Source: Thermostichus vulcanus str. 'Rupite'
GTDB taxonomy: Bacteria; Cyanobacteriota; Cyanobacteriia; Thermostichales; Thermostichaceae
NCBI RefSeq assembly: GCF_022848905.1
Contig: NZ_JAFIRA010000013.1
Span: forward strand, 1 to 64,000
Length of the DNA stretch: 64,000 bases
Direction: 5' to 3'
Under the pieces are notes generated by a model. That model searched no databases and was not told where the DNA came from. It was given only the letters and a program-made list of their open reading frames with translations. Below, piece by piece: positions 1-64,000 of the stretch; the stretch's first letter is position 1; the number at the start of each line of letters is the position of its first letter. Made by a program: the position numbers and the translations under genes.

Positions 1-186
1 TCTAACTCTACAAACTCTTGGATTTTGACTCCAGCAAGACCCAATAACTTATCAAGAGGAACCAATGTTCGTCATGGAACTCAGTATCTCATTATACTAT
101 CGACACCAAAATGTCAGGAGAGCCATCAGGATCCCTAAGTAGGGTGAGGGATCCCTTTCTTGCCCCATCAGGATGATGGTTGCCGA
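1..186. other. left-edge non-coding stretch, possible cut-off small ORF
   Basis: No convincing gene lies here. On the minus strand an open frame runs off the left edge from a possible TTG codon at 65 and reads LVPLDKLLGLAGVKIQEFVE. It could be the start of a small protein continuing outside the window, but the start is weak. The rest holds two GGATCC sites, one of them a full GGGATCCC. Confidence 0.25.
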
Positions 187-1554
187 TTAACCTGAAGCTC
201 GCTCCTGCCAGGTGCGCATTTTCCCAGGGTTGAGTAACCCATAGGGATCCACTTCTTGCTTAAAGCGGATCTGTCGCGGATCCATCACTTTTCGCCCGCC
301 ATCTTCGATGATAAACGTGTGCGGATTGGCAATGAAGACGCCATTCTCCTCGTGATAGCGCATGATCTCGTTCAGGCGATCTTCGGTTGTAAAGCGCACA
401 ATTTGCAGACCCACCGGAGTGGCTTGACCCTCGATGCGAATAAACTCCAGGTGCATCAACACTTCATCGCCAAAATACTCGTACATGTGCTGCACCATCT
501 TCAGCTCTCGGTCGGCGGGGAAAGCCGATTGTAAATAGGTAAGACTCGTATCGACGCTGCGGCAGTGCAGGGTGGTGTGGTTCCAGGTGAATTCCCCCAG
601 CATGATCCCCTTACTGGCCTCTTGAGCGGTTTTGTTGTAAACCACCTGTCCGCCGTGTTCGCGGATCAACTCCATCAAGGGCTCCACGCTGGATTCAGCA
701 ATCATCAACAGGGCAATGGCAGATCCCTCAGGCACGGATCCCCGCAGGGGTGCAAAGTAACTGGGAATAGGCCAAGCATGGAGGCTGATCATCTTTTTGA
801 TGATCCCGTCCGCATCCCCCAGCGCTTGGCCAAAGTGAGCAGCAGGCATGAAGCCCACTTCGGCGGGAAAAGCCACCACCAACTCCGCCCACGGATAGGC
901 AGGGGCCAACGGGATCTCCACCTCTGTGATGATGCCGTTCAGCCCCCAGGCATGACTGACTTTGAAGACTTCATCCCCGCGTAGCTCGATGATGCGCGGT
1001 TCTTCCTCTAGAGTGACAACCCGCAGGGCCAACACATTGCCCCGATCCCGCAGTTGTCCGTAGGTAATAGACCCAATCCCTCCACTTCCCCCGGCGATGA
1101 AACCCCCAATCGTGGCAGTGCGATAAGTGGAAGGAGCCATGCGGATCTCCCAGCCTATCTCGCGGGTTTGCTTGTCGATGGCCATCAATTTTGCCCCCGC
1201 TTGCACCCGTGCCACACCGGGTTTGGCCCAGAGCACCTGGTTGAGTTTACTGACATCGAGGATGACACCACCCCGCAGGGGAATGCACTGGCCGTAGTTG
1301 CCCGTACCGGCACCGCGAATGGTCACCGGGATCCGGTGTTGGGCACAGGCCGCTGCCACCCGCATCACCTCCGCTTCGTTGGCCGGGCGCACCACCAAAT
1401 CTCCCCGTTTTTCGCTCAGTTGCCGGGTGAGCACAGGGCTGTAATGGTAAAAATCCAGCGACAACTTGGTGAGCTGTGCTGGATCGGTGATGATTTCAAT
1501 CCCTGCCAGGGCGGAACGCAAGGCCTGCAGCTTATCGGGGGCGGCAACGGTCAT
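187..1554 (-). CDS. FAD-binding oxidase of the GlcD / FAD-linked oxidase C-terminal family
   Basis: A 455-residue protein with the order of a glycolate/lactate-oxidase-type flavoprotein. The N-terminal PCMH-type FAD-binding domain is at about residues 40-220. It contains the glycine-rich loop TIRGAGTGNYGQCIPLRGG and the segment APSTYRTATIGGFIAGGSGG, which contacts FAD in this fold. The C-terminal half is the FAD-linked oxidase cap and ends in the typical DPYGLLNPGKM motif. It has no iron-sulfur domain, so it is probably a stand-alone oxidase of a 2-hydroxy acid or similar substrate; the substrate cannot be read from sequence. It is transcribed in the same direction as the upstream pst operon, 127 bp after pstB, but nothing shows co-regulation by phosphate. 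Confidence 0.85.
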   Translation of the reverse strand: MTVAAPDKLQALRSALAGIEIITDPAQLTKLSLDFYHYSPVLTRQLSEKRGDLVVRPANEAEVMRVAAACAQHRIPVTIRGAGTGNYGQCIPLRGGVILDVSKLNQVLWAKPGVARVQAGAKLMAIDKQTREIGWEIRMAPSTYRTATIGGFIAGGSGGIGSITYGQLRDRGNVLALRVVTLEEEPRIIELRGDEVFKVSHAWGLNGIITEVEIPLAPAYPWAELVVAFPAEVGFMPAAHFGQALGDADGIIKKMISLHAWPIPSYFAPLRGSVPEGSAIALLMIAESSVEPLMELIREHGGQVVYNKTAQEASKGIMLGEFTWNHTTLHCRSVDTSLTYLQSAFPADRELKMVQHMYEYFGDEVLMHLEFIRIEGQATPVGLQIVRFTTEDRLNEIMRYHEENGVFIANPHTFIIEDGGRKVMDPRQIRFKQEVDPYGLLNPGKMRTWQERASG

Positions 1555-1681
1555 AGGGATCCCTATTTAGAAGCAATCTTTCTCAGTTGGGATCATCTGC
1601 GGAAATGGCCCGCAAAAGGGTTCACCAAGAACAGTCTCAGGAAGAGAACAAGCTCACAAGGGATCCCTGCCGCCACTCCCA

Positions 1682-2506
1682 TTAGCCGAAACGGCCTTCT
1701 ACGTAGTCTTTGGTGGCTTCCTTGACGGGGTTGTTGAAGATCACCTCAGTTTTACTGAACTCCATCAGTTCGCCCACACGGTTGGATCCCACCAGTTCCA
1801 CACTAAAGAAAGCCGTCATATCGGAAACGCGGCTGGCCTGCTGCATGTTGTGGGTGACGATGATGATTGTGTACTCCTCCTCCAGTTCCTTCATCAGCTC
1901 TTCGATGCGGCGGGTGGAGATCGGATCCAAAGCGGAGCACGGCTCATCCATCAAAATCACATCCGGCTTTACCGCCAGAGCACGGGCAATACAGAGGCGT
2001 TGTTGTTGCCCGCCAGAGAGAGATTGACCACTTTCTTTCAGTTTGTCTTTCACTTCATCCCAAAGGGCAGCCCGCCGTAACGATGTTTCCACCACTTCGT
2101 CCAGATCCACCTTCATCCCCAGCACCCGCGGGCCATAGGCAACATTGTCATAAATGGATTTGGGGAAGGGATTGGGCTTTTGAAACACCATACCAATCCG
2201 CCGTCGCACCGAGACGGGATCCACATTCTTGGCATACAGATCCTTGCCGTGGTAAGTGAGCTTGCCCTCAACCCGAGCACCCGGGATCAAGTCATTGGTG
2301 CGGTTGAAACAGCGCAAGACGGTACTTTTGCCACAGCCAGAAGGGCCGATAAAGGCAGTAATTTGTCGGGCCGGAATGTCTAAGTTAACGTTCTTCACGG
2401 CTAAGTTGGAGCCGTAGTAGACATTTAGGTTTTCGGTTTTGAAAACGTAGGAGGTTGGGTTGGGGGATTGGGTATGCATCGCACCACTCACAGAGTTAGA
2501 GTTCAT
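1682..2506 (-). CDS. pstB: phosphate ABC transporter ATP-binding protein
   Basis: PstB is the ATPase of the high-affinity Pst phosphate importer and sits on the cytoplasmic face bound to PstA and PstC. The 274 residues carry Walker [11 protein letters not shown]-loop [11 protein letters not shown], signature LSGGQQQRL, Walker [14 protein letters not shown] and the H-loop THNMQQA. The [15 protein letters not shown] and EVIFNNP segments are typical of PstB rather than other ABC ATPases. About 22 residues precede the conserved [13 protein letters not shown], so an internal start is possible. It is the last gene of pstSCAB, 58 bp after pstA. Confidence 0.97.
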
Positions 2507-2564
2507 AGCATTTCACACCGCTTGTGTGATTGTCTCAACAGAAAAAGTCAGGATTTCAAGCTCA

Positions 2565-3461
2565 TTATTTTTTGGTTTTGTGAACCACATATCGGGAAAT
2601 GACACTGGCCGATAGCACAATCACCAAAAGCACCAAAGCTCCTGCCCAAGCCAGTTGCCGCTGAGCTTCAAAGGGGATCTTGGAGAAGACATAAATCATC
2701 ACGGGCAAGGTTGCCACCGGGCCAAACAGGTTGGTTGACCAGAAGTTGTTGTTGAAGGAGGTAAACAGCAAGGGAGCTGCTTCCCCTGCCGACCGTGCCA
2801 AAGCCAAAATCAACCCGGTCACAATCGCCGGAGCTGCTGCTGGCAAAACAATCCGCATCGTGGTTTGGAAGCGGGTAGAGCCAAGGCCAATGGACGCCAA
2901 GCGCATGTCAGGAGAGACCAGCAGCAAGGCTTCTTCCGTAGAACGGATCACAATCGGTAGCATCAGCACCCCAAGGGCGAGCCCCCCCGAGAAAGCCGAA
3001 AACCCGGATCCCCGCACCACCACCGCATAAGCAAACAAACCACACAGGATGGCCGGCACCCCGGTGAGCACATTGCATGAAAACTTGACCAAATAGGCCA
3101 AACGGGTGCCTCGACCAAACTCCGAAAGATAAACCGCCGCCAGGATCCCAAAGGGAAAGCTCAAGACTGCTCCCGTTGACAGCACGATCAAGCTGCCCAC
3201 AATTGCATGTCCAAAGCCACCCTCTGTCAAACCAGGAGCCGGATAGCGGGTCTCGATAAAGGTTTGCCAACTCAGTTGCTTCAACCCTTCCCCAATCACA
3301 TCCCAAAGCACCCATGCCAAGGGAAGGACGATGGCAGCAACGAAAACTCCACTGAGAATCGTCAGGATTCTGCCGGAATAGTTGCGTAGGGGAGAAATGG
3401 CACTCGTGCTGATATCAATCTCTTGAGAGGGCAACTGTGCTGAGCTGGACATGCTTGACAT
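2565..3461 (-). CDS. pstA: phosphate ABC transporter permease PstA
   Basis: One of the two integral membrane subunits of the Pst importer. The 298 residues include about six hydrophobic segments and the permease coupling motif region around ASIGLGSTRFQTTMRIVLPA, followed by the PstA-typical SAGEAAPLLFTS. An N-terminal hydrophilic leader of some 30 residues precedes the first membrane helix. It lies between pstC (41 bp upstream) and pstB, in the usual cyanobacterial order, and is expected to be induced together with them on phosphate limitation. Confidence 0.96.
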   Translation of the reverse strand: MSSMSSSAQLPSQEIDISTSAISPLRNYSGRILTILSGVFVAAIVLPLAWVLWDVIGEGLKQLSWQTFIETRYPAPGLTEGGFGHAIVGSLIVLSTGAVLSFPFGILAAVYLSEFGRGTRLAYLVKFSCNVLTGVPAILCGLFAYAVVVRGSGFSAFSGGLALGVLMLPIVIRSTEEALLLVSPDMRLASIGLGSTRFQTTMRIVLPAAAPAIVTGLILALARSAGEAAPLLFTSFNNNFWSTNLFGPVATLPVMIYVFSKIPFEAQRQLAWAGALVLLVIVLSASVISRYVVHKTKK

Positions 3462-3502
3462 AACAGAAACACTCCTGAATGGATAACGGCTCTGCTGGTT
3501 GG

Positions 3503-4480
3503 TTAATTGGCCTGCTGAAGATTTTGGAACTTACGAATGATGAGCTCCGCCAAGACATTCACCAGCAGGGATAGCACCATCAGCACCACCCCGGCATACA
3601 TGAGGGCAGCTACCTGGGTGCGGCCAGCCTCACCAAACTGAGAAGCAATTAAACCCGTAATGGTGGATCCCGGCTGCATCAGCGAGACATTGATACGGTT
3701 GGCATTACCCGAAAGCATGGCGGCCACCATCGTTTCTCCCAAGGCGCGACCCATGGCCAACATGATGGAGCTGATAATGCCAGACAAGCCAGCTGGAATC
3801 ATCACCGTTAAAATCGTCTCCCAACGGGTTGCCCCCAAGGCCAAGGCCCCATCGCGCAAATTGCGAGGTAAGGATTCAAAGGTGCTGCGGGTGATGGAAA
3901 TGATGATCGGGGACACCATAATTCCCAAGACCAACCCCACAAGTAGCAAGCTGTTGCCACGCGGGGCAGGGCCACCAAAGAGGGGGAACCAATTCAGAGT
4001 TTGGTTGATGGCACGGAAAATGGGGCGCACCGCCGGGATTAACACAAAGATCCCCCACAATCCCAATACCACACTGGGGATGGCCACAATCAGCTCAATG
4101 GCAAAAGAAATGGGAGCTGTGATCCACTTGGGCACAAAATCTTCCGTTAAAAAAATCGCTGTACCAATACCCAAGGGAATGGCAAAGACCAGAGCCACCA
4201 AAGAGGTCATCAGGGTGCCATAGATCTGCGGGAGCACCCCATAAATATCCTCGACGGGGTTCCAGCGGGTGGTGACCAGAAAGCCCAAACCAAATTGCTG
4301 CATAGCAGGCAGGGCTGCTTCAGTAGTTTGCAGGATCACCCAAATGAGGATGATGCCCGCAAAGCCAGCCAGCGCCAGCGTTAGGCGGACAAATCCCACA
4401 TCCAGGGCGCGGGAAGTGTCCATTTTTTTTTCAATGCTGATATCCTGCGATGAATCATACTCTCTAGCCGCCGAAGTCAT
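3503..4480 (-). CDS. pstC: phosphate ABC transporter permease PstC
   Basis: The second integral membrane subunit of the Pst importer, 325 residues. The MetI-like permease domain shows the coupling loop DGALALGATRWETILTVMIPA and the PstC-typical ALGETMVAAMLSGN. The first hydrophobic segment begins at about residue 35, after a charged leader. pstC starts 272 bp downstream of pstS. That gap is large for an operon and could hold a processing site or a partial terminator that makes pstS more abundant than the permease genes; this is inference. Confidence 0.96.
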   Translation of the reverse strand: MTSAAREYDSSQDISIEKKMDTSRALDVGFVRLTLALAGFAGIILIWVILQTTEAALPAMQQFGLGFLVTTRWNPVEDIYGVLPQIYGTLMTSLVALVFAIPLGIGTAIFLTEDFVPKWITAPISFAIELIVAIPSVVLGLWGIFVLIPAVRPIFRAINQTLNWFPLFGGPAPRGNSLLLVGLVLGIMVSPIIISITRSTFESLPRNLRDGALALGATRWETILTVMIPAGLSGIISSIMLAMGRALGETMVAAMLSGNANRINVSLMQPGSTITGLIASQFGEAGRTQVAALMYAGVVLMVLSLLVNVLAELIIRKFQNLQQAN

Positions 4481-4752
4481 AGAGCCTCCCCTGTGGCAAT
4501 CCTTTTCGCAACATCACTCTCAACTGAAATACCTCATTTGGCTTGCAGGTGTCTGTGTTCTGGTCAACATTCAAAATTCAACCGCAAACAGCAGTCCAAC
4601 CAGATCCGTAGACAATTATTTTTTCGAGACACCAAGCCAAGCTATAAATCTCTGTGGATCCTTAAATAAAGGACAAATCAGCAGTTGATAAAAGGACGAT
4701 ACCTCCCACCAACCGCTGACTATAAGCTAGCGAATTTTAAGCCGGATTTGGC

Positions 4753-5820
4753 TCATCGAACCGCGTTGGGATTAACGGTGATCGCATCCAGTTCGGCAAA
4801 GATCCGCTCGATAGCTGAATCTGGCATGGGAATGTAGTCTAGCTCTCGGGTCAGTGCCTGACCATCTGGGCCTTGCGTCCACTTAAAGACTTCCCGCAGC
4901 TTTTCTAGCTTGGTAGCATCCGGATACTCCCGATAGAACATCACCCAGAACAAACCAACAATCGGGTAGTCTTGGGGACCTTCCGGATCCGGCACCAGCA
5001 GCGCAAAGTCATCCGGAATCGGCGCATCCAAAGCAGAGGTAGCAGCCTCAGGGGAGAAAGCCACCACATTGCCGGACTTGTTCTCGATCCGAGCTGTGTC
5101 CATATTTTCCAGCTTAGCGTAGGACTGGTTCACATAACCAATCGCACCTTCTTCCTGCAGGATGGCAGCAGCCACCCCTTCGTTACCTTGTCCACCAATC
5201 CCAACCGGCCATTCCACAGAGGTGCCCGCGCCAGCAGTCCAGTTGGGGCAAACGGTTTTGAGGTGGTTAGTAAACACAAAGGTAGTACCGGAACCGTCGG
5301 AACGGTGTACCCAGGTAATGGGCAGATCCGGCAAACGATCTACCAAGGTAGGGTTTTGGGCTTTGATGCGGATGTCGTTCCAGTTGGTAATTTCACCCGT
5401 TACAATGCCGCAGTAGGTTTCCCGTTTCAGGATCAACTCTTGGCTTTCAATCCCAGGGATGTTGTAGGCAAACTCAATCGCCCCACCGCCCATGGGCAAC
5501 TGCAACGGCTCATAGCCGAACTTAGAGCGGAAGCTCTCCAAGCGGGCACCGGAAAAAGGAGCTTCCGACACACCAAAGTCCACAGTGCCATTGATCACCT
5601 GCTCCAAACCAGCGCCACTACCAACCGACTGGTAGCTGACTTGCACGTTGGAATCCACAGTACGGTTGTAGGTATCGAACCACCGTTGCAGCAGAGGAGC
5701 CGGGAAGGTAGCACCCGCGCCGGAGATTTGCACCGTTTGGGCTTGGGCTGGGGCCAAAGAGAGGGATCCCACTGCCAGGGCAGCAAGGGAGAGTACAGAA
5801 GCGGAAAGCAGAGATCGCAT
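4753..5820 (-). CDS. pstS: periplasmic phosphate-binding protein PstS
   Basis: Substrate-binding protein of the Pst importer, 355 residues. A Sec signal peptide covers about residues 1-27, ending in the APAQAQ cleavage region, with no lipobox cysteine, so it should be soluble in the periplasm. The mature N-terminus ISGAGATFPAPLLQRWFD is the PstS phosphate-binding signature. VHRSDGSGTTFVFTNHL, further along, is the second ligand loop. It is the first gene of the operon. The Pho box lies 46-86 bp upstream of the start, which supports induction by a PhoB/SphR-type regulator under phosphate starvation. Confidence 0.97.
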   Translation of the reverse strand: MRSLLSASVLSLAALAVGSLSLAPAQAQTVQISGAGATFPAPLLQRWFDTYNRTVDSNVQVSYQSVGSGAGLEQVINGTVDFGVSEAPFSGARLESFRSKFGYEPLQLPMGGGAIEFAYNIPGIESQELILKRETYCGIVTGEITNWNDIRIKAQNPTLVDRLPDLPITWVHRSDGSGTTFVFTNHLKTVCPNWTAGAGTSVEWPVGIGGQGNEGVAAAILQEEGAIGYVNQSYAKLENMDTARIENKSGNVVAFSPEAATSALDAPIPDDFALLVPDPEGPQDYPIVGLFWVMFYREYPDATKLEKLREVFKWTQGPDGQALTRELDYIPMPDSAIERIFAELDAITVNPNAVR

Positions 5821-5865
5821 AGGTGATGTCTGTTGCAGATCAACACTTGTAACCCTAAAGCCTCA

Positions 5866-5906
5866 AGGTTAAGCGCAGAATATGTTAAGGTTAAATTCCG
5901 GTTAAA
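5866..5906 (-). promoter_or_regulatory. Pho box upstream of pstS
   Basis: On the minus strand, 8-bp units recur with an exact 11-bp period: TTTAACCG at 5906-5899, TTTAACCT at 5895-5888, a degenerate CATATTCT at 5884-5877 and CTTAACCT at 5873-5866. The known cyanobacterial Pho box is tandem YTTAAYY(T/A) repeats separated by 3 bp, which this matches. Position and orientation fit pstS control by the SphS-SphR (PhoR-PhoB) system. Confidence 0.88.
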
Positions 5907-6330
5907 TCGTGAGAAAAAGGTGGAGTTTTTTTGAATGTGCTGATCTTTCACAAAATTCCTGTCCCCCACCCATCAATTTAGGTGTATTTAGGATTTCAGT
6001 CGAAAAGGGATCCCTGGGAATCGGGATCCAAAAAAACTTGATAGAAAGAGGCTTTTAGCGCATCTGACGACTATTCAGCGCAGGCAGACTTTAGCCCTAA
6101 AATAGGTATCACTTAGTCACAAAACAGTCTTGGTCAGGATCCAGGTAAAGTGAAATTTAAGGCAAAGAGATTGCCCTTTATCTCCGCAAGCTGATGCATT
6201 GTTTGCAATACTTCGAGAGAAGCTCCAGCCAGGGATCCCTAAGGGTTTTAACGGAGGAAGTTGGCTACAGGCCCCTAGACGCAAAACCTGAAGCTCGGTT
6301 CCCGCCGGTCTTATTTCGGATTAAGCCTTC
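5907..6330. other. intergenic region between pstS and pyrB
   Basis: About 420 bp without a supported gene; it contains four GGATCC-type sites. A 56-codon plus-strand open frame from ATG 6194 to TAG 6364 overlaps the end of pyrB and looks like chance. The part next to the Pho box should contain the pstS promoter, but no clear -35 element is visible. No tRNA or RNA gene was recognised. Confidence 0.5.
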
Positions 6331-7311
6331 TCAAGTCGGGATCCGCCCACCCCCCATCAGGTAGAGCAAGGCCATGCGCACCGCCACACCGTGAGTCACC
6401 TGTTGCTCGATCAGGTTCAAATCCGGATCTTCCATCACCTCAGAGCTCAGCTCCACTCCGCGATTGACCGGGCCAGGGTGCAGGAGCTTCACCTGCGGGT
6501 GACACAACCGCAGCCGCTGCTGGGTAATCCCAAAAAAGTGGTGATATTCTCGCAGGCTAGGCAACAAATACTCGCTCATGCGTTCCTGCTGGAGGCGCAG
6601 GGTGATGACAAAGCGGGATCCCTCTAAGGCCGAATCCAGTTGCCAATGGATCGGCAGGGTATGGCCGGGGATCAGTTGGGCGAACTCTTTCGGGAGTAAC
6701 GTTGGCGGGCCAGCCAGATGCACCTCTGCCCCAGCGGCAACCAAGGCATAAATGTCGGAACGGGCCACCCGCGAGTGCAAAATATCCCCAACGATGGCAA
6801 TTTTTACGCCTTGTAGCGCTTCTAGATGGGGGCGCTCTGGAGTCAATTGGGCGCAGAGGGTGAACAGATCCAGCAATCCTTGGGTCGGGTGCTCGTGTAG
6901 ACCATCACCAGCGTTCAGCACCCCTGTGGGGGATCCCCGGCGAGTAATTTCGGCGGCCAACTGCTGCGGTACCCCCGCTTGGGCATGGCGGATAATCAAC
7001 AGATCGGATCCCATCGCCAAAAAGGTGCGGGCCGTATCCAAAATCGTTTCCCCTTTGCTCAGGGAAGAGGTGCCGGGAGCAAAATTGAGCACATCGGCTG
7101 AAAGCCGCTTAGCCGCAAGCTCAAAACTGTTGCGCGTGCGGGTGGAAGCCTCAAAAAAGAGCGTTGCCACCACTTTCCCTTGCAAGGTGGGTACTTTGGG
7201 CAATCGCCGCGTCAGCACCTCTCGAAAACTGGCGCTGGTCTGCAAAACAATCTGGTATTCCTCGGGAGTAAAGTCGGCTAGGCCCAAAACGTGCTGTCGT
7301 TGCCAAACCAT
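6331..7311 (-). CDS. pyrB: aspartate carbamoyltransferase catalytic subunit
   Basis: PyrB condenses carbamoyl phosphate with aspartate to give carbamoyl aspartate, the committed step of pyrimidine synthesis. The 326 residues show the carbamoyl-phosphate motif [18 protein letters not shown], the SKGET loop carrying the active-site lysine, the HPTQ motif ([13 protein letters not shown]) and [10 protein letters not shown] near the C-terminus. Length is normal for the family and no regulatory PyrI gene is next to it. It starts 12 bp after the purB stop on the same strand, so a purB-pyrB transcript joining purine and pyrimidine synthesis is likely. Confidence 0.96.
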
Positions 7312-7323
7312 GCAGCGGATCCC

Positions 7324-8619
7324 TTAGAGGCCCACACGGGAGAAAATTTCATCCAAATGGGCCAGGTGACGAGTGGCATCGAAACAGGCAGCTAGCTCGG
7401 CCTCGCTCAGGTGAGCCATCACCCGCGCATCCGCCAGTAAATTGGCCCGAAAATCCCCCTGCGGTTGGTTCCAGGCACGATGGGCATTCTCTTGTACGAG
7501 GCGATAGGCTTCTTCCCGGCTCAAGCCCTTATCCACCAAAGCCAACAACACCTGCTGGCTGAAGATCACCCCCCCGTACACATTTAAGTTGCGCTCCATG
7601 TTGCCTGCGTGTACCTGTAGGTTCTGCACCAGATCGGTCATTTGCACCAGCAGATAGTGACAAAGAATCGAGGCATCCGGCAAAATCACCCGTTCCACCG
7701 AGCTGTGGGAAATATCCCGTTCGTGCCAGAGGGGGATGTTCTCCAGAGCAGAGAGGGCATAACCCCTGAGCAGGCGGGCAATCCCCGTCAGTTGCTCCGA
7801 TTTGATCGGGTTGCGTTTGTGGGGCATGGCGGAGGATCCCTTTTGACCAGGGGCGAAGTATTCTTCCACTTCCAGCACATCCGTCCGTTGCAGGTTGCGG
7901 ATCTCGGTGGCAAAGCGCTCCAGAGAAGACCCGATCAACGCCAGCGTTTGCACATACTCAGCATGGCGATCCCGCGAGATCACCTGCGTAGAGGCAGTAT
8001 CCGGTTTCAGACCCAAGCGGGCACAGGCCAACTGCTCCACCTGTGGCGACACATTGGCGTAAGTCCCAACTGCTCCAGAGATTTTGCCCACTGCTACCAG
8101 GTTGTGTAGTCTCTCTAGGCGCTCCTGATGGCGCAAGCACTCCGCTAACCAACCGGCTAGCTTGAAGCCAAAAGTAATCGGTTCTGCATGGATCCCGTGG
8201 GTACGCCCAATCATCAAAGTCTGCCGATGCCTCTGGGCTTGCGTCCGAATGGCTGCACTTAGGTCTGCTAGCCGTGCCTGCAAAACCGCCACAGAAGCCA
8301 CCAACTGCAACGACAGTGCCGTATCCAAGACATCGGAACTGGTCAGACCGACGTGGATATAACGACCTGCCTCCCCCACATACTCGTTGACGTTGGTTAA
8401 AAAGGCGATGACATCGTGTTTCACTTCCGCCTCGATCTGCAGCACCCGCTCGGGATCAAAGGTTGCTTTACTCTTGATCTGCTCCAGAGCCTCCCGAGGG
8501 ATCCCGCCCAATTCCGCTTGGGCTTCACAGACTGCAATTTCGACTTCCAGCCAGGTTTGCAACTTCTGCGGATTGGCCCAGATTTGGCCCATTTCTGGCA
8601 ACGTGTAACGCTCGATCAA
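7324..8619 (-). CDS. purB: adenylosuccinate lyase
   Basis: PurB cleaves SAICAR and adenylosuccinate to release fumarate in purine synthesis. The fumarase/aspartase superfamily signature GSSAMPHKRNPIKSE is present, along with TSSDVLDTALSLQ and GRTHGIHAEPITFG. I chose a TTG start at 8619, giving 431 residues starting (M)IERYTLPEMGQIW, the usual cyanobacterial N-terminus. A longer in-frame reading from 8706 would add 29 residues that are not family-like and are partly encoded by a small repeat (8669-8692). The gene is divergent from the regulator cluster at 8.7-10.3 kb. Confidence 0.95.
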   Translation of the reverse strand: MIERYTLPEMGQIWANPQKLQTWLEVEIAVCEAQAELGGIPREALEQIKSKATFDPERVLQIEAEVKHDVIAFLTNVNEYVGEAGRYIHVGLTSSDVLDTALSLQLVASVAVLQARLADLSAAIRTQAQRHRQTLMIGRTHGIHAEPITFGFKLAGWLAECLRHQERLERLHNLVAVGKISGAVGTYANVSPQVEQLACARLGLKPDTASTQVISRDRHAEYVQTLALIGSSLERFATEIRNLQRTDVLEVEEYFAPGQKGSSAMPHKRNPIKSEQLTGIARLLRGYALSALENIPLWHERDISHSSVERVILPDASILCHYLLVQMTDLVQNLQVHAGNMERNLNVYGGVIFSQQVLLALVDKGLSREEAYRLVQENAHRAWNQPQGDFRANLLADARVMAHLSEAELAACFDATRHLAHLDEIFSRVGL

Positions 8620-8668
8620 GGTGCTGGTTCCGTCTGCATAGATAGCCCACGTTATTTTAGCGCTCAAG

Positions 8669-8692
8669 GACTCCGTCCCGCTGATGGCTAAG
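8669..8692 (-). repeat. 24-bp double mini-hairpin element, copy 1
   Basis: On the minus strand the 11-nt hairpin GGAC-GGA-GTCC is preceded by a degenerate 13-nt half. It lies just upstream of the purB start. The hairpin and the flanking CAGCG agree with the copies at 11307 and 11577. The first half is poorly paired here, so this copy is the weakest of that subgroup. Confidence 0.5.
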
Positions 8693-8878
8693 CAATGCCT
8701 GAGCATTTACCTAGGACGGCCCCAACGGTCTGCCCTCAAGCTAGAATTCGGCAACGGGGATGTGGTAGTTCTTTATACGGATAGCGTTACGGAGGGGAAA
8801 TACCCCACGCGGGCTGTTCTGGCTTTGATGCCCCGACAAGTCGAGTCGAGCTTCCCAGCAATTCCCAACAGGACTTGA
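8684..8878 (+). pseudogene. remnant of a SpoIIE/PP2C-type phosphatase
   Basis: A 64-codon frame whose centre reads GNGDVVVLYTDSVTE. This matches the metal-binding GD(x)LLLYTDGVTEA region that ends SpoIIE-type PP2C phosphatase domains. Nothing before or after it resembles the rest of such an enzyme: the upstream side runs into the small repeat and the purB start, the downstream side is unrelated. In Synechocystis-like genomes the slr1658/slr1659 regulators can follow a PP2C phosphatase, so I infer that an upstream phosphatase gene was deleted here, leaving only this stub. Confidence 0.55.
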
Positions 8879-8882
8879 ATCT

Positions 8883-9443
8883 ATGACCAAAATCTTTGGT
8901 GATTACCGAGAGGATCTCCCCCAGAGCAACGAGTATTTGATCCTGAGATTTTCTCCCACTTCAGTTCCCCTCAAAGAACGCTGGCGAAACAATGGTCTTT
9001 CTGCCAACTTTATGGCTGATTATATGGCCACTTTTTTCCCGGGCGAGAGTGTAGTGACCGTCAAAAGTGCAGTCAGTTTTGTTGCTAATGAGTTGATCGA
9101 AAATGCGATGAAATATAGCGATCAGTCCTCTGATTTTCCGGTAACCATTGCCCTTTATCTTTATCGAGATAGACTCATCTTCTTAACCAATAACAGCATT
9201 GCGAAGCCGCAAGTCCAAACCTTTCAAAACTTTTTGCAGACGCTAACGGAGTCGGATCCCACCGAGCTTTGGCTACAACACTTAGAGCAAAATGCCGAAG
9301 AGGAAGACTCTAACCAATCGGGGCTGGGATTTCTCAGTATGATCAACGACTACCAAGCAGAGTTGGGTTGGAAGTTTGAAGAGGATGACCCTAACAGGGT
9401 AGCAGTTTCAACCATGGTACAGCTACGCTCGGAGTCGCTCTAA
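8883..9443 (+). CDS. slr1658-type regulator with histidine-kinase-like ATPase fold
   Basis: A 186-residue cytosolic protein of the DUF6272 / slr1658-like kind, related to SiaB-type kinases. The segment SFVANELIENAMKYSD is an N-box-like ATP-binding motif of the GHKL fold, and SGLGFLSMINDYQAELGWKF stands where a glycine-rich lid loop is expected. It has no phosphoacceptor histidine, so it is probably a serine kinase or anti-sigma-like switch acting on a STAS partner. The next gene encodes such a STAS-like protein, 42 bp downstream. The phosphatase expected upstream survives only as a fragment (8684-8878). Target and signal cannot be told from sequence. Confidence 0.75.
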   Translation: MTKIFGDYREDLPQSNEYLILRFSPTSVPLKERWRNNGLSANFMADYMATFFPGESVVTVKSAVSFVANELIENAMKYSDQSSDFPVTIALYLYRDRLIFLTNNSIAKPQVQTFQNFLQTLTESDPTELWLQHLEQNAEEEDSNQSGLGFLSMINDYQAELGWKFEEDDPNRVAVSTMVQLRSESL

Positions 9444-9485
9444 AGAACACTTTTTTCGTACAAGAATGGATGCAGGGAGTAAACG

Positions 9486-9839
9486 ATGGAGATTTTGGCG
9501 GAAGAGTATCAGATTCAATACGATGCGGCCTCTGGCACTGTTCGTTGTCAGGGATCCCTGCGGTTGGCGGGCACGGAAGAATATGCCCCTGTAGCTAAGT
9601 TGCTCATTGATGCGGCAGGTCAGCAACCGGAAACCATGAAGTTGGATCTGCGCCAGCTACAATTTCTCAACAGCTCCGGCATCAATATGTTGTCCAAATT
9701 TATTGTGCGGGTACGGCAACAGGGAAAGCCCCAGATCACGGTTCTAGGCTCCAAAGGGATCCCTTGGCAGGGGAAGTCCCTTAAGAATTTACAGCGGCTC
9801 ATGCCCAGTTTGGTTTTGGAACTGGAGGAGGAAGGATGA
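9486..9839 (+). CDS. slr1659-type STAS-like regulator
   Basis: A 117-residue protein with a STAS-like fold. A short beta-rich N-terminus (YQIQYDAASGTVRCQGSLRL) leads to KLDLRQLQFLNSSGINMLSK, which carries the serine pair found in anti-sigma-factor antagonists and is the expected phosphorylation site. It lies directly after the ATPase-fold gene and overlaps the next gene by 4 bp (ATGA), so all three should be translated together. By family analogy the upstream protein phosphorylates this one and a PP2C phosphatase reverses it. No intact phosphatase is adjacent here. Confidence 0.75.
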   Translation: MEILAEEYQIQYDAASGTVRCQGSLRLAGTEEYAPVAKLLIDAAGQQPETMKLDLRQLQFLNSSGINMLSKFIVRVRQQGKPQITVLGSKGIPWQGKSLKNLQRLMPSLVLELEEEG

Positions 9840-10339
9840 ACCGGAGGTTTGGGGTTGTGGGTTTGGGGCTGGTTGCCTTCCTAGCAGGGATCCCAGCCGC
9901 TTTGGCCATGCCCTCTCCTGGATTGCCCCCCACGAGCTCTACCCCACCCAACCCAGTACCCGGAACAGCCGCAGAGTTGAATTGGCAGGGATCCCTGAAA
10001 CTGCTACGGGGAGATCCTGAGGGTGCCCTGGCAGATCTGGATCGGGCTTTGCAATCGGATCCCAACTATGCCCCTGCTTATGTAAACCGCAGCTACGTCT
10101 ACAATCAGTTGCGCCAGCCGGAAGCAGCCCTAGCCGATGCGGAGCAAGCGATTCGCCTGGATGGCGGGATCCCGGAAGCCTTTTTCAGTCGTGGGGTTGC
10201 CCAGCTACAACTGGGGGATCGAGAGGCTGCTCTGGAGGACTTTCGTAGAGCAATGGCCCTATTTTCAAAGAGTGGCAACCTTGCCGATCAAACAATTCTG
10301 CAACAACTGCTGCGGCAATTGGGAGTTGAGGAGCGTTAA
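9836..10339 (+). CDS. secreted or anchored TPR protein
   Basis: A 167-residue protein with a signal peptide at about residues 1-26 (hydrophobic GLGLVAFLAGIPAALAM). A proline-rich linker and three tetratricopeptide repeats follow at about residues 45-150; ALADLDRALQSDPNYAPAYV is a clear TPR helix pair. Such repeats are protein-protein scaffolds. Its start overlaps the stop of the STAS-like gene by 4 bp, so it is the last gene of that three-gene unit. A periplasmic scaffold tied to a cytosolic partner-switch is odd; the link may be transcriptional only. Confidence 0.7.
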   Translation: MNRRFGVVGLGLVAFLAGIPAALAMPSPGLPPTSSTPPNPVPGTAAELNWQGSLKLLRGDPEGALADLDRALQSDPNYAPAYVNRSYVYNQLRQPEAALADAEQAIRLDGGIPEAFFSRGVAQLQLGDREAALEDFRRAMALFSKSGNLADQTILQQLLRQLGVEER

Positions 10340-10382
10340 GCTTTTCTAGACTAGCTTGGACTAGCTTGGCCCAAGGTGAGCT

Positions 10383-11162
10383 TCAAATGGCAGCAGCAAC
10401 CGACTCAACCTCTCCCAACCACTCCGACAAAGAAACCGCTTGAGCTTGCAGGCCAAAGACTTGGCAAAAGGACTCTACCAGGACAGGAGCAACCGCTGCC
10501 ATTGTGACCTGTGGGTAAAACTGCACCAGGGATCCCACCGGGCGATCCGGGATCCCGCAGGGGACAATCCGTTCAAAGGCCCTCAAATCCGGGCAGACAT
10601 TCAAGGCAAAGCCATGATAAGTAACCCAACGAGAGACCTTAATCCCGATGGCCGCCAACTTGGATCCCTCCACCCAAACCCCTGTTAAACCAGGGATCCG
10701 CTCCCCCTTCAGGCCGAAATAAGCCAAGCATTCGATGAGCACCTGCTCCAACTGGCGCAGATACCAATGTAAATCCGGTTGATGGCGCTTGAGGTTCAGC
10801 AGCGGATAACCGACCCATTGGCCAGGGCCATGATAAGTGACCTCACCACCGCGCTCCACCCGCAGGACTTCTATTGGTTTTCCAAAAATCCCTTCTTGTT
10901 CCCATGAGTGGTGCGGAGCACTGGGGGATCCCATCGGTTGAGCAAGGCTTTTCAGAAACTTCGGGTCAGCCCCAGCGCCTAGGGTATAGACCGCGGGATG
11001 GGTAAGCAGCAACAACCCATCCGGGAACTGGGGATCCCTAACCATACGAGCCAGCCTTTCCTGTTGCCAAGCCCAGGCGGTTCGGTAGGGTACTTCTCCG
11101 GGTTGGTGGATGTGGAGCGGGGGAAGTGGCACAAGAGGATCCCGAGTAGTGCGATAGTGCAA
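10383..11162 (-). CDS. lipB: octanoyl-[acyl-carrier-protein]:protein transferase LipB
   Basis: LipB moves octanoate from acyl carrier protein to lipoyl domains, the first step of lipoate attachment. The 259 residues include [19 protein letters not shown], the catalytic lysine region [13 protein letters not shown] and the active cysteine in [14 protein letters not shown]. Between KFLKSLAQ and the ERGGEV motif is a non-conserved stretch of about 20 residues ([15 protein letters not shown] and following) that coincides with a GTGCGGAGCAC mini-hairpin. It looks like a tolerated in-frame insertion. The gene begins at the base after the preceding gene's stop, so the two form one transcription unit. 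Confidence 0.93.
10898..10921 (+). repeat. double mini-hairpin element, degenerate copy inside lipB
   Basis: The 11-nt hairpin GTGC-GGA-GCAC at 10911-10921 is identical to that of several other copies. The 13-nt half before it is not clearly paired, though CCCA/TGGG can close an outer stem. It falls in a region of LipB that is not conserved in the family. Confidence 0.45.
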
Positions 11163-12899
11163 TTAAACACCCGCAAAGACAATATCAAAGGCGATGCTGA
11201 TGCGCGGCTCAGTGCCCACAAACGGGATGGTGCGATGCCAAAGGTGGGAGGGGAACAACACCAACAAACCCGGCTGAGGCTGCACCCGGCAGATTAAGGG
11301 ATGCAAGGACTCCGTCCCGCTAACGCGATGGGAAGAAACCCCAGGAAACCGCTCTGGGTAAGCCCCAAACTCCAGCCATCCGGAAGGATCCGCCGGATCT
11401 TCACCCACAGACTGGGGCACCTGCACGTAATACACCCCACTTAAGCGAGCGGAGGGATGCACATGCGGGATTTGGTGACCTTGCGACTGCATCACCACCG
11501 CCCAGAGATCCCGCACCTGAAACGGGCCTTGACACTGCTCCAGCCAAGGATGAGCCTGCTGGCGTGCAGTCCCAGAGGACTCTGTCCTGCTCACGCAATC
11601 GGCAGGCAATTGGGGGAGAAGCTGCTCTAGGTAGCGGGGAACAGCCATGGCAATACGGGATCCCAGCCAATGGAGGGGGTGATCCGCAGCAGCAGGATCC
11701 AGATCTGCCAAGAGGTTGCCGCTGTGATACCCACCACGAGTGGCATTGCCGCTGCGCTCCCAAGTGAGGCTGGGGTGGGCCAAGATCATCTCCGCCAAGC
11801 GGTGATTGAGAATGGCCGTTTCTTCCGGGTCATCACCGGGAAAAAGTTGGACAAAGCTCTGCGGATCCGACCAGTACCTGGCCCTATCCCAGTTCTTTTG
11901 CTCTGCACAAACAATCGTCTGCAAAGCCAAGGCGAGAGGATGGGCGGGTTCCAGCTCCAAAGCCTTCTCACAGGCCGCTTCTGCCCCTACGGGATCCCCT
12001 TTCATCAGCAGCACATTGGCCAGGTTGAGTTGTCCCTCCAACAGGTAGGGATCCGCCAGCACCGCCCGTTGACAACATTGCAACCCTTGCTCCAGCTTGC
12101 CCATTTGAGCAAAGGCATCCCCCAAATTGCTCAGGGCCTCCGCATATCCAGCACGAGCCAGTACCGCCTGCTGATAGCACTGCACCGCTTTTTCCAGGTG
12201 ACCTTGCTCCTCGTAGAGGGTGCCCAGGTTGTTGTGGGCTTCGGCCAAGTTGGGGTTGAGCTGCAGCGCCCGTTGATAACTCTGTTCGGCAGCCTGCCAA
12301 TCCCCGCTGGCTTTTAGAGCGTTGCCCAAATTGTTGTGAGCTTCGGCATAGTTGGGCTGTAGGCGAATCGCTTGCTCATAGGCTTGGATGGCTTGCGACA
12401 GGGATCCCATCTCTTTGAACAAAATGCCAAGGTCATTGTGGACTTGGGCAGACTGGGGCTGTAGCCGCACCACCTCTTGATATTCTTGAGCCGCTTCCCG
12501 ATAAAGCCGGGCGGAGCGCAACAACTGGGCAAAGTTCACCCGGGCTTCCAAATGCTCCGGATCCAGTTGCAGGGCACGACGATAGTGGGGAACGGCTTCC
12601 GCCAGGGATCCCTGACTGTGCAGTAAAAAAGCCAGATTGTAGTGAGCATCTGCCTCTTCCGGCTGTAAATCCACCACCTTTTGCAAATACCTCAGCGCCT
12701 CCTTGGGCTGACCCTGCTGATGGGCGATCATCCCCAAAAGTTGCAGGGATCCCGTGTGATCGGGTTCCAGAGCTAGGATCTCCTGCGCCAACCCGGCTGC
12801 TTGAGGAAGGTTCCCCTGCTGCCAATGGGCGATACATTCTGTGAACCGACGATCCAGATCTTCTAGATCTAAAGAAGCGTTCTGGGGAAAGGGGGGCAT
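11163..12899 (-). CDS. TPR protein fused to a 2OG-Fe(II) oxygenase-like domain
   Basis: A 578-residue protein. Residues about 10-330 are eight or nine tetratricopeptide repeats of the AEAHNNLGNALKASGDWQAA kind. Residues about 400-578 resemble the TIGR02466-type putative 2-oxoglutarate/iron oxygenase: HQIPHVHPSARLSGVYYVQV supplies metal-ligand histidines, and LLVLFPSHLWHRTIPFVG the distal histidine and barrel strand. It probably hydroxylates a protein substrate held by the repeats; the target is unknown. Two short runs inside the oxygenase part (VSRTESS and VSGTESL) are encoded by small DNA repeats at 11577-11600 and 11307-11330 and are not family residues. It abuts lipB with no gap. Confidence 0.8.
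   Translation of the reverse strand: MPPFPQNASLDLEDLDRRFTECIAHWQQGNLPQAAGLAQEILALEPDHTGSLQLLGMIAHQQGQPKEALRYLQKVVDLQPEEADAHYNLAFLLHSQGSLAEAVPHYRRALQLDPEHLEARVNFAQLLRSARLYREAAQEYQEVVRLQPQSAQVHNDLGILFKEMGSLSQAIQAYEQAIRLQPNYAEAHNNLGNALKASGDWQAAEQSYQRALQLNPNLAEAHNNLGTLYEEQGHLEKAVQCYQQAVLARAGYAEALSNLGDAFAQMGKLEQGLQCCQRAVLADPYLLEGQLNLANVLLMKGDPVGAEAACEKALELEPAHPLALALQTIVCAEQKNWDRARYWSDPQSFVQLFPGDDPEETAILNHRLAEMILAHPSLTWERSGNATRGGYHSGNLLADLDPAAADHPLHWLGSRIAMAVPRYLEQLLPQLPADCVSRTESSGTARQQAHPWLEQCQGPFQVRDLWAVVMQSQGHQIPHVHPSARLSGVYYVQVPQSVGEDPADPSGWLEFGAYPERFPGVSSHRVSGTESLHPLICRVQPQPGLLVLFPSHLWHRTIPFVGTEPRISIAFDIVFAGV
11307..11330 (-). repeat. 24-bp double mini-hairpin element inside the TPR/2OG gene, copy A
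   Basis: Minus-strand reading: the first half contains CGC-GTTA-GCG, the second half is GGAC-GGA-GTCC. It encodes VSGTESL in frame, between the conserved oxygenase strands. Confidence 0.7.
11577..11600 (-). repeat. 24-bp double mini-hairpin element inside the TPR/2OG gene, copy B
   Basis: Minus-strand reading: TGC-GTGA-GCA followed by GGAC-AGA-GTCC. Compared with the copy at 11307, the first stem has changed from CGC/GCG to TGC/GCA with pairing kept. It encodes VSRTESS in frame. Confidence 0.65.
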
Positions 12900-12977
12900 A
12901 GGGGCTAAATGGAAGTGCCAGCTGAAATCTTGTTAGATCTTAATGCCCCAGCAGCCCCGTTCAAACTCCTGCGGCCC

Positions 12978-13322
12978 TTAAGCTACAGGCAAGTGAATCT
13001 GCGCCTGTAACCGTTCCAGCAGGGCCCGCGGCTGCAATAAGCCTTCAATGCGGTCAATCGGTCGCCCATCTTTGAACAGAATCAGGGTTGGCAAAGCCTG
13101 GATGCCCCAGCGGGCGGCAATATTCGGGTATTTTTCCGTGTCCACCTTGACAAAAGCAACCGCATCCCCTACTTGGGGCTTCACCTGCTCCAACACATTG
13201 GCCATCAATCGGCAGGGACCACACCAAGATGCATAGAAATCTACCAAAATCGGGGTTGGGGATCCCTCGATCATGTCGGTAAAGCTTTTGAACTGTTGCT
13301 TGTGAGCCATAGAACACTCCAA
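12978..13322 (-). CDS. trxA: thioredoxin
   Basis: A 114-residue single-domain thioredoxin with the redox-active WCGPC motif in VDFYASWCGPCRLMANVLEQ and the cis-proline loop GIQALPTLILFKDG. These proteins reduce disulfides in many cytosolic targets using ferredoxin or NADPH through thioredoxin reductases. The second methionine (MAHKQQF, codon at 13310) is as plausible a start as the first. It lies 78 bp upstream of the TPR/2OG gene on the same strand and may be its own unit. The 209 bp upstream of it hold no recognisable gene. Confidence 0.94.
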   Translation of the reverse strand: MECSMAHKQQFKSFTDMIEGSPTPILVDFYASWCGPCRLMANVLEQVKPQVGDAVAFVKVDTEKYPNIAARWGIQALPTLILFKDGRPIDRIEGLLQPRALLERLQAQIHLPVA

Positions 13323-13531
13323 TGGTTAACCCACGAAAATTTTGAGTTTAGTCTATTTATAAGTTAACTGTTTGATCTGAGAAATGGAGGTAGGGTTGCC
13401 GCTCCTGTCTGCTTCGGTTTCCCGCTAGGATGTCTAGGGCTCGAAGAGATGTACCTGTAGTCTAGGCCGCTGTAACCCGGAATGGGGCAGAATTTACCAG
13501 GCCTTAACGATTCTGAAGGAGTGGGATCCCA

Positions 13532-14797
13532 ATGGCAGCAGGCAGTGGAAGCATGGTGAACCGTAGGGTTTTGGGGTTGATCCTGTCTGGGGTTGGCTTA
13601 AGCCTGTGGGGAGTGGGGCGTTGGGCCTGGGATCCCACCCAAGCGCTAGCTGGTCTTATCCCGATGGCTGCCGGAATCCTGCTGGCTGGGGGAACTCTGC
13701 TCTACTGGTTAAACACTCGCCCTGCCGATCAACTGTGGGTGGAACCACAAAGCTGGACCTTAACCCGGGAAACTCCCCAGCAATGGCGTATCCAGACTGA
13801 ATTTGTTGCCCGTAATCTCAATCCTCTCCTGGAAGTAACCCTGGCCCAAGTGACGCCGCGACTGCACCTGCTCAGTGCCGGATCCCTAGAGCAGATTCAC
13901 AGTCTGATCCGGTTGCGCTCTCGCCATGAGGATTTGCCCCCCCGCCAGGACAATTATTGGCAAGCCTACATCCTCAGCCCCGCCAGCCAAACCGGCCTGG
14001 AAGTGGAGATTCAACTTACGGGAGATGGGCTTTCCGACTTGCGCTCCGCCTGGCTGGAGCTAGACTACATCCAGTACGGTCGGCAGCAACGCACCCTCAA
14101 AACCAGCCATTTAATCCTGCCGCTACAGGAGGTGGATCCCCTACCGGAGTTGAATTGGCAACAGCAAGAGCATCTAAGCTGGGCTCCCATCCCCACCCAT
14201 TTACTCACCCCCAAGGATGAGTGGCCTGCGGTGATCGAACGGTACATTCGCCCCCATGCCCAGCCGGGAGATATCATCGCCATTTCCGAAACTGCCGCTG
14301 CGATTGTCCAAGGGAATTTCCGTCATCCTCTGCAGGTGAAGCCCGGTTTCTTGGCCCGCACACTCTGCTACTTTTTCCCCTCCAAAACCAGCCTCTCCAG
14401 TTGCTACGGGTTGCAAACCCTGATCGATTGTTCCGGGCCCTGGCGGGTGTTGTGGGCTTTTTTCATTGGATCTTTGGCTAAGCTATTACGGATTCCGGGG
14501 GTGTTTTATGCGCTGGCAGGAGAACAAGCTGCGTTGATTGATGATGTCACTGGCACTTTGCCTCCCTACGATCAATTTATTGTCCTGGGACCTGAGAATC
14601 CAGCCCAGTTAGTCCAACAGATTCAAACTCAAACGGGTTATGAAATAGCCATTGTCGACGCCAATGATCTGGGAGAAGTGAAAATCTTAGCGGCTACCTC
14701 TGGAGTCAAAGGATCCCTGGTCGAGCAAGCACTGCGGAAAAATCCAGCCGGAAACTCGGCAGAACAAACACCTGTCGTGCTCATTCGTGCCCAGTAA
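13532..14797 (+). CDS. F420-0:gamma-glutamyl ligase-like protein
   Basis: A 421-residue protein. Two hydrophobic segments near the N-terminus (residues about 12-60) are followed by a hydrophilic domain rich in beta structure. From about residue 235 there is a CofE/FbiB-like region: RPHAQPGDIIAISETAAAIVQG is typical of F420-0:gamma-glutamyl ligase-like proteins, and PGVFYALAGEQAALIDDVTG follows. Cyanobacteria of this kind are not known to carry a full F420 pathway next to such genes, so the substrate may be another glutamylated molecule. It is convergent with the SulP gene and overlaps it by 17 bp (14781-14797). Confidence 0.65.
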   Translation: MAAGSGSMVNRRVLGLILSGVGLSLWGVGRWAWDPTQALAGLIPMAAGILLAGGTLLYWLNTRPADQLWVEPQSWTLTRETPQQWRIQTEFVARNLNPLLEVTLAQVTPRLHLLSAGSLEQIHSLIRLRSRHEDLPPRQDNYWQAYILSPASQTGLEVEIQLTGDGLSDLRSAWLELDYIQYGRQQRTLKTSHLILPLQEVDPLPELNWQQQEHLSWAPIPTHLLTPKDEWPAVIERYIRPHAQPGDIIAISETAAAIVQGNFRHPLQVKPGFLARTLCYFFPSKTSLSSCYGLQTLIDCSGPWRVLWAFFIGSLAKLLRIPGVFYALAGEQAALIDDVTGTLPPYDQFIVLGPENPAQLVQQIQTQTGYEIAIVDANDLGEVKILAATSGVKGSLVEQALRKNPAGNSAEQTPVVLIRAQ

Positions 14798-16601
14798 AAT
14801 TACTCATAAAATTAGCTGGGGCTTCCCATTCCTGAAGTTTCATAGCTTGCATTGCCTGATGGGTAGACAAGAAAATATGCTCAGGCCCAATTTTCTCGAC
14901 AAAGTGAATCGCCTTGAGTCGATCCATTACAGGCCCTTTCACCTCCGCCAAATGAAATTGCACACCTGCCTGCTGGAGCTTTTCCATCAGCCGCAATAAC
15001 GATTCCAAAGCGCTGCCATCGATGAAGTTAACTGCGCTACAAATGAGCAACAAATGCTTCACTTCAGGCCGTTCCGCCACCTGCTGGAGCAAGTACTCCT
15101 CCAAATAGGCGGCATTGGCAAAAAACAAACTTTCATCCACCCGCACTGCCAAAATTTGGGGATCCGTAATCACCTCATGCCGCAGGACGTTGCGATAATG
15201 CTCGGTACCCGGTATCTGCCCAACAATGGCAATATGAGGGCGGCTGCTGCGCCAAAGAAACAACAGAATCGAGACCAGCACCCCGATACCGATCCCCGCC
15301 TCGATTCCTATCCCCAACACACTGACAAACGTGACCATCCATACCCCCGCATCGCCGCGGTCATAGTGCCAACTGTGCAGCAAGGGGCGAAAGTCCACCA
15401 ATCCCAGCACCGCCACCACAATAATGGCCGCCAAAGTCGCCTGGGGCAGAAAGAAAAACAGCGGCATCAACAGCACCACTGTCAAAGCCAGGATTCCGGC
15501 CGTAATCAGGGAAGCCAGTCCTGTATTGGCCCCGGCTTGGAAATTGACCACTGAGCGGCTGATCCCCCCTGTAACTGGGTATCCACCTGTGAAAGCAGCA
15601 GCCAAGTTGGCCGCTCCCAACCCTATCAAATCCTGATTTGGATCCACCTTTTGCCGGCGTTTGCTGGCTAGGGATTGACCCACCGCGTAGCTCTCGGTAA
15701 AACCCACCAAACTGATGGCCAAAGCCGTCGGGAGCAGGGATCCCCATTGTCCAAGGCTCAACCCAGGCAAGGTCAGAGGTGGCAAGCCGGCAGGAATCGC
15801 TCCCACCACAGCCACGCCAGCTCGCTGCGACAAACCCAAGCCCCACACCAGAAGCGTGGTTAGAAGCACCACCCCCAAAGGAGCACTTTTGCTGAGGGGC
15901 AGCACCCAGCTGTTGGGGATCCCCCAGCGGCGCAACTGAGCTGGCAAGCGATGACTGGCGTAGAGCAACAAGCCAATCGCCAACAGTCCTAAGCCCAGCG
16001 TTATTCCATTCAAATCCGCAAGGTTCTGCCACAGCTCCCGCAGTAACACCAGAAAGGACTCCGTATTGGGGATCCGCACCCCCAGCAAATGCTTAACCTG
16101 ACTAAAAGCAATGATCAAAGCGGCAGCGCTGGTAAAGGCGGAAATCACTGCGTGGCTGAGGAAATTCACCAAAAAGCCCACCCGCAGTATCCCCATGCCC
16201 GCCTGGATCACCCCTACTCCCAGGGCCACCCCCAAGGCCAACTGCCCGTACTCGGGGCTACCCGGTTCTGCCAAGGGTTCCAACCCCGCTGCCACCAGCA
16301 ACGACACCATGGCCACCGGCCCCACCGCCAAGACCCGACTGGATCCCAGCAAGGCATAAACCACCAAGGGCAGAATGCTGGCATACAGGCCGACCTGAGG
16401 GGGCAAGCCCGCCAATAGAGCATAGGCCATACTCTGGGGCACCAGCATAATCGCCACGATCACCCCAGCAATCACATCCCCCGGCAAATTCTCCCGCTGG
16501 TAGTGCAGCAGCCAATCCGTAAACGGTAGATATCGCTGCAGGATCCCAGATGTGATCCCAGACGGAGAAGATGAAGCCTGCACCCCAGGGATCCCAGTCA
16601 T
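14781..16601 (-). CDS. SulP-family anion transporter with STAS domain
   Basis: A membrane transporter of 606 residues counted from an ATG at 16601. That codon overlaps the rhodanese stop in an ATGA arrangement, and the longer reading upstream of it is the rhodanese gene in another frame. The SulP signature is in GDVIAGVIVAIMLVPQSMAY. About 10-12 membrane segments follow, then a C-terminal STAS domain (about residues 470-585, with NFIDGSALESLLRLM). SulP proteins carry sulfate, bicarbonate or other anions. Its position after a rhodanese and a persulfide-dioxygenase-like gene favours a sulfur oxyanion such as sulfite or sulfate, but BicA-like bicarbonate transport cannot be excluded. Confidence 0.85.
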   Translation of the reverse strand: MTGIPGVQASSSPSGITSGILQRYLPFTDWLLHYQRENLPGDVIAGVIVAIMLVPQSMAYALLAGLPPQVGLYASILPLVVYALLGSSRVLAVGPVAMVSLLVAAGLEPLAEPGSPEYGQLALGVALGVGVIQAGMGILRVGFLVNFLSHAVISAFTSAAALIIAFSQVKHLLGVRIPNTESFLVLLRELWQNLADLNGITLGLGLLAIGLLLYASHRLPAQLRRWGIPNSWVLPLSKSAPLGVVLLTTLLVWGLGLSQRAGVAVVGAIPAGLPPLTLPGLSLGQWGSLLPTALAISLVGFTESYAVGQSLASKRRQKVDPNQDLIGLGAANLAAAFTGGYPVTGGISRSVVNFQAGANTGLASLITAGILALTVVLLMPLFFFLPQATLAAIIVVAVLGLVDFRPLLHSWHYDRGDAGVWMVTFVSVLGIGIEAGIGIGVLVSILLFLWRSSRPHIAIVGQIPGTEHYRNVLRHEVITDPQILAVRVDESLFFANAAYLEEYLLQQVAERPEVKHLLLICSAVNFIDGSALESLLRLMEKLQQAGVQFHLAEVKGPVMDRLKAIHFVEKIGPEHIFLSTHQAMQAMKLQEWEAPANFMSNFTGHE

Positions 16602-17293
16602 AGCGACTGACCTCGGTTCCAAGGCATCCGTGCCAGCAGCAAAGCCATGCCACAGGTGTTGGTTACACCGGCAAACACCAGTCCTGCCCCAACAAAGCCA
16701 CTCAAAAGTAACCAAGCCGGATTCACCCAGGCACCCAGCAACGTACCCAACAACACCAGGGATCCCGCCGCAATCTGCACCTGCCGCATCAGAGAAATGG
16801 GAGCATTTCGCGTGCGAGTGACAGGCAACTTGGCCGATTTCCAGGCTTCGATCCCGCCTTTTAGGTTGATCACCTCCGGCCAACCCTTATCCAACAGTTG
16901 ACAACTGGCCTGAATCGAACGGCTGCCCATGCGGCACTGCATCACCACCGGCTGTTCGGGAGTGGAGGCGGGCACCTGAGTTGGGTCAAAAGTGGACAGC
17001 GGCATATTAATCGCCCCTGGGATCCGCTCTTCGGCATATTCTGAGGGCTCTCGCACATCGATCAGTTTCACTCGCCCCTGATCCAGCCATTGTTTCAAAG
17101 TCAGAGCATCAATTTCCTTAAGGCGGGGATCCTGTTCCTGTTGAGATAGAGTCTGCGGCGTTGGTGCTGTAGTCATAATGTTCTCCTTGCTTTTTTTGAA
17201 GTTCTGTGAGGGGTTATCGTCCTGGCTATCAAACTCTGAGTTAACCTTCGTCCTCAAGCCAATCACTGGGTTCACCAGGATAGAACTGGTCAT
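16598..17293 (-). CDS. rhodanese with C-terminal DUF2892 membrane anchor
   Basis: A 231-residue protein in its longest reading; MTTAPTPQTLSQQEQ (ATG at 17176) is probably the true start because a GGAGAA ribosome site precedes it. The rhodanese domain spans RVKLIDVREPSEYAEERIPG to about KGGIEAW, with the active cysteine in VVMQCRMGSRSIQ. Two membrane segments of the DUF2892 type follow (IAAGSLVLLGTLLGAWV and an LLSGFVGAGLVFAG stretch), as in E. coli YgaP. It should transfer sulfane sulfur at the inner face of the membrane. It overlaps the SulP start by 4 bp, so the two are coupled. Confidence 0.87.
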   Translation of the reverse strand: MTSSILVNPVIGLRTKVNSEFDSQDDNPSQNFKKSKENIMTTAPTPQTLSQQEQDPRLKEIDALTLKQWLDQGRVKLIDVREPSEYAEERIPGAINMPLSTFDPTQVPASTPEQPVVMQCRMGSRSIQASCQLLDKGWPEVINLKGGIEAWKSAKLPVTRTRNAPISLMRQVQIAAGSLVLLGTLLGAWVNPAWLLLSGFVGAGLVFAGVTNTCGMALLLARMPWNRGQSL

Positions 17294-17708
17294 CCAGAAT
17301 TTGCTCTAGGGAATATGGACACTCCTTGGGAAAAGTCTTTCTGGGTAATTTCGTTTCCTCAAGCGCTAGCTGCAGTGCCCTTAGATAAGACTTGGATATG
17401 GCCTCTGCCAAATAAGGCTTAAGGCTTGGGTTCTCTTCGAGAAGGTCAAGAACATCCTGACGTTGAACCTGTAGGGTAATTAACCAGCTTGCGGATCTGC
17501 CTTCCGGTTGATATTCCCACTTCAGCAAATGCCCCATCAATACAGAAAGTCGATTCCGCAGTTCCTGACGTTGTTGCTTACCCAAAGATTCAAGCTCCTC
17601 AATCAAATTGGGCAGATCTAACTTGTCCCAAGCCTGATCCCGCAAGAATTGGGCTTGTTCCTGCGTCCAAGCGTAGAAATCCGTGTTGTAGGTGGCGATC
17701 TGGTTCAT
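17241..17708 (-). CDS. DUF29-family protein
   Basis: A 155-residue protein beginning YNTDFYAWTQEQAQFLRDQ and containing NLIEELESLGKQQRQELRNR, the helical core of DUF29. These proteins are common in cyanobacteria, are cytosolic and of unknown function; links to DNA or toxin roles have been guessed but are not shown. Its 3' end overlaps the longest reading of the rhodanese by 53 bp, which vanishes if that gene starts at 17176. It lies between two sulfur genes, but this family is often scattered at random, so a role in sulfur metabolism is not implied. Confidence 0.8.
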   Translation of the reverse strand: MNQIATYNTDFYAWTQEQAQFLRDQAWDKLDLPNLIEELESLGKQQRQELRNRLSVLMGHLLKWEYQPEGRSASWLITLQVQRQDVLDLLEENPSLKPYLAEAISKSYLRALQLALEETKLPRKTFPKECPYSLEQILDDQFYPGEPSDWLEDEG

Positions 17709-17874
17709 CTTCTATTCCCGATGCGCAATAAAAGCACTTAGGAAAGCACTTAGAAAAACGCTCTGATTGATCATCTCTTCTGAGTGGTAGAACTGGCTCA
17801 AGTTTTGAAATCCCTGAAGCTGTTCACCCCCAGAAAATCGTTGCCGTTGCGCCTAGATAAGGCCACAGTGTGAC

Positions 17875-17988
17875 TTACCCAGCATGCCGCGAACTCACTT
17901 GGGAAGGGTAAGCTGTCTCCAGTTGAGTGGCCTCCTCTTGAAGAGCGAGAATCTCGGCATCCACCTGCTCCTGATTGGCATCAGCCAT
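17875..17988 (-). CDS. possible 37-residue small protein
   Basis: In the 311-bp gap between the DUF29 gene and the persulfide-dioxygenase-like gene, one minus-strand frame from ATG 17988 to TAA 17875 encodes a 37-residue acidic, helix-prone peptide (MADANQEQVDAEILALQEEA and on). There is no strong ribosome-binding site and no recognised family. The rest of the gap shows only a short direct repeat, AAAGCACTTAG twice near 17735-17757. The ORF may be chance. Confidence 0.25.
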   Translation of the reverse strand: MADANQEQVDAEILALQEEATQLETAYPSQVSSRHAG

Positions 17989-18019
17989 CACAACCGAAGT
18001 TCCACCCCAGTGCACCGGA

Positions 18020-18736
18020 TTAAACAGTTACTGTAACTTTGCCACATTGCTCATTGGCAGGCACAGCCTCCTGAATCTTTTTCGGGTTGGGCAAGTTCAA
18101 GCTATTCATCAATGCGATGAAGCTCTCCCGTGACCGCAGGGATCCCGTCGCTGGATCCACGAAGCGAGGATTCCACCGTTTTTCTTCCCCAATGGTCGAG
18201 ACTGTCCGCCCTTTGTAATCATGGCCCGGGTAAACCAGGGTTTCATCCGGCAAGCTAAACAGATGCTCGGTTACGTGGTCATACATCAAGCCGGGATCCC
18301 CACTTTGAAAATCGGTTCGCCCACAGCCGCGAATCAACAGGGCATCCCCAGTTAAAATCCGATCCCCATTCACTCGATAGGCCATGTGGCTGTCCGTATG
18401 CCCCAAAGTGGCAATCGCCTCAATTAAGATGGATCCCACCTGCAGGGTTTCCCCATGGGCAATAAAGCGATCGGCACACTGCGCTTTGGCCTGTACGGGC
18501 ACGATCCCTTGGCAACCGGTCAGTTCTCGCAATTTGCCAGTCCCCGTAACATGATCTGCATGAACATGGGTTTCCAAACAGTACTTCAGGTTCAACCCCA
18601 ATTCCCGAATCAACGTCAAATCCCGCTCCACCTGCTCCAGCACAGGATCCACTAGGGCGGCCTCGCCGGTAACGGGATCCGCGATTAAATAGGTGTAGGT
18701 GCCCGTTTCCTGGTCAAACAGTTGTCGAAAGAGCAT
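18020..18736 (-). CDS. metallo-beta-lactamase-fold persulfide dioxygenase-like hydrolase
   Basis: A 238-residue ETHE1/Blh-like protein. The metal motif THVHADHVTG, the GHTDSHMAYRV loop, the aspartate in ILTGDALLIRGCGRTDFQ and the late histidine in VYPGHDYKGRTVSTIGEEKR are the iron-binding set typical of persulfide dioxygenases. GRTDFQ and GHDYKGR separate them from glyoxalase II. The reaction would be glutathione persulfide plus O2 to sulfite. It is divergent from an ArsR-type gene, with 105 bp between them, and heads the strand that carries rhodanese and SulP. This fits a sulfide/persulfide detoxification unit. Confidence 0.85.
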   Translation of the reverse strand: MLFRQLFDQETGTYTYLIADPVTGEAALVDPVLEQVERDLTLIRELGLNLKYCLETHVHADHVTGTGKLRELTGCQGIVPVQAKAQCADRFIAHGETLQVGSILIEAIATLGHTDSHMAYRVNGDRILTGDALLIRGCGRTDFQSGDPGLMYDHVTEHLFSLPDETLVYPGHDYKGRTVSTIGEEKRWNPRFVDPATGSLRSRESFIALMNSLNLPNPKKIQEAVPANEQCGKVTVTV

Positions 18737-18787
18737 AAAGTCCTCCTGGATATCGCTTAAGGCCGCAGCCTCAAATCGCTCTTGTTT

Positions 18788-18803
18788 TTAACTATATAAC
18801 TAA
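18788..18803. promoter_or_regulatory. candidate operator for the ArsR-type repressor
   Basis: TTAACTATATAACTAA is an AT-rich imperfect palindrome (TTA-N2-TATATA-N2-TAA) in the divergent gap between the dioxygenase and arsR-like genes. A TACAAT -10-like box for arsR follows at 18811-18816. Operators of this regulator class are usually AT-rich palindromes placed like this. Binding is inferred. Confidence 0.4.
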
Positions 18804-18841
18804 TTGGTGTTACAATCAAGTCAGTTGAATGGATTGTTCCC

Positions 18842-19201
18842 GTGATGACTCCAGAAGTGCTGAGTAGCGTGGCGGACTATTTCAAGGTGCTCTCGGAGCC
18901 CAGTCGGCTGCAGATCCTTTGCGAGCTGCGGTCTGGCCCCAAAAACGTGACGGAGATCTTGGAGGCCACCGGCATGGGCCAGGCCAATGTTTCCAAACAT
19001 CTGAAGATCTTGGCCCAAGCGGGTATCGTCAGTCGCCAGCCGAAAGGGGTGAGCGTCTACTACCAGATTGTGGATCCCGCCTGTTTTGAGCTGTGTGAGG
19101 TGGTGTGCAATCAGTTGGTTGAGCGGCTCCAACAGCAAGCCCGTCAGCTAGAGCCCCTAGGGGGCGTTTATTCGGGCAAATCTAGCGGGGGAGTCTCCTG
19201 A
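18842..19201 (+). CDS. ArsR/SmtB-family repressor, probably persulfide-sensing
   Basis: A 119-residue winged-helix repressor: FKVLSEPSRLQILCELRSG is helix 2 and GMGQANVSKHLKILAQAGIV the recognition helix. It lacks the CVC metal motif of arsenic sensors. Instead it has Cys27 in helix 2 and Cys81, Cys85 and Cys89 in the last helix. BigR/SqrR persulfide sensors use one cysteine in each of these places to form a tetrasulfide bridge. Divergence from the persulfide-dioxygenase-like gene supports the same role. An arsenite exporter lies 2 kb away beyond an IS, so an arsenic role is the main alternative. It overlaps the convergent DUF202 gene by 34 bp. Confidence 0.75.
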   Translation: MMTPEVLSSVADYFKVLSEPSRLQILCELRSGPKNVTEILEATGMGQANVSKHLKILAQAGIVSRQPKGVSVYYQIVDPACFELCEVVCNQLVERLQQQARQLEPLGGVYSGKSSGGVS

Positions 19202-19599
19202 GGGCGGTTGCGCCACAGCACCAAAGGAATGCTTAATAATCCGAACAAAGCCACCACCCCAGCCATCATCCAAATCACCAGCCGACTCGGGCGAAAATCC
19301 CCCTGCTCAATTTGCTGCAGCACCTGATTGTACCGCCAAGCGGAAAGACCGATCATCAGCACCCCAAACACAACCAACAACAGCCCCAGGTTTTCCGCAT
19401 TCAAGAGGGCATGAACCGGATCCACCTGTCGTGGATCTTGGGCTACATTCGCCTGCAGTTGCCGTAAGAACAAGCTGAAGCGAGCAATGGCAAAGCCAAA
19501 ACCAATCAGAGCAATTGAAGTACGCAACCAAGCCAAAAAGGTGCGTTCGTTAGCTTGATGTTCGCGTTGTCGGTCGGGGGGGAGGTTCATGGGCTCCAT
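19168..19599 (-). CDS. DUF202 (YidH-family) small membrane protein
   Basis: A 143-residue protein opening with NERTFLAWLRTSIALIGFGF, the defining DUF202 motif, followed by two more membrane helices (LGLLLVVFGVLMIGLSAW and LVIWMMAGVVALFGLL). The function of the family is not known. It is convergent with the arsR-like gene and overlaps it by 34 bp at the 3' ends, an arrangement that could let the two messages pair. A TnpB element begins about 30 bp upstream of its start. Confidence 0.8.
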   Translation of the reverse strand: MEPMNLPPDRQREHQANERTFLAWLRTSIALIGFGFAIARFSLFLRQLQANVAQDPRQVDPVHALLNAENLGLLLVVFGVLMIGLSAWRYNQVLQQIEQGDFRPSRLVIWMMAGVVALFGLLSIPLVLWRNRPQETPPLDLPE

Positions 19600-19716
19600 T
19601 TTAGAGCTAGGGATCCTTTACGAAAAGCAGCGTAAAGCCCCCGGTTTCTAACCGGGGGATATAAGCGCACAGGCTGAATTTATTCAGCAACAGAAATAGT
19701 ACATACAATAGTCCCC

Positions 19717-20916
19717 ATGAAACGGGTCACCACCACACTCAAGCTCAAGTTTCTTGACCTCAATGCGGTCAAAGCAGAGATGTTTAACCAGACGGTTTGT
19801 GCGACAACCGAACTGGCAAACGAACTGCTCCGCATCAGTCCAAAGGAACGAAAAGCATTAACAACCGCCAAAGTGGTGACACCACTCAAGTCGGCCCTCT
19901 CCAACCAGGTGATTCGTGTCCTGAAGGGGAAAGCCGGCCAGCGGGTCAAACACTTCAAAGTGTTCTGGCCAGAGGTCAACAACCAAAACTGGAAGCTGCA
20001 CAAAGTAGGTAGCACCTACTCAGTGAGTTTCCCCACGATTCAGGGTGACAAGCGGGTTCCCCTTGAGGTTAGCAGTTCCTACTATGCCGAGCGTCTTGAG
20101 CGCATCCTGGCCGAACAGGATTGTGAACGGGGAACCTTGAAACTCATGAAGCTACGGGGCTGTTGGTACGCGGTTGTATCTATCACTTGGGAAGTTCCCG
20201 AAGTGAAGAGCACAGAGCGGCTGGGTGTTGACCGGGGGCAGAACCGTTTGGCGGTGGCGGCCACCCGTTGGGGTCGGGCGGTGTTTTTTGGGGGTGGAGA
20301 GGTAGCCTATCGTCGTCGTCGTTTCCAGAAGCGTCGTGCCCAGTTGCAACAGGCGGGTAAATACCGAGCACTCAAGCGACTGGAGCGCAAAGAAGCCCGT
20401 TGGATGAGGGCGGTCAACCACACCGTTAGCCGTCGCATTGTGCGGTTTGCCAATGCGGTAAATGCAGATGTGTGGATGGAAGACCTCTCAGGTATCCGCC
20501 AATCCAGACAGAGCCAGAAGGCGCGTTCGGATGCCGGGAAATCGCGCCATACCTGGTCGTACTACGACCTGGAGTGGAAGGTTGCCTACAAGCTGGAGAT
20601 GGCGGGCAGGACGCTGCATAAACGTCCTGCTGCCTACACATCCAAAACCGACCACAGGACGGGGCTGATTGGTAAAAGGAGTGGGCATTTGTTCACCGGG
20701 CAGGACGGGTATTGCTGTGACGCGGACTGGAATGCCGCAATCTTGCTACGCAAGACGCGGAGCGTCATGAACATTGCCCAGTGGGACGGATTCTCGTGTC
20801 CTTTGAGTCTAAAAGAAGCCGTATCTGTAATGGGTACGGTCGGCTCAGGGGATGGGGTATTTGGCAATCCCCTGAACTCCATGAATCCCTCACAGCTTCA
20901 AGCTGTGGGGAGCTAG
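19717..20916 (+). CDS. tnpB: TnpB, RNA-guided nuclease of IS200/IS605 elements
   Basis: A 399-residue TnpB. The RuvC-like catalytic residues are visible: aspartate in RLGVDRGQNRLAVAAT, glutamate in VWMEDLSGIRQ and aspartate in CCDADWNAA. The usual four-cysteine zinc ribbon before the third motif is absent and replaced by YTSKTDHRTGLIGKRSGHLF, as in some cyanobacterial TnpB subgroups. After DADWNAA comes ILLRKTRSV, nine residues encoded by a 24-bp element plus 3 bp (20742-20768). Family members appear to go straight to a VNIANWDG-like sequence here. Despite this insertion the frame is open to the end, so activity is possible but unproven. Confidence 0.85.
   Translation: MKRVTTTLKLKFLDLNAVKAEMFNQTVCATTELANELLRISPKERKALTTAKVVTPLKSALSNQVIRVLKGKAGQRVKHFKVFWPEVNNQNWKLHKVGSTYSVSFPTIQGDKRVPLEVSSSYYAERLERILAEQDCERGTLKLMKLRGCWYAVVSITWEVPEVKSTERLGVDRGQNRLAVAATRWGRAVFFGGGEVAYRRRRFQKRRAQLQQAGKYRALKRLERKEARWMRAVNHTVSRRIVRFANAVNADVWMEDLSGIRQSRQSQKARSDAGKSRHTWSYYDLEWKVAYKLEMAGRTLHKRPAAYTSKTDHRTGLIGKRSGHLFTGQDGYCCDADWNAAILLRKTRSVMNIAQWDGFSCPLSLKEAVSVMGTVGSGDGVFGNPLNSMNPSQLQAVGS
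20742..20765 (+). repeat. 24-bp double mini-hairpin element inside tnpB
   Basis: CTTGC-TAC-GCAAG followed by ACGC-GGA-GCGT, then CAT. Compared with the copies at 49354 and 49381, the first half is identical. The second stem changed on both sides (GTGC/GCAC to ACGC/GCGT), which keeps the pairing. Confidence 0.85.
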
Positions 20917-20979
20917 AAGGGAGAATCCCCCGTTTTATAAACGGGGGAGTGTCAAATTGGAGCCGAACTCTCAACCAAT

Positions 20980-22125
20980 TCACATCTTTCGCAAACAGCG
21001 GGGATCCGGCAGACTTGCCTTCTCAAGCTGGCGGGGAAAGGCAAAAGCCGTACGTTTACACACTTCCACCAACATCAGCATCACTGGCACCTCGATCAGC
21101 ACCCCTACCACCGTAGCCAATGCAGCCCCCGAATTTAACCCAAACAACACCACTGCTGTTGCGATGGCCACCTCAAAATGATTGCTGGCTCCGATCAGCG
21201 CTGCTGGAGCCGCGTCCTCATAGGACAAACCCAATTTTTGTCCGGCCACATAGGTAATGCCAAAGATTAGATTGGTTTGAATAAAAAGGGGCACTGCAAT
21301 CAAGAAAATGTGCAATGGGTTTTCGACGATCAGCTCCCCTTTGAAAGCAAAGAGCAACACTAAAGTCACCAACAAAGCCGTAATCGCCACCGGGTTCAGG
21401 AAGTGTAAAAACTGTTGGTCAAACCATTCTTTCCCTTTGGTTCTCAGAATCCAATATCGGGATCCCATCCCAGCCACCAACGGTAACCCCACATAAATAG
21501 CTACCGAGAGCAAAAGGGTTTGCCAGGGCACCGTCAGATCGCTCATGGACAACAGCCATCGCCCCAGCGGTGCATAGAGAACTAGCATCGCCAGCGAATT
21601 CACCGCCACCATCACCAAAGTATGCCCTTGATTGCCATAGCTGAGGTAACCCCACATCAGTACCATCGCCGTACAGGGAGCAATACCCAACAAAATCGTC
21701 CCAGCAATATACGAATGGCTCAGGCTCACTTCCACGCCGCGAATCACCTCAGTGCCCGCCAACCAAGGCTGAAAAAGCCAACCCAGGAAAAATTGAGCGA
21801 TCACCACCATCGTGAAGGGCTTGATCAACCAGTTCACCACTAAGGTCAACAGCACCGGCTTGGGAGATTTCAGGGCATGAGCCGCCTGGCCAAAATCAAT
21901 TTTGACCATGATCGGATACATCATGAAAAACAGGCAAATGGCGATCGGAATCGAAACCTGGTAGATACTGAGAGCATCCAGCGTCACTGCCACCTGTGGA
22001 AACCACCGCCCCAAGAGGATCCCGGCCACGATACAAAGGGCTACCCAAACGGTCAGGTAACGCTCAAAAAAACTCAAGGATCCGCCAACAGAGGGCGCTT
22101 TCAGGTCAGATTCAGTCAGGGCCAT
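20980..22125 (-). CDS. ACR3-family arsenite efflux transporter
   Basis: A 381-residue membrane protein of the bile acid/arsenite/riboflavin transporter superfamily. It has ten hydrophobic segments and the ACR3 motif [20 protein letters not shown], whose cysteine is essential in studied members. [19 protein letters not shown] is the second core motif. It pumps arsenite out of the cell using the proton gradient. I prefer the start at 22125 ([12 protein letters not shown]) over an ATG at 22191. The C-terminal tail after [11 protein letters not shown] looks unusual, and the TnpB element ends only about 25 bp beyond the stop, so the insertion may have replaced the native 3' end. Confidence 0.9.
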
Positions 22126-22266
22126 GGTCAGAAGTTTTGCTGAGAAACCGGATCCGCAGGGATCCTGAACAGTGTTCTCAGGATACATCAAAAAAAATTG
22201 TTGGGCTTAGCCTTCTCCGTTAGCCTTCTATTCTGATGCTGATGCATAAAAGCAAAGCCATTTAGA

Positions 22267-23184
22267 TCACTGCCCTCGATAGATATTCATGATCTGCTGC
22301 AACAAGCGAATCGCTTCCGCCTTCGGTCTTTGAAAGGAATTGCGTCCGATAATCGAGCCAAAGCCACCTCCATCCCGAATGCCGCGAATTTCTTCGAGCA
22401 GTTCTGCTTCCCCAATCGCAGGCCCACCGGAAAAAATTACGATCCGCCGCCCATCAAAAGCACATTGCACCACATGTCGCACGCGATCTGCCAAGGTTGA
22501 AATCGGGATCCCTTCTTTTTCATAAACCTTGCGGGCTGCTTCCTGTTCAATATGAGCGGTGGGCAATTTGACCTTGATGATGTGGGCTCCCAACTGGGCT
22601 GCAATATGGGCCGCATAGCCACAAATATCGATGGCAGTTTCCCCCTGCTTAGAAATGCCGGATCCGCGAGGATAAGACCAGATCACCACCACCAACCCGT
22701 ACTGTTTTGCCTCTTCAGCAATGGCACGGATCTGTTCATACATCTCAAAGCGGTAGCTAGAGCCGGGATAAATGGTAAAGCCGATGCCCACACAACCCAA
22801 GCGCAGCGCATCCGCCACACTGCCAGTAATGGCCTGAATCGGATCCGCCTCATTTTGCAGAAGATCGTGGTCATTCAGTTTCAAAATCAACGGGATCTGT
22901 CCAGCAAATTCTCGTGCCCCGGCCTCCAAAAAACCCAATGGGGCTGCATAGGCATTGCAACCGGCTTCGATGGCCAACTGAAAGTGATAGCGCGGATCGT
23001 AGGCCGGCGGGTTGGGAGCAAAACTGCGGGCCGGGCCATGTTCAAACCCCTGATCCACGGGCAAAATCACCAATTTCCCCGTGCCTGCCAGGGATCCCTG
23101 TTCTAGCAGTCGGGCTAGGTTGGTCAGGGTGCCAGGGTTGTCGCTGCCATACCAGGAGAGGATCTTTTGCGTAATCTCAGACAT
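22267..23184 (-). CDS. fbaB: class I fructose-bisphosphate aldolase, FbaB/DhnA type
   Basis: A 305-residue beta/alpha-barrel aldolase. ILPVDQGFEHGPARSF is the phosphate-binding opening of the DhnA-type family, and the Schiff-base lysine is in AHIIKVKLPTAH. The glycine loops IFSGGPAIGEAE and GGGFGSIIGRNSFQR hold the C1 phosphate. It cleaves fructose 1,6-bisphosphate without a metal. Many cyanobacteria use a class II enzyme in the Calvin cycle and keep a class I enzyme as a second isozyme. It is a single gene on its own. Confidence 0.93.
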   Translation of the reverse strand: MSEITQKILSWYGSDNPGTLTNLARLLEQGSLAGTGKLVILPVDQGFEHGPARSFAPNPPAYDPRYHFQLAIEAGCNAYAAPLGFLEAGAREFAGQIPLILKLNDHDLLQNEADPIQAITGSVADALRLGCVGIGFTIYPGSSYRFEMYEQIRAIAEEAKQYGLVVVIWSYPRGSGISKQGETAIDICGYAAHIAAQLGAHIIKVKLPTAHIEQEAARKVYEKEGIPISTLADRVRHVVQCAFDGRRIVIFSGGPAIGEAELLEEIRGIRDGGGFGSIIGRNSFQRPKAEAIRLLQQIMNIYRGQ

Positions 23185-23319
23185 GGGAGGAAGTGAGAAG
23201 TAATGATTTCAGGCTAACCTTCTCTCCTGAGAGGAGACTGAGTGGGCCATCTTCTAATCCGGGTCGATGCGGCCTAGAATGTCCCTGGGATCGCTGTTGC
23301 AGGGAGAGGAGCGCAAGCC

Positions 23320-23781
23320 ATGGTGAAATCCGATTCTGCCCACTTGCTTACCCCTGATTTTCGCCTCAGTTTGGCCATTCTGGCTCTGTCGGTACCCTTG
23401 TTTTGGCTGTCTTTTTGGGCAGCATTGGTGGTGGGGCTATTTGGCCTGTTTTTGCTGGTGCAAACCTCCCTGATTGGGCTGGCCTTTACCAAAACGGCTT
23501 TGCAAGTGTATAGCGGCTCCAAACGGATTCGAGAGTTTCCCTACAGCGAGTGGCAAGACTGGCAAATTTTCTGGCCTTCGCTGCCGATTTTGTTCTTTTT
23601 CCGGGAAACCCAGAGCATTCATTTTTTGCCGATGTTGTTCAATCCTGCCGAATTGCAAAGCTGCTTGGAACAACGGGTGGGGTATCTCCATCCGAAGCCA
23701 GAACCCTTGACTTCAGCAACAGAGAATAGCTCGGGATCCCCAGGCGTAGCCAAGTCAAAACAGGCCCCATCCAGTCGATGA
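23320..23781 (+). CDS. DUF3119-family membrane protein
   Basis: A 153-residue protein with two adjacent hydrophobic helices (LSLAILALSVPLFWLSFWAA and VVGLFGLFLLVQTSLIG). The conserved cyanobacterial/plastid block follows: RIREFPYSEWQDWQIFWPSL and FFFRETQSIHFLPMLFNP. The family occurs in cyanobacteria and plants; a plastid role is likely but the biochemical function is not known to me. It ends 6 bp before pgeF and may share its message. The last 30 residues are low-complexity. Confidence 0.8.
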   Translation: MVKSDSAHLLTPDFRLSLAILALSVPLFWLSFWAALVVGLFGLFLLVQTSLIGLAFTKTALQVYSGSKRIREFPYSEWQDWQIFWPSLPILFFFRETQSIHFLPMLFNPAELQSCLEQRVGYLHPKPEPLTSATENSSGSPGVAKSKQAPSSR

Positions 23782-23787
23782 CCCCCC

Positions 23788-24600
23788 ATGCACAGTTCTA
23801 AGATGTGGGTTTGGCAACAAACGGAGGGCTTTCGCTGGTTACAGTGTCAGCTTTTGGCGGATTGGCCCCACGCTTTTGGTTGTCGAGATATTCACCCCCA
23901 TAAGCCACCCCAGTTGGCCGCCCAGTTAAAACTTCCTCCCCAACGAGCCGTGTGGGGTCACCAGGTGCATGGCCCCGATTGGATTTGGGCAGACGAAGTT
24001 GAGCTAGCTGCAACGACACATCACTCAACGTTACCTGAACCATCCTCCGAGGACAGAGAAGTTGTCGTAACTCGCCCACAGGTGGATGCCATTATTGCCC
24101 GCCAGGGATCCGACTCCGCTTGGGTATGTACCGCCGATTGTGTGCCGATTTTGGTGGCCAGCCGGGAGTGGGTAGCGGCCATTCACGCTGGATGGAGAGG
24201 AACCGCCGCCCGCATTTTGCCCAACGTGTTGCAACAGTTTACCCAAGCCGGGATCCCTGCTGAACAGATCCGCATCGCCATCGGGCCAGCCATTTCCGGT
24301 GCCGTTTACCAAGTCTCCGAAGCAGTGGCAGAGCAGGTCTTGCAAACCCTTCCTCCCTCGCCAGTAGCCCGTTCAGCCCTCCTAGAAGATCCTCATCCGG
24401 GTAAAGTGCGTCTGGATCTGCGTCAGGTCAACCAAGCCCAAGCCCAACTCTACGGGATTCCGCCCCAGCATATTGCCCTTAGCCCCCATTGCACCCTCAG
24501 CCAGCCGCAAGATTTTTTTTCCTACCGCCGCGATGGATCCCTAAAAGATGAACAGGGTCGCCATTGTGTGCAGTGGTCGGGGATTGGTCTGCGGGCCTAG
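23788..24600 (+). CDS. pgeF: peptidoglycan editing factor PgeF (laccase-domain YfiH family)
   Basis: A 270-residue protein with the metal-site histidines and cysteine of the family: WGHQVHGPDWIW, VCTADCVPILV and AAIHAGWRGTAARI. The segments GPAISGAVYQVSEAV and DLRQVNQAQ are also typical. Members were first called polyphenol oxidases; work in E. coli shows that YfiH removes wrong amino acids from peptidoglycan precursors, so the enzyme should act in the cytosol on UDP-MurNAc intermediates. It follows the DUF3119 gene by 6 bp. Confidence 0.92.
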   Translation: MHSSKMWVWQQTEGFRWLQCQLLADWPHAFGCRDIHPHKPPQLAAQLKLPPQRAVWGHQVHGPDWIWADEVELAATTHHSTLPEPSSEDREVVVTRPQVDAIIARQGSDSAWVCTADCVPILVASREWVAAIHAGWRGTAARILPNVLQQFTQAGIPAEQIRIAIGPAISGAVYQVSEAVAEQVLQTLPPSPVARSALLEDPHPGKVRLDLRQVNQAQAQLYGIPPQHIALSPHCTLSQPQDFFSYRRDGSLKDEQGRHCVQWSGIGLRA

Positions 24601-24660
24601 CCAGATAAAATTGGGAATAATAGCCGTAATACTATGACTGCTATGACTGAGGAAGATCCC

Positions 24661-24990
24661 ATGCTTCGGAGTGCTGGATTGTTTTTTATGGTTCTGTCTC
24701 TCGGTCTGGCTTCGCTAGAAGGCGCACAGGCCCAAACGTCTTTGACAGGGATCAATCGCGCCAGTCAAATGCAGATCAATATCGGGGGCCGTGGGGGTTC
24801 GACTGCACCCGCTGCTACCGCTGGATCTGAGGCAGAAATGGATCCCTCAGTCCCTTCGCCACAAATGTGGGCAGAATGGCATATTCGGGCCAATGTCTGC
24901 ACCGGAAACCTATCCACAGAAGAGTTGGCAGCACTCTTTCCAATGGTGAATCAAGCCTTAGTAGATACTGTCTGTCAGAGGGGAAGTTAG
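24661..24990 (+). CDS. small secreted protein of unknown function
   Basis: 109 residues from the ATG at 24661, chosen because it places a signal peptide (SAGLFFMVLSLGLASLEGA, cleavage near QAQ) at the N-terminus. An ATG at 24634 would add nine residues. The mature part is about 85 residues with an alanine/glycine-rich linker. A C-terminal block with two cysteines (WHIRANVCTGNLSTEELAAL and VDTVCQRGS) could form one disulfide in the periplasm. I do not recognise the family. It stands 60 bp after pgeF. Confidence 0.6.
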   Translation: MLRSAGLFFMVLSLGLASLEGAQAQTSLTGINRASQMQINIGGRGGSTAPAATAGSEAEMDPSVPSPQMWAEWHIRANVCTGNLSTEELAALFPMVNQALVDTVCQRGS

Positions 24991-25183
24991 CCAGTTAGAT
25001 CTCATTAGATCTCATTTGGCAAAACAAAACTATCTAAAGTAGAGAAGTAGAGATCGTTGCTGCTTGGCGTACCAGTTGTTTGAGTGCTTAATATGAATCT
25101 GAATCGCCCCAACCAAGCCCTAGTCCCTATCATGTAGACTGAGAAAGCTGTAAGGTAAAACGAACGTCCAAGGTCGCTGCTGC

Positions 25184-25576
25184 ATGGATTTTGAGAAACT
25201 ACTGGAAGAGTGGGTTGCAGCCTTCACTGAAGCTGCCGAAGACAGCCTAGCCTCTCTGGAAACCTTCCTCATCGAGCTGGCGGGACAACTGGCCGTACCC
25301 TTGGAGGAAACCTTTAACCAATGGGAGCAATTTTGGGGGGTCAATGAGCCAGAACCGGATCCGGAGCGCTCCAACGAAACATTCAGTACCAGTAGCGTGT
25401 ATGTCAGCCCGATTGGCTTTGGTGGCTTGGTTGTCTACACTTACATCGCCTCTCCTCCCGGTTGTATTGGGGATCCCACCTGTCGTTACAATGCCCATTC
25501 CCCCGAGTTGCGCTGCGCCGTTAACCCCTGTGGCCCCTGTGAAGGTTGCCCCCATTACGAAAAAGCGGATGTATAG
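25184..25576 (+). CDS. cysteine-rich DUF6464-like protein
   Basis: A 130-residue acidic protein. The first 50 residues are amphipathic helix ([20 protein letters not shown]). The C-terminus has the cysteine block [19 protein letters not shown] followed by [17 protein letters not shown], six cysteines with a histidine, which resembles the cyanobacterial DUF6464 family and suggests a bound metal or cluster. Function unknown. It ends 2 bp before the chosen pyrF start, so translation of the two is likely coupled. The 193 bp upstream contain no gene, only a tandem AGATCTCATT repeat. Confidence 0.65.
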
Positions 25577-25578
25577 CC

Positions 25579-26373
25579 ATGGGGATCCCGACTTCTGTGC
25601 AGAACCCTTCCGTTGGGTCTGCTGTGTCTTTACCTTCTAGCACCAACTTGCCGCTGAACCCCTGTGAGAAGCTTATTGTTGCCCTCGATACAGACTCTCT
25701 GGAGCAGGCTTTAGAGTGGGTAGATCTCCTGCCCCAAGTGCTGTGGTGGAAGGTGGGTTCAGAGCTGTTCACAGCGGTGGGATCCCCGATTTTGCAGGCT
25801 CTAAAGGAGCGGGGCAAACGGATTTTTTTGGATTTGAAACTGCACGATATTCCCAATACCGTTGGCCGTGCGACTCGAGTGGCCGTCAGCTACGGCGTGG
25901 ATTTGCTCACCATTCATGCCAGTGGTGGGAGTGCCATGATGCGTGCAGCAGCTGAAGCAGCCCAATCCAGCTCTTGCCGGTTGTTGGCGGTTACCCTCCT
26001 CACCAGCCTCAGCCCTGAACAGGTGCAGCAAGAGTTGGGTATTGGCGAGGATCCTGCTGACTACATCCTACATTTGGCCCAACTGGCCCAAGCACAAGGG
26101 TTGACCGGCCTGGTTTGCTCTCCCCAAGAGGTGTCGCGGCTGCGTCAGGCTTTCGGATCCGAAGTTTTGCTGGTTACCCCAGGCATTCGTTTCAGCCCTA
26201 CCAATACAGGCAATGACGCGCTACACCGTCTGGAGGATGACCAACAACGGATTTGGACCCCGGCTAGAGCCTTGCAGGCAGGGGCAGATTATTTGGTGGT
26301 GGGTCGCCCAGTGACCGCTGCTCCGGATCCGGTTGCTGCCTTTCAACAGTTGTGTGATGCTGCTGCCCATTAA
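25579..26373 (+). CDS. pyrF: orotidine 5'-phosphate decarboxylase
   Basis: PyrF makes UMP from orotidine monophosphate, the last step of pyrimidine synthesis. The 264-residue protein starts at the ATG at 25579; an upstream ATG at 25546 lies within the preceding gene. Substrate motifs are [13 protein letters not shown], the catalytic lysine tetrad in [17 protein letters not shown], and VTPGIRF with [12 protein letters not shown] near the C-terminus. The first 28 residues are extra to the barrel. pyrB is 19 kb away, so the pathway is not clustered. Confidence 0.95.
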
Positions 26374-27016
26374 GCTGAATGCCAAGGAACCCAGGGATCC
26401 CTTGGCTCAAAATCCCCCAACCTGGAGAGCCGGATCCTGGAGGTGGCGCTGGTTAAGGCTGGGTTTATCTGGAGCCACTGTTTTAGGGTTGGGCCTATTC
26501 AGCCAGCCTGCTCTGAGCCAAGCCAAGGGAGAACGCTGTTGGGCGGAGCCGCAACTTTGGGCTGAAGGGCTAACCGAACAATTGCCCCTATTTCTGAATT
26601 TGGCCTTGAGTCGCTCCCGTTCCGAGTTTCAGGTGGTGTTGGTGGGAGAACCTGAGGTGGAGCCCCTGGAGGATTTACCCATCCCCACAACGGGCTCCCC
26701 TCCACAGGGCTTTCGACTTTATTTCACCACCCTAGAACGCCGCTTGGTTTTGGATCCGACTCCAGACACAGATACAAAAAAAGGCCAAAACCCCCTTGCT
26801 GGTCGTCGAACCGAGAACATTCAACTGGCCTACGAGGCTTACCTCATCCGCTCTACCCCCAGGGATCCCTGGCAACTGGTGCGCTTGCAAGTGACTGGAT
26901 CGGGTGTACCCATCCGGGATGTGACAGAGGGAATTACAGCTCAAGCAATCCGCAGTTGGCAGCAGGCCGGTTGCCCCTTGACGGGCGATCTAGAGTTAAC
27001 TAAGCCTTCCTTTTAA
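26357..27016 (+). CDS. membrane-anchored or secreted protein, unknown
   Basis: 219 residues from ATG 26357, overlapping the end of pyrF by 17 bp; 26333 is an alternative start. A basic stretch ([14 protein letters not shown]) precedes a hydrophobic segment [20 protein letters not shown] that looks like a signal peptide with cleavage after LSQA. The mature domain has a mixed alpha/beta pattern with two cysteines (ERCWAEPQ and [10 protein letters not shown]) and no recognised motif. Its coupling to pyrF is probably only transcriptional. I cannot assign a function. Confidence 0.65.
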
Positions 27017-27053
27017 GTTAGCGGATTAAGTCAGCGGACTGCTCCGGTTTCTC

Positions 27054-27077
27054 GGTCGCGTCAGCGATACGCAGCAC
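27054..27077 (+). repeat. probable diverged double mini-hairpin element
   Basis: GTCGCGTCAGCG at 27055-27066 is identical to the first half of the copy at 28548-28571. The second half ATACGCAGCAC has lost good pairing. GCACTATG continues the match on the right. It lies in the gap upstream of the membrane protein gene. Confidence 0.45.
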
Positions 27078-27109
27078 TATGTAGCACTATAGAATTGCGC
27101 CTGAGGAGA

Positions 27110-28174
27110 ATGAAATTCCCCCCTGCTACTCCCCGCAATCCTCTGCGCAAACCCCGTGGTTCAGCGCCTCATCTGCGCTTGAGGAGCAAACGTCAACGCC
27201 TGGGGGGATCCCTCCCTTGGCTGGGCAACTGGCTCCTTTGGGGTGGCATGGGACTCCTGCTTGGTCAGCGTCTGCGCTCCATCAGCCAACCGGCTCATTT
27301 GCAATGGTGGCGGGTCTTCCCTGTCAGTGATTCTGAGGGATCCCTCTATTCGGGACAAACGGAACTCCCCCTATTTCAGTGGATGGCGGGTGGATTTCTA
27401 CCCTGGCTGGTGCAAGGGACAGGGATCCCGATTGAGGCGGTGCTGAGAGGGGTATCGGTGCTGGCCTGCCTGGTGATTTTGATCCTGTGCTGGAACTGGG
27501 GCAATTTCTGGAGTGCGGGCTTGTGGGGGTTAAGCCCCTGGGTTCTCACCCAAGGGTTAGAACCGGGCAGTGAGATTTTGGGCAGCTTGGTTTTGCTCTG
27601 CAGTTGTGGCATGGGTTCCTCTTCCCGCTGGGGAGGGTTGGCTCTAGCCTGTGCCCTCACACCCAAAGTTTGGCCCTTGGTGCTTCTGTTGACGGGGCTG
27701 TGGATCAGTCAGCAGTGGCCTCGACAGCGGTGGCGGGGGGCGGGTTTAATCCTGCTGGTGATGGGGCTTTCCTGGCTAGGACGGACGGATTGGCTTTCCG
27801 TGGTCACCGTGTCAACCCTGCCTACACATCGCCTTAGCTACTCAAGCGGTCTGGCCGTATTAGCCACCCTGATGTTGCCCTTGGGCTTAACCCTAGTACG
27901 ACTGGGCTGGCCTTGGTCAGAGCGACAGCACACCCTGATCAGCTTGGCCAGTTTGGGACATGTCCTGTGGATGGGGGTGCTGGCTTTGCTGGTTTGGGGG
28001 CCACAGGTGAATGGTTTACAGCAGAGTGCCCGCTGGGGCTTGGTGGTGTTGCCCCTGCTGTGCTTAAGTGCCGGCGGGGTACTGGCGGAGATCCCTCATC
28101 CCACTTGGCGGCGGCTACTGGGATCCCTGCTGTTGAGCAGTTCTTTCCTGTTATCGTGGCAAGCATTGACGTGA
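27110..28174 (+). CDS. polytopic membrane protein, possibly truncated by an IS
   Basis: 354 residues from ATG 27110; a TTG at 27095 is the alternative, since the GAGGAG at 27103 sits too close to 27110. A basic N-terminus leads into eight or nine hydrophobic segments, with loops such as TELPLFQWMAGGF between the first ones. This recalls the start of family-39-like glycosyltransferase/mannosyltransferase membrane proteins, but I see no firm motif. The stop codon TGA at 28172 lies within the GTGACATACTCCC end of the neighbouring TnpB element, so the native 3' end may have been lost. Confidence 0.6.
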   Translation: MKFPPATPRNPLRKPRGSAPHLRLRSKRQRLGGSLPWLGNWLLWGGMGLLLGQRLRSISQPAHLQWWRVFPVSDSEGSLYSGQTELPLFQWMAGGFLPWLVQGTGIPIEAVLRGVSVLACLVILILCWNWGNFWSAGLWGLSPWVLTQGLEPGSEILGSLVLLCSCGMGSSSRWGGLALACALTPKVWPLVLLLTGLWISQQWPRQRWRGAGLILLVMGLSWLGRTDWLSVVTVSTLPTHRLSYSSGLAVLATLMLPLGLTLVRLGWPWSERQHTLISLASLGHVLWMGVLALLVWGPQVNGLQQSARWGLVVLPLLCLSAGGVLAEIPHPTWRRLLGSLLLSSSFLLSWQALT

Positions 28175-28193
28175 CATACTCCCGACGCTATAC

Positions 28194-29570
28194 CTACGGT
28201 ACGCTACGCGAGCATCCTACGGATAGAGCGCGGGCTTCTCCAGTCTTTCGACCTTCGCGTTTTTGAGTGAGCCGATGCCCCAGGCCCACTTTTTTGATGA
28301 GCACCGCAGAGTTCACATCTCGCGGCATCGACGCTCCACACTGGGGGCAGTCATGCCAGCGGTCAGCTAGTTCCTTCGGGACTCGGTTCAGGCACATTGC
28401 ACAATGCTGAGATGTGCCAGCCGGGTTAACCTTCACAACCCACCGCCCAGCTTTTGCAGCTTTGTACGGAAGGATTTCGTTCAGGAACCCCGCTATCCCA
28501 GCATCAGCAAAACTTTTGTTCAGCCCAGACTTAGCCGCTTGACCATAGTGCTCCGCACCGCTGACGCGACTGGGCAAAAACTCACCGCCCTTACCTGTCT
28601 TTGGCTGGCAACGGCGGGTCATGTTGGCGACTTGCAAGTCCTCGACAAAGATTACGTCTGCCTTGTCCACCAACTCACCCGCCGTTTCAAAATGCCACTG
28701 CCGCCGCTGCCTAGCAATACGCTGGTGCAGCTTGGCAATTTTGGCATTGAGTTTCCGTCTTGCCTTCGACCCTTTGGGCCTCCGTTCACGCTTGGACTGA
28801 AGCTGGGCCAGCTTCTTTTCAGCCTGTCGGTAGAACTTCGGCGGTGTTTTCGTGGTGCCGTCTGAGCAGGCGATGAAGTACTCCAGCCCAGCATCTACCC
28901 CCAGACTGTTGGCCTCGGTCGGGACCACCTCAGGCAGCGGCTTATCATGCTCCGCATGGTTCGGAGAACCATCAGGCACCGACTTATCTTCCAGAGAAAA
29001 CGTCACGTACCACCCATCAGCCTTGAGCGATATTGACACTGTTTTGAGCGCAAACCCCTCAGGTAATGGCCTGTGGCAGATGAACTTCACCACCCCAATC
29101 TTGGGTAGCGTGACCCGATGGCGCTCCGCGCCGTGCGGAGCACGATTGTCCTTAATCCAGTCGTGACTGGCCTGGGGGTAGGTGAACGTCCGATAGCGAT
29201 TCTGCCCTTTGAACCGGGGCCTACCGCTACGCTTGCCCGAGCTATCACCCTTGATGAATCGCTCAAAGGCCAAATCAACCCGCCCCACCATGTCCTGAAG
29301 CACTTGGGAATGGATCTCTTTGTACCAAGGGCGTTCACCCTTCAGGGGCACCAAAGACCGCTTCTGACTGTAATAGTTGGGCTGCTCCCGTGGCTCGGCA
29401 ATACTCGCCACTAGCGGACAAGCGTTGATTGGGCAACGGTTCATCTCCCACCAGTCAAAGCGATCTGCCAGCAGCCAGTTGTACTGATGCCGCAACATCT
29501 CAAGCCAGCGACTCATCTGACATCGCTGTTGGTAAGTGGGTTGCAATCGGTATTGGTAGGCAATTCGCAT
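28194..29570 (-). CDS. tnpB: TnpB, RNA-guided nuclease of IS200/IS605 elements
   Basis: A 458-residue TnpB with a helix-turn-helix N-terminus (MRIAYQYRLQPTYQQRCQMS). Catalytic RuvC residues are in SLGVDAGLEYFIACSDG, VIFVEDLQVANM and SMPRDVNSAV. The zinc ribbon is complete: HCAMCLNRV and DCPQCGAS. Two small elements are embedded in frame. One encodes RAPHGAERH (29117-29146, at the end of the wedge-like domain). The other encodes VSGAEHYG (28548-28571) just before QAAKSGLNKS. The catalytic core is otherwise intact. The last residues, SVGCSRSVP, come from another short repeat at the element's end (28192-28216). In studied systems TnpB cuts DNA with a guide from the element's own 3' end. Confidence 0.88.
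   Translation of the reverse strand: MRIAYQYRLQPTYQQRCQMSRWLEMLRHQYNWLLADRFDWWEMNRCPINACPLVASIAEPREQPNYYSQKRSLVPLKGERPWYKEIHSQVLQDMVGRVDLAFERFIKGDSSGKRSGRPRFKGQNRYRTFTYPQASHDWIKDNRAPHGAERHRVTLPKIGVVKFICHRPLPEGFALKTVSISLKADGWYVTFSLEDKSVPDGSPNHAEHDKPLPEVVPTEANSLGVDAGLEYFIACSDGTTKTPPKFYRQAEKKLAQLQSKRERRPKGSKARRKLNAKIAKLHQRIARQRRQWHFETAGELVDKADVIFVEDLQVANMTRRCQPKTGKGGEFLPSRVSGAEHYGQAAKSGLNKSFADAGIAGFLNEILPYKAAKAGRWVVKVNPAGTSQHCAMCLNRVPKELADRWHDCPQCGASMPRDVNSAVLIKKVGLGHRLTQKREGRKTGEARALSVGCSRSVP
28548..28571 (-). repeat. 24-bp double mini-hairpin element inside tnpB
   Basis: Minus-strand reading: AGTCGCGTCAGCG (stem CGC/GCG, loop GTCA), then GTGC-GGA-GCAC. It encodes extra residues between LPSR and QAAKSGLNKS, where related TnpB proteins have only a short linker. 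Confidence 0.7.
29120..29143 (+). repeat. 24-bp double mini-hairpin element inside tnpB
   Basis: GGCGC-TCC-GCGCC followed by GTGC-GGA-GCAC, flanked on both sides by GAT. The flanking GAT pair looks like a 3-bp target duplication. It is antisense to tnpB and stays in frame. Confidence 0.85.
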
Positions 29571-29760
29571 ACAGTCAGTGCTCTGGAATGAGTCCTACTT
29601 CATCGCCAGTTGTGGCGGGGTTAGGGTGTCCGTCTTCTGGACGAGAGGCATCGCTCGCCTCTCATCCCGACGCTCCCCTCCGGGAGAGCGCGGGGATCCC
29701 CGCCGACTAAGCTAAACTCAAGTCCGAGCTCAACAGTTCCCCGTTTTGTCTCTCCCTCCC

Positions 29761-30975
29761 ATGACCCAAACCCCTATCCGTCCACAGTTGCACAGCCTGT
29801 TTACCGAGCGCGCCCAGACCCTCATCCCTCCCCCTTTCGGTGCGGAGATTCCCGGTGCAGTACCGGTGGTGACCAGTTTTGCCTTTGGACTGGCGGATCC
29901 CACGCTGTTTCCCAAGGCGGAGTTGGCCCAGGCAACCGCAGAGGTGTTGGCGGAGGATGGGGATGATGCCCTGAATTACGGGGGCACCTTTGCTGGGTTG
30001 ATCGACTTGGTGTTGCAGTTGATGCAGGCCAGAGGGGTGAAGGCCGAACCGGAAAACCTCCTGATTAGCTACGGCTCAGGGCAGATCCTTGGCCTGCTGC
30101 CGCAAGTTTTTGTAGAACCCGGGGATGTGGTGATTGTAGAAGGGCCAACCTTTATGGGGGCCGTCAGTCGTTTTGCGGCGGCGGGGGCACGTCTCATCTC
30201 GATTCCGGTGGATGGAGAAGGGATGGTCGTGGCTCACTTAGAGCAGGTCTTACAAAACTTGGCTCAGCAAGGGATCCGCCCCCGCTTCATCTACACCATT
30301 CCCACCTTCCAAAACCCAAAAGGCTCAACCCTCTCCCTATCGCGGCGACAAAAGTTGGTGCAGCTAGCGGCTGACTACGGCGTGGTGGTGGTGGAGGATG
30401 ACGCCTACTACGATCTGCGCTTCGCCGGGGATCCCTTGCCGACCCTGGCTTCGATGGATCGGGAAGGTTGGGTGCTCTATGTGGGAACCTTCTCCAAGAT
30501 CGTGGTGCCGGGGGTACGGGTGGGCTGGGCCTGTGGTCATCCTGAGATCATTCAGCGGTTGGAGATGTTTCGCAGCGAGGGATCCCTGGGGCCATTCTTG
30601 GGGCGGGTGGTGGCTCGCTATTGTGCAGAAGGCCGCTTACAAGGCCACATCCAACTCCTGATCCAGCGTTACCGAGAAAAATGCCAGTTGATGCTGGATA
30701 CTTTGGCGCAAGCCTTTCCAGCGGACGTCCGGGTTGAGGCCCCGGGAGGCGGTTTTTTTGTTTGGTGTGAGCTGCCCCCTGACCTCAAGGCAACCGAGCT
30801 GCTCAAAGCGACCCGAGCGTTGGGCGTCACCTTCCTACCCGGTACCCGTTGCTTTGCCGATGGCCAAGGAGACAACGCCCTCCGCCTTGCCTTTAGCTAT
30901 CAGCCGGATGAACGCATTGTCACCGGGATCCAAACCCTCGGCGAAAGAATGCACGCCCTCCGTAACCGGCATTAG
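29761..30975 (+). CDS. PLP-dependent aminotransferase, class I/II (2-aminoadipate aminotransferase-like)
   Basis: 404 residues from ATG 29761. The fold-type I core is clear: YGSGQILGLLPQVFVEPGD, YTIPTFQNPKGSTLSLSRR, VVVEDDAYYDLRF and the PLP-binding lysine in LYVGTFSKIVVPGVRVGW. Such enzymes (LysN/AadR-like or MocR-related without the DNA-binding domain) transaminate branched-chain, aromatic or 2-aminoadipate substrates; specificity cannot be judged here. It is a single gene, convergent with fmt, with 6 bp between stops. The first 45 bp upstream come after the TnpB element's left end, so the insertion sits in its promoter region. Confidence 0.88.
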   Translation: MTQTPIRPQLHSLFTERAQTLIPPPFGAEIPGAVPVVTSFAFGLADPTLFPKAELAQATAEVLAEDGDDALNYGGTFAGLIDLVLQLMQARGVKAEPENLLISYGSGQILGLLPQVFVEPGDVVIVEGPTFMGAVSRFAAAGARLISIPVDGEGMVVAHLEQVLQNLAQQGIRPRFIYTIPTFQNPKGSTLSLSRRQKLVQLAADYGVVVVEDDAYYDLRFAGDPLPTLASMDREGWVLYVGTFSKIVVPGVRVGWACGHPEIIQRLEMFRSEGSLGPFLGRVVARYCAEGRLQGHIQLLIQRYREKCQLMLDTLAQAFPADVRVEAPGGGFFVWCELPPDLKATELLKATRALGVTFLPGTRCFADGQGDNALRLAFSYQPDERIVTGIQTLGERMHALRNRH

Positions 30976-30981
30976 CCCCAA

Positions 30982-31953
30982 TCAGTCAGGCTCCATGGGC
31001 AAAGCCTCAAAACGCATGCCCACCCCCAACCGCCCCCCATTCACCCAATCCCAGGTGGATTGCTCCTTTTTCCCGGGCAGCTGTGCCCGCTGAATCAACA
31101 GGGATCCCTCACCGGTTGCCACGTACACACCCTCGCCCTTAGCCAATCCCACCACCTCTCCAGGTTGGCCCTTGGGCAGTTCTGGGGGGGCAGGATGGTG
31201 TTGGGGCGAGCCAGAACGGATGATCTTGATGCGTTGTCCTTGCCAACCGGTAAAGCACTGGGGGGAAAAAGCGCGAATTTGATTGTGCAGCGCTTGAGCC
31301 GGGCGGCTCCAGTCCAGGTGAAAATCGTGTTTTTTCAGCAAGGGGGCGTAGCTGGCCCGAGATCCCTCTTGAGGCATGGGAATCAGCTCTCCCTTTTCGA
31401 GTTTTAAGAGGGTTTCCACCAGAAGTTCGGCTCCCAGTTGGGCCAGCTGCATTGTCAATTCCAACCCCGTTTGCTCTGGCCCGATCGGTACACTGGCCTT
31501 GAGCAACATTGCTCCTGTATCCATTCCCTCATCCATCAGCATGGTGGTAATGCCCGTTTCGGTTTCGCCGTTGGCAATCGCCCACTGAATCGGAGCAGCG
31601 CCACGATAGGCAGGCAACAGGGATCCATGCACGTTCACACAGCCCAGCTTCGGCATTTGCAACACCCTTAAAGGTAAAATCTGCCCATAGGCCACTACCA
31701 CAAATACGTCCGCCGCTAGCGCCTCTAGGGCCGCCAAAACCGCCTCATCCCGCCGCAAACGAGTCGGTTGCCAGACCGGGATCCCCTGCGATGCGGCCAA
31801 CACCTTTGTCACTGGCGGCAGAATCTTCTGCCCACGCCCCTGGGGACGATCCGGCTGACACACCACCCCCACCACCTCAAACTCGGGTCGCTGCAAGAGA
31901 ATTTCCAGAGAGGGCAGGGCAAATTCCGGCGTACCGAAAAAGACAATCCGCAT
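30982..31953 (-). CDS. fmt: methionyl-tRNA formyltransferase
   Basis: Fmt formylates initiator methionyl-tRNA with 10-formyltetrahydrofolate. The 323 residues contain the start MRIVFFGTPEFALPSLEILL, the folate-site motif NVHGSLLPAYRGAAPIQWAI with its catalytic asparagine and histidine, and DEGMDTGAMLL. The C-terminal OB-like tRNA-binding domain runs from about residue 210 (SPQCFTGWQGQRIKI). Length and order are normal. It is followed on the same strand by no close gene and is preceded by an unknown gene ending 26 bp upstream. Confidence 0.96.
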   Translation of the reverse strand: MRIVFFGTPEFALPSLEILLQRPEFEVVGVVCQPDRPQGRGQKILPPVTKVLAASQGIPVWQPTRLRRDEAVLAALEALAADVFVVVAYGQILPLRVLQMPKLGCVNVHGSLLPAYRGAAPIQWAIANGETETGITTMLMDEGMDTGAMLLKASVPIGPEQTGLELTMQLAQLGAELLVETLLKLEKGELIPMPQEGSRASYAPLLKKHDFHLDWSRPAQALHNQIRAFSPQCFTGWQGQRIKIIRSGSPQHHPAPPELPKGQPGEVVGLAKGEGVYVATGEGSLLIQRAQLPGKKEQSTWDWVNGGRLGVGMRFEALPMEPD

Positions 31954-31978
31954 GGTTGAACAGCCTCAGAATCGCCCT

Positions 31979-32794
31979 TTAGTCTAAGGGGGATGGGGGC
32001 GGGGGATCTGTGTGGGTTTGTGGAGTAGAGCCCAACCCCTCCACGGGTTCAGAGAGGGGTTCTGGCTCAGCTTTCCGGTCTGGCCGTGGAGCATCCGTCG
32101 GCTGAGGTTCTGTGTCTTTCTCAGAGTCTTTCTCAGAATCGGGATCCAAACCGGCTGGATCCTCTACCCAGGGGACACGGGCACGAACCGGGGGAGCTTG
32201 CCAAAAGCTGGTCTGTTTGAGGTCAAACTCTTGACTCCAGGTGGGCAAGAAAGAACCGAGTTTTTGGCCGGAAAGCCGCAACTGGTGCAAAAAGGGCAAT
32301 TCCAAGCGAGCCAAGATCCGCCGCATAAAATCCTTGGCCCAAGCGGGATCCGGCGATTCAACCGCTTGCAAATTAATTTGTAACAGCCCCAGCTTGCGAT
32401 TGAGGTGAACACGGGCTTGGATCCCTTCCTTGCGCAGCAGGTAGTTCAACAAATAGTGGATGGCCTCCACATCCCCCTGTTTGGCTCGGTACAGCGGGCC
32501 CTCGGGATTCAGCTGAACCTGCCCCTCCCATTGCCGATGCCATTCCGGGATCCCTTCTGTTGCAGGAAAAGCAAAAATCTCCACCCAGCGTTGCCCATAA
32601 GCCGCAGCAATGGCCTCAAGCGTCGGAGTAAGACGCTCCAGCAGGGGATCCGGTTCAGGGAGGGGATCCCCGTCAATCCGCACCAGCAAACGGTGGCCGG
32701 AAACCCGGGCTTGCACCTGTAAATGTCCCCCTAGACTCGCGGCCAAGCGAGCCACAATATCCGGCAAATGAACCTGTGGAGAAGAGTGGAGCAC
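31979..32794 (-). CDS. conserved-looking protein of unknown function with acidic proline-rich tail
   Basis: A 271-residue cytosolic protein. Residues about 1-195 look folded, with alternating strands and helices (HLQVQARVSGHRLLVRIDGD, AIAAAYGQRWVEIFAFPATE, GDVEAIHYLLNYLLRKEGI, FMRRILARLELPFLHQLRL). The last 70 residues are a disordered acidic and proline-rich tail that includes a DSEKDSEKD repeat. No family was recognised. The gene ends 26 bp before fmt on the same strand and starts 49 bp downstream of mgtE, so the three may share transcripts. Confidence 0.65.
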   Translation of the reverse strand: MLHSSPQVHLPDIVARLAASLGGHLQVQARVSGHRLLVRIDGDPLPEPDPLLERLTPTLEAIAAAYGQRWVEIFAFPATEGIPEWHRQWEGQVQLNPEGPLYRAKQGDVEAIHYLLNYLLRKEGIQARVHLNRKLGLLQINLQAVESPDPAWAKDFMRRILARLELPFLHQLRLSGQKLGSFLPTWSQEFDLKQTSFWQAPPVRARVPWVEDPAGLDPDSEKDSEKDTEPQPTDAPRPDRKAEPEPLSEPVEGLGSTPQTHTDPPPPSPLD

Positions 32795-32842
32795 CAGCAG
32801 TACGCAAAGGAGCCGGATCCAACCTAGCCCAACTCACCCGTC

Positions 32843-34243
32843 TCAGATACCCAAGACCAGGCGAGCCGTGTAGAAGTAAATCAACACCCCCAAAACATCC
32901 ACAATCGTGGTGATAAAAGGAGCTGCCATCAGAGCCGGATCCAAGCCAAAGGAGCGAAACAGAAACGGCAAGCCAGCCCCCGACACCGAAGAAAGAACGG
33001 AGATGCCAAACAAACTCAACCCAACGATAATTGCGACCGATAGATCCCGTTGCAGCGCATAAGCCCAGCCAATCGTGATCACACTGAGCATCAGCCCCAG
33101 CATGGCCCCCACTGCGGCCTCGCGGGAGATCACCCCAAACCCATCCTTAAGGCGCACCACTGCCGTGCTCAAACCGCGAATCACCACCGTCGAAGACTGC
33201 GCCCCAACATTGCCGCCGCTATCCACCAACAGCGGAATGAACGCTGCCAAGGCGATGACTTCGCTTAACACTTCCTCCTGTCCGGCAATGATCGTGCTGG
33301 TGAAGGTGTTGGTAAACAGCAAGACCAGTAGCCACACCACCCGTTTGCGGGCCGCTGACCAAAAACTCAAATCAAAATAATCATCTTCCCCGGATTGCAC
33401 CCCCCCCAAGGAGTAGATGTCTTCGGTGGTTTCCTGCTCCAGAATGTCCAGCACATCGTCTACCGTGACGATCCCGACTAAGCGCTGTTCCGTATCCACC
33501 ACAGGCACCGCCAATAGGTCATATCGCTGGATCACCCGCGCCACCTCCTCCTGGTCGGTATTCGTGCTCACAAACACCACCTCTCGATTCATCACTTCCC
33601 CCAAGAGTTGGGCCGGATCCGCCATCACCAGTTCCCGTAGGGACAAGGTTCCCGTCAGATGCCGCTCGCTGTCCGTGATGTAGAGGTAGTAAATCGTCTC
33701 GGTTTCCCTAGCCAACAGGCGCACCCGTTCCAAAGCTTGGGCTGCCGTCAGATGCTCCTTGAGAGAAATGTACTCAGGAGTCATGATTCGCCCGGCTGTG
33801 TTGGGGGCATAACCCAGCAGCAGTGCCGTGGCTTCCCGTTCTTGTGGACTGAGTTGCGGCAGCAGCGCAGTCACCACTTTGGCAGGCAACTCATCAAATA
33901 ACTTTGCCCGGTCATCCGGCGACATCTTGTCGAGAATGTCTTGGATTTCATGGCTTTTAAGCTCTTGCAGCAACACTTGTTGCAACTCCAGATCCAGATG
34001 TTCGTAAACTCGAATTGCCAGATCCTTAGCCAGCAGCCGAAAGGCCAAAGCCTGTTGAGCCTCCGGCAACTCCCCGATCACATCGGCAATATCCACCGGC
34101 TGAACAGGTAAAAGAAGCGATTTTGCCTGCTCCAGCTCATTTTGGGTTAAGGCCAGACTGAGTTGGCCTCGCAATAGTTCACAGAATTGTTCCCGGCTCA
34201 GTTCCGAACGAATTGGGGTTGAGATTCCAGTAGTGGGGTTCAA
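32843..34243 (-). CDS. mgtE: MgtE-family magnesium channel
   Basis: A 466-residue Mg2+ channel. The helical N domain (residues about 30-140, VDIADVIGELPEAQQALAFR) acts as the intracellular magnesium sensor. Two CBS domains follow (about 150-275, RIMTPEYISLKEHLTAAQAL and RLVGIVTVDDVLDIL). The five-helix pore includes PLLVDSGGNVGAQSSTVVIRG, the Mg2+-coordinating entrance motif, and ends ALMAAPFITTIVDVLGVLIYF. Length is normal. It is divergent from the ndhF3 operon with a 263-bp gap. Confidence 0.95.
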   Translation of the reverse strand: MNPTTGISTPIRSELSREQFCELLRGQLSLALTQNELEQAKSLLLPVQPVDIADVIGELPEAQQALAFRLLAKDLAIRVYEHLDLELQQVLLQELKSHEIQDILDKMSPDDRAKLFDELPAKVVTALLPQLSPQEREATALLLGYAPNTAGRIMTPEYISLKEHLTAAQALERVRLLARETETIYYLYITDSERHLTGTLSLRELVMADPAQLLGEVMNREVVFVSTNTDQEEVARVIQRYDLLAVPVVDTEQRLVGIVTVDDVLDILEQETTEDIYSLGGVQSGEDDYFDLSFWSAARKRVVWLLVLLFTNTFTSTIIAGQEEVLSEVIALAAFIPLLVDSGGNVGAQSSTVVIRGLSTAVVRLKDGFGVISREAAVGAMLGLMLSVITIGWAYALQRDLSVAIIVGLSLFGISVLSSVSGAGLPFLFRSFGLDPALMAAPFITTIVDVLGVLIYFYTARLVLGI

Positions 34244-34367
34244 CGGCCTGTCTCCCTGCGACTCTAGCCTTAACTATGCCAGCAAAGCTGAATCTGCCCA
34301 AACTTTGACCTACTAGTATCCTGAAGGTTATCCAAGCTCTTGGAATAAGCGACAGGGAAGAGATACT

Positions 34368-34385
34368 CATAGACTAAAGTCTATG
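34368..34385. promoter_or_regulatory. perfect inverted repeat upstream of the ndhF3 operon
   Basis: CATAGACTAAAGTCTATG consists of two 8-bp arms around AA. It lies 121 bp before the ndhF3 start and 124 bp before the mgtE start. Low-CO2 operons of this kind are controlled by LysR-type regulators (NdhR/CcmR), but the known NdhR sequence is not evident, so the protein that binds here is unknown. Confidence 0.55.
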
Positions 34386-34506
34386 CACCTAATTGAGAAA
34401 CTCGATTTTTTTCTATGCTCATTTGCCTTTAGGATGCTTTTAAGATTTTTTACAGAATCTCAGCAAACATTGCATACAAGTCGGGATCCCTGGCTAAAGG
34501 AGGGTT

Positions 34507-36342
34507 ATGGGCTGGAACTGGCTAGTGACGACCATCTGGATGATTCCCCTTTATGCCTTGTTGGCTTGGATAGGAGCCTTGGTTTGGTTGCCTGGCGTTA
34601 CACGCCGCACGGGGCCACGCCCAGCCGGGTACTTGAATGCTCTGCTTAGCTTGGTCGCTTTTATCCATAGTGTCGGGGCCTTGGTAGCCATTTGGGGTCA
34701 CCCCGTCCAGGTAATGCGGTTTCCGTGGATGCAGGTGGGGGATCTGGTGCTGGAGTTGCCCCTCCAGGTTTCGGCGGTGACTCTAGGGGCCTGTGTGCTG
34801 GTGACGGGTTTGAACCTGGCCGCTCAGGTGTATGGCTTTGGCTACATGGAGATGGACTGGGGCTGGGCCAGATTTTTCTCGTTGCTGGGGCTGTTTGAGG
34901 GGGGAATGTGTGCCCTAGCCCTGTGCGACTCTCTGTTTTTTAGCTACGTCATTCTGGAGATTTTGACTCTGGGGACCTACCTGCTGGTGGGCTTGTGGTT
35001 CAACCAGCCTCTCGTGGTAACGGGGGCACGGGATGCATTTTTAACCAAGCGGGTCGGCGATTTGTTGTTGCTGATGGGGGTGATTGCCATCTATCCCCTG
35101 ACGGGATCCTGGGACTTCGAGGCTTTGGCAAGCTGGGCAGAGCGGGTTCAGACCGGAGAGGTGAGTGTGGATCCCACCCTAATCACGTTGGTGGGGTTAG
35201 GTTTACTGGCCGGTTCGGTGGGTAAGTGCGCCCAATTTCCGTTGCATCTGTGGCTGGATGAGGCGATGGAGGGGCCGATCCCTGCGACGATTTTGCGCAA
35301 TGCAGTGGTGGTGGGCACTGGGGCATGGGTGTTGATTCGTTTGCAACCCCTGTATGCCCTGTCACCAACAGTGTTGACAGTGATGCTGACTCTTGGTGGC
35401 CTAACGGCGGTGGGGGGATCCCTGGTGGCCCTGGCTCAGATTGATGCCAAGCGAGCCTTGTCCTACTTGGTGAGTGCCTACATGGGTTTGATTTTTGTGG
35501 CGGTGGGCACCGGGCACACCCAACAAGCCTACGGATTACTGCTCACCTACGCTCCGGCTATGGCCCTGTTGGTCATGGCTCAGGGCACTGTGATCTGGAA
35601 TAGCATTACCCAGGATTTGCGCTACCTGGGGGGGTTGTGGTCGCGGCGACCGGTGTCAGGACTGTGCTTTTTGATCGGGATGGCGGGGATGATCGCCTTG
35701 CCGCCGTTTGGTTCCTTTTGGGTGCTGACGGATCTGTGGCAGCAGTTGGTGGAATCTGGACAGGCGTTGTGGGCAGTGGTTCTCCTGCTCACCAATGGCA
35801 TCACTGCCCTAGGGCTGATGCGGGTGTTCGGCCTGATCTGGGCAGGCAAGCCTCAGCAAATGAGCGAGCGTTCGCCGGAGGTGCACTGGCCAATGATCCT
35901 GCCCATGACGGTGGTCATGGGAGTGACGCTGCACATGCCGATGATCTTGGCGGCGTTGGATCTAATTCCGGCACTAGACTGGACCCCCACCGGGGTCATG
36001 ACCGGATCCAGCCTGGTGGGGATCGCCTTGGGCGCGGCACTCTACCTGCGTCCAGAGCGGCGGGCTGTGGATTGGGCCTTTTTGTCCGACTGGCAGGATT
36101 TGTTGGCCAACGACTTCTATACCCCCAAGCTTTACCGGGCCAGTGTGGTGTTTGCAGTGCGCATTATTTCTGAAATCACGGCTTTACTCGACCGCTATGT
36201 GGTGGATGGCTTGGTGAACCTGACTAGCTTGGCGGTGCTGGCTGGGGGGCAAGTTTTGAAGTACACCACCTCCGGTCAGTTGCAGGTCTATTTGCTAACC
36301 ATTGTCGTGGGGGTAGCTCTCCTCGGTTGGTTGGTTCTCTAG
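34507..36342 (+). CDS. ndhF3: NDH-1 subunit 5, CO2-uptake type
   Basis: A 611-residue proton-pumping membrane subunit of the NDH-1MS complex in the thylakoid membrane. It has about 15 hydrophobic helices. The core LGLLAGSVGKCAQFPLHLWL followed by DEAMEGPIPATILRNA is the NuoL/NdhF proton-channel motif, and LAQIDAKRALSYLVSAYMGL carries the conserved lysines of helix 8. The GGAGGG site at 34498 fixes the start. The co-transcribed ndhD, cup and fasciclin genes identify it as NdhF3 rather than the respiratory NdhF1. This version of the complex couples electron flow to CO2-to-bicarbonate conversion. Confidence 0.93.
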   Translation: MGWNWLVTTIWMIPLYALLAWIGALVWLPGVTRRTGPRPAGYLNALLSLVAFIHSVGALVAIWGHPVQVMRFPWMQVGDLVLELPLQVSAVTLGACVLVTGLNLAAQVYGFGYMEMDWGWARFFSLLGLFEGGMCALALCDSLFFSYVILEILTLGTYLLVGLWFNQPLVVTGARDAFLTKRVGDLLLLMGVIAIYPLTGSWDFEALASWAERVQTGEVSVDPTLITLVGLGLLAGSVGKCAQFPLHLWLDEAMEGPIPATILRNAVVVGTGAWVLIRLQPLYALSPTVLTVMLTLGGLTAVGGSLVALAQIDAKRALSYLVSAYMGLIFVAVGTGHTQQAYGLLLTYAPAMALLVMAQGTVIWNSITQDLRYLGGLWSRRPVSGLCFLIGMAGMIALPPFGSFWVLTDLWQQLVESGQALWAVVLLLTNGITALGLMRVFGLIWAGKPQQMSERSPEVHWPMILPMTVVMGVTLHMPMILAALDLIPALDWTPTGVMTGSSLVGIALGAALYLRPERRAVDWAFLSDWQDLLANDFYTPKLYRASVVFAVRIISEITALLDRYVVDGLVNLTSLAVLAGGQVLKYTTSGQLQVYLLTIVVGVALLGWLVL

Positions 36343-36377
36343 GCTTAGGTGGATGAAAAGGCTGAGAAGGGAGGAAG

Positions 36378-37874
36378 GTGGAGATGATGCTAAATGTCTT
36401 GATTGCCTTGCCGATACTGGGATCCCTGCCGCTGTTTTTGGGGTTGGGGGGGCGAAAGCTGGCAGTGGTATTGTCGGGGATCCCGTTAACGATCTCGCTG
36501 CTGTTGTTTAGCCGTTTTGATCTGCAAACCGTGGGGATGCAGTGGCTAGAACGATGGGATTGGATCCCACAGGTGGGGTTGAACTATTCCTTGGGGTTGG
36601 ATGGTTTGTCGCTGTTGATGGTGGCTTTGAATGGGTTAATTACCCTGATTGCTGTGCTGACCGCCGAGCCTGATATTAAGCGACCCAACCTGTTTTACGG
36701 CTTGATTTTATTGATGAGCGGGGCGGTGAATGGAGCCTTTGCCGCTCAGAATTTGATTCTGTTTTTCTTGTTCTATGAGCTGGTGTTGATCCCGATCTAC
36801 TTGCTCATCTCCATCTGGGGTAGTGGTAAGCGGGATTATGCTGCTATCAAGTTTTTAATTTACACCGCCGTTTCTGCCATTTTCTTGTTAGGGGCCTTCT
36901 TGGCCATTTACTGGATTGGGGATCCCCACAGCTTTGAGCTGGCAGAAATTCCCATTGCCTCCTTCAGTCCTGCGGTTCAAACCTTGCTGTTGCTGGCTTT
37001 GATCGTGGCTTTTGGCATCAAGATGCCCTTGATTCCCTTTCACACGTGGTTGCCGGATGCCTATGGAGAAGCCTCGGCTCCGGTGGCGATGCTGCTGGGG
37101 GGCGTTCTCTCCAAGCTGGGCACCTACGGCTTGTTCCGCTTTGGCTTGCAACTGTTGCCGCAAGCCTGGGCCAATTTGGGCGGGATCCTAGCTTGGTGGG
37201 GAGCGATTGCAGTACTGGCAGGGGCTTTGGCGGCGATCGCGCAAAAGGACATCAAGCGGATGGTGGCCTACAGTTCTATCGGCCATATGGGCTATATCCT
37301 CCTGGGCATGGCGGCGGCTACTTCCATTAGTCTGACCGGGGTGATGGTGCAGATGGTGGCTCACGGGCTGATTCTGGCGCTGCTATTTGACTTGGTGGGT
37401 TTGGTGGAGCGCAAAGTGGGTACCCGCGATTTGAACGTATTAAACGGTCTGCTCAACCCCCTCCGCGGCCTGCCGACCATTAGTGCCCTGCTGATTTTGG
37501 GGGGGATGGCCAGTGCTGGGATCCCAGGGTTGATCGGTTTTGTGGCAGAGTTTTTGATCTTCCAAGGCAGCTACAGCGATTTCCCCTTGCCCACGCTGAT
37601 CGGTATCTTGGGCACCGGCTTGACGGCGGTCTATTTTGTGATTTTGCTCAACCGCACCTGTTTTGGGAAATTGGATAATCGCACCGCCTACTACCCTGCG
37701 GTGAAGGGTTGGGAACGGATCCCGGGATTGGTCTTAGCGGCGTTGATCCTCTGGTTTGGGATCCAACCCATGAACCTAGTGAAATGGCCGCAACCTTTGG
37801 CCTTCAACCTCTCCACTCAGGTGGCTCAAGCCCACGCCGTCATCCTGGCAGAAGCAGGGAATCTTACCCCCTAG
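36378..37874 (+). CDS. ndhD3: NDH-1 subunit 4, CO2-uptake type
   Basis: A 498-residue antiporter-like membrane subunit, partner of NdhF3. LYELVLIPIYLLISIWGSGK bears the conserved glutamate of helix 5. GIKMPLIPFHTWLPDAYGEA and IAQKDIKRMVAYSSIGHMGY are the channel motifs of NuoM/NdhD proteins, and GGVLSKLGTYGLFRF the lysine helix. It starts 35 bp after ndhF3, with the weak site GGAAGGTGG before the ATG. As with ndhF3, the specific NDH-1MS assignment rests on the neighbours. Confidence 0.93.
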   Translation: MEMMLNVLIALPILGSLPLFLGLGGRKLAVVLSGIPLTISLLLFSRFDLQTVGMQWLERWDWIPQVGLNYSLGLDGLSLLMVALNGLITLIAVLTAEPDIKRPNLFYGLILLMSGAVNGAFAAQNLILFFLFYELVLIPIYLLISIWGSGKRDYAAIKFLIYTAVSAIFLLGAFLAIYWIGDPHSFELAEIPIASFSPAVQTLLLLALIVAFGIKMPLIPFHTWLPDAYGEASAPVAMLLGGVLSKLGTYGLFRFGLQLLPQAWANLGGILAWWGAIAVLAGALAAIAQKDIKRMVAYSSIGHMGYILLGMAAATSISLTGVMVQMVAHGLILALLFDLVGLVERKVGTRDLNVLNGLLNPLRGLPTISALLILGGMASAGIPGLIGFVAEFLIFQGSYSDFPLPTLIGILGTGLTAVYFVILLNRTCFGKLDNRTAYYPAVKGWERIPGLVLAALILWFGIQPMNLVKWPQPLAFNLSTQVAQAHAVILAEAGNLTP

Positions 37875-37959
37875 AACTGGCACCACCGAAGCCGTATTGC
37901 AGAACGGGATCCCCATTGCAGCGCTGAAGAAACTTGATGGAGCTATCTGGGAGTTATCT

Positions 37960-39273
37960 ATGTCCGTAGCCACTCAACCGAAAACCCAATTACCCCCTTC
38001 TACCCATCCTTTTGCTGACATTGTCCATCGGCTGGAAGCGGGTGGATCCATGTTGCCGGATACCCCTGAGAACCTGATGCAGATCATCGGCCTCTACAAA
38101 GCCTATGCGGTGCCGATGGATTTTTACTGGCGGGATCTGCTCTACATTGCCGAGCAGGTATTTGTGGATCCCTTGCCCTTTTTTAAGTTCATCATCCCTG
38201 AAGAATATCTCCAGTTAGCCAACCACTATGCGGGGGACAATGCCGATTTGCGGATTTGGCGTGGCCCTGCTACGGCCCACCCGGAGTTGCTGGAGTTTAT
38301 GGAAAAAGGGGAACTGAAGCGTAAGCTGCCCCGGATTTTGCATCACCTTTGGCATGACCGCATCAACATGGAATTTGCCGAAGAATGTATGCGGGCGATG
38401 CTCTGGCATCGGGATATGGGGGGGCTTTTGGATCCCTACATGGACTCCGAGGAATACAAACAAAATGCCGACCGGGCCATCCGGGCTTATATCCAGGGAA
38501 ATCCGCTACTGCAAGGCCTATATAAGCTTTTTCCCGACATGTTTATAGAGCTGTGCCGTCAGGCCACGATGTATTCGGTGCTGGGGTTATTTTGGGAAGT
38601 GATGGCCCCGGTCTTTTTTGAGATGAGCGATCTCTATGATGAGGGCAAGCTTACCAGTGTGCCGGAGGCAATGAACTTTTTGGTGAATGGGATTTTTGCC
38701 ATTGCTGGCCGACCCATTTATCACCGTGTCCGTATTCGTGGAGAATGGTACGACATTGTGCCCAAATCCAAGGGCTTCACTTGGCTGTATGAGGCGGCAT
38801 TTCCTTATGTGGAAGCGGTGTTTTATCGCACGTCTCCCTTCCGGGGTACCAAATCCTACAATGCTCAGGCCAACCAAGTTCCTGTGAATCAACTGGATTT
38901 CCACTACGGAATTTTGTATGCAGATAAGTTCCCAGTCGGTACAGCCGGGATCCCACCCACTCTATTACACCAGGATATGTACCACTTTTTGCCCCAGTAT
39001 TTGGTGGATTATTATCGTCAGCATTGCCGAGGCGATGAGGATATGCTGATCCAGTTGGGGGTTAGCTTCCAGCGTTCCATGTACAACGTCACCTCGGCAG
39101 TGATCCAAGCTGGCCGGGCTGCTTTTCTGTACCCGTTGGATGATCCCAATCCGCGTCACCTGATGATGAATCGCCGCTATTTTGAAGGGCAACTGAATCG
39201 TTTTACCCGTCCTGAATACGGCATTCGAGAAGCTGCACGCCTCACTTGCATTCAAGATCAGAACTATCGCTAA
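37960..39273 (+). CDS. cupA: CO2 hydration protein CupA (ChpY)
   Basis: 437 residues from ATG 37960; a TTG at 37897 would add 21 unlikely residues. Cup proteins cap the NDH-1MS complex on the cytosolic side and hydrate CO2 in a one-way reaction driven by electron transport. MDFYWRDLLYIAEQVFVDPL and FFKFIIPEEYLQLANHY are characteristic. Several conserved histidines, arginines and cysteines could hold zinc, as seen in cryo-EM work on related complexes. CupA rather than CupB is favoured because ndhF3/ndhD3 lie upstream and a fasciclin (cupS) gene downstream. Confidence 0.92.
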   Translation: MSVATQPKTQLPPSTHPFADIVHRLEAGGSMLPDTPENLMQIIGLYKAYAVPMDFYWRDLLYIAEQVFVDPLPFFKFIIPEEYLQLANHYAGDNADLRIWRGPATAHPELLEFMEKGELKRKLPRILHHLWHDRINMEFAEECMRAMLWHRDMGGLLDPYMDSEEYKQNADRAIRAYIQGNPLLQGLYKLFPDMFIELCRQATMYSVLGLFWEVMAPVFFEMSDLYDEGKLTSVPEAMNFLVNGIFAIAGRPIYHRVRIRGEWYDIVPKSKGFTWLYEAAFPYVEAVFYRTSPFRGTKSYNAQANQVPVNQLDFHYGILYADKFPVGTAGIPPTLLHQDMYHFLPQYLVDYYRQHCRGDEDMLIQLGVSFQRSMYNVTSAVIQAGRAAFLYPLDDPNPRHLMMNRRYFEGQLNRFTRPEYGIREAARLTCIQDQNYR

Positions 39274-39319
39274 GTCTTGACTCTACCCCAAAGACCTCAC
39301 CACAAAAGGGATCCCGCTC

Positions 39320-39772
39320 ATGCCAGACATTGTCGATATTGCCGTTTCTGTAGAAGGCTTTTCCACGTTGGTAACGGCGGTGAAAGCAGCCAATTTGGTG
39401 GATACTCTCAAGAGCCCTGGCCCGTTTACTGTCTTTGCCCCGACGGATGCTGCTTTTGCCAAACTGCCCGCTGGAACGATCACCACGCTGGTGCAAAACA
39501 TCCCCCAATTGACTCGCATTCTGTGTTATCACGTTGTCCCCGGTCCCCTGAAAAAAGCCGATCTAGCCAAGTTCCAAACCGTTGGATCGGTGGAGGGATC
39601 CCCGATTGATCTCACAATCGACGAAGATATTTTCGAGGTGAACAATGCCACTGTCCTTCAGGCCGATGTTGAAGCAGAGAATGGCATCATTCACGTCATC
39701 GACACGGTAATCTTGATGCGGCCCCATTGGTTCTGGCCCATCATGAACTCCACTCTACCCGCCGGAGTATAA
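39320..39772 (+). CDS. cupS: fasciclin-domain protein CupS
   Basis: A 150-residue protein consisting of one fasciclin (FAS1) domain: [38 protein letters not shown] and [13 protein letters not shown]. It has no signal peptide, unlike most FAS1 proteins, which agrees with CupS, the small cytosolic subunit of NDH-1MS. It ends the ndhF3-ndhD3-cupA-cupS operon, 46 bp after cupA. Its exact role in the complex is unsettled; stabilising CupA has been suggested. Confidence 0.9.
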
Positions 39773-39886
39773 GCGGACGAAGTATAAACCGAATGTAACG
39801 GCTGAATAAATGGTAGCCGAAAACACATTTTGCTGGCACGCAGCCGCCAACAGTAAAGAGGGGGTAGTGTTCAAGGGATCCCAGAC

Positions 39887-41347
39887 GTGCGCTTTGATAC
39901 TTACGATCCTGGTGAAGGTTTCTACGACGAGCTGTTTCTGGCGGCGAACCAGCCGCGTCCTGAAGCCGTCCCTTTGATCGAGCGCATCCACTCCTTGGAG
40001 GAAGGGGAGCTGCAGCGGCGGCAACAGGCAGCCCAGGCCGCTTTCTTTCAAATGGGGATTACCTTCAACGTTTATGGTGACAGCCAGGGGACGGAGCGGA
40101 TTTTCCCGTTTGACATCATTCCGCGCATCATCTCGGCTGGTGAGTGGAGTCGGCTGGAGCAGGGCTTAAAACAGCGCATCCATGCCCTCAACCTGTTTAT
40201 TGATGACATTTACCACGACCAGAAGATTCTCAAAGATGGGATCCTGCCGCCGGAGCTGATCGAGTCGGCTAAGGGGTTTTTGCGCCCCTGTATTGGCTTG
40301 AATCCACCGGGAGGGATTTGGTGCCACATTACCGGAACGGATCTGGTTCGGGATCGAGATGGCACTTGGTATGTGTTGGAGGACAACCTACGCTGTCCCT
40401 CGGGGGTGTCCTATGTGTTGGAAAATCGGCGGGTGATGAAAAGTACCTTCCCGGCCCTTTTTAACACCATGGGGATCCAGCCGGTGGATGATTATCCCAG
40501 CCACTTACTGGAGACTCTGCTCCACCTCACTCCCCCGCAGCTTTCCAATCCAACTGTGGTGGTACTAACCCCCGGCATCTACAACTCTGCCTATTTCGAG
40601 CATTCCTTTTTGGCCCAGCAAATGGGGGTGGAATTGGTAGAGGGGCGGGATCTGGTGGTGGCAGATGGCTACTTGCAAATGCGAACCACCAAGGGTCTGC
40701 AACGGGTGGATGTGGTCTATCGCCGCATTGACGATGATTTTATCGATCCCCTGGCGTTTCGTCCCGATTCGATGCTAGGGGTGCCGGGGCTATTGGAGGT
40801 GTATCGCTCGGGTCGGGTGGCGATTGCCAATGCCCTTGGGACGGGAGTGGCCGATGACAAGGTGATCTACGCCTATGTGCCCAAGATGATTCGCTACTAC
40901 CTGGGAGAAGAGGCGATTCTGCCCAATGTGCCCACCTACCTCTGTTGGGATCCTCAGGATCAAGCCTATGTCCTAGAAAACTTGGACAAGCTGGTGGTGA
41001 AAGCAGCCAACGAGTCGGGGGGATACGGCATGTTGATGGGATCCCAGGCCACACCGGCAGAACGGGCTGCTTTTGCCGAGAAAATCCGTGCTCAACCCCG
41101 CAACTACATCGCCCAACCGACGCTATGCCTGTCGCGGGTACCCACCTTAGTCGATCGGGGGGAAGGCCCTTGCCTGGAGGCCTGCCATGTGGATTTGCGG
41201 CCCTACATCCTCTACGGCGAAGACATTTATGTTCATCCCGGCGGCCTGACTCGCGTTGCCCTCAAGAAGGGATCCCTGGTGGTGAACTCCTCCCAAGGAG
41301 GGGGCAGTAAAGATACTTGGGTGCTGTGCTCGGATCCCAGTTGTTGA
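39887..41347 (+). CDS. circularly permuted ATP-grasp protein (DUF404/DUF407 type)
   Basis: 486 residues from a GTG start. The order [21 protein letters not shown]-like [58 protein letters not shown] and [15 protein letters not shown] is that of type 2 circularly permuted ATP-grasp proteins. They are likely peptide ligases. Their usual partners are an alpha-E (DUF403) protein and a transglutaminase-like protease. An alpha-E gene lies nearby at 42674-43678 on the opposite strand. Substrate unknown. It starts 114 bp after cupS and may be read from its own promoter. Confidence 0.88.
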
Positions 41348-41380
41348 TGGGCTAGGGATGGATGAGTTGAGGGCTATCCG

Positions 41381-41950
41381 TTACTTGGAGCGAGCTTTTC
41401 TTGGAGGATCTGGGCGGCCAAACCGACCGAAGCGGCTGGCGTGTTGATGGGCCAGCTCCACGTAGTGCTGGGCATGGACGCGCAACTTTTCCACTTCCTC
41501 GTCCGTAAGGGTGCGGATGGCTTTTGCCGGAGTCCCCACAGCCAAAGAGCGGGGCGGCACAGACTTGGTGACCACAGCTCCAGCCCCAATAATGCTGCCG
41601 GCTCCAATGGTGACTCCGTTCAGGATGGTGGCCCCAATCCCGATCAGACACCCCCCCTGAATGCGGGCACTGTGGATAACCGCCCGATGGCCGATGGTCA
41701 CCTCTTCGCCAATAATCGTCGGTTGATCGGGATCCCCATGCACGATTGCCCCGTCCTGAATGTTGGTGCAGCGGCCAATAGTAATCGGAGAAATATCTCC
41801 CCGCAGGATGGCCCCATACCAGATGCTCACGGATTCCGAGAGTTCCACAGTTCCGATCAAGGTGGCATTGGCGGCGATAAAGGCTACCTTATCCATTCCC
41901 GTCGGTTCTTGATCCAACCAAATGGGCCAAGTATCCTGTGCTTCTTCCAT
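41381..41950 (-). CDS. gamma-carbonic-anhydrase-like hexapeptide-repeat protein
   Basis: A 189-residue left-handed beta-helix protein: [49 protein letters not shown] and [13 protein letters not shown]. The three histidines (IVHGD, IGHRA and VIHSA) match the zinc ligands of gamma carbonic anhydrases. The catalytic acid loop of Cam is not obvious, so it could be a YrdA/PaaY-like member with weak activity. [13 protein letters not shown] (ATG 41896) is an alternative start. It lies 2 kb from the CO2-uptake operon, which is suggestive but not proof of a role in carbon concentration. Confidence 0.83.
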
Positions 41951-42044
41951 TTAGCAGATCCCCCAAAGCAGGGAGAGCAGGTCTGAACAACAACGCATGG
42001 GCAATGGATCCTTACTCGACAGGGACTTTGCCGATTGGCCCTCC

Positions 42045-42677
42045 TCAACGGCAAGTTCTGAGGGCGAGGATATCGGCTCCTGAGATCTTATCCAGATTCC
42101 GACTGATCTTTTCGATATCCCAATTCCACCAAGCAATCTGCAACAGCTCCTGGATCACCTCCTCGGAGAAGCGGTATCGCAGAATCCGAGCTGGGTTTCC
42201 ACCCACAATCGCGTAAGGGGGCACATCCCGGCTCACCACTGCTTTTGCCCCAATGATCGCCCCATCCCCTACTTTGACGCCCGGAAGTAGCGTCGCTTCG
42301 TAGCCAATCCAAACATCGTTACCAATGACCGTATCGCCTTTGTCAGGGAAAGACTCGGGCGCAGGTTCGGATCCCTCCCATCCTTGGCCAAAAATAAAAA
42401 AGGGAAAGCTGGAAAATCCGGCGATGGCGTGATTGGCGCCATTCATGATGAATTTAACGCCACGGGCAATGGCGCAAAACTTACCGATGATCAGACGATC
42501 CCCCACAAAAGGGTAGTGGTACAAAACATTGCGTTGAAAATTCTCCGAATCGTCTGGATCATCGTAGTAGGTGTAATCTCCGATCAAAATCTTGGGATTG
42601 GAGACAGTGTTCTTGATAAAACAAATTTGTGGGAAACCCACCATCGGATGAGGATTTTGAGGATCAGGGCCATTCAT
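42045..42677 (-). CDS. CatB/Vat-type xenobiotic O-acetyltransferase
   Basis: A 210-residue hexapeptide acyltransferase. ILIGDYTYYDDPDDSENFQR and LYHYPFVGDRLIIGKFCAIA are signatures of the CatB chloramphenicol/virginiamycin acetyltransferase group. The catalytic histidine is in MNGANHAIAGFSSFPF. PYAIVGGNPARILRYRFSEE is the C-terminal cap. It uses acetyl-CoA to acetylate a hydroxyl group; many chromosomal members act on unknown natural substrates, so drug resistance should not be assumed. Its start codon overlaps the stop of the alpha-E gene (ATGA), so the two are one unit. Confidence 0.88.
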   Translation of the reverse strand: MNGPDPQNPHPMVGFPQICFIKNTVSNPKILIGDYTYYDDPDDSENFQRNVLYHYPFVGDRLIIGKFCAIARGVKFIMNGANHAIAGFSSFPFFIFGQGWEGSEPAPESFPDKGDTVIGNDVWIGYEATLLPGVKVGDGAIIGAKAVVSRDVPPYAIVGGNPARILRYRFSEEVIQELLQIAWWNWDIEKISRNLDKISGADILALRTCR

Positions 42678-43678
42678 ATTCGTTGTGTTTGGCGTTGGGA
42701 GGACAAAGAGGGATCCACAGGTTGCAAAGGTTGAATAGCAAAGAATGTTTCGTAAATACGCTCCCCAACCCGGTTCATTTGAAATTGTAAATTATCGAGA
42801 AACTCGTGTAGACCCTGTTCTATGATTTCATCAATGGTTAAGTAGTCTAATTCGGAGCGCAAACGGCCCAAAGCCCGCTCACCGGGATCCCGCCAGGTGC
42901 CGGCTGGAGTACCCGTAATCTGGTGCAAAGATCGATCCGCCTGAATCAAACAAAACTGAATCGAACGGGGAAACTGCCGATCCAAAATCAGGAAAGAGGC
43001 CACCTCCCGGGGGTTAATGCGATGTTGACGACTGTATTTGCGGTACATTTCATAAGCACTGGCAGATTTCAGCAAAGCAATCCACTGCAACTCATCCAGC
43101 GCTGTGCCCACGTATTGTACGGAAGGCAATAGAATAAAGTATTTTACATCTAAGATCCGTGCGGTTTTATCAGCCCGTTCCAAAAGGCGGCCAATCTGGC
43201 CAAAATGCCATCCTTCTCCATGGGTCATGGTGGCATCCATAACCCCAGCAAACAGGTGACTGGCCAGCTTCACTTCCGTAAAAAAATCATGCCACTGGCT
43301 TAAGTTTCGCCCCTGCTGGGCCGCCTCTTTCACCATCAAATAAAATCGATTCACCCGCTCCCACATTTCCGAGGAAATCACTTCTCGTACAGAACGGGCA
43401 TTTTCTCGCGCCCATTGCAGGCAGGAAAGGATCGAGTTGGGATAATCCCTATCAAAAGCCAGAAATTGGACGACCGTATCTTGAGTGGCTTCACCGTAGC
43501 GCTGGTAAAACAGTTCGTGATCCCCCGTAGTGTAAATAATCGGATCCCATTGTTGAGCGGTGCCACTGGGAGAGTCGAGGATTAGGTTCAAGTTGACATC
43601 GACAAACCGGGCAATATTCTCCGCACGTTCCACATAGCGGTTTAGCCAGTAAATCGAATCTGCCACCCGACTCAACAT
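42674..43678 (-). CDS. alpha-E domain protein (DUF403)
   Basis: 334 residues from ATG 43678, starting MLSRVADSIYWLNRYVERAE, the family signature; the longer reading to 43759 is not supported. The protein is mostly helical, with WHDFFTEVKLASHLFAGVMD and HGEGWHFGQIGRLLERADKT as conserved blocks. Alpha-E proteins go with circularly permuted ATP-grasp ligases and transglutaminase-like proteases in a presumed peptide-making system. The ATP-grasp partner is at 39887-41347, opposite strand. No transglutaminase gene is in view. It overlaps the upstream membrane-protein gene by 7 bp. Confidence 0.88.
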   Translation of the reverse strand: MLSRVADSIYWLNRYVERAENIARFVDVNLNLILDSPSGTAQQWDPIIYTTGDHELFYQRYGEATQDTVVQFLAFDRDYPNSILSCLQWARENARSVREVISSEMWERVNRFYLMVKEAAQQGRNLSQWHDFFTEVKLASHLFAGVMDATMTHGEGWHFGQIGRLLERADKTARILDVKYFILLPSVQYVGTALDELQWIALLKSASAYEMYRKYSRQHRINPREVASFLILDRQFPRSIQFCLIQADRSLHQITGTPAGTWRDPGERALGRLRSELDYLTIDEIIEQGLHEFLDNLQFQMNRVGERIYETFFAIQPLQPVDPSLSSQRQTQRI

Positions 43679-45591
43679 GTTTTTGTCTCCTCTAAGTCTC
43701 CAGTCTCCTCCAATCGGTTGCCCCTGTGGGCTCGCAAACCCAACAGGGCTGTCACCCACCGCAGCTTAACCAACAGCACCCCGGTCAGACCCGTCAGCAA
43801 CCCTCCCAGCCAATCCATCGGGGTGCCCAGATAGCGTACCTGAATCTGATGCGCTCCAGGTGGGATCCGCACCTGTATCTGTCCCAACCCCGTGTGCTCT
43901 GCCGGTCTTAGGCGGCCATCCATCTCAACCCACCAAGCGGGGTAATAAAAGGTGCGCAACGCTACCCATTGGTCTCTGTCGGTGGGGTTGACCGCGCGAA
44001 AACGACGGTAGCCGTAGCTCCACCGCTCCACCTGGAGCTCCGCGGCTGGGGATCCCACCTCTGCCAACTCCCCTTGCCACCGCACCAGCGGATCCACACC
44101 GGGGGGCGGCATCGGGAAGGTCACCCCATGGGCGCGATATTCCGGCACATCCACCAAGGCCAACCCATCCGGAAAAATCCAGTGCCAGTACAAGAAAGGG
44201 GTGCCCGGTCGTTGTTGGGGCTCAATCGGGAATTGCTTGGCTGCCGAAAGGGTCTGAAAGGTTTGGATCACCTGCGGCTGAAAGCTGGTTCGGCCCAAAA
44301 CTTGCCATCCCAGCCCCACCTGGAGCACGACCGCCAAAACCGTTCCCAAAAGGAGCCAATACCGCCAGCTTTTTGGGTTCCAGCCCCATCCCACCAGGGA
44401 TCCCAGCAGCCAGGGCACGGTCACCGCGGTAATCCCCATCCAGCGCCAGGAAAACTGGATCCGCTGCAACGGCAAAACCCAGTCATAGATCCAACTCAAT
44501 AGATCCGTCATCATCAGCAAAGCCACCAGACTAACCCCAAGGCTGTACAGCACAAGGTCTCCGGGCGGCAATGAAGATGGAAATGGAGAGAGGGATCCCG
44601 GTTCCGCAGCCTCTTTTTTGCCATTCTGGTAGGAAGTTACCCGATTCACACCCCAGCGGCCCAGCAGTAAGAGTGCAGCCCCGGCAACCACCGCCACCAT
44701 CCAGCCCCAGTACCCCAGCAGGCCACTCTCAAACCAGTGATCGGTCAGTCGTGGTTGCAGACGGGTGAGGCCGCTCACCATCAGGCGATATTGCGGAAAA
44801 TAGTCCTCGGCAAAGTTGACCGAATCCACCTGAATCAGGCGCTGATCCAGGAATGCAGGCAGCAAAAAAAAGGCTGACCACCCCAGCCCTAATCCCAAGC
44901 CCAAATAGGAGCGTCCTACCTTTGGCCAGAGGGGATCCCGCCATCGCAACACCCAGGGCAAAGGCAGCACGATCAAAGTAAACAGCAGCAGCGTCGGCAA
45001 ATGGGAGAGCACCAACAGGCCATAACTGACGGCTACGGCCCAAATCGGCCAGAGCAAGCCCGGTTGGCAGAGCACCTGTAGCAAAGCCCAGAAAACCCAG
45101 GGCAACAGAGCAATTGCCCACACCTCCCCAATCGCTCCCCGCTGGTAAATATCCACCAGCCAATAGGGACCGGCCATCCCCATCCCCGCCAACATCAGAG
45201 CAATAGGGCGGGGCGCTACGGTCTGAATCAAGGCATAGAGGCCGGATCCCATCACCAGCATCGCCAAGCCCATACTGGCCACCAGCGAATCAGGCATCTC
45301 CAACCCCAAGATGCGAAAGGGCAGGGTCGCCACCATGCACAGGGGGGGATAAAAGGCAAACGTGGCATTGCCAAAGCCGAAGTTGGAAAATTCCAGCCAG
45401 CGGGGGTAAAACTGTCCGCCAAAAAATTGCCGCTGATATTGAAAAGCCCAACTGAGATTAAACTGCGTCGAATGGGTGATGGGATACCCCTGTTGCAACA
45501 TCGGCCAGAGCAGCAGCACCATTCCTGCCAACAACCCAGCCCCAACCAGCCAGAAGAACCCAACCTGACGCAGAACCTTGACCATGAGCAC
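43672..45591 (-). CDS. large polytopic membrane protein, PTPS-related/YfhO-like
   Basis: A 639-residue protein with about 12 hydrophobic segments. The first periplasmic loop (QGYPITHSTQFNLSWAFQYQ, FFGGQFYPRWLEFSNFGFGN) and a C-terminal soluble domain ending in a last helix (MDWLGGLLTGLTGVLLVKL) match the 6-pyruvoyl-tetrahydropterin-synthase-related membrane family, a misnamed group close to YfhO and glycosyltransferase-like proteins. The charged dyads QFNLSW and PRW suggest lipid-linked sugar transfer, but this is inference. The C-terminal end is a low-complexity LEETGDLEETKTC. It overlaps the alpha-E gene, so the minus-strand unit may include three genes. Confidence 0.7.
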   Translation of the reverse strand: MLMVKVLRQVGFFWLVGAGLLAGMVLLLWPMLQQGYPITHSTQFNLSWAFQYQRQFFGGQFYPRWLEFSNFGFGNATFAFYPPLCMVATLPFRILGLEMPDSLVASMGLAMLVMGSGLYALIQTVAPRPIALMLAGMGMAGPYWLVDIYQRGAIGEVWAIALLPWVFWALLQVLCQPGLLWPIWAVAVSYGLLVLSHLPTLLLFTLIVLPLPWVLRWRDPLWPKVGRSYLGLGLGLGWSAFFLLPAFLDQRLIQVDSVNFAEDYFPQYRLMVSGLTRLQPRLTDHWFESGLLGYWGWMVAVVAGAALLLLGRWGVNRVTSYQNGKKEAAEPGSLSPFPSSLPPGDLVLYSLGVSLVALLMMTDLLSWIYDWVLPLQRIQFSWRWMGITAVTVPWLLGSLVGWGWNPKSWRYWLLLGTVLAVVLQVGLGWQVLGRTSFQPQVIQTFQTLSAAKQFPIEPQQRPGTPFLYWHWIFPDGLALVDVPEYRAHGVTFPMPPPGVDPLVRWQGELAEVGSPAAELQVERWSYGYRRFRAVNPTDRDQWVALRTFYYPAWWVEMDGRLRPAEHTGLGQIQVRIPPGAHQIQVRYLGTPMDWLGGLLTGLTGVLLVKLRWVTALLGLRAHRGNRLEETGDLEETKTC

Positions 45592-45632
45592 TTCCCATCA
45601 CCCCAAAGCATGGGATCCCTGCTTGCAAAACC

Positions 45633-45741
45633 CTCTCAAATCTTAAGTTTCAGCGCAGAGCTTGCCCTTGAGCTGTTGGAAGTCTGTCACACCTTCTGTC
45701 ACACTGTGCTGAACAATCCGATTACTCTCTCAAATCCTAAG
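45633..45741. repeat. short direct repeats between moaC and the membrane-protein gene
   Basis: CTCTCAAATCYTAAG occurs at 45633-45647 and 45727-45741. Between them TCTGTCACAC is found twice with a 12-bp period (45683-45704). This gap is the upstream region of the membrane protein/alpha-E/acetyltransferase unit, so the repeats could be regulator sites. Confidence 0.4.
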
Positions 45742-45742
45742 C

Positions 45743-46279
45743 TCAATCCTGAGATCCAGCGCTTGCCGGTGGACTTGTTTCTGCCTCAAAGGGGCCCGAC
45801 TTGCCACCGTATTTGCGCAGCAGTCGAATATTCTCGATCACCATCGTCTTTTCCAGGGCCTTGGTCATGTCGTAGAGGGTAAGGGCAGCCACAGAAACCG
45901 CCGTTAGAGCCTCCATCTCCACCCCGGTTTGGGCGCTGGTTTTGACGGTGGCCGTGATGAGAAACCCCGGCAAATGGGGATCCGAATCCAGATCCACACG
46001 GACACTGCTAAGCGGCAGAGGATGACACAAGGGGATTAAGTCAGCAGTGCGTTTGGCAGCCATGATCCCGGCCAGTCGAGCCGTTTCCACCACATTCCCC
46101 TTGGATCCCTGACCGGCCAAAATAGCCTGTAGCGTGGCTTCAGCCATGCGCACCTGACCCTGAGCCGTAGCCAGACGAGGGGTCACGGGCTTTTCTGCGA
46201 CATCCACCATGCGCACTTGCCCAGATTCATCCAGGTGGGTGAGGGGTGAACCAGGATCGTAGGGTGGATCGGGCTGCAC
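45743..46279 (-). CDS. moaC: cyclic pyranopterin monophosphate synthase
   Basis: MoaC rearranges the MoaA product to cyclic pyranopterin monophosphate in molybdenum cofactor synthesis. The 178 residues contain [37 protein letters not shown] with the conserved cysteine-histidine, [20 protein letters not shown] and [20 protein letters not shown] with the catalytic lysines. The first 14 residues may be extra. No other moa gene is in the window. Confidence 0.95.
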
Positions 46280-46319
46280 GCCAAGAGCCTCCCGCCAAAG
46301 TTAGCTGCCGGATCCCCCA

Positions 46320-46811
46320 TCAGTAGCGAATCCAGGCGTAAGCCGCATCCGAAAGAACAGGCACCTCAGCATAGTGGCTGCGAATGTTTTGCACCCAGGC
46401 GTAAACGGTAACAGCAATCACCCCCAACAGGGCTGTGGTCGCCAAAACCCCCATGACCGCCCCAAGGCCGAAGCTGCCAAACAGCATCCCCAGCACCTGC
46501 ATCAGCAACTGCACCAGGAACAAGACGATATTCAGCAACAGGGCTTGGATGGTGTTAAAGCGGACGAAATGAGCCACGCGGGTATTCCGGACGACCAGGA
46601 ACAGCAACGCCAAGAAGATCCCCATCCCCAGCCAGCCAGTAGCAAAGGGTATCAGCCGAAATAAAGGGGCAAAAATCGGGATCAAGGCCGGTACCGAGTT
46701 AAACAAACCGGAACGCACAAAGCCAAACGGCAAAGCCGATACCAAAGGCAACAGGTAGGGAAGGGATCCCCACAGCCGATTGATGGGAGTAATTTCGCCG
46801 CGCCAGGTCAT
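46320..46811 (-). CDS. Tic20-family membrane protein
   Basis: A 163-residue protein with four hydrophobic helices. The cyanobacterial Tic20/Ycf60 signature is LWGSLPYLLPLVSALPFG at the N-terminus and VAHFVRFNTIQALLLNIVLF in the middle. In plastids Tic20 forms part of the inner-envelope protein import channel; in cyanobacteria the role is not established. It lies 40 bp upstream of moaC on the same strand. Confidence 0.87.
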   Translation of the reverse strand: MTWRGEITPINRLWGSLPYLLPLVSALPFGFVRSGLFNSVPALIPIFAPLFRLIPFATGWLGMGIFLALLFLVVRNTRVAHFVRFNTIQALLLNIVLFLVQLLMQVLGMLFGSFGLGAVMGVLATTALLGVIAVTVYAWVQNIRSHYAEVPVLSDAAYAWIRY

Positions 46812-47043
46812 ATCCGTCCATCCCCTTGGATACAGTAATTTTGCCAGCTTGCCTGCAGACTCTAATAGCCGCTCGTTTGCTCAACCCAAGAGCCGATTCA
46901 CAGTCGAAGCCTTGGGGATATTCTAGTCGATGGATTTTCGTGGGCTCAACGCGCTTGGGCGCAAGCTTGGCTGCTGCTCCCAAGTTGGAAAGATATTCTG
47001 GGGGAAAATGTTCAGGATGAGCGTTCTACTCAAGAGGGATTGG

Positions 47044-47049
47044 TATAAT
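47044..47049 (+). promoter_or_regulatory. extended -10 promoter element
   Basis: TGG-TATAAT at 47042-47049 is a perfect -10 hexamer with a TGn extension, 43 bp before the ATG at 47092. It supports the shorter start for the gene that follows. Confidence 0.55.
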
Positions 47050-47091
47050 CAGCAGCAATTTCTGACCGTTCAGAGTTTTTGGGCTTCCACC

Positions 47092-47559
47092 ATGAAAATC
47101 TCATCGTCTCCTGCTGCTCGCGTTGTCGGATCTTTTCTCTGGCGAGCTTGGTCTGGGTTGATTGGTTTTTTGAATGATCGGTTGTTGCCCGAGCGCTATC
47201 ACGTGCAGCCTGAGGCATTACCGCAGTGGGTCGCCCAAGTTTGGGCCCATTACCTCCGCTACCGAGAAGCGTCTCGCCCAGGTGCCGTCCAGTTTCGGGG
47301 TTTGACGGTGGATCCCAGCCATGTCCAGGATCCCCGTTCGGTTCGCCTTGGCTCTCGTCCGGTTTACTACCGGGGCTGCCGCATCGAGACAGTGGCTTAT
47401 TCCGGTGAGCCGACCTCGATGAACACCGTCGGAAAAGCCTTTGTACCGCCCTACTGGAAGCTCCTCAACAACCTGCGTCTGAAGTTGAATTTGGCGGACG
47501 CGGATCGCTATCAGGTCACCCCAGAGCTGCAGCGGGTGTATCGTGGCCGGGAGTTCTGA
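47092..47559 (+). CDS. protein of unknown function with a possible DUF4278-like motif
   Basis: 155 residues from ATG 47092, chosen because an extended -10 promoter at 47042-47049 would exclude the upstream ATG at 46930. The N-terminus is amphipathic and basic (ARVVGSFLWRAWSGLIGFLN), perhaps membrane-associated. The centre has two related YRG-type segments, VQFRGLTVDPS and VYYRGCRIETV, reminiscent of the short DUF4278 motif but not convincing. I do not recognise a family. It stands alone, convergent with a secreted-protein gene 36 bp away. Confidence 0.6.
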   Translation: MKISSSPAARVVGSFLWRAWSGLIGFLNDRLLPERYHVQPEALPQWVAQVWAHYLRYREASRPGAVQFRGLTVDPSHVQDPRSVRLGSRPVYYRGCRIETVAYSGEPTSMNTVGKAFVPPYWKLLNNLRLKLNLADADRYQVTPELQRVYRGREF

Positions 47560-47594
47560 GAACACGTGAGAACCCCCGGTTGCACGCACTGGGC

Positions 47595-47978
47595 CTAGAG
47601 GCTAGCACATTGGTCTTCTTTGTCTCCAGCTTGATTGCCGCCACCGGTGGGAGCTGGATTGTTTTCCTTGCACTGCAGATTTTCGCGGATCAGATTGTTG
47701 GTGAGGGTGAGGCCGCCGCGATTTTTCCAAGCCTGTAGATTCCCTTCCACATCGTTGGCTGTGGCATTGAGGGCACCACGATTCTCCTCAAATTGCAGAT
47801 CCCCATCGATGGTGACGGACAGGATGGATGCGGATCCCCCCTGTTTGCCATCCGGCACGATCAGGTTGTCTACTGTGGAAGCTCCCACAGCTCCGGTACA
47901 CCGAAAGTCGTCGGCATGGGCGGCAGGGATCCCGCTCAACAACAGCAGAGTTACCAATCCCAAAATTTGAGGTTTCAT
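47595..47978 (-). CDS. small secreted protein of unknown function
   Basis: 127 residues from ATG 47978, which places the signal peptide (KPQILGLVTLLLLSGIPAAH, cleavage near AHA-DDF) at the N-terminus; a longer reading to 48026 is less likely. The mature part, DDFRCTGAVGASTVDNLIV onward, has a repeating strand pattern (VTIDGDLQFEENRGALNA, VEGNLQAWKNRGGLTLTNN, IRENLQCKENN) with a period near 20 residues, typical of a beta-helix or beta-solenoid of the polymer-forming kind. Three cysteines are present. Likely periplasmic or extracellular; function unknown. Confidence 0.65.
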   Translation of the reverse strand: MKPQILGLVTLLLLSGIPAAHADDFRCTGAVGASTVDNLIVPDGKQGGSASILSVTIDGDLQFEENRGALNATANDVEGNLQAWKNRGGLTLTNNLIRENLQCKENNPAPTGGGNQAGDKEDQCASL

Positions 47979-48033
47979 CTTGGTCTCCGATAAAAGCATT
48001 TGAACGAACTTTGCCGCACTCCCCATCCTCGCT

Positions 48034-48532
48034 CTAGCAGGATAAGGTCAAGGCAAGGCAGGCGCAGCGAAAGCGGAGACTGCCAACAGTCTTTCGGTTA
48101 ACGGTGCTCCGCACCGCTGCGCGAGCGTCATATCCCTGCTCCTCAATGTATTGCTTGAGCACGTCCAAACTGGCTCCATCAGCAGCTGTACCCACGCTTC
48201 CCAAAAACTGGCTCCCAGTAAAACGGGCGCAAGTGTTCCGCAAACTCTTTGCGAATCTCCCTACTGCTAATCGTTTTTAATGTGTTGACCAGCCTAGAAA
48301 CAGCCACATCAGAGACCATATCAACCAATAGGTGAATATGGTCTTTTTCTCCCAGGTCAGCCTTGCATTCCAGCAGTAAGCAGTTCTGAGCCTCACAGAT
48401 TCGCTTAAACAGTCCTGCCATCCTTACTTCCATTTGCTCAGTGATACACGAATGTCGATATTTTGTAACAAACACTATGTGGAGATGAATCCTGTAAATA
48501 CAGTAGAAGAAAGCCCTGAAGCCCTTTAGCAT
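48034..48532 (-). pseudogene. tnpA: frameshifted Y1 transposase TnpA
   Basis: The first frame, from ATG 48532, reads an IS200/IS605 TnpA: CIYRIHLHIVFVTKYRHSCI, then the HUH motif in KDHIHLLVDM, and SSREIRKEFAEHLRPFYWEP. It stops at 48179 shortly after FYWEPVFGKRGYSC. The rest, including the catalytic tyrosine in SLDVLKQYIEEQGYD, is found in another frame (48243-48034), so one frameshift separates the HUH site from the nucleophile. A small repeat at 48104-48127 lies in the C-terminal part. The protein should be inactive unless frameshifting rescues it. Confidence 0.8.
48104..48127 (-). repeat. 24-bp double mini-hairpin element in the tnpA pseudogene
   Basis: Minus-strand reading: CGCT-CGCGC-AGCG (13 nt) followed by GTGC-GGA-GCAC (11 nt). 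The second half is identical to that of four other copies. The first half has a 4-bp stem and 5-nt loop. Confidence 0.65.
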
Positions 48533-48556
48533 GGCTGTCACTATGATAATTGTTCC

Positions 48557-50068
48557 ATGATAAACCGAAAGCCTATCATCCGTACCGATAAGTGGAGCCT
48601 TAACCCAACAGCGCAACAGCAAATGCTGTTTGCTGAAACGGTAAAGGTTTATCGTCGTTTGTGCAGGCATTTGGTGGGCGTGATTTACACCCATTGGGCA
48701 GAGCTAGGAGGATTGTCGAATCAGCAGATCATCCCTGCTGTGGAAAGGTTGATTCACCAAACTGCTCAAAACCCGAATGTGAAATACGCTTCGTTTGATA
48801 GGGTGTTTCACAAATTTCCAAGCTACTACCGCAGAGGTGCAATTGCCTTTGCATTTGGGCAAGTGAGCAGCTTTGTCGCCCGTTATCAGCAATGGCAATC
48901 AGGCACTCGCAAAAGACGAGAGGCTAACCCTCCCACCCTGAATGCGAATACAGGCTGCTATCCAACCCTGTACAAAGGACAGTGCTACAAACTGCATGGC
49001 TATGACCAAGTAGAAATCAAGGTTTTTACAGGTACGGATTGGATTTGGACAACCGTTCAGATTGCGGGGCTAGGAGAGCGGCATAGGGTCGATACCAACA
49101 AACTGTTATCGCCGTCGCTGATTTGCAATCAGCATTCGTGTCATCTCTCTGTCCCCTTTGAGTGTCACCCCGAAAAGCGGCAATCCGACCAAAACGTGGT
49201 TGCTGTTGACCTGGGCATCAACACTACAGCGACGGTTTCGGTTGTAACTTTTTGCGGTACTGTAATCCACCGTGAGTTGATTCACCCTGGAAGAGACATA
49301 GACCGCAGAGACAAACAGCTGAAATCGGTATCCGTCAGAGCAAGCAAGACGATCTTGCTACGCAAGGTGCGGAGCACCATCTTGCTACGCAAGGTGCGGA
49401 GCACCATGGGGAAAGGCGGAAAACTACAGAAGGGATTCTGCTCTAACACCTATCGAAAATGCCGCCATATCAACCAACAGATTGCACACATCGTCTCGAG
49501 GCGAATTGTGCAGATTGCCAAAGCATTTAACGCTGAGGCAATCGTATTTGAGAACCTAAAAGGCTGGAAGGCAACGGGAGGGCGGAAACGCTCCCCTTTG
49601 CGGCAGCGCTTTCAGGGTTGGCTCAAAAGCATGATTCGGGACTATAGCGAGATGAAATGGCAAGAGGCTGGGGGTAAAACCATCGATGTGATTGCTGCCT
49701 GTACCTCAAAGTTGGCGTATGACGGCTCTGGAGTTGTGGAGCGCGACGGCAGGAACTATGCTTTGGCTAAATTCGCCTCTGGTAAGCGATATTCGGCAGA
49801 CTTGAATGGCGCTTACAACATTGCTGCCAGAGGGATTCTTAAGCTCACTTGCCGAAAGGAGAGTGAGGGGTATTTGGGCAAAAGTTCCCGATACTCGCCT
49901 AGAAGCTGGGCTGGTTTGTGTGACCTGTGGGCGAATCAGAGAGTTACAGGTCAGCACCGACACCACCACCTCGCCTCAGCAGGTGGTGTGAGCTTCATCT
50001 GGTCCTTACCTAACCTAACTAGCTCTAGACCCAAAGATGCCCCGTCTCAACCCAACAAGCCAGGATAG
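48557..50068 (+). CDS. tnpB: TnpB, RNA-guided nuclease of IS200/IS605 elements
   Basis: A 503-residue TnpB. RuvC residues are in VVAVDLGINTTATVSVVTF, AIVFENLKGWKATGG and KRYSADLNGAYNIAARGI. The zinc ribbon is absent and replaced by CTSKLAYDGSGVVERDGRNY, typical of this subgroup. Between LKSVSVRASKT and MGKGGKLQKGFC are two identical nine-residue units, ILLRKVRST, encoded by a perfect 27-bp tandem duplication (49354-49407). Related proteins are expected to lack both. The last 25 or so residues are read from DNA beyond the element's right end (about 49998), so the native stop is missing. It may still be functional. Confidence 0.85.
   Translation: MINRKPIIRTDKWSLNPTAQQQMLFAETVKVYRRLCRHLVGVIYTHWAELGGLSNQQIIPAVERLIHQTAQNPNVKYASFDRVFHKFPSYYRRGAIAFAFGQVSSFVARYQQWQSGTRKRREANPPTLNANTGCYPTLYKGQCYKLHGYDQVEIKVFTGTDWIWTTVQIAGLGERHRVDTNKLLSPSLICNQHSCHLSVPFECHPEKRQSDQNVVAVDLGINTTATVSVVTFCGTVIHRELIHPGRDIDRRDKQLKSVSVRASKTILLRKVRSTILLRKVRSTMGKGGKLQKGFCSNTYRKCRHINQQIAHIVSRRIVQIAKAFNAEAIVFENLKGWKATGGRKRSPLRQRFQGWLKSMIRDYSEMKWQEAGGKTIDVIAACTSKLAYDGSGVVERDGRNYALAKFASGKRYSADLNGAYNIAARGILKLTCRKESEGYLGKSSRYSPRSWAGLCDLWANQRVTGQHRHHHLASAGGVSFIWSLPNLTSSRPKDAPSQPNKPG
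49354..49407 (+). repeat. two tandem 27-bp double mini-hairpin units in tnpB
   Basis: Each 27-bp unit consists of CTTGC-TAC-GCAAG, GTGC-GGA-GCAC and CAT. The units at 49354-49380 and 49381-49407 are identical. The first is preceded by GAT, the second by CAT. Confidence 0.92.
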
Positions 50069-50200
50069 GCTTGAACTCAGTCGCTTCTGGATGCTTTTGG
50101 ACAGGGAATAGGGATCCCTGCTCAGACCCAAAGAAGTCGTTACAATAATCAAGACAGGTGGGTGGATCGGCCCGTAGGGGAAGCGCCACAGGAATGTGCA

Positions 50201-51577
50201 ATGGGAGAGTCCGTCTTTAGCAGGTTAGGTCAATGGATCTCGAATACACCCCTGCGCTCTCTTGAGCAAGCTTATGAGGCCGCCCTTCGCATCAAAGCCA
50301 TCGAAGATCAACACTTCCACGGACAATCTATCAGGAGTGATGGAGAACATGGCCAAAATGTCAGTCGCTACTTTCAAATTCAACTGCGTCAACAACTCAG
50401 CCAAATAGAGCTGCGTCTGGCGGAATTTCGAGCCAGTAGCACCTTTTCTCGTCTGCCGGATCCCAGTCGCAACGGCAGCGGCCCCATTGCTTCCTCTGGC
50501 CAAGGTGCCCAAGATCAGGATAAAGAACCCCATCCTAGCGACCCTGTAAGCAACGACAAGAGCCCTGAAAACGGTCGCCAAAGCCGGGATCCCTCTATTT
50601 TGGAGAAATTGCAGTTTATCGACCAGGTGCTCTCTCGCTACAAACGTCCCCCTGGCAAACCCAAATCCATCGCTGCCCCGTTAGAGTCTCCCGATCAGCC
50701 CCAACAACTGGCCCCGACCCAGCCCACTCCCTCCGACAAAGGGGACAAGACAAGCCCCAACAATGGCAATGCTCCTGTTGCCTCCAAAATGGGGATCCTA
50801 CCCCGCTCCATTCTGCGCACTGCTAGCCAGATCCGGCGTGAGCTGAGTTCCCAAGCAGAAGAAGAATTGATCCGTGATTACCGCAACTCCCGCAATCGTA
50901 CGTTGGTATCGGTGCGGTTTCTATTGTTGTTGGCGATCTTGCCTCTGCTCACCCAAATTCTCTCGAAAAATTTTCTGTTTGGGCCGTTGATAGATCACCT
51001 GCAATACCAGAACCCTACTGCTATCACCCTCAGCCAGGAATTTCAGGAAAAAGCCCTGTCAGAGTTCGAGTTTTTTAAGGAGAAAATTGAGTTTGAGCGA
51101 GCCTTGCGCCACCAGTCCCCAGAACTGGATTTGGAGGCAGAAGATCAGCTCTCAGCCAAAGCAGAAGAACTGCTGCAAAAGTATGGCCGTAAGAACTCAG
51201 AAGGGATCAAAAATGTTTTTGCCGATCTATTGTCTCTGGTTGTATTCGGTTGGCTGATCTTCATTGGGCGAGAAGAAATCGAGGTACTTAAATCCTTTTT
51301 GGATCGCCTCATCTATGGTCTGAGCGATAGTGCCAAGGCTTTTATTATCATTCTCTTTACAGATATATTTGTAGGTTATCACTCACCCCATGGATGGGAG
51401 GTACTCCTCAGTAATTTAGCCGCTCACTTGGGGGTACCGGAGAACCGAGATTTGGTCTATGGCTTTATTGCGACTTTCCCGGTTTTTCTGGATACGGTGT
51501 TTAAGTATTGGATCTTCCGCTATTTGAATCGGGTATCGCCCTCTTCGGTGGCCACCTACCGGGCCATGAACGATTAA
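50201..51577 (+). CDS. pxcA: proton extrusion protein PxcA (CemA-like)
   Basis: 458 residues from ATG 50201, the start that gives the family-like N-terminus SRLGQWISNTPLRSLEQAYE; an upstream ATG-like start at 50162 is not needed. A long disordered proline-rich middle (about residues 90-230) is followed by four hydrophobic helices from about 245 to the end. RTLVSVRFLLLLAILPLLTQ and the C-terminal FIATFPVFLDTVFKYWIFRY match PxcA/CemA. PxcA drives light-dependent proton export across the plasma membrane and helps inorganic carbon uptake. A TACAAT -10-like box is at 50141. A wrecked IS begins just after its stop. Confidence 0.92.
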   Translation: MGESVFSRLGQWISNTPLRSLEQAYEAALRIKAIEDQHFHGQSIRSDGEHGQNVSRYFQIQLRQQLSQIELRLAEFRASSTFSRLPDPSRNGSGPIASSGQGAQDQDKEPHPSDPVSNDKSPENGRQSRDPSILEKLQFIDQVLSRYKRPPGKPKSIAAPLESPDQPQQLAPTQPTPSDKGDKTSPNNGNAPVASKMGILPRSILRTASQIRRELSSQAEEELIRDYRNSRNRTLVSVRFLLLLAILPLLTQILSKNFLFGPLIDHLQYQNPTAITLSQEFQEKALSEFEFFKEKIEFERALRHQSPELDLEAEDQLSAKAEELLQKYGRKNSEGIKNVFADLLSLVVFGWLIFIGREEIEVLKSFLDRLIYGLSDSAKAFIIILFTDIFVGYHSPHGWEVLLSNLAAHLGVPENRDLVYGFIATFPVFLDTVFKYWIFRYLNRVSPSSVATYRAMND

Positions 51578-51589
51578 CCCACTCCTTAG

Positions 51590-52110
51590 TCGCTAGTCGG
51601 CGGGAAGCCCCGTGCTCTCCCGTTGGCGCAGCCTGCCTGCATAGGGGAGTGTCAGGATGAGAGTCAGGGATGCTTACGGGAAGCAAGCGACTACCGACTC
51701 CAGCCAACCCACAAACAGCGATGTCAAGTGATGTCAAATGAGCCCCTGGCGCAACATGTTGCGCCATCAGTACAACTGGATGCTGGCCGATTGCTTTGAT
51801 GACCCTCCGGGTCGTGCGGAGCACGATTGGTGGGAGACGAACCGCTGCCCGGTCAATGCTTGCCCACTGGTGGCGAGTATTGCCGAGCTACGGGAGCAGC
51901 CCAACTACCTACTGCAGCCAGAAGCAGTCATTGCCCAGTCTCTCAGGAGATGGTGAAGCGGGTCAACTTGGCCTTTGATTTGAGCGGTTCACCAAGGGTG
52001 ATGGTTCGGGCAAGCCCCGGTTCAAGGGGCAGCACCGTTATCGGACATTCACCTATCCCCAGGCAAGCCACGACTGGAAGACACGGCGCAAGCTCCATTG
52101 GCTGTTGATG
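51590..52110 (+). pseudogene. wrecked copy of the 28.2-29.7 kb TnpB element
   Basis: The left end (TAGTCGGCGGG at 51595, the CCCCG-GCTCTCCC region, GGGGAG, GGATGAGAG) matches the start of the intact element on the other strand. Coding remains follow: RHQYNWMLADCFD, WWETNRCPVNACPLVASIAE and REQPNY match the intact TnpB nearly residue for residue, then FKGQ-like and YRTFTYPQASHDW-like pieces appear in other frames. The start codon and the whole catalytic part are gone. Two short insertions not in the intact copy are present, one in the left-end hairpin (about 51628-51648) and one at 51798-51827. Confidence 0.85.
51801..51824 (+). repeat. 24-bp double mini-hairpin element with a known empty site
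   Basis: GACCC-TCC-GGGTC followed by GTGC-GGA-GCAC, flanked by GAT on both sides. The intact relative has GCTTTGAC-TGGTGGG at this place (29448-29466, minus strand); here it is GCTTT-GAT-element-GAT-TGGTGGG. The net gain is exactly 27 bp. Confidence 0.93.
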
Positions 52111-52180
52111 TTGCTTTTGTCCTGCTAGGGGTTCAGTAGGGCAACCTAAGAGAGCCAGTCTCAAGTATGCGTGGGTTGCT

Positions 52181-53575
52181 TCAACCCCGCTCCAAAAAGG
52201 CAACTCCCTCCACATGCCCTGTTTGAGGAAAGAAGTCGGCTGCTCGCCATTGGGTCAGTCGATAGGATCCTTCTGCAAGGAGAACCTGGAGGTCTCGAGC
52301 CAGCGTCGCTGGATGACAACTGATGTAAACAAGCCTTTGGGGTTGTCGAAGCAACAGGGTCTCCAGCACCTGGCGATCGCAGCCGCGGCGCGGGGGATCC
52401 AGCACCACGATATCGGCAGGTGGCAAAGTGGGCAGCACCTGTTCGACGGTGCCCTGGAAAAATTGCACCGAGGTGATGCCATTGAACTGGGCATTGTAAC
52501 GAGCCTGGAGCACAGCTTCTGGCAGAGATTCCACCCCCACAACCCGTTTGGCCCGTTGCGCCAACAGCAAGGTGAAGGTGCCAATGCCGCAGTAGGCATC
52601 GAGGAGGGTTTCATGCCCTTGTAGTTGCAGTTGATCGGCAATCCAGGTAAAGAAGGCTTCCGCTTGCTCGGTATTCACCTGAAAAAAAGAAGTGCTGTCA
52701 ATCCAAAGGGAAAGGCCAGCAAACTCCTCCCGTAGGGCACCGCGGCCGGCAATCACTTCGGTTTGCGGGCCAAAAATGGTGTTGGTACGAGCCGGGTTGA
52801 GATTGAGGCAGACCCCCACCAGGTCGGGATAGCGATCCAGCCAGCGCTGGGCCCAAGTTTCTAGCTGAGGGAGCCGGCGACTGCGACTCACCAAGGTCAG
52901 CAGCACCTCGCGGGTACGGCGACCGATGCGCAAACCCAGATGACGCAGGTGCCCTTGATGCCGAGTTTCCTCATAAACACTCCAGCCAGTTTCTTGCAGA
53001 TCCCGCTTAATTTCCCTGAGGAACACATCCAGCCGTTCATCTTGGACGGGGCATTGGTTGAGATTGACCAGGCGGTGACTACCGGTTTGGTAGTAGCCCA
53101 TGCGCAACGGTTGCCCTTCCGGTTGGGCGATGGGGTAGGTGACTTTGTTGCGGTAGCGAAGCGGTTGCGGGGATCCCAAGATGGGCACCGGCTCCGGCAA
53201 AGGGATCCCCCCAATCCGTTGGAGGGCATCGGCCAAAATCTGCTGTTTGGTGGCCAACTGCATGGCATAGCTCACGTGCTGCCACTGACAGCCACCACAT
53301 TTGTCCGCCACGATGCAAGCCGGTCGTACCCGCTCGGGGGAGGGAACCTGTATCGATTGAATCCGCCCAATCAGGTAGTTGCGCCTGGTTTCGATCACCC
53401 GCACTTCTACCTGATCCCCAGGGATCCCTTGGGGTACGAAGACCACCTGTCCTACTCCAGGGCCAGCGGTATGGCCAATGCCATCCCCTTGGGGGGTAAG
53501 CCCGGTGATCTGCAGCGAGAGGAGGTCTCCCGGTTTGACCTGAGAGGGAGCATCCGAAAGGGGAGAAACAACCAT
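52181..53575 (-). CDS. rlmD: 23S rRNA (uracil-5-)-methyltransferase, RlmD/RumA type
   Basis: 464 residues from ATG 53575 (MVVSPLSDAPSQ); the reading up to 53686 has an unlike N-terminus. A TRAM domain comes first (LSLQITGLTPQGDGIGHTAG). The [4Fe-4S] cluster motif follows (CIVADKCGGCQWQHVSYAMQ), then the SAM-binding DAYCGIGTFTLLLAQ and the catalytic cysteine region VVLDPPRRGCDRQVLE with ISCHPATLARD. These enzymes methylate uridines of rRNA or tRNA at C5; which position is modified cannot be told. It is downstream of the broken histidine-kinase gene on the same strand. Confidence 0.92.
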   Translation of the reverse strand: MVVSPLSDAPSQVKPGDLLSLQITGLTPQGDGIGHTAGPGVGQVVFVPQGIPGDQVEVRVIETRRNYLIGRIQSIQVPSPERVRPACIVADKCGGCQWQHVSYAMQLATKQQILADALQRIGGIPLPEPVPILGSPQPLRYRNKVTYPIAQPEGQPLRMGYYQTGSHRLVNLNQCPVQDERLDVFLREIKRDLQETGWSVYEETRHQGHLRHLGLRIGRRTREVLLTLVSRSRRLPQLETWAQRWLDRYPDLVGVCLNLNPARTNTIFGPQTEVIAGRGALREEFAGLSLWIDSTSFFQVNTEQAEAFFTWIADQLQLQGHETLLDAYCGIGTFTLLLAQRAKRVVGVESLPEAVLQARYNAQFNGITSVQFFQGTVEQVLPTLPPADIVVLDPPRRGCDRQVLETLLLRQPQRLVYISCHPATLARDLQVLLAEGSYRLTQWRAADFFPQTGHVEGVAFLERG

Positions 53576-53597
53576 GGACGGCTCAAAGAAGGGCTTT

Positions 53598-54081
53598 CTA
53601 TTGTGGCATGGGCGTGGCATGGGTTTGGGATTGGGGGCTACCCTCCACAGGAAGCTGAACATAGAAGCAGGTTTGGTTATTGCCACTGCTGACTCGAATC
53701 GTTCCGTGGAGTTGTACCACCATTTGTTGAATCAGTGCCAATCCCAAACCTGTCCCCCCCTGTCGCCAGGGATCCCCGGAAGGGATACGATAAAACTTCT
53801 CGAAAATGCGCTCCTGTTGGTCGGGTGGGATTTCAACCCCGGTATTGGTAACGGCAAACCCGATTTGTCCAGTGGGATCCCCCCCCGCTACTGCCAGCGG
53901 AGAGGAGGCAGAGGGGTAGATCACCTCCAGTTGGATTTGAGCACCAGGAGGGGAATACTTACAGGCGTTGTTCAGCAGTTCCGCCAAAATCCGCCCCAAA
54001 TAGTTGCAGTCCGTCCGAAGCTGAGTGAGGGTGGGATGCAGCGTCAGGGTCAGGGTTTGCTGCCGCTGTTGGGTGCGGGTA
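53598..54081 (-). pseudogene. histidine kinase cut by an IS: ATPase domain only
   Basis: The ATPase (HATPase_c) half of a sensor histidine kinase is readable from 54081 down to 53598. The N-box is RILAELLNNACKYSPPG, a G1-like region NTGVEIPPDQQERIFEKFY follows, and the G2 box is QGGTGLGLALIQQMV. Immediately upstream of HTRTQQRQ the reading enters the right end of a TnpB remnant. The phosphoacceptor histidine and the whole sensor part are missing, and none is seen beyond the remnant. It is therefore dead as a kinase, though a fused open frame (to 54215) could still give a short protein. Confidence 0.8.
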
Positions 54082-54540
54082 TGAAGCTCTCCCACCTGGC
54101 GTAGCCGAGGTGGGAGTGTCCTATGCCAATCTCGAACTATCCAGAGTCCAGAGATCACATAGACAAGCCCAGCTTCTAGGCGACCGTCCAGAGCTTTTGC
54201 TGAAACGGCCCTCACTGTCCTTTCGGCAAGTGAGCTTTAAAACACCCCTGGCAACGATATTTTGGTTTCCGTTGAGGTCGCGATTATAGCGTTTGCCAGA
54301 AGCAAATTTTGCTAGCGCGTAGTTCTTTGAATCGCGCGTGACAATCCCAGAACCATCGTAGGCCAGCTTCGAGGTGTAGGCGGCAACGATATCAATCACC
54401 TTTCCACCCAGTTCGCGCCACTTCATTTCGGTGTAGTCGCGGCTCATCCCTTTGAGCCAACCCTGAAAGCGCTGGCGCAGGTTAGAGCCTCGCCCCCCCA
54501 CCTGTTGCCTTCCAACCCTTCAGCCCCTCAGAGCTGATTC
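54082..54540 (-). pseudogene. 3' remnant of an IS605-type tnpB
   Basis: Minus-strand reading from about 54540: LKGWKATGG, then after a frame change LRQRFQGWLKGMSRDYTEMK, YTSKLAYDGSGIVTRDSKNY, KRYNRDLNGNQNIVARGVLK. It aligns closely with the C-terminal third of the tnpB at 48557-50068, but the catalytic AYNIA region is altered. The right-end hairpin TCCCACCT/AGGTGGGA and GAGCTTCAT finish the element at about 54082, inside the kinase gene. The first two thirds of the element are absent. Confidence 0.85.
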
Positions 54541-54686
54541 GCTCAAATGAAGATTGGGTCAGCCTTTTGAGGCTAAGCACGAGACCCTAATGCTGTCTGA
54601 GATACTGTCTAGCCCAACCATCGCTCAGCCAAGTGCCAATCCACTCTCTATGCTCGTAAGCTGGGTTAGGGCTCGCAACGGAATGG
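54541..54686. other. gap upstream of the TPR-methyltransferase
   Basis: No gene is seen. The stretch should contain either the lost part of the IS or host DNA of the broken kinase; no kinase-like residues could be found in any frame. It presumably holds the promoter of the gene at 54687. Confidence 0.4.
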
Positions 54687-55973
54687 ATGGCAAAACGCAA
54701 GGGATTTGGATCAGGGGCTAAGAAACAGCCACCCCTATCAGAATGGGTTCGCCAAGCAGAGGCCCAACTGCGGCAAGGCCAGGTGATTCGATGTCGGCAA
54801 CTCTGCCAACAGGTGCTTTCGCAGCAGGGATCCCTTTCTGGAACTGCTGAAGAAATGGCAGTTGCACAGGCATATGCCCTGTTGGGTCAAATTGAACAGG
54901 GATGCGGGCACTTTCCCGCCGCCATGTTGCACTACCAGCAGGCTATCTTGACCTGTCCACCTACCGCTCCGGCTAGCTTGATTGCCGAGTACCACGCCCT
55001 GTTGGGGAGACTGTTGCGCCAGATGGGGGAGAAGAAACAGGCCCAGTCGTTATTTGAACAGGCGCTGGCGCGGGATCCCGATTTGCTACTGGCGCGGGTG
55101 GGGTTGGCGGATCTGCTCCAGGCGCAAGGGGAGTTCGAGGTGGCCCTGGAGCACTATACCCTAGCTTGGCAGGGATCCCAGCAGGAGCCGGATATTCCGT
55201 ATCAGATTGGGATGTGTTTGTGGAAACAGGGGCAAGGATCGCAGGCAAAGGGTTGGTTTCAGCAGGCCCTCTCTCTACAGCCGGATCACAGCGATGCCCG
55301 TTACATGCTGGCGATTTTGGGAGAATTGCCCTTACCGGATAAAACTCCCGCCGCTTGGGTAACCCGCCTGTTCGATGAATATGCCCCAAGATTTGAGCAG
55401 CATTTGCTACAAAAGCTGAACTACCAGGGACCCCAGGCTCTGTGGAACGGGATCCTAGCGGTGGCAGAAGCCCAAGGATCTGCCCCTCGGTTTGAACAGG
55501 CCCTGGATTTGGGCTGCGGCACAGGCTTGGTGGGATCCCTAGTGCGCCCCTACGTGCAGCGGTTGTGGGGAGTGGATTTGTCCGGTCGCATGGTGGAAAT
55601 GGCCCGTCAAAAGGGCCTTTACGACCAGTTGGTGCAAGGGGATTTGCTGGAGCTGCTGCAGCGGACACCGGAACGTTACGACCTGATCTTGGCGGCAGAT
55701 GTGTTCATTTATTGGGGAGATTTGGCTCAGGTGTTCCCAGCCTGTGGCCGAGTGTTAACCTCCGGTGGGCTTCTGGCCTTTACGGTTGAGCAGGGATCCC
55801 TCTCCGGCTACGCACTGGGATCCACAAGCGGTCGCTTTGTCCACTCCGAATCCTATATACGGCAGCAGGCGGAACGGGTGGGACTGGATCCCGTATACCA
55901 TCAGGACTTTACCCTGCGGCGCGAGGGAGAAACGGGTGTACCCGGAGCAGTATGGTGTTTGCGTCAGCGGTAA
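54687..55973 (+). CDS. TPR protein fused to a class I SAM-dependent methyltransferase
   Basis: A 428-residue protein. A basic start (MAKRKGFGSGAKKQPP) is followed by five or so tetratricopeptide repeats (about residues 15-215; LFEQALARDPDLLLARVGLA is one). The methyltransferase domain (about 240-425) has motif I FEQALDLGCGTGLVGSLVRP, VDLSGRMVEMARQKGLYD, and motif IV YDLILAADVFIYWGDLAQVF. The substrate is unknown. The combination resembles a bacterial family in which the repeats hold a protein or small-molecule target. Its 3' end overlaps the convergent comFB gene by 10 bp. Confidence 0.85.
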   Translation: MAKRKGFGSGAKKQPPLSEWVRQAEAQLRQGQVIRCRQLCQQVLSQQGSLSGTAEEMAVAQAYALLGQIEQGCGHFPAAMLHYQQAILTCPPTAPASLIAEYHALLGRLLRQMGEKKQAQSLFEQALARDPDLLLARVGLADLLQAQGEFEVALEHYTLAWQGSQQEPDIPYQIGMCLWKQGQGSQAKGWFQQALSLQPDHSDARYMLAILGELPLPDKTPAAWVTRLFDEYAPRFEQHLLQKLNYQGPQALWNGILAVAEAQGSAPRFEQALDLGCGTGLVGSLVRPYVQRLWGVDLSGRMVEMARQKGLYDQLVQGDLLELLQRTPERYDLILAADVFIYWGDLAQVFPACGRVLTSGGLLAFTVEQGSLSGYALGSTSGRFVHSESYIRQQAERVGLDPVYHQDFTLRREGETGVPGAVWCLRQR

Positions 55974-56488
55974 CCCCAAGCATCCCGAGGTGGATCGGTT
56001 GGCTGAGGTCGGGTTTGGGGGATCCCTGCTGAAAGAGCATTGGCCCGATCCGCAGCCGCCTTCAGCTCAATCAAAGCAGACATGACATTGCTCCAATCCA
56101 GATCAGGGCGGCTCAACAGCTCCCGGATCTGGTTCAGCACCGCTTCTGACTTTAGGGTTTGGGGGAGGGGAGAACGTTGCCGGTTGGGGGAACGTTTCAC
56201 CGCTTCAATGCCTTGGGTCACCAACCTAGCGATATCTTGGCTGGCCCGCACCAAAGCTTTTTCCCGCTGAAAACTCCAACCATTGCGATTGGTGGCATAC
56301 ATGGGCTGCATACGGTTCAGCACATAACCGGCCACATCCACAGCATCAATTTTGTCTTTTTGGCTGTCGGGCAAGCGACCCAACTGACGAGTCACCTCCT
56401 GCATCACCATCTCTTCCAAGACGTTGACCAACGGGCGGGTTGGTTGTGGGCTGGGGCTGACGCCCCCTTGGGAGGTACGGGAATACAT
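55964..56488 (-). CDS. ComFB-family protein
   Basis: 174 residues from ATG 56488 (MYSRTSQGGVSPSP); ATGs at 56554 or 56650 give longer readings that would overlap the divergent gene. The ComFB block is NVLEEMVMQEVTRQLGRLPD, KIDAVDVAGYVLNRMQPMYA and TNRNGWSFQREKALVRASQD. In cyanobacteria ComFB-like proteins have been reported to bind cyclic di-nucleotides and to affect motility or competence, so this is probably a second-messenger-binding regulator. The C-terminal third is helical and less conserved, ending in a proline-rich tail. Confidence 0.82.
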   Translation of the reverse strand: MYSRTSQGGVSPSPQPTRPLVNVLEEMVMQEVTRQLGRLPDSQKDKIDAVDVAGYVLNRMQPMYATNRNGWSFQREKALVRASQDIARLVTQGIEAVKRSPNRQRSPLPQTLKSEAVLNQIRELLSRPDLDWSNVMSALIELKAAADRANALSAGIPQTRPQPTDPPRDAWGYR

Positions 56489-56588
56489 AAAAATAGGGGG
56501 CTTGGAAAACGTTTGGATATTGCCCTTGATTCTAGCGGGATCCCACAGGGGCATGGTGTGGGGTGGCAATGGCTTGGCTTCCGTTCGT

Positions 56589-56936
56589 ATGCTGGTGAGC
56601 GACGAGCACCGATTGAGGCTGAGCGTGAGGATCGTCTGGGAGCGCAGCATTTACGGCGGCAATGGCCGAGTGCCTTGCATTATTTGTGGCGGGTGGGCCA
56701 ACCCTGTCCAGAAACAGGGGCATCAAGTCTTATTGGCGGTGGTCTACAACGATCGTGGCCAAATCTACGGGGAAGCCTGCCGTAGCTGTGTCAACTTGGG
56801 GGCGAAAGGGATTAAGGAATGTTTACAGGAACGGATTGCCCGCCTGCGCAACCAACTGCAAGATTTGCAGGAATTGGAACGGGGGGAGGTGCAACTGCCC
56901 AGCTTAGAACAGGAGTTAAGCGCTTATTTAGAGTGA
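56589..56936 (+). CDS. small protein with paired CxxC motifs, unknown
   Basis: 115 residues from ATG 56589; longer readings reach 56424 but overlap comFB. VPCIICGGWANPVQKQGHQV and GEACRSCVNLGAKGIKECLQ supply two CxxC pairs and a further cysteine, so a zinc-binding knuckle is likely. The C-terminal half is a coiled-coil-prone helix (ERIARLRNQLQDLQELERGE). I do not recognise a family. It is divergent from comFB and ends 73 bp before the region leading to the amine oxidase. Confidence 0.55.
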   Translation: MLVSDEHRLRLSVRIVWERSIYGGNGRVPCIICGGWANPVQKQGHQVLLAVVYNDRGQIYGEACRSCVNLGAKGIKECLQERIARLRNQLQDLQELERGEVQLPSLEQELSAYLE

Positions 56937-57069
56937 CATGCCCCTGGAGCACTACGTAGCGTTAGATGCACTTGCGCAGGAATGGGCGTGATTAAATGGG
57001 ACACCTTAGGTGAGTCAGTTTAGGCACGACTCCTCACCCCACTTAGCACACTCAGAAGGGAGTTTACCC

Positions 57070-59067
57070 ATGTTGTGGATTGGGCAGTGGCCCCGTTGGT
57101 TAAAAGCACTGAGCATCACCCTGGCCTTTGGATTGGGCCTTGTTGTGCTCACCATCACCTCTTCACTGGGATCCCCAAAGATCTCTCATCCGCTGGATCC
57201 CCTCACCGCTGAAGAAATTGAAACCACCGCCAGTGTGATCCGCGCAGCAGAACGTTTGGCGGAAGATGCCATCTTCGTGATCATTGATTTGCAGGAGCCG
57301 GACAAAACCGAGGTACTCAGCTTTCAGCCTGGGGATCCCTTCCGTCGCGAAGCTTTTGCCATCGTCTATGAACCGAAGGCCAACCGCACCTACGAAGCGG
57401 TTGTGGATTTGATGGAGGACAAGCTACTCAGCTGGACGGAAGTGCCGGATGTGCAGCCGGCCATGGTGGCCAGCGAGTTTGGCTTGGCTGCCGAGGTGGT
57501 GAAGGCGGATCCCGGCTGGCAGGAAGCGATGCGCAAACGGGGGATCACCGATTTTGACCGGGTGGCTGTCGATTGCTGGGCTCCCGGCAACTTGACCGAG
57601 GAAGAAGAAGCCTCTGGGGATCGCTTCTGTCGCGGCATTTCCTACTACAAGGGTGACAACTGGAACTACTATGGCGCACCCATTGAAGGGGTGCTGGCCA
57701 CCGTCAACCTGAACAGCGGCAAAGTCTCAAGGCTAATCGACGATGACACCATCGTCGCGTTCTCCAAAGAGAGCTTTGATTACGACCTAGCTTCTCTGGG
57801 CACGGTTCGCCCCGCCCCCAAACCCCTGAAACTCACCCACCCCAACGGAGCCAGCTACGACATCAACGGCAACGAGATTACCTGGCAAGGCTGGAAGTTT
57901 CGCTACCTGATGCACCCGCGTGAGGGATTGGTGCTCTACACGGTGCGCTACCAAGAGGGCGACGAAGAACGGCCTGTGTTCTACCGGGTCAGCCTCTCGG
58001 AAATGGTGGTGCCCTACGGGGATCCGGAAGAAACCTGGTATTTCCGCAACGCCTTCGATGTCGGGGAATACAACTTTGGTTTACTTGCCAACACGATGGA
58101 ATTGGGCAAGGAAGTGCCGGAAAACGGTCTGCTGTTGGATGCCGTCTTCGCCGATAACGATGGGGAATCTTATGTGATGCCGGGGGTCATCGGCCTCTAC
58201 GAACGGGACAACGGCATGCTCTGGAAGCACTACGACTACAACAGCGAGCGCAACGATGTCCGCCGCAGCCGCGAGCTGGTGATGACCATGACCGCCGCCA
58301 TCGGCAACTACGACTACGGCATTAGCTGGGTGTTTCACCAGGATGGCACCTTTGAGGTGCAGGCAGACTTGACCGGGATCGTCTTGGCCAAAGGAACCGA
58401 TGCAGTCACCGCCGCCGATGCGGATCCCTTCGCTCCCTTGATGGCTCCCCATGTGGGCGGTACCAACCACCAGCACTACTTCAGTTTCCGGCTGGATATG
58501 GATGTGGATGGCACCGACAACGGCATCATGGAGATGAACCTCAAGCCCCTACCCAAAGGCCCCGACAACCCAGCCGGCAACGCCTTCATCATGGAAGATA
58601 CCCACCTGATGACCGAAAAAGAAGCAGTACGGGATATGAACATGGCCAGCAGCCGCAAGTGGGTCATTGTCTCCACCTCGAAGGAGAATGCCATCGGTGC
58701 CCACACAGCCTATGCTCTTATGCCTGGTCCAAATGCTGTGTTCTTACCCGTGGAGGGAGCCAACGTGCGGGATCGAGCCGGATTTGCCACCCACCACTTC
58801 TGGGCCACCCACTACAAACCCGGTGAACTGTATGCGGCGGGTCTCTACCCGAACCACAGCAAACCGGGCGAAGGGTTACCCGAATGGATTAGCGATGACC
58901 AACCTCTAGAAGGGGAAGATCTCGTCGTCTGGTACTCCTTGGGAGTTTCCCATGTGCCCCGTCCAGAGGACTGGCCAGTCATGCCAGTGCACAGAACAGG
59001 CTTCAAACTCATGCCCTGGGGCTTCTTCGACCGCAACCCAGCCATTGATCTGGCGGAACCCGCCTAA
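57070..59067 (+). CDS. copper-containing primary amine oxidase
   Basis: 665 residues from ATG 57070, with an AGGGAG site before it. A hydrophobic N-terminal segment (ITLAFGLGLVVLTITSSL) is a signal peptide or anchor, so the enzyme acts outside the cytosol. The TPQ cofactor is made from Tyr414 in AAIGNYDYGISW. The catalytic-base motif is RNAFDVGEYNFG. Copper ligands are in NHQHYFSFRLD and the late MPVHRTGF, followed by GFFDRNPAIDL. It oxidises primary amines to aldehydes with release of ammonia and H2O2, which could provide nitrogen from external amines. It appears to be a single gene. Confidence 0.93.
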   Translation: MLWIGQWPRWLKALSITLAFGLGLVVLTITSSLGSPKISHPLDPLTAEEIETTASVIRAAERLAEDAIFVIIDLQEPDKTEVLSFQPGDPFRREAFAIVYEPKANRTYEAVVDLMEDKLLSWTEVPDVQPAMVASEFGLAAEVVKADPGWQEAMRKRGITDFDRVAVDCWAPGNLTEEEEASGDRFCRGISYYKGDNWNYYGAPIEGVLATVNLNSGKVSRLIDDDTIVAFSKESFDYDLASLGTVRPAPKPLKLTHPNGASYDINGNEITWQGWKFRYLMHPREGLVLYTVRYQEGDEERPVFYRVSLSEMVVPYGDPEETWYFRNAFDVGEYNFGLLANTMELGKEVPENGLLLDAVFADNDGESYVMPGVIGLYERDNGMLWKHYDYNSERNDVRRSRELVMTMTAAIGNYDYGISWVFHQDGTFEVQADLTGIVLAKGTDAVTAADADPFAPLMAPHVGGTNHQHYFSFRLDMDVDGTDNGIMEMNLKPLPKGPDNPAGNAFIMEDTHLMTEKEAVRDMNMASSRKWVIVSTSKENAIGAHTAYALMPGPNAVFLPVEGANVRDRAGFATHHFWATHYKPGELYAAGLYPNHSKPGEGLPEWISDDQPLEGEDLVVWYSLGVSHVPRPEDWPVMPVHRTGFKLMPWGFFDRNPAIDLAEPA

Positions 59068-59176
59068 AACCAGAGGGCGATCATCCGAATCGTCCCAGTG
59101 GGGTCTGGACTGTTCCAGGCCCTCTTTTCTGGCACAACTCAGGTCTTCTCACAGCAACAGGGATCCCGAATAGCCC

Positions 59177-60367
59177 TTATCCACGCTCTCGCATCGCTTC
59201 TGCCAGCAGTTGGGCCACTTCCGGTCGAGAAAACTCCGGTGGGGGCACTTCGCCGCGCCGCAACATTTCCCGCACTTTGGTGCCCGAGAGGTGGATGCGC
59301 TGGTGGGGTTGGCTGGGGCTGGTCTTGGCCGTAGCCATCGTACCCGTGACGGTGCAGTAGAAGGCATGTTCAAACTTCAGGGGGATAATTCCTAGTTCCC
59401 CCGGCTCAAACTGATCAAAAATGGACTGGGCATCGTAGGTGCCGTAGTAATCCCCTACCCCCGCGTGATCCCGTCCAACAATGAAATGGGTGCAGCCGTA
59501 GTTCTTGCGGATCAGAGCGTGGAAGATCGCCTCGCGCGGGCCAGCATAGCGCATGGCCGAAGGATTAATCGCCAAAATCACCCGATCCTGGGGGTAATAG
59601 TGCTCGATTAACACCTCATAGCAACGCATCCGCACATCAGCGGGAATGTCATCGCTCTTGGTGGCCCCCACCAGCGGGTGGAGAAACAACCCATCCACAA
59701 TTTCCAAAGCACACTTTTGGATGTACTCGTGGGCACGGTGGATCGGGTTGCGGGTTTGGAAACCTACAATGGTTTTCCAGCCTTTGTCACGGAATTGCTG
59801 TCGAGACTGGGCCGGATCGATCTGGTAGGTTGGGAAGAGGGGATGGGGATCCCGTTGTAAAAGGGTGACTGGGCCGGCCAAGTAGACGGATCCCTGCTCG
59901 TAGAGCACCTTCACCCCTGGATGGTTGTCGTCCGTAGTGCGGTAAACCTGCTGGGCTTCGTGGGTTTTGTCGTAGGTGAATTTTTCCGTCAGCTCCATCA
60001 ACCCCAGAACTTTTCCGGTGGCAGAGGCCAGAGCCAGCATTTGCCCCTCTTTCAAACCAGCAGCTTCTTCCGGGGTCACGGGTAGGGTGACCGGGAGCGA
60101 CCAAGCCAAACCATTGGCCAGATGCATAGTTTCCACCACCGCCTGATAATCCGCCTGGCCCATAAACCCTGTCAGGGGGCTAAAGCCACCAATGGCGATC
60201 ATCTCCAAATCCGATTGGGCTCGCTCACTCAGGTAAACAGTAGGGCAATGATTGGCCTTTGAGCGCAGCTCCTCCACCTGCTCAGCTAGGGCAATGCGAT
60301 TGATCAGGGTACCCCCGTGGGGAGGAATGGCATCACGAATAGGGACAGTCGATTGGGATTGGCTCAT
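59177..60367 (-). CDS. sat: sulfate adenylyltransferase (ATP sulfurylase)
   Basis: 396 residues from ATG 60367. It activates sulfate with ATP to APS, the first step of sulfate assimilation. Active-site motifs are [20 protein letters not shown], the ATP loop [20 protein letters not shown] and [40 protein letters not shown] ends the catalytic part. The single-polypeptide Sat type without an APS kinase domain is usual in cyanobacteria. It is followed by no sulfur gene here; the sulfide cluster is 40 kb away. Confidence 0.96.
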
Positions 60368-60438
60368 GAGAAATAAGGGTGGGAATCGTAAAGCAATACA
60401 CAACAGGAGGACTGGTTAATCGAAGTTAATCCACCAAA

Positions 60439-60918
60439 TTAGTCCAATAAGTAGGGAGGCATCTTCTCATCGGTGGCCGATACATTGTCAAAGATGGGCC
60501 GGTTCATGATCTTCTTTTGCGTGTGGGCTAGGGGGGAAGGTTGCGGCTGAGGTTTTGGCTGAGTTGGGGCTTGCCCTTGGTTGCTGCGCAACTCTTGGAT
60601 GGTTTTGGCCCGTTCGTCCGCTACAGCTTGTAATTGCACCAGGGCTTTTTGTAGCTCATCCCGATGGGCACTCACCTGTTGCAACTGGGTTTGCAGACTG
60701 GAGATTTTGGCTTGGTAATCCTGCAGTTGCTGTTGGCTTTCTGCCAGTTGGCTTTTCAACGCTTCCACTTCCGCTGAGGACATGGCCGGTTCCGGGTTCT
60801 GGGTAGATTCTGAATTGGGTTCTGACTCGGATTTAGCGCTTGCCTTGCGCCGAGAGCCACTGGAGCGGCGGGAAGAGCCTCCCGCAGAAGAAAACAGGCT
60901 ACGGTCAGATCCAGTCAC
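60439..60918 (-). CDS. coiled-coil partner of the ParA-type ATPase
   Basis: A 159-residue protein. A serine/arginine-rich disordered N-terminus (SSAGGSSRRSSGSRRKASAK) precedes a long coiled coil at about residues 45-115 (VEALKSQLAESQQQLQDYQA and on). A proline/glutamine linker and a short C-terminal block, NRPIFDNVSATDEKMPPYLL, follow. It overlaps the ParA gene by 4 bp (ATGA). Pairs like this position cargo on the nucleoid, for example McdA-McdB for carboxysomes, but I see no sequence motif that settles McdB identity. Confidence 0.6.
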   Translation of the reverse strand: MTGSDRSLFSSAGGSSRRSSGSRRKASAKSESEPNSESTQNPEPAMSSAEVEALKSQLAESQQQLQDYQAKISSLQTQLQQVSAHRDELQKALVQLQAVADERAKTIQELRSNQGQAPTQPKPQPQPSPLAHTQKKIMNRPIFDNVSATDEKMPPYLLD

Positions 60919-61697
60919 AAGAGCACCTCATGCTCAACAAATTGCAGCAACCGCTGACACACCGCTGCCCCAGGCCGATATTCCATCACCGTCAGGCCAT
61001 AGTCAAAAGCTGTGCGCAAATCGCTGCTATCTGGAATAGTAACGGGTGAAAGCACATCCGCGAAAATCTGTTGCGCTTGCACATACAATTGGCCCGTATG
61101 GGATCCCGACCAAATGCCCCCTGGCAGATAGCGATCATCCAACATGGTCAGCACGGTACGGGCCTGGGTGAGCTGGCCTTTGAGGGCATTGATGTAGCGC
61201 AACGTCACCTCTGTACAAGAAAAATCCGCTCGGTTGAGCCGTGTCGGGATCACCACCCGCTGGGCCACCTGCAGGGCATTGGCGGTGAGAGCATTCAGCT
61301 CCCCCGGCGTATCCAGAAAAACAAAGTCGTAGTCCGCTTGCAAGGAGCGGAGTTGTTGCTGCAGGAGGTGCTGAGCTGAGGATCCGGCAGCAGCTAGATG
61401 GGCTGCCACCTCAGCCATGTTGCTGTGGGCAGGAATAACATCCACCCCCTTATCACTGGTGTAGATGACCTCTGGCAGAGGCCGTTGGTGGTGGGGGTGC
61501 AGGCAAGCCCAAACGGTTTCTTGTTCCGGCAGGGATCCAGTCTCCTCCAAATACAGACTGCTGGCGGTAGCTTGTGAGGTGAGATCGATCAGCAAGACCC
61601 GTTCCCCCCGTTGCGCTATCAATTGTGCCGCATGCACGCAGAGGGTGGACTTGCCGGTGCCCCCCTTGTTGTTGGTAAACGCCAAGATCTTTGCCAT
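60915..61697 (-). CDS. ParA/MinD-family partitioning ATPase
   Basis: 260 residues from ATG 61697, chosen because GGGAGA lies 6 bp before it. The deviant Walker A box [17 protein letters not shown] has the signature lysine. [19 protein letters not shown] is the altered Walker A' region and [19 protein letters not shown] the Walker B. The ATPase should dimerise on DNA and form gradients on the nucleoid. The classical signature lysine separates it from the type 1 McdA of Synechococcus elongatus. The gene is divergent from glgC (142 bp between starts), and the coupled downstream gene encodes its likely adaptor. Confidence 0.85.
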
Positions 61698-61838
61698 GAA
61701 TTCTCCCTGCGCCGTCTGTTCTTCTTCAGGATCTTCCCCCATTCCTCTCTCTCGGGATCCATTCAGGAAGGCCGTTCAGGTGTCCCCACAGCGGTCTATG
61801 CTAGTGGTTGTAGCCTGGCCATAAGCTGGAGGAAAACC

Positions 61839-63125
61839 ATGCGCGAGGTATTGGCAATCATCTTGGGAGGCGGGCGTGGCACCCGTCTTTACCCCCTCAC
61901 CAAACGCCGTGCCAAACCCGCTGTACCCTTAGCAGGTAAGTATCGCCTGATCGACATTCCAGTCAGCAACTGTATTAATTCTCACATTGAAAAGATCTAC
62001 GTCCTGACGCAGTTCAACTCCGCTTCTTTGAACCGCCACATTGTCAACACCTACCGGTTTTCTCCCTTTAGCGGCGGCTTTGTGGATGTATTGGCAGCTC
62101 AACAAACCCCGGACAACCCCGATTGGTTCCAGGGCACAGCCGACGCCGTACGGCAATATCTCTGGTTAATGGACTCTTGGAAACCGCAGGAGTATCTAAT
62201 CCTCTCCGGCGACCACCTCTACTGCATGGACTACCGCCCCTTCATTGAGCACCATCGGCGAACCGGAGCAGATGTGACGCTGGCGGTATTACCCTGTGGC
62301 GAGAATGTCGCCTCCAGTTTTGGCTTACTGAAGATCGGCGAGAACGGGCGCGTTGTTGATTTCAAAGAAAAGCCGAAAGGTGAATTGCTAAAAGCCTGCC
62401 AGGTGGATACCCAAGCCCTTGGACTTAGCCCCGCAGAAGCCCAAGCCAAGCCCTACATCGCCTCGATGGGCATTTATGTGTTCAAGCGAGAAGCCTTGAT
62501 CGAAATGTTGAAGGTGAAGGAACACACCGATTTTGGCAAGGAGGTGTTACCTGCCGCCATCGACAAGTACCATGTGCAAGCCTACCTCTTCAACGATTAT
62601 TGGGAAGATATCGGTACCATCGAAGCCTTTTACCAGGCCAATCTTTCTTTGGTGAAGCAGCCCAATCCTCCCTTCAGCTTCTTCAACAGCGAGATGCCCA
62701 TCTACACCCGCCCGCGCTTTTTACCCCCCAACAAAATCCTCGACTCCCACATTGTGAATTCAATGATTGCTGATGGCTGCATCATCAAGAATGCTCAAAT
62801 TCGTAACTCGATCATTGGTATTCGCAGCCGTTTGGAAGCCAATACAATTATCGAAAACACCCTGGTAATGGGGGCAGACTACTACGAGTCGGCAGAAGAG
62901 CGACAGGCTAAGCTAAATGAAGGGATCCCACCGGTGGGCATTGGGGCCAATTCTCACGTTGCCAACGCGATTGTGGATAAAAATGCTCGCATCGGACGCA
63001 ATGTGCGCATTCTCAACAAAGACCACATCACAGAAGCAGAACGAGAAGAAGAAGGGATCTGGATTAGCAATGGCATTGTCACGATCATCAAAGACTCCGT
63101 TATCCCCGACAACACCGTGATTTAA
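61839..63125 (+). CDS. glgC: glucose-1-phosphate adenylyltransferase
   Basis: 428 residues from ATG 61839, with TGGAGG 7 bp before it. It makes ADP-glucose for glycogen synthesis. The N-terminal catalytic domain begins [39 protein letters not shown] carries the pyrophosphorylase signature. [15 protein letters not shown] and [12 protein letters not shown] bind ATP and glucose 1-phosphate. The C-terminal left-handed beta-helix ([20 protein letters not shown] and on) holds the 3-phosphoglycerate/phosphate allosteric site, ending at [13 protein letters not shown]. Standard for cyanobacteria. Confidence 0.97.
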
Positions 63126-63133
63126 GGAGGATT

Positions 63134-63148
63134 GGGCGGATCCCGCCC
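63134..63148 (+). terminator. hairpin after glgC
   Basis: GGGCGG-ATC-CCGCCC forms a perfect 6-bp stem 9 bp after the glgC stop. No run of T follows, so it could slow or protect the 3' end rather than terminate strongly. It also contains a GGATCC core. Confidence 0.4.
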
Positions 63149-63207
63149 GTCTCAACGTGAGATTACGATAGATAAAGTAACATTTAGTGTTGTGAGCTGA
63201 ATCAAGC

Positions 63208-64000
63208 GTGCCTGCCCAGCCCCAGTCCATCGCCTCCTTAGAAACCTACGATCCGCAATTCATCTCCCGCTATTACCGCTGGCGACTGCCGCAGGTGATC
63301 CGGCGTTTTCTGGCTATCTTTTGGCCCCTCTTTTGGTTTGTGCTCTGCCTACGTTGGGATCAGCTCTGGGGACATACGGATCGCAATATCGGTCAGCGCT
63401 CGGTACAGTTACGTAAGCTGCTCACCCAATTGGGGCCAACCTTCATCAAGGTGGGGCAGGCCCTCTCCACCCGACCGGATTTGGTGCGCAAAGACTTCCT
63501 AGAAGAACTGACCCAATTGCAGGATCAGTTGCCTGGATTTCCCTCCTCACAAGCCTACGCCCGTATTGAGTCGGAGTTGGGCCGTCCGATCGCCGAGCTG
63601 TATGCTCAAATTTCTCCCGAACCGGTGGCTGCCGCCAGTTTGGGCCAAGTTTACAAGGCGCAACTGCACAGTGGCGAGTGGGTGGCGGTCAAGGTGCAAC
63701 GGCCCCATTTGCGAGAGTGTCTCAGTTTGGATCTGTACCTGATTCGCTGGGCTTCCACATGGTTGGCCCCTTGGCTACCCCTGAACCTGGGTAATACTTT
63801 AACGGCGGTGGTGGATGAGTTTGGCCGCAAGCTCTACGAAGAGATTGATTATCTGAACGAAGGGCGCAACTGCGAACGCTTTGCTGCCTACTTCCGTGGG
63901 GATCCGGATGTGTATGTGCCGCGGATTTTCTGGGCCTACAGCACCCGACGGGTACTGACGTTGGAGTGGATTGATGGCATCAAGCTAACGGATGTGGAAC
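63208..64000 (+). CDS. ABC1/UbiB-family atypical kinase, 5' part
   Basis: Open to the right edge of the window, 264 codons from a GTG at 63208. The N-terminus ETYDPQFISRYYRWRLPQVI and a hydrophobic stretch (LAIFWPLFWFVLCL) lead to TFIKVGQALSTRPDL, the KxGQ motif that replaces the usual glycine loop in this family. PVAAASLGQVYKAQL, with the alanine-rich loop, and VAVKVQRPHLRE carry the nucleotide lysine; EEIDYLNEGRNCERF follows. ABC1/UbiB proteins support quinone synthesis or lipid homeostasis, and cyanobacteria have several. The catalytic loop is beyond the window. Confidence 0.92.
   Translation, partial: MPAQPQSIASLETYDPQFISRYYRWRLPQVIRRFLAIFWPLFWFVLCLRWDQLWGHTDRNIGQRSVQLRKLLTQLGPTFIKVGQALSTRPDLVRKDFLEELTQLQDQLPGFPSSQAYARIESELGRPIAELYAQISPEPVAAASLGQVYKAQLHSGEWVAVKVQRPHLRECLSLDLYLIRWASTWLAPWLPLNLGNTLTAVVDEFGRKLYEEIDYLNEGRNCERFAAYFRGDPDVYVPRIFWAYSTRRVLTLEWIDGIKLTDVE

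Follow-up and report, generated by a model that had tools for sequence, protein, structure and literature searches.

At one codon of a wrecked TnpB gene in Thermostichus vulcanus str. 'Rupite', a short unit interrupts a sequence that an intact relative carries without it, both genes lying in the 64,000-nucleotide stretch of DNA analyzed here (the window). This raises the question of whether the unit is a discrete piece of DNA that is gained or lost precisely and, if so, what it is and how it would move.

A 27-bp difference between two TnpB genes

In the wrecked copy, positions 51798-51827 read GAT GACCCTCCGGGTCGTGCGGAGCAC GAT within CTTTGA...TGGTGGGAG, and the minus-strand reading of the intact relative at the same site is CTTTGACTGGTGGGAG (Table 1). 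The stretch TTTGAT[27 bp]TGG of the wreck corresponds to TTTGACTGG in the intact gene and to TTTGATTGG in two copies of a related genome, that of the sister species (G004; the present genome is G000), where these two copies have TTTGATTGGTGGG, the exact pre-insertion sequence. By tblastn, the wreck shares 69% and 72% identity with the intact TnpB and contains internal stops, and at the protein level it reads FD[DPPGRAEHD]WWE against FDWWE, a difference of exactly 27 bp that is in frame. The original prediction of a filled and an empty site within one window, differing by exactly nine codons, is confirmed by this alignment. When the TnpB family is aligned at the focal codon, every other alignable homologue, in the same genome and in five congeners, is empty. 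A plasmid search with the wrecked TnpB as query gave no match.

Besides this pair we found at least 14 further filled/empty pairs, all of exactly 27 bp (24 bp for the 22-bp cores of a sister type). Differences of exactly 27 bp separate paralogues at window 51801, 29120, 28946 and 20742, and also at L089 16793 and L105 14494; elsewhere along its length the intact TnpB itself carries two 27-bp elements and one 24-bp insert, seen as gaps against L002. In the 13-copy IS family (window 19615-20955 plus 12 other copies), inserts occur at five sites, always 24 or 27 bp long and with sharp edges. All four combinations of filled and empty are seen for two of the five, which implies that the IS copies also recombine or undergo gene conversion with one another, or that units are gained repeatedly or lost precisely. 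Insertion is favored over loss, since the outgroup homologues are empty. That a discrete unit is gained or lost precisely, as had been claimed from the single pair, is supported at many independent sites by sharp edges and fixed lengths.

Table 1. Coordinates of elements, empty site and host genes in the window.
Feature	Position	Strand	Basis or remarks
Focal element	51799..51827		AT duplication 51799-51800, 25-bp core GACCCTCCGGGTCGTGCGGAGCACG 51801-51825, AT duplication 51826-51827
Wrecked TnpB (IS605 OrfB) copy, holds the focal element in frame	51723..52108	+	tblastn
Intact TnpB, empty at the focal codon	28194..29570	-	Pfam OrfB_IS605 and Cas12f1-like_TNB
Empty site in the intact TnpB relative (CTTTGACTGG)	29448..29466	-	Sequence comparison
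Sister-type 24-bp insert (TCGCGTCAGCGGTGCGGAGCAC + 2 bp)	28547..28570	-	Exact 24-bp gap vs L002, L003, L041, L048; edges uncertain by a few bases
27-bp element	28944..28972		Core 28946-28970, in frame (GSPNHAEHD); 27-bp difference vs L002
27-bp element	29118..29146		Core 29120-29144, in frame (RAPHGAERH); L002 reads GGGCAATCGG, 27 bp shorter
27-bp element in TnpB of the 13-copy IS family	20740..20768		Core 20742-20766; copies both filled and empty
Two tandem 27-bp units in a TnpB-like ORF	49352..49407		Cores 49354-49378 and 49381-49405

Anatomy of the unit

A structural scan over 855 kb (the window and stretches of the same genome) yielded a hairpin-doublet family. Its unit is a 25-bp core, X-h1-Y-h2-X, with AT on both flanks, in which X pairs with Y and two hairpins with 4-bp stems and 3-nt loops abut each other, the TCC-type first and the GGA-type second. 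Written out, the layout is X, four-base stem, TCC/TAC, stem, Y, four-base stem, GGA/GTA, stem, X, and reverse complementation leaves the layout of the entire unit unchanged (AT...CTCCG...CGGAG...AT). The G000 DNA scanned holds 59 hairpin doublets at fixed loop spacing, against none in three Markov controls, and their loop-to-loop spacing is quantised (12 in 52 cases, 11 in 7, and no other values). Within the window the core pattern occurs twice with up to three mismatches, the maximum over 100 shuffles being 0, and the focal element scores 44.7/48.1 bits with the covariance model. Among 17 distinct copies, 99.3% of cells are paired and both-side changes number 44 compared with 15.5 after shuffling, a value that none of 500 shuffles reached. 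These covariation and spacing counts show that the stems can change provided that pairing is kept, and that the loops, the closing C-G pairs and the spacing are fixed. Folded as single strands, some cores favor the two-hairpin form and others a single long hairpin, and the predicted folding is modest, with z from -0.7 to -2.5.

Two other readings of the structure were rejected. A known RNA family is one, as window 45000-55000 gave no Rfam match at the gathering threshold; the other is selection for openness in all six frames, as open cores (8/29) are matched by 29% among shuffled cores. Stops are not unusually rare in the cores.

Target site and AT duplication

The original prediction divided the 27 bp into a 24-bp core and a 3-bp GAT duplicate. 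AT flanks the unit on both sides at 31 of 46 distinct non-tandem sites, on one side at 14 and on neither side at 1, but only 13 of 31 distinct sites show the core's last base in front of the left AT. The site at window 20742 agrees with this count: its filled form is GCAAT[25-bp core]ATGAAC, with AAT on the left and CAT on the right, where the empty paralogues have GCAATGAAC. A 3-bp GAT/NAT duplication is therefore rejected; the duplication is 2-bp AT, and in the focal GAT the G is the terminal base of the core. Duplication of the flank is thus general, as had been supposed, but at 2 bp rather than 3, and the core becomes 25 bp long.

Outside the AT, YR is preferred. A pyrimidine stands at position -4 in 47 of 56 cases (background 47.5%, p=2e-8) and the target conforms to YRAT in 33 of 56 (background 27%, p=7e-7), its overall shape being symmetric and YRATYR-like. 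Because the YR flanking bases also stand in the empty sites, we conclude that the target is chosen.

Units in housekeeping and other single genes

Exact 27-bp gaps between species were found in genes for a 2OG oxygenase (three empty congeners), an aldose epimerase, a Methyltransf_28 protein (the empty version being TTGGATTGGGA) and a FAD-binding protein, and also in an aminotransferase-V (cysteine-desulfurase-like) gene. RecD2, RuvC, FabF and DUF1688 proteins carry units in open frame. The orthologues of FabF and RuvC have variable termini where exact length was compared across species, and the RecD2, CheA and HEAT-like hosts have no close orthologues in the genus. Many units are intragenic, and the extragenic placement of REP-type repeats was not found. 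In the ProA-like gene a unit is present in G004, decayed but still 27 bp long in the G000 orthologue, partly deleted in G005 and absent from two congeners; from these states it follows that units are inherited and then erode. The elements are thus dispersed through transposon and housekeeping genes alike, and vertical inheritance is followed by decay. In 10 of 13 intact non-TnpB genes the AT falls at codon positions 2-3; across the ORFs of the window, 38% of AT dinucleotides do so (p=0.005). The bias fits a picture in which polar, tolerated inserts are the ones that survive.

Distribution across genomes

Counted on both strands, covariance-model matches number 133 in G000 (approximately 60-65 units) and 65 in G004; the same model gave few matches in the remaining congeners and, in a different genus of the family, one clear unit. 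In an exact-pattern scan of 85,000 genomes, the commonest core type was found in only one other cyanobacterial MAG, Synechococcales cyanobacterium C42_A2020_086, which has a tandem array and one unit in frame within a transposase-like ORF (L224 4390-4414; IERLWR[SCSARFGEPS]IKYE). The commonest core pattern was absent from the viral contigs. A scan of 386 genomes of the phylum revealed no further carrier, a weak result of low sensitivity in which only 19 candidates were scored per genome.

Sister elements and other repeats

The sister type has a 22-bp core made of two abutting 4-3-4 hairpins and inserts, with AT, as 24 bp in the 13-copy IS family; the TCGCGNCAGCGGTGCGGAGCAC type likewise inserts as 24 bp and also builds 24-bp tandem arrays. 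The sister element TCGCG(N)CAGCGGTGCGGAGCAC occurs at window 28547-28570 (minus strand), L087 11687-11983, L139 1628-1930 and L102 16119-16182, as exact 24-bp inserts in TnpB genes and as 24-bp tandem arrays, one array lying within an ORF with Mur ligase domains. A longer dispersed repeat of more than 100 bp, with TCGCGACAGCGGTGCGGAGCACTCT at conserved positions (L091 2630, L091 19549, L094, L077, L066, L081, L155 and L173), is possibly a MITE carrying a sister unit. At L223 1516-2181 (minus strand) lies a RAYT-like Y1 transposase ORF with an internal minisatellite (repeated PIAPIPTTSA). The palindrome GGGATCCC is over-represented, with AGGGATCCCT occurring 155 times in 855 kb, and is probably this lineage's counterpart of HIP1.

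How the element would move

We consider it likely that the unit is a non-autonomous 25-bp mobile element, AT-X-stem-TCC-stem-Y-stem-GGA-stem-X-AT, which inserts at YRAT with a 2-bp AT duplication and is recognized by its fold by an enzyme acting in trans. Precise insertion, the 2-bp duplication and the target consensus together indicate such an enzyme, and recognition of the fold is indicated by stems that are free and loops that are fixed. What the sequences show is precise insertion at the AT inside a loose YRAT target, with the AT duplication left behind; each event adds 27 bp, or nine codons, so the reading frame is kept. We infer that what the enzyme reads is the fold of the hairpins, not the sequence of their stems, and that it cuts at AT. 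Movement as a single strand, in the manner of the IS200/REPIN transposases, is our best guess and would fit the size best, since a 25-bp unit has no room for paired double-stranded ends. Reinsertion at the flanking AT, or slippage, may have given rise to the tandem 27-bp arrays.

A candidate for such an enzyme is an HUH/Y1 transposase (IS200/IS605 TnpA or RAYT) that moves the units in the way proposed for REPINs, recognizing the hairpin doublet in ssDNA and cutting beside AT, but we regard this as doubtful. REPINs consist of two hairpins in inverted orientation with two alternative folds (PMC3116915), a model that the inverted doublet of the unit matches, folding either as two short hairpins or as one long one. 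G000 has Y1 genes and one ORF that, judging by its sequence, is RAYT-like. However, the number of Y1 genes is uncorrelated with the number of elements across genomes: G001 matches Y1 19 times, yet the scan of relatives detected no element there at E<=0.001; the Y1 copies of G004 all have an internal TAG, yet elements are many; and G045 has elements and no Y1 match. IS200/IS605 TnpA as the obvious driver is therefore unsupported, and among Y1 transposases, the family compared, no mobilising enzyme was identified. Nor was any element found near the RAYT-like ORF in L078, the stretch searched with the model, which reaches the edge of the ORF. The ends of the unit have no GTAG or CGTC tag, GTA or GGA occurring in the loops only, and an AT duplication is not known for REPINs.

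Another candidate is a recombinase that cuts both strands with a 2-bp stagger, either a serine recombinase or a DDE transposase of the IS630/Tc1 type, for which CTCCG...CGGAG would serve as terminal inverted repeats. It would account for a duplication that is invariant and palindromic, for fixed parts that are symmetric about the junction AT and for the symmetric YRATYR-like target. We nonetheless think it improbable, because a 27-bp double-stranded circle, or ends just 25 bp apart, is physically implausible, recognition of a duplex leaves unexplained why half-site stems vary yet self-pair, and the target of IS630 is TA, not AT. Replication-coupled template switching through the 2-bp AT microhomology, with the hairpins as stop points and no dedicated enzyme, finds some favor in the tandem 27-bp and 24-bp arrays and in the short homology that bounds the insert, but it would give ragged edges where those observed are identical at more than 10 unrelated loci; with a YRAT preference that reaches beyond the shared AT, and a family abundance that differs strongly between congeners, it is very improbable. 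To gene conversion between TnpB copies as the sole spreader of the two states, or to ordinary length divergence, we give next to no credence. The four combinations in the 13-copy IS family speak for conversion, which may contribute within IS families, but the lengths are exact, the sequences form one structural family, and units sit in unrelated single genes (RecD2, RuvC, FabF, epimerase, 2OG oxygenase), several with empty orthologues; as a full explanation, conversion is refuted by the housekeeping-gene pairs.

Returning to the proposed fold-recognized element served in trans, we suggest tentatively that it could be among the smallest mobile elements known to duplicate their target (25 bp) and be recognized purely by fold; an undescribed enzyme would drive it, and in housekeeping genes it would act as a mutagen that inserts nine codons into the protein.

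Comparison with known systems

Small dispersed repeats (SDRs) of cyanobacteria, tens of bp long, are reportedly regarded as mobile and often lie within other repeats (Elhai et al. 2008). They have been described in other, filamentous cyanobacteria. The unit resembles them in its size of approximately 20-30 bp, its dispersal in a cyanobacterium and the evidence of mobility, and the family is placed beside them as a new variant, the comparison being with descriptions of SDRs rather than with SDR sequences. HIP1 is likewise a short cyanobacterial palindrome, but an abundant 8-bp word rather than an insertion; the over-represented word of this genome is GGGATCCC. Like MITEs, the unit is non-autonomous, has terminal symmetry, duplicates its target and leaves filled and empty sites with precise edges, but it is far shorter, its half-sites pair with themselves, and a related autonomous element was not found.

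With the REPIN/RAYT system the unit shares the inverted hairpin doublet, the two alternative folds, non-autonomy and dispersal. It differs in having no GTAG or CGTC tag and flanks that vary apart from AT; in its 25 bp (REPINs being much longer), variable stems and 2-bp AT duplication; and in lying inside genes, whereas REPINs lie between them, with no RAYT association found in L078. Rickettsia palindromic elements (RPE; Ogata et al.), as summarized in PMC10969869, are approximately 150 bp long and stand in frame in protein genes, housekeeping genes included. Both they and the unit are palindromic in-frame inserts that reach housekeeping genes, but the unit adds 27 bp (nine codons) and shares neither sequence nor architecture with them.

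Significance

Very small mobile repeats have already been proposed in cyanobacteria. The family described here offers many clean filled/empty pairs, a defined duplication of 2 bp and a consensus for the target. Its covariation tells shape apart from sequence, and close genomes with and without units are at hand. These features make the search for the mobilising enzyme tractable both comparatively and experimentally. It also constitutes a repeatable source of nine-codon in-frame insertions in proteins such as RuvC, RecD2 and FabF.
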